Source: Atrichornis clamosus (taxonomy: Eukaryota > Chordata > Aves > Passeriformes > Menuridae). From it: a stretch of DNA of 64,000 bases. The notes under the pieces are model-generated. The model saw only the letters and a list, made by a program, of their open reading frames with translations. It was not told the origin of the DNA and ran no database searches. Of the stretch, positions 1-64,000 are shown piece by piece. Location of the stretch: positions 1 to 64,000 of the forward strand of contig WBMZ01011760.1 of the NCBI GenBank assembly GCA_013400975.1, read 5' to 3'. Both the position numbers and the translations under genes were made by a program. Each line of letters begins with the position of its first letter. Position 1 is the stretch's first letter.

Positions 1-2
1 TC

Positions 3-164
3 CCCACAACCCAGGACAACTTGGAATCTTTTAGGTCTGTTGAGAGTGCTGGACTTGAGGCAAGCTTGCAGGAGTGGTTTTCTGACAGTGATACAGAATC
101 CTTAGCCAAAAACCTTGAGACATGGCAACGTGTCTCTGACTGGGGTCACATGAACCAAGCCTGA
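3..164 (+). CDS. Partial C-terminal coding exon of an unrecognised transcript
   Basis: A frame is open from the window edge to a TGA at 162-164, about 53 residues. It contains Trp and acidic patches (QEWFSDSDTESLAKNLETW) and ends in HMNQA. The other two forward frames stop early. An AATAAA lies 155 bp after the stop, followed by a GT/T-rich tract, so the arrangement resembles a terminal exon. It lies about 1.55 kb upstream of the NSD2 PWWP1 exon on the same strand. Because the NSD2 N-terminal exons must be further upstream, it could be an alternative NSD2 last exon, the end of a nested gene, or a retrocopy. I do not recognise the peptide. The 5' boundary is unknown, and an open frame of this length can occur by chance. 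Confidence 0.35.
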   Translation, partial: PTTQDNLESFRSVESAGLEASLQEWFSDSDTESLAKNLETWQRVSDWGHMNQA

Positions 165-1716
165 ATTCATCAGAAAAGCTGAGTCACTGGATGAGTAACT
201 GTCCCTCGCGATCAGATGACACGGCATCATGTATCAGAGCCTTAAAAGCTTTGAGGAAAAGATTTCTATGTTACGTTTTAGGGTTTTTGACTGGATGTAC
301 CTCTGTGTTTGAGTTGCAAATAAACCTTTGTGCAGCTGCAGCACATAAAAGATTTTAATTATTTGTGTTTGGCAAACAATGTGTGATTTTTTTAGGGTGG
401 TATTTTCTGGATTTGAAAGTCTGTACAAGGTAAAGTGATCTATTCTGATTCAGTGTAATATTCCAAGCACTTATTCTAAATTCTATATTTCTGCTTTCTT
501 AGCAGTCTTTTTTCTTTCCTCTTGCCACTTCTAATTAATTTTTGAAAAGAATTTTGCTCCAGCTCTAACATTAAATCTGGTGAAAACCTGAAGCTCCAGT
601 CTTCCTTCAGAATGTTGAGCTGGTACTACACAAGATGAATGATACAACATGTTGCATATAAATTTAATACTAGAAAATTATAAAGGAGATTTAAAATAAG
701 TGATTTTATAAAATACGTGATGTCTGAGACACCTTTTTACAGTTAGTGCTTACCTAGATAAAATAATCAAATAGAACAGATTAAGCCAAAAAGACAAAAT
801 GTAACTAACTTGGTGAAATTGTTTTAATTGGTGAATAGATGTCCGTGGTGCTGAACTTTGTTATGATATAGTAAAAATGTGTCTGCCATAGGGGATGCAA
901 AACTCCCCTGTAGTTAAATCTACCCCTTGAAGTGGAAGTAGTTCTATAATTTTTTTCCAATAGCTAAAATAGCTTTAGAGCATCAACTGAGCACTCACAA
1001 ACTTATACTGCTAGAACTGGAACAGGAAATAAATATTGCAAAAGAGATGTGGGGAATGATTCATGTCACAAATTTTCAGTATGTAAAAAATCAGCTGAAA
1101 GATGGAGGGTTTGGGGTTTTAAAACTGGTTATTTATGGAGTTTCTATTCAGAAATAAAGACAGTATTTCAGTCTATTCTAGTCTGGGGGTTTTTGTTGGG
1201 TTTGATTTTATTTTTTTAACATCTAAGAATATATTTGTGTGCATACCATTTAACTTGATTAATAATATTCAATACCAAAGGTGGTTGGCTCTTCCACTTC
1301 TACATCCAGTGCTCAGTTAATGTATTTGAAATTAAAGTAAGCCTTCCTGATGGTCTCTCACCAGTTATTTGAAGAGATAAAGGTAAACCACAGCTTACTT
1401 GCCAATATTTGTAATTAAAAACAAAACCGTAACTGGAATGTGGATTGTTTTTCAGTGAGAACAAAAGTTCTGACTTAAAGTTTTTATTACGCATGACATG
1501 AAATTGTTTCCTAGCAAACATGACAGCCCTTTATTCTGGTGAGCTATTTCTTATTTTCCTCCTTCCATTACCACTCTATGTTTTCACATACAGTAAGTGT
1601 TTAACAGAATATGAACTGTAGTTTGATGCTTTTTTGTTCTATTTTGTAATCCTGATGCTTCATGAAGAAAGATGATGATCAGTTTGGCTTTTTTTCCCCC
1701 ATTTTTATCTTTTAAG
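165..1716 (+). other. 3' flank of the edge ORF and NSD2 intron
   Basis: AT-rich sequence with no open frame that I can support apart from the AATAAA at 319. It ends with the pyrimidine-rich acceptor tract directly before the PWWP1 exon (AAG at 1714-1716). If NSD2 begins upstream of the window, this is part of an NSD2 intron. Confidence 0.5.
319..324 (+). terminator. AATAAA poly(A) signal candidate
   Basis: A canonical AATAAA hexamer lies 155 bp downstream of the TGA at 162-164. A T/GT-rich stretch follows at about 355-395, where a downstream cleavage element would be expected. This supports reading 3-164 as the end of a transcript. Confidence 0.35.
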
Positions 1717-42614
<40,898 letters not shown>

Positions 42615-44800
42615 TCATGGACTGCAGTTTCTACTGCTAACACTATCTTGTAGATAAGTTGTGAATATGACCAGGGAAGGACACAATTTTACATATATTC
42701 TGTAAAGGTTACAATGGGGGGGGGGGATTTTTTGTTTTTTTTTATAAATCCACTGAGCCAACCACAGCAGTTTTCTGCTGCTTCTGCACTGATAACGAAC
42801 TGCATAGTTCAGTAAACTTCAGGACAAACCAAACTTATTACTCAGCATTACAGTTACACTTGAATTGTTACGAATGTAAAATGTTCCCTCCAAGATACTT
42901 GCAGGTTGGAGGTAGGTTAAAATCAAACCAGGTAGGCGTAAGCATAGGTTTTTGAGATTAGTATTTGTCAACCAACAGACGTTTAAAATAGTATATCCTT
43001 GAAAGAAGTTGTTAGTTCTCAAGTCCTTTCGAGTAAGAAATGGCTTGGTCTGTGGTCCCAATGAGATTTGCTTGCTTTGTGTGTTTTTGAGTAAGTGCTG
43101 GAATGCCAGTCATGACCCAGGTGCGTCTCTCACTACAGCCACACACACAACAATTGGTCTGTGCTCTTCGGAAATGATTCGGAAACAATCATGATCCTAA
43201 ATATCCTTCCACCAGGAAATGTAGTGCGTGGTGGGAAATGTACCTGTACCAGAGAGGGGAAATCTCACTTTGTAAGAGATTTTTTTTCTATACTGTTTTT
43301 TCCTGTATTTCATCCCAGCGAAATAGAAGTGACTTGATCCTGCAGAGCTGTACAAGTCTGAACTTAAAGGGATATTGTCTTGCAATCTAGGCCAAATTCC
43401 CTAGGCTTTTTGTGTCTTAATATAAATAAATCTTACAAAACCTATTATTTGGAAAAAAATTACTTGATTTTTTTTTTTTCCTTAATGTCAGGTAAAATGC
43501 AGTGGCAAACTTTTCATTTGAACGCTTGGAGTCCAATCATTGCAACTTTATGATAATGCAAGAAATGCCCGAGAAGGAGCAAAACCACCCCCAAAAATAG
43601 AAAGTAAAACTTGACTAGAGTGCAAAAAACAAAATTCAAAACAACTAAGTCAAAGTGAAATAGATTTTTGAGGAAGCAAATAAGAATAATTTTAATGTGA
43701 AATTTAACGTGACTCTGTTCCTTTTGACAAAGTTTGTATAAAACTGGCTACTTGACAGACTGAAATAATTTGTAACCTTTTTAGGAGCTGTGCTCTGGAC
43801 TATCCTGTCACCACTGTGTCGTGTCAGCAAAGCTGTTTTGAATTCCTTGCTCCCATTAGCCTTAGGTTCTGGCATTTACAGTGAGATGAATACACAAGAT
43901 TTAGTATTGATGGAAATAATACTAGGACTAAGAAAAAACAGTAAAGAAAAATGTCTTTACCAGTTTTCTTCCCAGTGCATGTCCTTGGCGTGTGATTAGG
44001 CAGCGTTCCAAGCACGTTTTGAGTTGTGCCATTGTGACCCACCCTCTGTAAACACCACGTGCACCTCCATGTCCATTTAGTCATTTGTGTATGTTCTAGC
44101 TTAGTTTGCCCTAAATAGTGCAGAAAATCTGTGTAGCCCTTTTGAAAATGAAGCCTTGCTATATCATGGAAGTGTATGGTTTTTTTCCAAGGTATTTCTT
44201 TGGGATTTGATTTAGGTTTTGGAATTACTGAAATCCCCATTTATTCCCAACACGTAAAAACTTTGGTTTTATTAGAAAATATTAATTGAAAGAGGTTTTA
44301 AATGTTGCATTGCCCTGTGCTGAACTCTTTGGTTTCTGTTTTGTGACCAAACTGCTTTGCTTTTTGTATCAGTTTTTACAAACACTGTTGGAAGGTTAAT
44401 TTTTTCTCAAATAATTTTGAAGAAATAGCACAGTTCAAAATCAGGGGAAGTGTTAAATATTGGCATTTTTTTTAATGGTATGCCAAGCCTTGCACTCAAG
44501 CTAAAATTCCAGATTCCTTAATTGATTTTGAGGGAAACTTTCTTTCCGCCACGGGACTGAAGAACAGTCCTGTGCCTAAAATCAAAACCAAAAAATGGTA
44601 TTATGGATCTTTCTCTAATATTGGGTTTCAAGGGGAGGAAAACGAGGTCAGGTAGTAAAGCAGAAATATTTTCCTCATTGCTTTAAAACAAAATGAAGGA
44701 ATTTGATGTCATTGGGACCAGTCTTTGAATACGATACCATGTAAGGAAGGCTTTGTCAGAATACCTTTAAGTTATTATAAAATTTTACCTTTGCATTCCA
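42615..44800 (+). other. NSD2: NSD2 3' UTR (extent uncertain)
   Basis: AT-rich sequence after the stop with no protein-like frame. It has an 11-G run at 42716-42726 followed by a T-rich tract. The first canonical AATAAA is at 43425, but weaker signals further on mean the UTR may continue past 46 kb. Confidence 0.6.
43425..43430 (+). terminator. NSD2: Proximal NSD2 poly(A) signal candidate
   Basis: AATAAA about 0.8 kb after the stop codon, followed by T-rich sequence near 43468-43480. Other candidates are ATTAAA at 46036 and AATAAA at 47973. I cannot tell which is used. Confidence 0.5.
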
Positions 44801-46836
44801 TTGCTTTTATAATTTGTTAATTTTTTTGAGTTGTTTTGTTGCTTTTTCCTCTCCATGTGTAGGTGTAACAGCTCTGGCACTCTGGAACAGTGATGCCCCA
44901 GGTCCTAAGAGGCAGATCCCCACTTCCAGAAGCCACTGCCTCAAACAGTGACTGGCGGGCGCTGCTGCAGTAGCACCATCCATGGGGTTTGGGATGGGGC
45001 ACGGAGCCCCCAGCTCCCTGCCTGCCTCTGCAGGGGCTCACAAGCACATCCAGCAGGGCAGGATGCAGGACAGCACTCCTTGTCTGTCTGTGGGGACACA
45101 AAGACTCTTTGCATTCACACAGGCAGCTCTGAGCCAGGGGCTGCTGGACCTTCTGCTTCCTTCTACCTCTTCCCTGCTCTTTACTGCTGGAATCTCTGGG
45201 CCCACAGAGTTTTGCATCACTGAGACTGCAGACCAGGAGTTCACTTGTGAGTTCCTAGGAATTCATTCCTTCTGCTGGGCACATCCTTTAGACTGATCTT
45301 GAAAAGAAATGTGGGTCGTATTCTCCCCTATGTCCTGGCCATGTAACCCCATGAGCTCAGCTCACTCACTCAGGTGGTGATCTGGGGGAATTTTAGTTTC
45401 TGTACCAGGAAAGGTAGGGTTTAGGTGTGTTTTAATGAAGGCTTCTGTACCTTACTCTCCAGCCTGAGAAAATAGGCTGAAGTATTGTTTAAAAAAGAAG
45501 AAGAAAAGTTGTTACACTGTTTTCTTTCTCCCACTGTTCAAATACAAGGTAAAACAATCCTTAAAACTTGAGCTTTCTCATGATGCAACTCAGTACTTTT
45601 TAGCATTCAGCAACTTAAAGGATTTGCTGTTATTAATTCATCTAAACAACATCTAATGTGTGGCATATTTATGTGGCCTTAAATTATGTTCTTTTTGTCT
45701 TGCCCATCAGAGTAGCAAAATGTCTTTCGTTTTCCAGCAAAAAGCTGATACGTGACAGCCAATTTCAGAATTTGTTGTTCTTTTATCACATGAGCAAGCA
45801 TGGAAGCAATTTTCAGTTGAATATGTTAGATGTATTTTCATACAACCTAGAAAAAATAATCAAAGTAAATGTCTGTTTTGTTCAATACCTTTGTGTTCAT
45901 GGTCAGGTTTTAGGGGTTTTTTTATTTGAATTACTTGGAAAAGAAAAATATCTTGAAAGACTTATTAATGGGATTTTTCCACATTGTTGAGTCACATTAT
46001 TCCGTGTCTGACTGCTTGAGAAGCTTCAATGTCTTATTAAATGTTGACTTTTATTCCTAGTTATTTAAGAAGTTGCTAAGTCTTTTTTCATGAAACAGCT
46101 CTATATGCTTATTTTTGCACCGTGTTTTTCTTTAAAGAAAAAAGTGAAATTGATACATAGTAGGCAAGCACGGTTTGGCAGTGAGGGAATGGGGCTTTGT
46201 TCTCTTGTAGGGAAAACCTAACTCCAGGCCTTCCTAAGAGACGCCGTGGAAATGCTGTTTTACGCTTCCATGGAGGTGATAATGGTTGTGCTCTGGCTTG
46301 TTTTCACGCTGTTGCTTATCACAGAAATGCTGACATTTTTGGCAGTCCAGTTTCCAGAGCTGCTCTCTGTTGCTCATAATTTTACAGGCTTTAGTGACAC
46401 GAGCTGGAGCCACCCAGCCCGGCCAGCGCCGCTCCCTCGGGGTCCTTGTGCTATCACAAGTGCTGGTCCTGCTTGGTCAGGTCTGAATTTGACTTTTTGG
46501 CTTCTTCAGACAGGTTATTTTTTTGGGTCTGATGTGGCTTCATATGTGGAGTCTCCCATGTCTGACAGCAGCTGCATTTTCTTTAAGAGCAATTTAGAGA
46601 ACTGCTTTGATACTGATGGCTTACAGTTCTGCTGGGGTATCTGGTGCTGTGTGACAGGATTGCATCCCTCTGCTGCTCCCAGAAAAACCACAGCCTTGGG
46701 CCAGCTGAGAAATTTTCATGTCTGTCTCCTAACCAGGCAGTGGGAGAGAGAGAGACTGCAGGGAGCGGGTCCAGGGAGCTCTGCTGAGGCTTGGGGAGGG
46801 GTTTAGGTACCCTCCATGGTGCTGCGGATCCAGATT

Positions 46837-46970
46837 AGAATCACAGAAGAGCTTGGGGTGGAAGGGACCTTAAAGATCATCCAGTTCCAACCCCCCTTCC
46901 ATTAGACCTGGATGCTCAAAGCCCCATCCAACCTAGCCTTGAACAGTTCCAGGGATGGGGCACCACAGTG
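46837..46970 (-). mobile_element. CR1 LINE 3'-end fragment
   Basis: The plus strand reads AGAATCACAGAAGAGCTTGG, then GTGGAAGGGACCTTAAAGAT, a CCAACCCCCC block and GGGATGGGGCACCACAGTGG. This is the reverse complement of the CR1 3' end, so the element is minus-strand. It is truncated at about 135 bp. Confidence 0.9.
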
Positions 46971-47972
46971 GCTGATGTACCACTCTTCTACCCATTTACT
47001 CACCTGATGTAGTTGAGAGAGATCAGAGAACTGACAGATTTTATTAAAAATTTTTAAAACACTTTAACAGCTTCCCTGGGGAGAGGAGAATGAGCAGCTG
47101 AGGGCAGGAACCACTTAACCCCCCACGGCTGGGTCACTTCAGACTGCTGCTGCAAGAGTAAAGTGAGAAATAGCACCTGCTCCCACCTCAGTGCACAGTC
47201 CCTTAAAAGCATGGACCTTTGGATAGAGGCTGTTTTTACTGGCAGTCTGGAGCTGGTGAAGCACAGAGGGCCACAGCTGGCTGGTCTGGGCTTACACGGC
47301 ACATGTGGGAATGTCACTGTAGGGGAAAAAGGAAAACACGGTGGGAAGGTTGAGAGGCCCCAGGCCCTGGTTTCACGGGGCAGTTGACACCAGCTCCAGT
47401 ACAGTCAAGGGGCATTTCTGAGTGCCTGGGATACTGGCTGAACATCACTGAGAGAAAAACTCAATAGGAAAATAGAGCAAACAGCAAGTTCAAGAAGAGA
47501 AGAGTCAACACACTCTGAAATCATCTGTGTAAAATACAAATCACGTCAGCTTAACCAGAGGGTTAAGCTGGGCCAGGTGCACAGGAGAGGGCCTGGAGTG
47601 CCACAGCAAACAGGTACAAACCACTCGTGCTGCTCTCCTGGGTGGGGATGCAGTGTCCAGGATCAGAGACAGAGCCTTCCATGGGCACTGAGGCAGTGGG
47701 TCTCCTACAGGCCCCTCTCCTCTGCATGCAAAAATGTGCAAGGCCTCTCCTGTGCCCGCGCCCTGCAGCTCCCTTGGAGTTGCTCTTGTAGCCCTACTAT
47801 GAAGCACCACCTTACAGCAGGAAACAAAAGTGACAGATTTGTCCAGGAATCAACCATTATTTTAGTTGCATGTGTTTGCCTGCAGCTGAGAGAACGGGGA
47901 AAGCTTTGGGATCCCTTCCCTTGACTTGCCTGTGCTTATGGTAAGAAGTTTTGAAAATGCGGAAAAAGGTAA

Positions 47973-47978
47973 AATAAA
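47973..47978 (+). terminator. Distal plus-strand poly(A) signal candidate
   Basis: AATAAA followed by a GT-containing stretch (ACTGTGTATTATT). If used by NSD2, the 3' UTR would be about 5.4 kb and would end only some 300 bp from the 3' end of the opposing gene. Confidence 0.25.
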
Positions 47979-48277
47979 AAACTGTGTATTATTAAAGAGA
48001 AGCATATTCATGTTAATTTGTGCTTGGGTAGAAGCGAGTATTGTATCACAGGAACCTCAGTAGCTGGAGCAGTCATTCCTCTCTCTGCTGAGCTGACTAT
48101 TGCAATGGAGAGAGAGACATAATTGTTTGCTGTTAGGGTATTTTTTCCTCTGAAGAAAGGAAGAAAGTATTTACTTGTAAATGAAGCCAGGAATTGAAAG
48201 AGGAGAGACTTTTCCCATCAGCCCAGCCTAGGGAGCTGGGTTGGTTCGCACAAGTAGCCACAACTCCAGAACTGAGT

Positions 48278-48283
48278 TTTATT
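48278..48283 (-). terminator. Poly(A) signal of the minus-strand receptor-like gene
   Basis: TTTATT on the plus strand is AATAAA on the minus strand, 122 bp after the TAG at 48405. This implies a short 3' UTR and agrees with the last exon assigned at 48405-48556. Confidence 0.6.
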
Positions 48284-48404
48284 TCCCAGCACTCAGTTTA
48301 GCTGTACAGAAAGAGGCTGCTTGTGGTTAAACACCTTGCCCAGACCCAGCTGTGTACTGCCCCAGGGAGAAGGGAGGCAGGGGCCTGCTGCTCCAGGTCC
48401 TGTG

Positions 48405-48556
48405 CTACCAGCCAGCATAGACGGGCTCTGTGTGCTCCGTGCCCCCGTACGTGGTGTGTGCCCCTGAGCCGCGGGGCAGCAGCAGGGACCTCAGGGATTT
48501 CTTGCCATGGTCTCGCCGCCTTCTCAGAATTATTAGAAAGACAACAAGGATGCCAC
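48405..48556 (-). CDS. Receptor-like gene exon 9: end of membrane helix and cytoplasmic tail
   Basis: The acceptor on the minus strand is TTTTTTTCCAG before 48556. Phase 1 joins to give GGILVVFLIILRRRRDHGKK, then SLRSLLLPRGSGAHTTYGG and TEHTEPVYAGW followed by TAG. The hydrophobic run and four arginines are a textbook stop-transfer. The tail has two tyrosines (TTYGG, PVYAGW) that could be phosphorylated. Confidence 0.8.
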
Positions 48557-51500
48557 CTGGAAAAAAAGGAACAGTAGTTACTCACAGATCAGAAGGTAAA
48601 GTGTCAGGTGATGTTTGCACTAGGGCTTCCCAGCTCAGGTATTTTCATCTGGTAAAATAAGGGATTTTTTCTCTTACATACTCTGGCCCCCTCAAAAGAA
48701 CTAAAAAAAAGGATTTCACTAGCAATAGTAATCAACACTCAACTTCAGCATTTCAGCTTTGGAAGCTGTAAGGAATAACAGAATAACAGCAAGTTTTAAT
48801 GAAATAATTCAGTAGCTTTCCTACTCCCGTGTACTCTCTGCTCCGTGGAACTACTATTTTCCACTTTGCATCTTACCCACTGCAGATCCCACCAAAGGAT
48901 CTTGTTGAGAAATTAGTTTGCTGTGTGCTCACACTGAAGCACAAGAAGTAACTAACCTAGATTAACTTTGAGTCTAGACTGAGATCAGGGCTGTCAGGAA
49001 AAATTACTTTTAGATTGGGCATAGACATGGAAGTAATTGGCAAATCTCAAGTACTGCGACATTCTGTTCATTTGTTTTTGGCAGAAGCATCGTCAGGGAA
49101 AATTGATCTGAACAGAAGAGCACAAATCTGTCGCTGTGATGCAATATGGCCAGACAAATACATCCAAATTTGGGTTGTGTGAGCAGACAGTCTCATGGTA
49201 AACACTTGATCTGTGAGACCAGCCGTGAAATGCTCGCGGGTTCCTGCGTGGGCTGTTTCCTTTCCCCTCTTTGCAGCAAGCTCTGGGAGAGGCAGAGCTG
49301 TGCCCAGGAATGCAGTTCCCTGACCCTCCGACTTGTTTATCACAAATGCTGGTTAATGGGACATTGTCCCTCTCCAGGACAGGCTTTTCATACACTTCAT
49401 TTTAATCTACTTTTTCAAATTAATACTTGCTTCAGAGGGCATCTGTTTTGGCAGATTTTTGGACAACAGCCTGACATGAGGGGATAGGGGTCAGTGGAGG
49501 AGCTTTCTCATGGCTTTGAGCTACAGCTTGTGAGAACAACCCTCATCTGCTCCCACCAGGCATTCCAGCCCTTTGGAGACAGCAGTCAGACGGTGCTGCT
49601 AGAGCTCCTCCAGACCCTGCTGTCCTTGTCTCCTCCCATGCACCCATGGAGTCTTCTCCTTAGCTGCCAAGAGAGGAGTCTGATGGGAACACTGCTTTCT
49701 TGGTGGAGAAGCAGCTTTGCTGTGTGTCCTGCTCACTGGGGGAAATAAAACATCTATTTCATCTCTTCCCACCTTTTAACAACAGGGAGCCGAGTGGAGA
49801 ACAGGTCTTCAGGAGATACTGAAAATACACTTGAAACACAGAAACCATGGATATGAGGCCTATTGGATATTCCTTATCCTCTGATGGCTTAGTCATCTCT
49901 ATGACTAAGCTCTCTTGACACAAGATTTTCATCTCTAGTAGTGTAAGTGGCACTTAGGGATCTCTCTCATCTGCCTGGGCAGGGGAGACAAATCCCTCTT
50001 CCCAGCTTTCTCATCTGCCCTTTTTGCAATCCACAGCAGTAAGAGTTGCTCATTTTCATCATAACTCTCTGATTAAACCTCCCCCCGACTTTGATTAAAA
50101 ACAACAGAACTCTTTTTCCCTTTCCTAAGACTGAAAATGCATATTCACTTTTTCTTGGTGCAGCTTCCCAGTAGAAAAGCTGATCCAGGGATTGACTTGC
50201 CCTAGTGAGCTGATTTACAGCAGGTGGCATCTGGGCTGAGGGGTGCTCCCCACACCAGCAGGTCCTGGCTGCCCTGTTGTTTACAAGGTGTGTTATGGCA
50301 TCAATACAGCCAACACTGCACAAGCCAGCAGCTCCCCATCCTGCTGGGTGCTGTGGCAAGACTTAAGACAGGAATGCTTTCAGGGAAAGAAGTCTCCTAC
50401 CAAAAGAAAATTGTCCTTTTTCCTACTTCTGTGCAGCCAAGGAAGGTCCATACAAACCCCTGCTTCCCAGGGACAAACAACAAGCGTTCAGCACTGTGCC
50501 AGCCTTCCTTCAGAGCAAGGCACGGGATTATCACCGGCACTGAAAGCAGCCAGAAAGGCCTTCTTTAGAAGTCCAGCCTCCCAGAAACATAAAATACACC
50601 ACCCAGAGAATACTTGGTTTAACACCCAGCTGCAGAGCGGTGTCTGGTTTTACCAGAGGGCAGAGAGGACCCGCACTGACCTGCAGAGAAGGTGGCCAGG
50701 ACAATGACCGTGGCAGGGGTCAGCCGGCAGGAGTCCCCTGCCTTGTACAGGAAGAGCTCCATGCAGTAGCTCGGCTCGGCGCTGCCCCGGGGGCAGAAGG
50801 CGTCGGGAGGGCACCGCACCGGGCTCACATCTGGGCTCTGCCCAAGAGAAGAAGCAACTCAGCACCAACAGACTGCAGAGCGCAACCAGTGCAGAGGGAG
50901 GTGACACTTCAGCACTGGGCAAACAAACAAACAAACAACAAAAAGAAAAATAACCAAGAAAAAACCCCTGCCATCATTAAATTCAGCCTGTCTGCCCCTG
51001 CAATGTTACCCAGAGTCGAGGCAAGAACAGAAGCTGTCATTACACAGCAAATCCATACATCAAAACCCCTCATTAATGGACACACCACCTCCTGATGGCT
51101 CGGTGGCAGGAGGTAGCTCCAGGCACAAAGCCACACTCCTGGTGTCATAATTTTAACCACCTCCCTGCCTCAGAGCCCTCTCTATGTTTAAGGAAAGAAG
51201 CTCAGATTTAAAGAAAAAAAAAGTGTTAACTGAAGAGTATTTAGCTTGTCATGGGACAGCTCTGTGTTACCACAGGCTGTCCCATGAGCTGATGGGGACT
51301 CACAGGGCAGTAGTGGCTTTCTGGGCACAGGTCACAGCTCTCCTTGCCCTGCTGTAATTGGTACTCTCCTGTCCTGCAGGCCCTGCATCTGTTGTCACTG
51401 GGACCTCTGAATGTACCTAAAGAGCAGATAAGCACAAAATTAAGATCTGGGACTAGACCCCAGGACCTTTGCAATTGCATATGGATGATTCAGCTGTCAA

Positions 51501-54500
51501 AGCTACAGGGAGAAAGAGCATTAGATGCTCATTTGCATAACAAAAGCTGAGCCTGACTTTGGTCCTGGTTCGGTGGCAAAGGGGCAGAACAGAGCAAACA
51601 GGGACAGAGGGACTAAAGGATATTTGGGGTCAGACCTTGGCAAACAGAGTGGTGTGAGTAGGAGTTGGTGGGAGAGCGGTTTAGTTGTGAGCTCTGGCTT
51701 TGAAGTAAAGGGAAGATTGGAGCTGGAGGTCAGCAGCGTTTCATCCCCTCCAATTCTAGATTCAAACACACTTTCCAGCTGTTTGAAACGTGCTGAGCAG
51801 AGTTCAAAGCACAGCTCAGTTTCCCAAGCTGTGTGGGAATGACAGGTCACAGAAGTTCCAAGTCTCAAAGTGGTAAATGCTTTCCTGCATGTTTAAAATG
51901 CAACTTGGCTACAAGAAACCCCTGGTGCTGTGTCCAGACAGGAGGCTGGTCATGGCCATCTGGGGCGGCTGGAGTGCTCTGCCCCGCCACTGGCTCACCT
52001 GCTGCAGCCTGCTGTAGTTTCAGACAGCACTGGAAGGAGCAGGGCCATGTCCCTCACATCCCCCCTCCCGGTGTCCCCTCTGCCCCCGGCTGCCCCTGCA
52101 GAGCATCCCCATCTCTGCGAGCAAGGCTGTGCTTTCATCAGCAAAGCCACCACCTCTGATGAAGATGCTTTTTGGCTGGAATTGTTACCCAGCCATGGAT
52201 TTGGGCACCCTGCCATGCCACTGACCAGCACAACTCTGAGCCACTGACCAGCCTGGCAGGAAGGTCTGGCACAGGCACAGCCTCCACCAGCAAGTCCAAC
52301 CACCCCGGCACCACCCCTGACTGCCAGGGCACAGCTCGGCCCTGCAGGTGCCACCCGGGGCTGGCAGGGACCCCGGGCCTCCGTGTCAGGTGAGCGGAGT
52401 CTGGAATGAGCAGCTGGAGCTGGAGCCGTGCATTCCCAGCCGGGCTGGCACAGCCTCCCCTCCCGGCTGCAGTTACCTGGCGGGCAGGACACGCACCCCT
52501 CCGACGCCTCCCGAGGAGCCTCTTGTCCCCCGGGGCACGGCAGACAGGATGTGCAGCTGCTGGTGCTGGGAGGGGACAGGAGGCAGCACACGCTGTAGGA
52601 CAAGCACTGCCAGGCCCAGCCCAGCCCACCAAAGCCAGCTCCATGTCTGTACAGACTGGGGTCTCCAGGGTCTACCAGGAACTTTTGCCATTTTGTGGGC
52701 GTTCATGGTGTCTGCGCCCAGTGCTGTTTCTCACAGAGAATCACAGAATGGTCTGGGCTGGAAGGACCTTAAAGATCCTGTTTTTCCAACTCCCCTGCCG
52801 TGGGCAGGGACACCTTCCACTAGACCAGGTTGCTCAGCCTGACCTTGAACACGTTAATTCGGGCTGGGTACGCAGTGGTCAGCACCAATGTCCCTACAGC
52901 TGAAATGGCCAGTCACTCGCCTCTGGCCACTGCGCTGGTGGTTCCAGCTCAGTGGCTAACAGAACCACCCCCCCTTTCCCTGTCCACCTGAGAGCAGCAT
53001 CCCAGGAAGATCCTTACTTGCAAAATGATCCCGGCTGGCAAGGCAAACAAAAAGCTGCATTTTGCTTGGAGCTAAAATAGCCTGGAAAAGAGAAGAGTAA
53101 GGCGTCAGGATCTTGCCTCCACATCTCTGCCCCACATTGTCGTGTATTTGCTCAAGTCCATTTTACAAGTAACCAAATCACTCCCCACAACACACGTCAG
53201 GTGGCATTTCATGGGCTAATTCAGGATATTTGGTTTCCTACTTGTCAAAGGCTCTGAAAGAGCAATAAAAGTTCCCTGCTGTCTCCTGCCATGTTGAGGG
53301 ATGCATGGAGGGCTCAGGCAGATTCCCCTGGTGTCACTCCCACATCCAAAACCACACTAAGGAGACAGAGAGACCTGTTACCCTTCCCAGCACCACAGGC
53401 TGAATTGGAATGAAGCTGGAATAGCTGATCCCAGTACCAATTCCTGGGTTATTCAGCTGAAGCAGGTCTCTGACCAGGGGAAGCCCCTCTGGTCATCCCA
53501 GCCCTTCCAGGCCTTCCCCTACCCCAGGAAGTCTGGGGTGCACCTTCTTCCCCACAAAAGGAAGGACACAAGACCCGCCAGCCAGGATGGCCCTGCTGGT
53601 GCAGCAAACCCTCCCTCCCTGCACCACGAGGGCCAGGACAGGCAGGAGGACACATGCAGGCCCTTCCCAAAGCACCACAAGGAGTGAAGTGCCCCCGAGT
53701 GCCCATGGTGTGGGCAGGGGCCAGCAGGACCCAACTTGTGAGTCCCATCATGCCAATGGGAAAGCCAGGAGAACAGCACCTGGGAATTCAGGTGGGTTTG
53801 GAAGGTGCCTGACGATGCACAGCATGGTCACTGCCCACATGGGACAGAATTAAGGTTCAGAGAGGAGCTGGAAGCGGTGTGGGTAAGATCTGCCTCAAAC
53901 CCGGATTTGCACCAAGCAGCAGAGGCTGCAGCAGAGGAGAGTGAAACCAAACCCCTCTCCCTGCAGGGAAAAAAAAGAACTTTTTCCATTTATAATTGCA
54001 GGATTTAGAGGCCACCCCCACAATTCCCCAGTTGTCTGACAGAGTGTTCAAATCCGCTGAGTAAGGGGAGTGACAGACCCCATCACTGTCACCAGGCAGA
54101 CTTTGTTCCTCCCCAACTCAGTGACTCAAGTGACAGCCAGGGCTTAGGTACAGCCCAACAGCCCCGTGGGCAGGTTTTCAGAAGAACAGTTGTGCACGTT
54201 CAAACAGGGCCCCATTTGGGTGCAGAAGAGCTGCTGCATTGCATGTGTTAATTAGGGGTTTGCATAAGTAAATACTGTTCCTTTCTGCACATGCTGTTAC
54301 CCCGTCTGCAAACCCACTGCACCAGGCTTGTGTGGCATCAGCCAGGTGCAAAGCAGCTCTCTGAAACCCCAGTTTTAACATGCAGAAAATAAGTAGAGTA
54401 TTACACTTAAAATTCAGACTGCAGAAGATTGCCTAAATGAAAACAAAGATGGTTTAGGCTCATTTTTGTCATTAAAAATGGGGGAAGGATTTATTTTCCT

Positions 54501-57500
54501 GACACGCCCCTCCCCCTTGTGCTACAACTGAATTTCATAACCCTTTTTCCCCGACTTTCATTGCAGTGTTAGCATTAGCTTATTGCAGACAAAAGCATGG
54601 CTGAGATCTTTTTTCATTTTAATAATAACAGAATAGGGAAGAGATCTGCTGTGCTATTTTTATCCTGTTTACCCTTTGGTGCTTTTAAGTTACCTGGTAA
54701 TTGCATCTGGCCCTGGGAAGCTTCATGTGATGAAAATGCATTTGGGCTGAACACAGACCAAAGCCTACCTCGCTCACAGGCTCTGCAGGCTGCAGCCCCA
54801 GACTCATTAGAGAAATGTCCAGGCAGACAGGGAAGGCACACAGTGCTCCTTGGGAAGCTGGGAGGGAAGGGAGCAGAGGGAAACACTATTTTAGGTCATC
54901 CAAGCCTCTATCCACTTGAAGAGGAGAGAGCAGAGTACAACAGTGACAAGTCTAGAAATAAAACAATTATAAAGGAGTTCAGGCAGAAAAACATCAATTT
55001 GAACTCACCTGAATGTTAAAGGTCCACTGAAAAAATTAAGTTTCCTGTATAATTAACATTAGAGATGCCCTGTGCCTTTGGGCTACATGGAAAGGGACCA
55101 CCTGAATTGAAGGTCTTGGAAAATATGTTGTGGTCAGGCTTAAAACCCTGGGCTTAAAGTCAGACTCTTAAATCCACACTTGACAGTTGAATTGGGAAGG
55201 TGTTTGCTGTTGAGCATCCGTCAGCGATTTCCAAAGGAGCTGCTCCATTGTTGGGAATTGGGAGTCGGAAAAAGGAGCTAAAACACAGGCAGTGACATGA
55301 GAGCCCTGACCTTAAATAACAGGGACTGTGGGAAAAGGGATGCAATATGTTAGACCTCCAGGAGGAGGGGGAGGAAATGAGGGAAAGGCAGGGAAAGAGG
55401 AAGCTTTTACATTCATCACTAACAGAGCCAAATCCCCCACAACAACCATGTGGGTATAAGAATTTGATAACATACTTGGGGATGCTTTGGAGGAAAACAA
55501 GGATATGTTCTTTAATCCTTCAGAAATCCCAGGGCTGAGATTTGCAGAAAAAAAAAAAAAGAAACAAAATCCAGTTGGAAACACAGCAAATGCTTCGCTG
55601 AAAACAAACCAAGGCAGGGCCTGTGCCCGCCAGAGCCGCTCAAAGCTGCGGGGAGGCTGAATTCTCCAAATCCCACAAAAATGCTAAATGGTGCCTTCGA
55701 AGCCCCGAGGCCCAGGCAGCCACCGTGGAGATGGCCACGCACACCCTGCACCCCCAGATCCCCTCCACATCTGCCCGGTTCTGGTCCCTGCTCTGGCACA
55801 CACCAACCCAGCACTGCTGGCCCTCTCTGGTCCCTGGCTCCTGGCCTCCTCCACATCCCAAGAGCAGCAGCTGTGAGGTGCTCTGGGCACTGCTCCTGAC
55901 GGGTATTTTATAGTAATTTGGGGGTAAATCTTTCAGGCAGGTCCTCACAGCACAAACTGCAAGAGGGGAGTATGGAGGAAGATGCTGCCAGCACCTCAAA
56001 CTCAGGGGCTGCTGCACACAAACTGCACAGCCAAGTCACCCTTCCCTGCAGCCAGATTTTGTTCCCTCTCTCCAGGACTGATCCAAATGGAGCTGCTCTG
56101 CAATGGACACAGTCCTGGGAAGCTCTTGCCATCCCTCCTGTCCTTGCAGCCGCACAAAGGGCACTGTTTGCAGACATGGATATAGCAAGGGAAAATCTGA
56201 TGGAAAATGGCAAGAGCAGCACATCCACAGGTCCCCGCAGCCAGAGAACACTTGTACATCATCCCTGGATGAGGCAGCCTGTGAAATTGCAAGACAGGGC
56301 TCCTGGCTGGGATTTCTTGTCAGCTTTTCCACCCTCTACCAGCTGAAGGCATCACTTTAGATGCCAGCAACTTAAATGTAATGAGATCCCTTGTGGGCAA
56401 GAAAACAGGGATTGAGACAGTAATTGGGCAAAGGACAGAGATGAAGCCCATTGGTCAGACATATCCTAGAGAAAAGCTGAGGAGGTGAACCCAAACCTCA
56501 CTCCCAAGTGTCCCCCCATCACAAAACAACACATTCCCTCTGAGTACATGCAAAAGACCACGGGGGTAAAGAAGGGAAGCCCACAGAGGAGCAGCCCTCA
56601 GCACAAGAATATCCACACCAAGGTTTCCTGATGAGGAGAATTTAGCCTATGAGAAACAACAACTTTTCCTACAGCCCAAAGGAAGAGACTTTGCTGGCTG
56701 GGAAGTGTTTTGTGGAATAGCATCCAGCACCCATGCCCAGGGGCTCAGTGACTCACCTGGTGTAATACCCCTGCGGGCAGGGCAGGCAGGATGGTTGCCC
56801 ACTTTGGGGCTGGTAGTGGCCTGGTGGGCAGGAGCTGCAGGCACTGGGGTCTATGCACGAGCCCCCTGCACAGCACGAGCAGCTCAAGGTGCCTAAATCG
56901 GAACAAAAAGTCAGGATCAGGACTGTGAGACTCGTCTGAAACCCCTGTGCTCACCAAGGCAGAAGCTCTGGGAAGCAGTTCCTCTGGCAAGGCACTTGTA
57001 GAGGGTAGAAACTGCAGTATTGATGCTAATTATGCCACTGTCCATCATTAGCAAGCTGAAGAAAAGTCATAAGATGATCTAAGGAGTCAAGCCCATCAAT
57101 GTGGATTTCCAGTAGTTAAGGTGACTGCTTTTTCCTTTAATTTGAGGAGTCAGGAAGTTTTTTGTTGTTTTCCTTCCAATACACAAACAAAAAAGAAAAA
57201 AACCCAAACCAACCAATATATTCCTTTGGATTACTGATAATTTAAGCCTGTAGGAAGCAGAACTGATGAGTAAAACCCTGGAGTAGAGGATCTGCCTTAA
57301 GCAGCAACAGCTTTTCTTTGAGCACAGGTACCATGGCATTCCCACCAGGCAAGCTCTATCCCTCTCTACTCCACAAAACCAATCAGAGCCACGCAGGGAA
57401 ATCGGGTGGGATGTGCTGCAGCTGCACACATTGGATCTGCCATCCCACTGCTTGCTTGGGTGCTGCACCACAGAGCACAGGCTAGAGGAGAAGACCCTGT

Positions 57501-60500
57501 CGATGAACATCCTGCACACAAGGGAGGTGGGGAGTAACTCCTGTCCTCTGTAGATTCACCCTAAAGCATCAGAGCTGCTTATTCCCCTTTTTAAAAGTGA
57601 CCTGCAGTGTGGGGAATAAGCAAAAAGTGCATGGCTTGTATCTTAGAGAATTTTTTTTTTTGTGGTGTCGGGTTGTGATGTTAGAAATCAAAACCCAACC
57701 ACGTTACAACATAACTAACTTCTGGAAAACGTAATATTATGCACTCCTGACCACAACAGAGGTTGATCAAGTATAGCCTCACGCTCAAGGGAAAACGTCG
57801 TCTCTAGAGCAGAGATTCTCTTTTAAACATTCAAGACAGCTGAAGTTGGCCTTCTATTTGGCCCTACACCTCAAAATGATGCCCTTCTGCCAATCAATCA
57901 AACTGTACTTGTGTAACCCTCTGTGCCACAATCCCACTGCTTTGTCATCCCACTGGGGAAGCCTCAGGAAGACCAACACACAGCACAAGGCCAGGAAGGC
58001 CAAGTCCTTAACTTCAGAAAGGTGAAATGAAGGAACTCCCTTTCCTGCTGCCTGCCCAAGCTTCCAGCACAGGAACATGGGGTGGCTTCACGGCTCAGGA
58101 CAAGTCACTTTTCCCTCTAACACCAGGCAGCCAGGGCTGGCAGGGACTCACCTTGGCTGGGGACTGTTCCTGGGGGGCAGCGGGCACAGGCTGTCACGTT
58201 CACCCCGCTGCAGCTGGAGGGCTGGGGGGTGGTGGGGAGCGGAGCTGTCGATGGGACCCCAGGAGACGTGGTCACTCCTGGAGGGGACACTGGGGCACTG
58301 CCGGATGTGGTCATCGGTCCTGCAGACGCTTGAGAGGCGGCCGTGCTGCCAGAGGTGGGGACAGTCCCCGTGGTGGTGGGCACAGTCTGGGTAGGGGTTT
58401 TTGCACTTGGATCAGCAGACGGAGCTGCTGTGGATGCAGCAAGGTTTGCAGTGGTTGGTGCTGATCCAGCTGAGAGTGTTGCAGCAGCAGCAGCTGTGGG
58501 AGCAGAGGCCACAGCAGTGCTTGCACTGGGAGGTGCTGGGCTTGGTGCAACAGGGACCTCGGTGCTGGTGGCACTGGGAGGGGCTGGGGTTGATGCACTG
58601 ATGCTGGCTGTACTGGGAGGTGCTGGGGTTGATCCATCAGGGACCTCAGTGATGGTGGCACTGGGAGGTGCTGGGGTTGGTGCAATGGGGACCTCAGTGA
58701 TGGTTGTCTGGCCTAAAGCAATACCTAAGAGAAGAAAAAATGTAATTAGTGGCCAAATATTGTTCTATCTTTAATGGTGGCTTCCCATTTAGGTCTTTAT
58801 GAACAACTTAAACTCTTTGTTTGATGCCCAGAAACTCCTGCCTGCCGTAACCCACTAGAGAGCAAGGTTCTGAGGCAGCAACTGAGCATACCCAGCACAT
58901 GAGAGACTTCTCAAGGAAATAAATCAGTGGATCCATGCGGCCACAACAAAGTGGATGCCAATGTCCAGGAGATCCAACTCTCCCGGATAAAAGGGTGTGA
59001 GGATTGCCCAAAACACTCAGTTTTCTTAGCTCCTTGACACAGTTTACCCTGAGATCTCATGACAATCTGATTTCAGGTGCATGTCTTGCTGTTTTATCCT
59101 ATCTCCCTTAAACAAATCAGCAAAGAAAAGTCATGGGCTTGGGATTTTTTTATGCTGTCCTGGAAATACACCCAGTAACCAGAAGGGAGCCTGCAGGCCA
59201 AGACTTGTTTTAATTCTGAAATCCCCCATCAGAGTGAGGAGAGCTGTAAACTGCAGAGAAAGGAGGTATTACTGCAGCTCAAGTTGTTTTGCTGTGGTAC
59301 ACGGCGGACTGGAACATCACCTGCTGATGGAAGCCCTCCTTCGGGGGATGCCTTCCAGTTTCTGAACAGAGGAGAGACCCATGAAGCTAAACATGAAAAG
59401 CAGCAGGCTGTTTTTAATTTAGCAGTGGAAGAAAAGCAAAACCGAAACAGGCAGCTCCTGCCACAGCAGCTGTCCCATGAGCTGGGTTCAGGAAGTCAAG
59501 GCAGGGACTTACTCAATGCTTGCTGCAAGTTGTGGGAACACCCAACCTAATATAGCACCAGTATGAGACTGGGGCTGATCCTATGGGATGTAAATGCTCT
59601 CCCATCCAGCACACATTGCTAAGCCCCTGGCAATCCAGGCCCAGTGGCACAGAAAACAAAAGGACTCTCTTAGGAAATTGGTTTATGTGTTTCAAGGAGC
59701 TGACACCTGAAGGTGGGATGTAGGAGAGGAAGGACACGGGCAGGGTGACAAGAGAGGTGACAAGTGCCGGCTGGCTGCAGACCCACAACCTTGCAGGCTT
59801 TTCTCCAGCCCTGTTTCACCCCCAGCCATTGATTTCTCTCAATTTTGTCCACACCACGCAAGGCCAGGCACTGTGGGCCCCACTGCTCAGCACCACCACG
59901 AACATCAACATGCAGACCAAGCTGATGGCAGCTCCAGTTATTCTGCAGCAGGATCAGGACACTGGATAAAAGAGTCCTTACAAAGTTGTGATCACATGGA
60001 GACAGTTTGCTGGGAGTGCTCCCTCCTGTTCTAGACTGCTTGCTTTGTGCTTCATGAAGTGTCAAAACCCATCTTTGTGCAACTCTTGAGTAAAGCAGAG
60101 GAGCACCCAGCCATCTGGGCCACTGCCCACATTTTACAGAATTTAGAGAATATTCTGATTTGGAAGGGACCCAGAAGGATCATGGAGTCCCTCTCTTAAG
60201 TGGGCTGTAAGCCCATGTGGGGATCAAACCTTCAACCTCGGCATTAATAGCACCGTGCTCTGAACAACTGAGCTAAATCTCATTTTCTTGCTGTAGCCCT
60301 AAAACAGAGACACTGATTCTAATTTTGTGGCACGTTGGTTTGCCCCAGGCTCAAATCCAAGGGATGGAGGTGCCAGCATTGGTCCCAGGCAGGGAGAGCA
60401 GCTCCACAGTACCCGCAGAGGACACTGCTACTGTGGCCATGCTGCCATCCAGGACCAAGATGCACAGTTCCCCTCATCTGACGCTGCTGCCCTAAGGGCT

Positions 60501-61593
60501 GAGGGCAGTCTGCTGCTCTTTCCTCACCTCTGACAGCAAACTGAGCCAGTCCTGAGATCAATTAAACTAATCTTAAAGTAAATACTAGCAGTAAATCATG
60601 GGCACTGTCAAGTTCTCCTGGGAAAATCTCTCAGAAGCACCTCTGAGATCGAAGTCTGATCCCCCACAGAGCAGAGATTTAAACACCTTGGAGTGTCCAT
60701 AGTTGGATGAATTTTGTTGTTGGGTTTTTTTAGTTGAATCTGTTTCATTGGTTAGTTTTGGTGTTAAATGGTGATACTGTTGAAATGAATTTTTTTTAAT
60801 GGAAAATACTTTTTCATGTTACTAAAATAGTAGAGTTGCTTGCAAAACTTCAGTAAACATCAATAGCCTTTGGTAGCCAGTACTTCTTAATAATTTAAAC
60901 AATTTCTGGAGGAAAAAAGAAGTCAGTAGGCTCAAAAAAAGTAGTTTTGAGCATCTAGTAAAGTGTGCATATTTTACCAGTTATAGTCAGTCACAGGTGT
61001 GCAAGACCAGTACTCAACCTCAGCTTCATCAGACAAACCACTTTCTCTCCTGCACTTACACTGTCGATGCCAGAGAGCAGTGATTTTGCTTTCTAGAGCC
61101 TTTTTTTATTCTTTAGGAGCACTGTGAATCACTCAGAGTATTTCCAGGGACACCCGAAGGATGTGTCATTTTGTGTGTGATGCCTTGCTATGAACAACAG
61201 CTTTGAGGATCTCAGGGAATGTTACAGAGCTGATCCTTCCCAAACCACAGGCAGCGTTCTATTCCTTGGGGTTTAAGATAAATCCATGAAGAGACCACTG
61301 CAAATCCTCAATATGCAGAGTAGTACAGCTCTATTTCTCCTTCTTTGCTTTTTTCTTGTATTCATCCCGCTTCCACCACTGCCTGTCTTTCCACACATCT
61401 CCTTCCCTGCCTTCCCCCCAGCCCTGCCACCTGCTGCATCCCGACTCCACGAAGCCCAGGGCTCCCACAATCCCATTTCGGCTTTACCCACCTCCGTGCT
61501 GAGCCAGCAAAGAGAAGCCCTGCACTGGCAGCACTTACCTGTCAAACACGCCATGGTTAAGCTCCACAGCAGAGGAGAGGGCCAGGCACTCAT
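48405..61593 (-). CDS. Unrecognised type I membrane protein: mucin-like stalk plus Cys-rich ephrin-receptor-like repeats (9 exons)
   Basis: Joining 61593-61539, 58724-58152, 56892-56757, 54857-54769, 53081-53018, 52565-52477, 51416-51304, 50837-50681 and 48556-48405 on the minus strand gives 1428 nt, 475 residues plus TAG. Every junction has AG/GT signals and matching phase. Predicted layout: signal peptide (about 1-23), Ser/Thr/Pro/Ala-rich stalk (about 24-190), repeated C-x-x-C-P-x-G-x-(Y/F) units as in TNFR, GCC2/GCC3 and ephrin-receptor-like domains (about 195-390), a membrane helix split over the last two exons, RRRRDHGKK stop-transfer and a ~40-residue tail ending PVYAGW. A glycosylated cell-surface protein is inferred. 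I cannot name an orthologue. A missed small exon or a different start is possible. Confidence 0.75.
48557..50680 (-). other. Intron 8 of the minus-strand gene (2.1 kb)
   Basis: No recognisable element or exon-like frame with splice signals found on either strand. Confidence 0.5.
50681..50837 (-). CDS. Receptor-like gene exon 8: juxtamembrane Cys cluster and start of membrane helix
   Basis: The acceptor is TCTTGGGCAG and the donor is GTCAGT. It encodes SPDVSPVRCPPDAFCPRGSA, EPSYCMELFLYKAGDSCRLT and PATVIVLATFSA. Five cysteines are followed by the first half of the transmembrane segment, which continues directly into exon 9. It runs from phase 0 to phase 1. Confidence 0.78.
50921..50939. repeat. 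Short (AAAC)n microsatellite
   Basis: About four to five AAAC units in intron 7 of the minus-strand gene. Confidence 0.8.
51304..51416 (-). CDS. Receptor-like gene exon 7: Cys-rich repeat
   Basis: The acceptor is CTGCTCTTTAG and the donor is GTGAGT. Joined to exon 6 it gives CPPGTFRGPSDNRCRACRTG, then EYQLQQGKESCDLCPESHYC. This is the classic C-P-x-G-T-(Y/F)...C-x-x-C pattern of TNFR/ephrin-receptor-like repeats, and the junction reconstructs the CPPGTF motif exactly. It runs from phase 1 to phase 0. Confidence 0.82.
51417..52476 (-). other. Intron 6 of the minus-strand gene
   Basis: GC-rich intron. Long overlapping frames on both strands near 51833-52450 have the skewed composition of GC-rich noncoding DNA, with no splice context of their own. 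Confidence 0.5.
52477..52565 (-). CDS. Receptor-like gene exon 6: Cys-rich repeat
   Basis: I chose the acceptor TCCTGTCCCCTCCCAG because it has the best pyrimidine tract; two nearby AGs in the same phase are alternatives. The donor is GTAACT. It encodes TSSCTSCLPCPGGQEAPREA, then SEGCVSCPPG, with the C-x-x-C-P-x-G repeat signature. It runs from phase 2 to phase 1. Confidence 0.75.
52737..52860 (-). mobile_element. CR1 LINE 3'-end fragment in intron 5
   Basis: The plus strand reads AGAATCACAGAATGGTCTGG, then GCTGGAAGGACCTTAAAGAT, GGGCAGGGACACCTTCCACT and AGACCAGGTTGCTCAG. This is the reverse complement of the CR1 3' end, so it lies in the same orientation as the host gene. It is truncated and closer to consensus than the copy at 15.6 kb. 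Confidence 0.92.
53018..53081 (-). CDS. Receptor-like gene exon 5: short Cys-rich exon
   Basis: The acceptor is CTTCTCTTTTCCAG and the donor is GTAAGG. The exon is only 64 nt. Joined to exon 4 it gives CERGGYFSSKQNAAFCLPCQ, then PGSFC, and continues at the exon 6 junction as an Asn codon (GSFCN-TSSC). This short exon is found only by following phase, and it restores the repeat spacing. It runs from phase 1 to phase 2. Confidence 0.75.
53082..54768 (-). other. Intron 4 of the minus-strand gene (1.7 kb)
   Basis: No mobile element recognised. Frames near 53449-53850 on both strands look like GC-rich noise without Cys-repeat character. Confidence 0.5.
54769..54857 (-). CDS. Receptor-like gene exon 4: Cys-rich repeat
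   Basis: The donor is GTAGGC. Two acceptors 9 nt apart, CCCTCCCAG (exon start 54857) and CTTCCCAAG (start 54848), keep the same phase. The first gives GYYTSFPRSTVCLPCLPG across the junction with normal repeat spacing, and the second removes three residues. The exon continues HFSNESGAAACRACERG. It runs from phase 2 to phase 1. Confidence 0.75.
54858..56756 (-). other. Intron 3 of the minus-strand gene (1.9 kb)
   Basis: Contains an A run near 55548. Overlapping frames at 55600-56350 on both strands have no splice support and I do not call them. No mobile element recognised. Confidence 0.5.
56757..56892 (-). CDS. Receptor-like gene exon 3: first Cys-rich repeats
   Basis: The acceptor is CGATTTAG and the donor is GTGAGT. 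It encodes GTLSCSCCAGGSCIDPSACS, SCPPGHYQPQSGQPSCLPCP and QGYYT. The CPPGHY and CPQGYY units are typical of ephrin-receptor-like/GCC2-GCC3 repeats. It runs from phase 1 to phase 2. Confidence 0.82.
56893..58151 (-). other. Intron 2 of the minus-strand gene (1.3 kb)
   Basis: Contains a T run near 57650. No exon or mobile element recognised. Confidence 0.5.
58152..58724 (-). CDS. Receptor-like gene exon 2: signal-peptide end, mucin-like stalk and first CPPG motif
   Basis: The acceptor is CTTCTCTTAG and the donor is GTGAGT. After GIALG (probable signal-peptidase site before QTT) comes a ~165-residue Ser/Thr/Pro/Ala-rich stalk with repeats such as TPAPPSATITEVP. It then runs through PLPTTPQPSSCSGVNVTACA and RCPPGTVPSQ. 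The stalk should carry dense O-glycans, and NVT is a candidate N-glycosylation site. A His/Gln/Leu-rich frame and a plus-strand Val/Ala/Gly-rich frame over the same DNA are shadows of the repeat. It runs from phase 1 to phase 1. Confidence 0.82.
58525..58712 (-). repeat. Coding tandem repeat, 48-bp unit with one 39-bp copy
   Basis: The plus-strand anchor ACTGGGAGG starts at 58525, 58573, 58612 and 58660, giving spacings of 48, 39 and 48 bp. Each 48-bp unit encodes 16 residues around PAPPSAT-TEVP and the short copy 13, so the frame is kept whatever the copy number. Confidence 0.85.
58725..61538 (-). other. Intron 1 of the minus-strand gene (2.8 kb)
   Basis: Holds the SINE at about 60134-60284. 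The rest shows no coding or structural element that I can support. Confidence 0.55.
60134..60284 (-). mobile_element. tRNA-Ile-derived SINE with CR1-like tail (TguSINE type)
   Basis: Read on the minus strand, the 5' part has an A-box-like TTAGCTCAGTTGTTCAGAGC (from 60276), an anticodon-arm-like GGTGCTATTAATGCC and a B-box GGTTTGATCCCC (60230-60219). This pattern closely follows tRNA-Ile(AAT). Then comes GACTCCATGATCCTTCTGGG and TCCCTTCCAAATCAGAATAT, a CR1-type 3' tail. Fusion of a tRNA-Ile head to a CR1 tail is the design of songbird TguSINE elements, which are moved by CR1 enzymes. Ends are approximate. It cannot be a functional tRNA gene because the acceptor arm is absent. Confidence 0.8.
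61539..61593 (-). CDS. Receptor-like gene exon 1: start codon and signal peptide
   Basis: The first in-frame ATG is at 61593-61591 with A at position -3 (GGAAAAATGAG). It encodes MSAWPSPLLWSLTMACLT and ends in phase 1 at a GTAAGT donor. With exon 2 it gives a hydrophobic leader ending in GIALG. The frame is open further upstream but without another ATG. Confidence 0.72.
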
Positions 61594-61619
61594 TTTTCCC
61601 TGAGAAGTAGCACAGCTCC

Positions 61620-61664
61620 TCAAAAGGCAAGATCAGCAGCTAATGCCCTCACCCAGCCGCTCAT
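61620..61664 (-). promoter_or_regulatory. Upstream ORF 2 in the 5' leader
   Basis: A 14-codon ATG...TGA frame (61664-61620) ends 27 nt before the main start codon. It could reduce initiation at the main ATG if the transcript begins at the TATA-defined site. Confidence 0.35.
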
Positions 61665-61691
61665 TCTCCTCCGCTTTTGTGCCCAATTTTG

Positions 61692-61709
61692 TCACCTGAC
61701 TCTGATCAT
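61692..61709 (-). promoter_or_regulatory. Upstream ORF 1 in the 5' leader
   Basis: A minimal ATG-ATC-AGA-GTC-AGG-TGA frame upstream of the second uORF. It matters only if transcription starts upstream of 61709, as the TATA position predicts. Confidence 0.3.
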
Positions 61710-61748
61710 GCGGCTCAGTCAAGTCAACCTCTCTCCAACAAAGGGGGG

Positions 61749-61754
61749 TTTATA
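61749..61754 (-). promoter_or_regulatory. TATA box candidate of the minus-strand gene
   Basis: TATAAA on the minus strand (within GAATATAAACCCC), about 155 bp upstream of the ATG at 61593. It predicts a transcription start near 61720-61727 and a leader of about 130 nt. A GC-rich patch lies further upstream at 61860-61975. Confidence 0.45.
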
Positions 61755-61759
61755 TTCGG

Positions 61760-64000
61760 AGGCTACAACAGGTCTTAAGACGACAGGGCCTCCCCAGAGC
61801 AGAGCACAAGCCAGGCACGGAGACGAGCAGATGGCAGCCTCTCCTCAGAGCAGCACTGCAGAAACCCGCGCGAGAGGAGCGTCCCGCAGGAAGTGCTGGG
61901 CGCCCGGGGAGGAACAGGCCGGGCAGCACGGGAACCCCGCGCCTGGCTGCGGGCCAGCCCCCCGTGACCTCGTCAAGTGAGAGGATTTCATGGTTTAGGC
62001 GCACAAGTTCTCCTGCAAGAAGAAAAACAAGAAAAACCACCCCAGAAGAGTCCCCATTTCTACCGGGACCACGCCGTAGCCAGAGCGCAGCCTCTGGCGA
62101 GCACGGAGCTTTCCCAACCAGCCTTTCACTGCCCCCTGGTTGCCCCCAAGGTGCCCGACTCGATGCATCAAGTTGTTGTTATCAGGACCAAGCTCAAGGA
62201 TCCCGATAATGATGGTGATACTGCGGTGAGGCCACTAAGCTTAACGAGGCCCCACGCCATTTTCCACATTATTCGGTGTCTGTACTGCCTGCTGTGCTGC
62301 CTGAGGACACAGGTGCCCCCGTGTTCTCCTCCCTTTGCAGCCCTGCTTTGAAAGATCCCCCCTTTCCCTCTGCCCCCATTGTTTCTCAATCAGCACTGCC
62401 AAGCCCCCACTGTGAGAGGATTTCCTTTAGCATACAGGTAAATGCCACATGTCACATATTCACCCAAATTCAGGGACCAGCAGGCTACTCAGGTAGGATT
62501 GTGGATGCTCCACGTGCAGACCCCACAGCCGCACATTCAGTGGGCAGGTCAGACACTCTCAGGCAGTGCCCACGTCCTTTGTGCTTCAGGATCCTCAGTA
62601 GGACCCAACGTGGTGAGCCAGAACCTAATGTGCTATAACACAGACCCTCAAGCTTTCCTCACAGTGGCCCAGATAGGGTCAATTTGGGACCAGGGAGTCT
62701 CTGGCAGTGACAGCGCCTAACTATCCTGCTTCACGGTAGCTGCAGGGAGACAGCGCAGCCTCCTCAACTCTGGTATCACCACTTTGGGTGGGTGGAGGTC
62801 AGGCAGTGAGCAGCTGGCTTCCCGCTGCCAGATAAAGCCTTAACCTGAACCGATCACTGCCAGCAAGCAAAACATGAAGCTCTTGACCCTGGCAGACACG
62901 CGGCCCAGTGGCTCAGGACAAGGCAGGGGTGGAGGGCTGCCCCTTCCCTGGAGGCAGGAGAGCTCTCAGTGTGACATTGCTCAGCTTGGCTTTACAGGTT
63001 TTACAAGTCTCTGCACAGGATGTTTGATCTCAGCCTGTGCAAACAACCTGTTCCACCCAGAACTGCGCAGGGCCGTTCACTCTCCAGGGGGCTGAGGCTC
63101 TGCAGTGATGGACAACTCCTGCAGAAGCACCACTTGCAGGCTGGAGCGGCTCCGTGCACTGGAACTCCCCAGTGAGATTTATCCTGTAGGGGAGCTGTTG
63201 GCAGCTCGGTGCCCTCCCTCCCACAGGCTGCGCCCCTGGTTAGGGGAGAGCTTTCCCACACTCCCCACTCCCAGAAGCGAGTCACACATTTGCTGAGCAG
63301 CTGCTACACACATGTACACACTGGAAAAGCACTTCAGAACTGGATGTGGCAGCACTTCCACTGTGAGTTTCAGCCTGACACATGGAGAAGAAAGGGAAAT
63401 TGCCCCCTCAGCTACCAGAGCCCAGCTGAGAGGTCAGACAGGCTGCTTTCTCCTTACCTGTTTTAGCAGCTGAGCAGGTTGGAAATAGACTTCCAACGGG
63501 GAAAGTCTAATGCCCCTTCAGGGCAGAGAAGTACAAATAGACAAATTTATAAACTCCTGCCCTGGCCTGTCTCCACTGAGATTAAATGCTTTTGCTAGTT
63601 GGTTCATGGAAAATAAAAAGCAATGTCATGGCTGATCAAAAGTGATGTCCTAGGCTGGCACAGGGCCCTCTTCTTGTCAGTTCTGGTGCTCTTCCATGGG
63701 TGGCAAACCTTCTGTCCCCAAATAAACCAGGCAGTGCCCTCCACCCTCAGGGCTGACAGGGCAGGGGCAGGAGCACATTCCTCCCAAGAACACGGCATCC
63801 TGCTCAAACACTCCAGCAGTTCGTACCACCTCCCAGGCACTGCCCAGCCTGGAGAGGAGAGCTCTTGTCAGAGCTGCCCAGACCCACACCTCCATCCAAG
63901 TGGAGCAAGCAAAGGATGTGCCATCAGAGGTTTGAGCTGCTGAGGGCAGACTTGGATTTCTGAGCTACCCGGGCATAAAAACCCAAGGGCAACCAAAGGA
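61760..64000. other. Upstream flank of the minus-strand gene; no gene supported
   Basis: Bases 61860-61975 are GC- and CpG-rich (GCGCGAGAGG, GGGCGCCCGGGG). A good minus-strand acceptor (TTTTTCTTCTTGCAG) near 62013 could mark a noncoding 5' exon. The rest, to 64000, has only short overlapping frames on both strands and no recognisable mobile element. Confidence 0.45.

What the first reader, a model, noticed from the sequence alone, without database searches (positions are those of the whole stretch)
48405..61593. Hidden nine-exon gene for a mucin-stalked, Cys-repeat membrane protein opposite NSD2
Every exon is short, so no long ORF betrays it. Following AG/GT signals and phase on the minus strand yields one uninterrupted 475-residue reading with signal peptide, S/T/P/A stalk, about six CPxG(Y/F) Cys repeats, a membrane helix and an R-rich stop-transfer. 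Eight junctions all keep frame and several rebuild motifs across the splice (CPPG|TF, CERG|GYF). The combination of a mucin stalk and ephrin-receptor-like repeats on one type I protein is unusual, and I know no named mammalian gene with it directly 3' of NSD2.
Basis: partly seen in the sequence, partly recalled or inferred. Interest (0 to 1): 0.85.

Follow-up and report, generated by a model that had tools for sequence, protein, structure and literature searches.

The report
Unnamed vertebrate receptor beside NSD2
The nine-exon gene is real: it encodes a cell-surface protein kept from sharks to birds, not found in mammals here, whose last seven amino acids hardly vary and resemble a known tyrosine-phosphorylation docking signal.

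Summary
Observation confirmed. Nine minus-strand exons (61593-48405, eight of eight introns GT-AG) splice into one 475-residue frame. Other birds have the same protein (77-84% over residues 185-475 in the six best rows, 70% in guineafowl), so the splicing is not chance. It is the bird copy of an uncharacterised jawed-vertebrate gene (fish name si:dkey-21a6.5), seen in sharks/rays, ray-finned fish, coelacanth, lungfish, amphibians, turtles and birds; the tree groups follow the species. Among rows with a visible organism, no mammal, squamate or crocodilian orthologue was listed. Databases name it SCUB2, SVEP1, MEGF9, laminin, FLO11.

The protein is type I: signal peptide, S/T/P/A stalk (long in birds and turtle), a rod of ephrin-receptor-like Cys modules with 31 of 32 cysteines invariant in 24 chosen sequences, one membrane helix, and a short tail. 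EPVYA is an EPIYA-type sequence, like the phosphotyrosine/SH2-docking sites of Pragmin and p140Cap.

Best mechanism (inferred): extracellular binding is coupled to phosphorylation of this tyrosine and SH2-adaptor recruitment. Rivals: sorting or C-terminus recognition. No bench data.

The parts
61539..61593 (-). Exon 1: start codon and most of the signal peptide (MSAWPSPLLWSLTMACLTG)
   Evidence: 78-84% identical in 4 of 5 other birds of alignment A1 (31% in the fifth, P0008)
58152..58724 (-). Exon 2: end of signal peptide, Ser/Thr/Pro/Ala mucin-like stalk, first cysteines of the ectodomain
   Evidence: 78% STPA, 37% S+T over 165 residues
58523..58704 (-). Tandem array inside exon 2 (period 48 nt, 4.0 copies, 73% matches) building the stalk repeat
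56757..56892 (-). Exon 3: Cys-rich module (CSCCAGGSC...CPPGHY...CLPCPQG)
54769..54857 (-). Exon 4 (89 nt): Cys-rich module
53018..53081 (-). Exon 5 (64 nt): Cys-rich module GYFSSKQNAAFCLPCQPGSFC
52477..52565 (-). Exon 6 (89 nt): Cys-rich module; exons 5+6 (153 nt, entered and left in phase 1) are a frame-neutral cassette, absent from turtle model P0017
51304..51416 (-). Exon 7: Cys-rich module TFRGPSDNRC...CPESHYCP
50681..50837 (-). Exon 8: last Cys module (SPDVSPVRCPPDAFCPRGS...YCMELF...C) and first half of the membrane helix
48405..48556 (-). Exon 9: rest of membrane helix, RRRR stop-transfer, cytoplasmic tail, stop codon
48408..48428 (-). Codons of the C-terminal EPVYAGW: EPIYA-type sequence ending at the stop codon
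48447..48449 (-). Codon of the second conserved tail tyrosine Y462 (YG), 10 residues before Y472
   Evidence: Y in 94 of 96 rows at this column
48278..48283 (-). AATAAA polyadenylation signal

Best explanation
The locus is the bird orthologue of an uncharacterised jawed-vertebrate gene (fish name si:dkey-21a6.5) for a small type I receptor. Shown from sequence and model: a signal-peptide-like N-terminus; in this bird, a 165-residue S/T/P/A stalk; a rod of ephrin-receptor-like disulphide modules next to the membrane; one membrane helix; and a tail of about 39 residues ending in EPVYAGW-COOH. Inferred: the stalk is O-glycosylated and extends or shields the N-terminal side; the rod binds a ligand or another membrane protein; binding or clustering exposes the C-terminal EPVYA tyrosine to an Abl- or Src-family kinase; phosphotyrosine 472, perhaps together with Y462 ten residues upstream, then recruits an SH2 protein such as Csk, as EPIYA-type sites do in Pragmin and p140Cap, so that the receptor tunes Src-family signalling at the membrane. 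The gene's identity is near certain (about 0.97); the confidence given is for the tail mechanism.
For: Reading frame and exons. Orthologues from sharks to birds; ray-finned fish, birds, amphibians and cartilaginous fish each form one branch in a 34-row tree. 31 of 32 ectodomain cysteines are invariant in 24 sequences that I chose for being near full length. AlphaFold model of the woodpecker orthologue P0013: most ten-residue blocks above 90 pLDDT over residues 31-220, a helix at 246-280, tail 280-301 below 50. Tail: of 102 held proteins with the YCMExF signature, 94 end in YAGW, one more in YTGW, and 93 carry [ED]P[VILM]YA in their last 60 residues. In the 96 rows ending YxGW, per-column entropy is 0-0.8 bit at residues 469-475, against 2.0-3.5 bits at 440-447, 453-461 and 464-466. 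Position -1 is V/I/M/L in 96 of 96, and position -3 is E in 91 and D in 4 of 96; this is the aliphatic -1, acidic -3 pattern that the p140Cap paper gives for Abl sites (PMC3561454, passages). EPVYA is called EPIYA-related in PMC3593179 (passages), and EPLYA/EGLYA of p140Cap mediate phosphorylation-dependent Csk binding.
Against: Nothing here shows phosphorylation or any partner. The 96 rows were picked for ending in YxGW, so the last residues are conserved by choice in that count; the figure not so picked is 94 of 102. Position +3 is an invariant Trp at the C-terminus, not the Val of EPxYAxV, the form said to be under-represented in mammals, so affinity for any given SH2 domain is uncertain. 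In the p140Cap work only Abl, of three kinases tried, clearly phosphorylated the EPLYA peptide, so a Src kinase is less sure. EPIYA sites need not sit at a C-terminus, so the invariant GW-COOH suggests a further or different reader. The motif is five residues long, and I ran no count of it in unrelated proteins.
Confidence: 0.4

Rival explanations
1. The tail is a trafficking signal. The conserved LL (residues 451-452) and the C-terminal tyrosine motif send the protein through endosomes, making it a small sorting or clearance receptor comparable to ELAPOR1/inceptor.
Against: LL has no acidic residue at -4 in the window, and the tyrosine has W, not L/I/M/F/V, at +3, so neither fits the textbook [DE]xxxL[LI] or YxxPhi signals (recalled definitions). 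Conservation of E-P before Y is not needed for YxxPhi.
Confidence: 0.25
2. The invariant C-terminus is read as a free carboxyl end, for example by a PDZ-like module, to anchor the receptor at junctions or in a polarised membrane domain; the ectodomain then works mainly in adhesion or as a glycocalyx component.
For: YAGW-COOH ends the protein in 94 of 102 signature-bearing members, and the mucin-like stalk is long in birds.
Against: A C-terminal Trp is not a usual PDZ ligand (recalled). The constraint extends back to E469, beyond a four-residue end signal.
Confidence: 0.2
3. It is a TNF-receptor-like decoy or co-receptor that binds a TNF-family ligand through its Cys modules; the short tail lacks a recognised domain, so it only sequesters ligand.
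Against: The Pfam TNFR_c6 score is 10.9 against a cut-off of 29.4. Ephrin_rec_like fits far better. Over longer stretches 4-1BB superposes poorly (rmsd 8-10 A).
Confidence: 0.1
4. The exon chain is a chance assembly or a decayed pseudogene.
For: Short exons (55-157 nt apart from the stalk exon) and no transcript data available here.
Against: Exon-by-exon identity to other birds' models and conserved cysteines back to sharks, eight of eight splice sites canonical, no frame break.
Confidence: 0.02

Closest known systems
si:dkey-21a6.5 family (uncharacterised vertebrate gene; database names also SCUB1/2, SVEP1, MEGF9, laminin-like, TNFRSF9-like, FLO11-like)
   Same: Ectodomain, cysteine register, YCMExF pre-membrane motif, helix and EPVYAGW tail; tree groups follow the species
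   Different: The long mucin-like stalk is found in bird and turtle models; fish and amphibian stalks are short
ELAPOR1 / inceptor (KIAA1324)
   Different: ELAPOR1 chains in the PDB are about 1000 residues; this ectodomain is about 390 including the stalk. PF23091 was not reported for the window protein at E up to 1, though precomputed tables list it for some relatives
Chlamydomonas mastigoneme protein Mst1
EPIYA-type phosphotyrosine docking sites of Pragmin and p140Cap (mammalian) and of bacterial EPIYA effectors
   Same: E-P-(V/I/L/M)-Y-A core in a cytoplasmic segment modelled with low confidence
   Different: Here it is on a single-pass surface protein, at the extreme C-terminus, followed by an invariant G-W-COOH; phosphorylation untested
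Eph receptors / TNFRSF9 (4-1BB)
   Same: Similar Cys-rich modules
   Different: No kinase or ephrin-binding domain was reported; TNFR_c6 is below its cut-off

Membership tests
si:dkey-21a6.5 orthologue group | Cysteine register of the ectodomain | tested here: met
   31 of 32 ectodomain cysteines invariant in 24 chosen sequences, shark to bird; the 32nd (C330) in 90% or more
si:dkey-21a6.5 orthologue group | YCMExF motif, one membrane helix and tail ending EPVYAGW | tested here: met
si:dkey-21a6.5 orthologue group | Gene tree follows species tree | tested here: met
   34 rows; window with Onychorhynchus and Grallaria 100/99, birds with turtle 100/100, ray-finned 100/99 and cartilaginous fish 100/100 each one branch, amphibians 94/83; the deep forks with coelacanth and lungfish are weak, and there was no outgroup
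si:dkey-21a6.5 orthologue group | Same genomic neighbours (NSD2, NELFA) outside birds | not testable with these tools
   No non-bird vertebrate DNA was at hand. Three bird models join NELFA to this gene (P0036, P0045, P0052). A salmon candidate-gene list has it between MRPL35 and CHMP3 (PMC6786245, one passage); list order may not be map order
Ephrin_rec_like (PF07699) repeat proteins | Score above Pfam's curated cut-off | tested here: met
   61.3 bits against 23.1, four stretches
TNF receptor superfamily | TNFR_c6 repeat above cut-off | tested here: not met
   10.9 bits against 29.4
Eph receptor tyrosine kinases | Ephrin-binding domain and kinase domain | tested here: not met
   Neither reported in the Pfam scan at E up to 1
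SCUBE / SVEP1 / MEGF / laminin (names given by databases) | CUB, EGF, sushi or laminin domains | tested here: not met
   None reported in the Pfam scan at E up to 1
ELAPOR1/2 | TNFR_ELAPOR1 domain (PF23091) above cut-off | tested here: inconclusive
   Not reported for the window protein at E up to 1; below cut-off in P0017, P0020 and P0025; yet precomputed tables list PF23091 for some relatives, e.g. P0013 and P0025
Membrane mucin | Ser/Thr/Pro-rich repeat stalk | tested here: met
   78% STPA and 37% S+T over 165 residues, 48-nt tandem array
Membrane mucin | Dense O-glycosylation | not testable with these tools
   needs protein chemistry
EPIYA-type docking proteins | EPIYA-like sequence in a disordered cytoplasmic segment | tested here: met
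   EPVYA at 469-473; in the P0013 model residues 280-301 are below 50 pLDDT and the last block, which holds most of the motif, averages 51; low confidence is taken as disorder
EPIYA-type docking proteins | Tyrosine phosphorylation and SH2 binding | not testable with these tools
   needs bench work

The most novel reading that the evidence does not exclude
A jawed-vertebrate surface receptor carries a built-in, C-terminal EPIYA-type docking site that links a disulphide-rod ectodomain to Csk/Src-family control. It was retained from sharks to birds and dropped on the mammalian line, so the search of mammalian proteomes that found Pragmin (PMC3593179) would not have shown it.
Probability: 0.25. 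Interest if true: 0.75.

Novelty: new member of a known kind. Interest (0 to 1): 0.5.

Why it matters
A receptor under strong constraint from sharks to birds has no proper name, no described function in the papers searched, and a dozen or so contradictory database names. Its nearly invariant seven-residue C-terminus is a directly testable handle: one phosphopeptide pull-down would say which pathway it feeds. Its apparent absence from mammals would explain why it has been missed, and it would be a receptor-borne counterpart of the EPIYA sites that pathogens imitate.

Tried and rejected
Rejected: chance exon chain or pseudogene; membership of TNFR, Eph, SCUBE, SVEP1, MEGF or laminin families; a bird-specific gene; NELFA exons inside the window (tblastn with the two fused models P0045 and P0052 found only weak matches for the NELFA part, the best, E 7e-5 and 23% identity, to the low-complexity stalk).

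Led nowhere: the own-genome search did not complete, so paralogues in this genome and the position of NELFA were not checked. Papers: the gene name occurs in one paper of the library searched, as an item in a list; LOC106629338 in none; NELFA/NSD2/synteny/birds, at least three of four terms, none; EPIYA with cytoplasmic tail and vertebrate, none. A reading upstream of exon 2 used by model P0001 has no start codon in the window's ORF listing and was set aside as a model artefact.

Limits: one search listed 120 of 190 hits, so 70 weaker hits were not seen; one search scored only the 7992 candidates sharing most words; some rows carry no organism or a cut-off name. Absence of mammals, squamates and crocodilians means not listed among rows with a visible organism. 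The only mammalian rows seen were MEGF11 (Peromyscus), MEGF6 (Mustela) and NOTCH4-like (Fukomys) at 28-30% identity; all three lack the YCMExF signature. The 102 were taken from 162 held proteins by that signature; 60 without it were not counted, among them true-looking relatives P0065 (caecilian, other C-terminus) and P0085 (ends YAGW). The eight YCMExF members not ending in YAGW are P0005 (YTGW) and P0015, P0035, P0078, P0144, P0145, P0146 and P0149, whose C-termini differ; P0144 still reads EPVYA before diverging. Bird models P0010, P0012, P0013 and P0016 are among those whose stalk length was not measured.
Full report
OBSERVATION. Reading the minus strand and placing the splice sites at exact AG/GT positions gives nine exons from 61593 to 48405, 1428 nt, one open frame of 475 codons and a stop, eight of eight introns GT-AG. 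Two earlier placements with boundaries one base off gave a wrong frame. Exon phases and lengths show a cassette structure: exons 4 and 6 are both 89 nt with the same phases (entered in 2, left in 1), and exons 5+6 (153 nt, phase 1 to 1) can be skipped without loss of frame. The turtle model P0017 lacks just that piece (sequence). That points to growth of the rod by duplication of a two-exon unit (inference). A polyadenylation signal lies about 120 nt after the stop.

IT IS A REAL GENE. A search with residues 185-475 returned bird proteins covering 99-100% of the query at 77-84% identity in the six best rows, 70% in guineafowl. tblastn of five such proteins (of 120 loaded) against the window lands on the exons called here. 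Exon-wise identity to Grallaria is 80-90% except in the stalk exon (56%).

WHAT FAMILY. The same gene appears in turtle, frogs, caecilians, lungfish, coelacanth, ray-finned fishes and sharks/rays, where some sources use the zebrafish-style clone name si:dkey-21a6.5. Other database names (SCUB2, SVEP1, MEGF9, laminin subunits, TNFRSF9-like, FLO11-like, PCSK6-like) are not supported by domains: for the window protein Pfam reports Ephrin_rec_like above its cut-off, NCD3G and TNFR_c6 below theirs, and no CUB, EGF, laminin, kinase or protease domain. A 34-row maximum-likelihood tree recovers birds, amphibians, ray-finned fishes and cartilaginous fishes each as one branch and places the window with Onychorhynchus and Grallaria, two passerines, as expected of one gene inherited vertically; there was no outgroup, and the forks joining coelacanth, lungfish and tetrapods are weak. 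Among rows with a visible organism, no mammalian, squamate or crocodilian orthologue was listed in three searches; this is absence from capped listings, not proof of loss.

NEIGHBOURHOOD. The + strand carries NSD2: the SET-region exon's best PDB matches are NSD2, with PWWP, AWS and C5HCH domains in three ORFs tested. Three passerine gene models join the N-terminal domain of NELFA to this gene's exons (P0036 and P0045 by the scan, P0052 by the precomputed table). Two of these, read in full (P0045, P0052), use exons 1, 3 and 5 in another frame. So NELFA most likely lies upstream on the same strand in those birds; here that would be beyond this window. The fusions look like prediction errors, though read-through transcription is not excluded. 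In a published Atlantic salmon list the gene stands between MRPL35 and CHMP3 (PMC6786245, one passage); if list order is map order, the NSD2 neighbourhood is not ancestral.

THE TAIL. The cytoplasmic tail varies freely except at the (P/L)LL of residues 450-452, YG at 462-463 and the end EPVYAGW. Of 102 held proteins with the YCMExF signature (of 162 held), 94 end in YAGW and 93 carry [ED]P[VILM]YA in the last 60 residues. Among 96 rows ending YxGW, including the window, the -1 position is V 89, I 3, M 2, L 2, and -3 is E 91, D 4, A 1. Such substitutions keep the EPIYA pattern. In the literature, EPVYA is called EPIYA-related (PMC3593179, passages), mammalian Pragmin uses EPIYA to bind Csk (same paper), and p140Cap uses EPLYA/EGLYA, phosphorylated by Abl, to bind Csk; of three kinases tried only Abl clearly phosphorylated the EPLYA peptide (PMC3561454, passages). 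I therefore think it most likely that the receptor signals by C-terminal tyrosine phosphorylation and SH2 recruitment. The step from conserved sequence to phosphorylation, partner and pathway is inference. The invariant GW-COOH is not explained by this and leaves room for a trafficking or end-binding role.

NOVELTY. The gene is predicted already; its function, a proper name and the tail motif were not found described (in one open-access library). I file it as a new member of a known but uncharacterised family, with a new functional reading of its tail.

Noticed in passing
window 38904-39034 (+): Rfam SCARNA23 match (60.1 bits, gathering 60) inside the NSD2 gene span; borderline score.
   Followed up: no
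window 61600 (-), just upstream of the start codon: An acceptor-like TTCTCAG lies 6-7 nt before the ATG; the fused NELFA models read on there (..GKNECLALSS), so a non-coding first exon or NELFA read-through transcript may exist.
   Followed up: partly
window 58764-58725 (-): The frame stays open upstream of exon 2 with a hydrophobic run (IWPLITFFLLLGIALGQ); one public model (P0001) extends into it. No start codon there in this window.
   Followed up: partly
homologues P0018, P0036, P0045, P0052: Public gene models join this gene to NELFA, or in lungfish to an unrelated-looking N-terminal part, and databases use a dozen or so contradictory names: an annotation-quality problem for this family.
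   Followed up: partly
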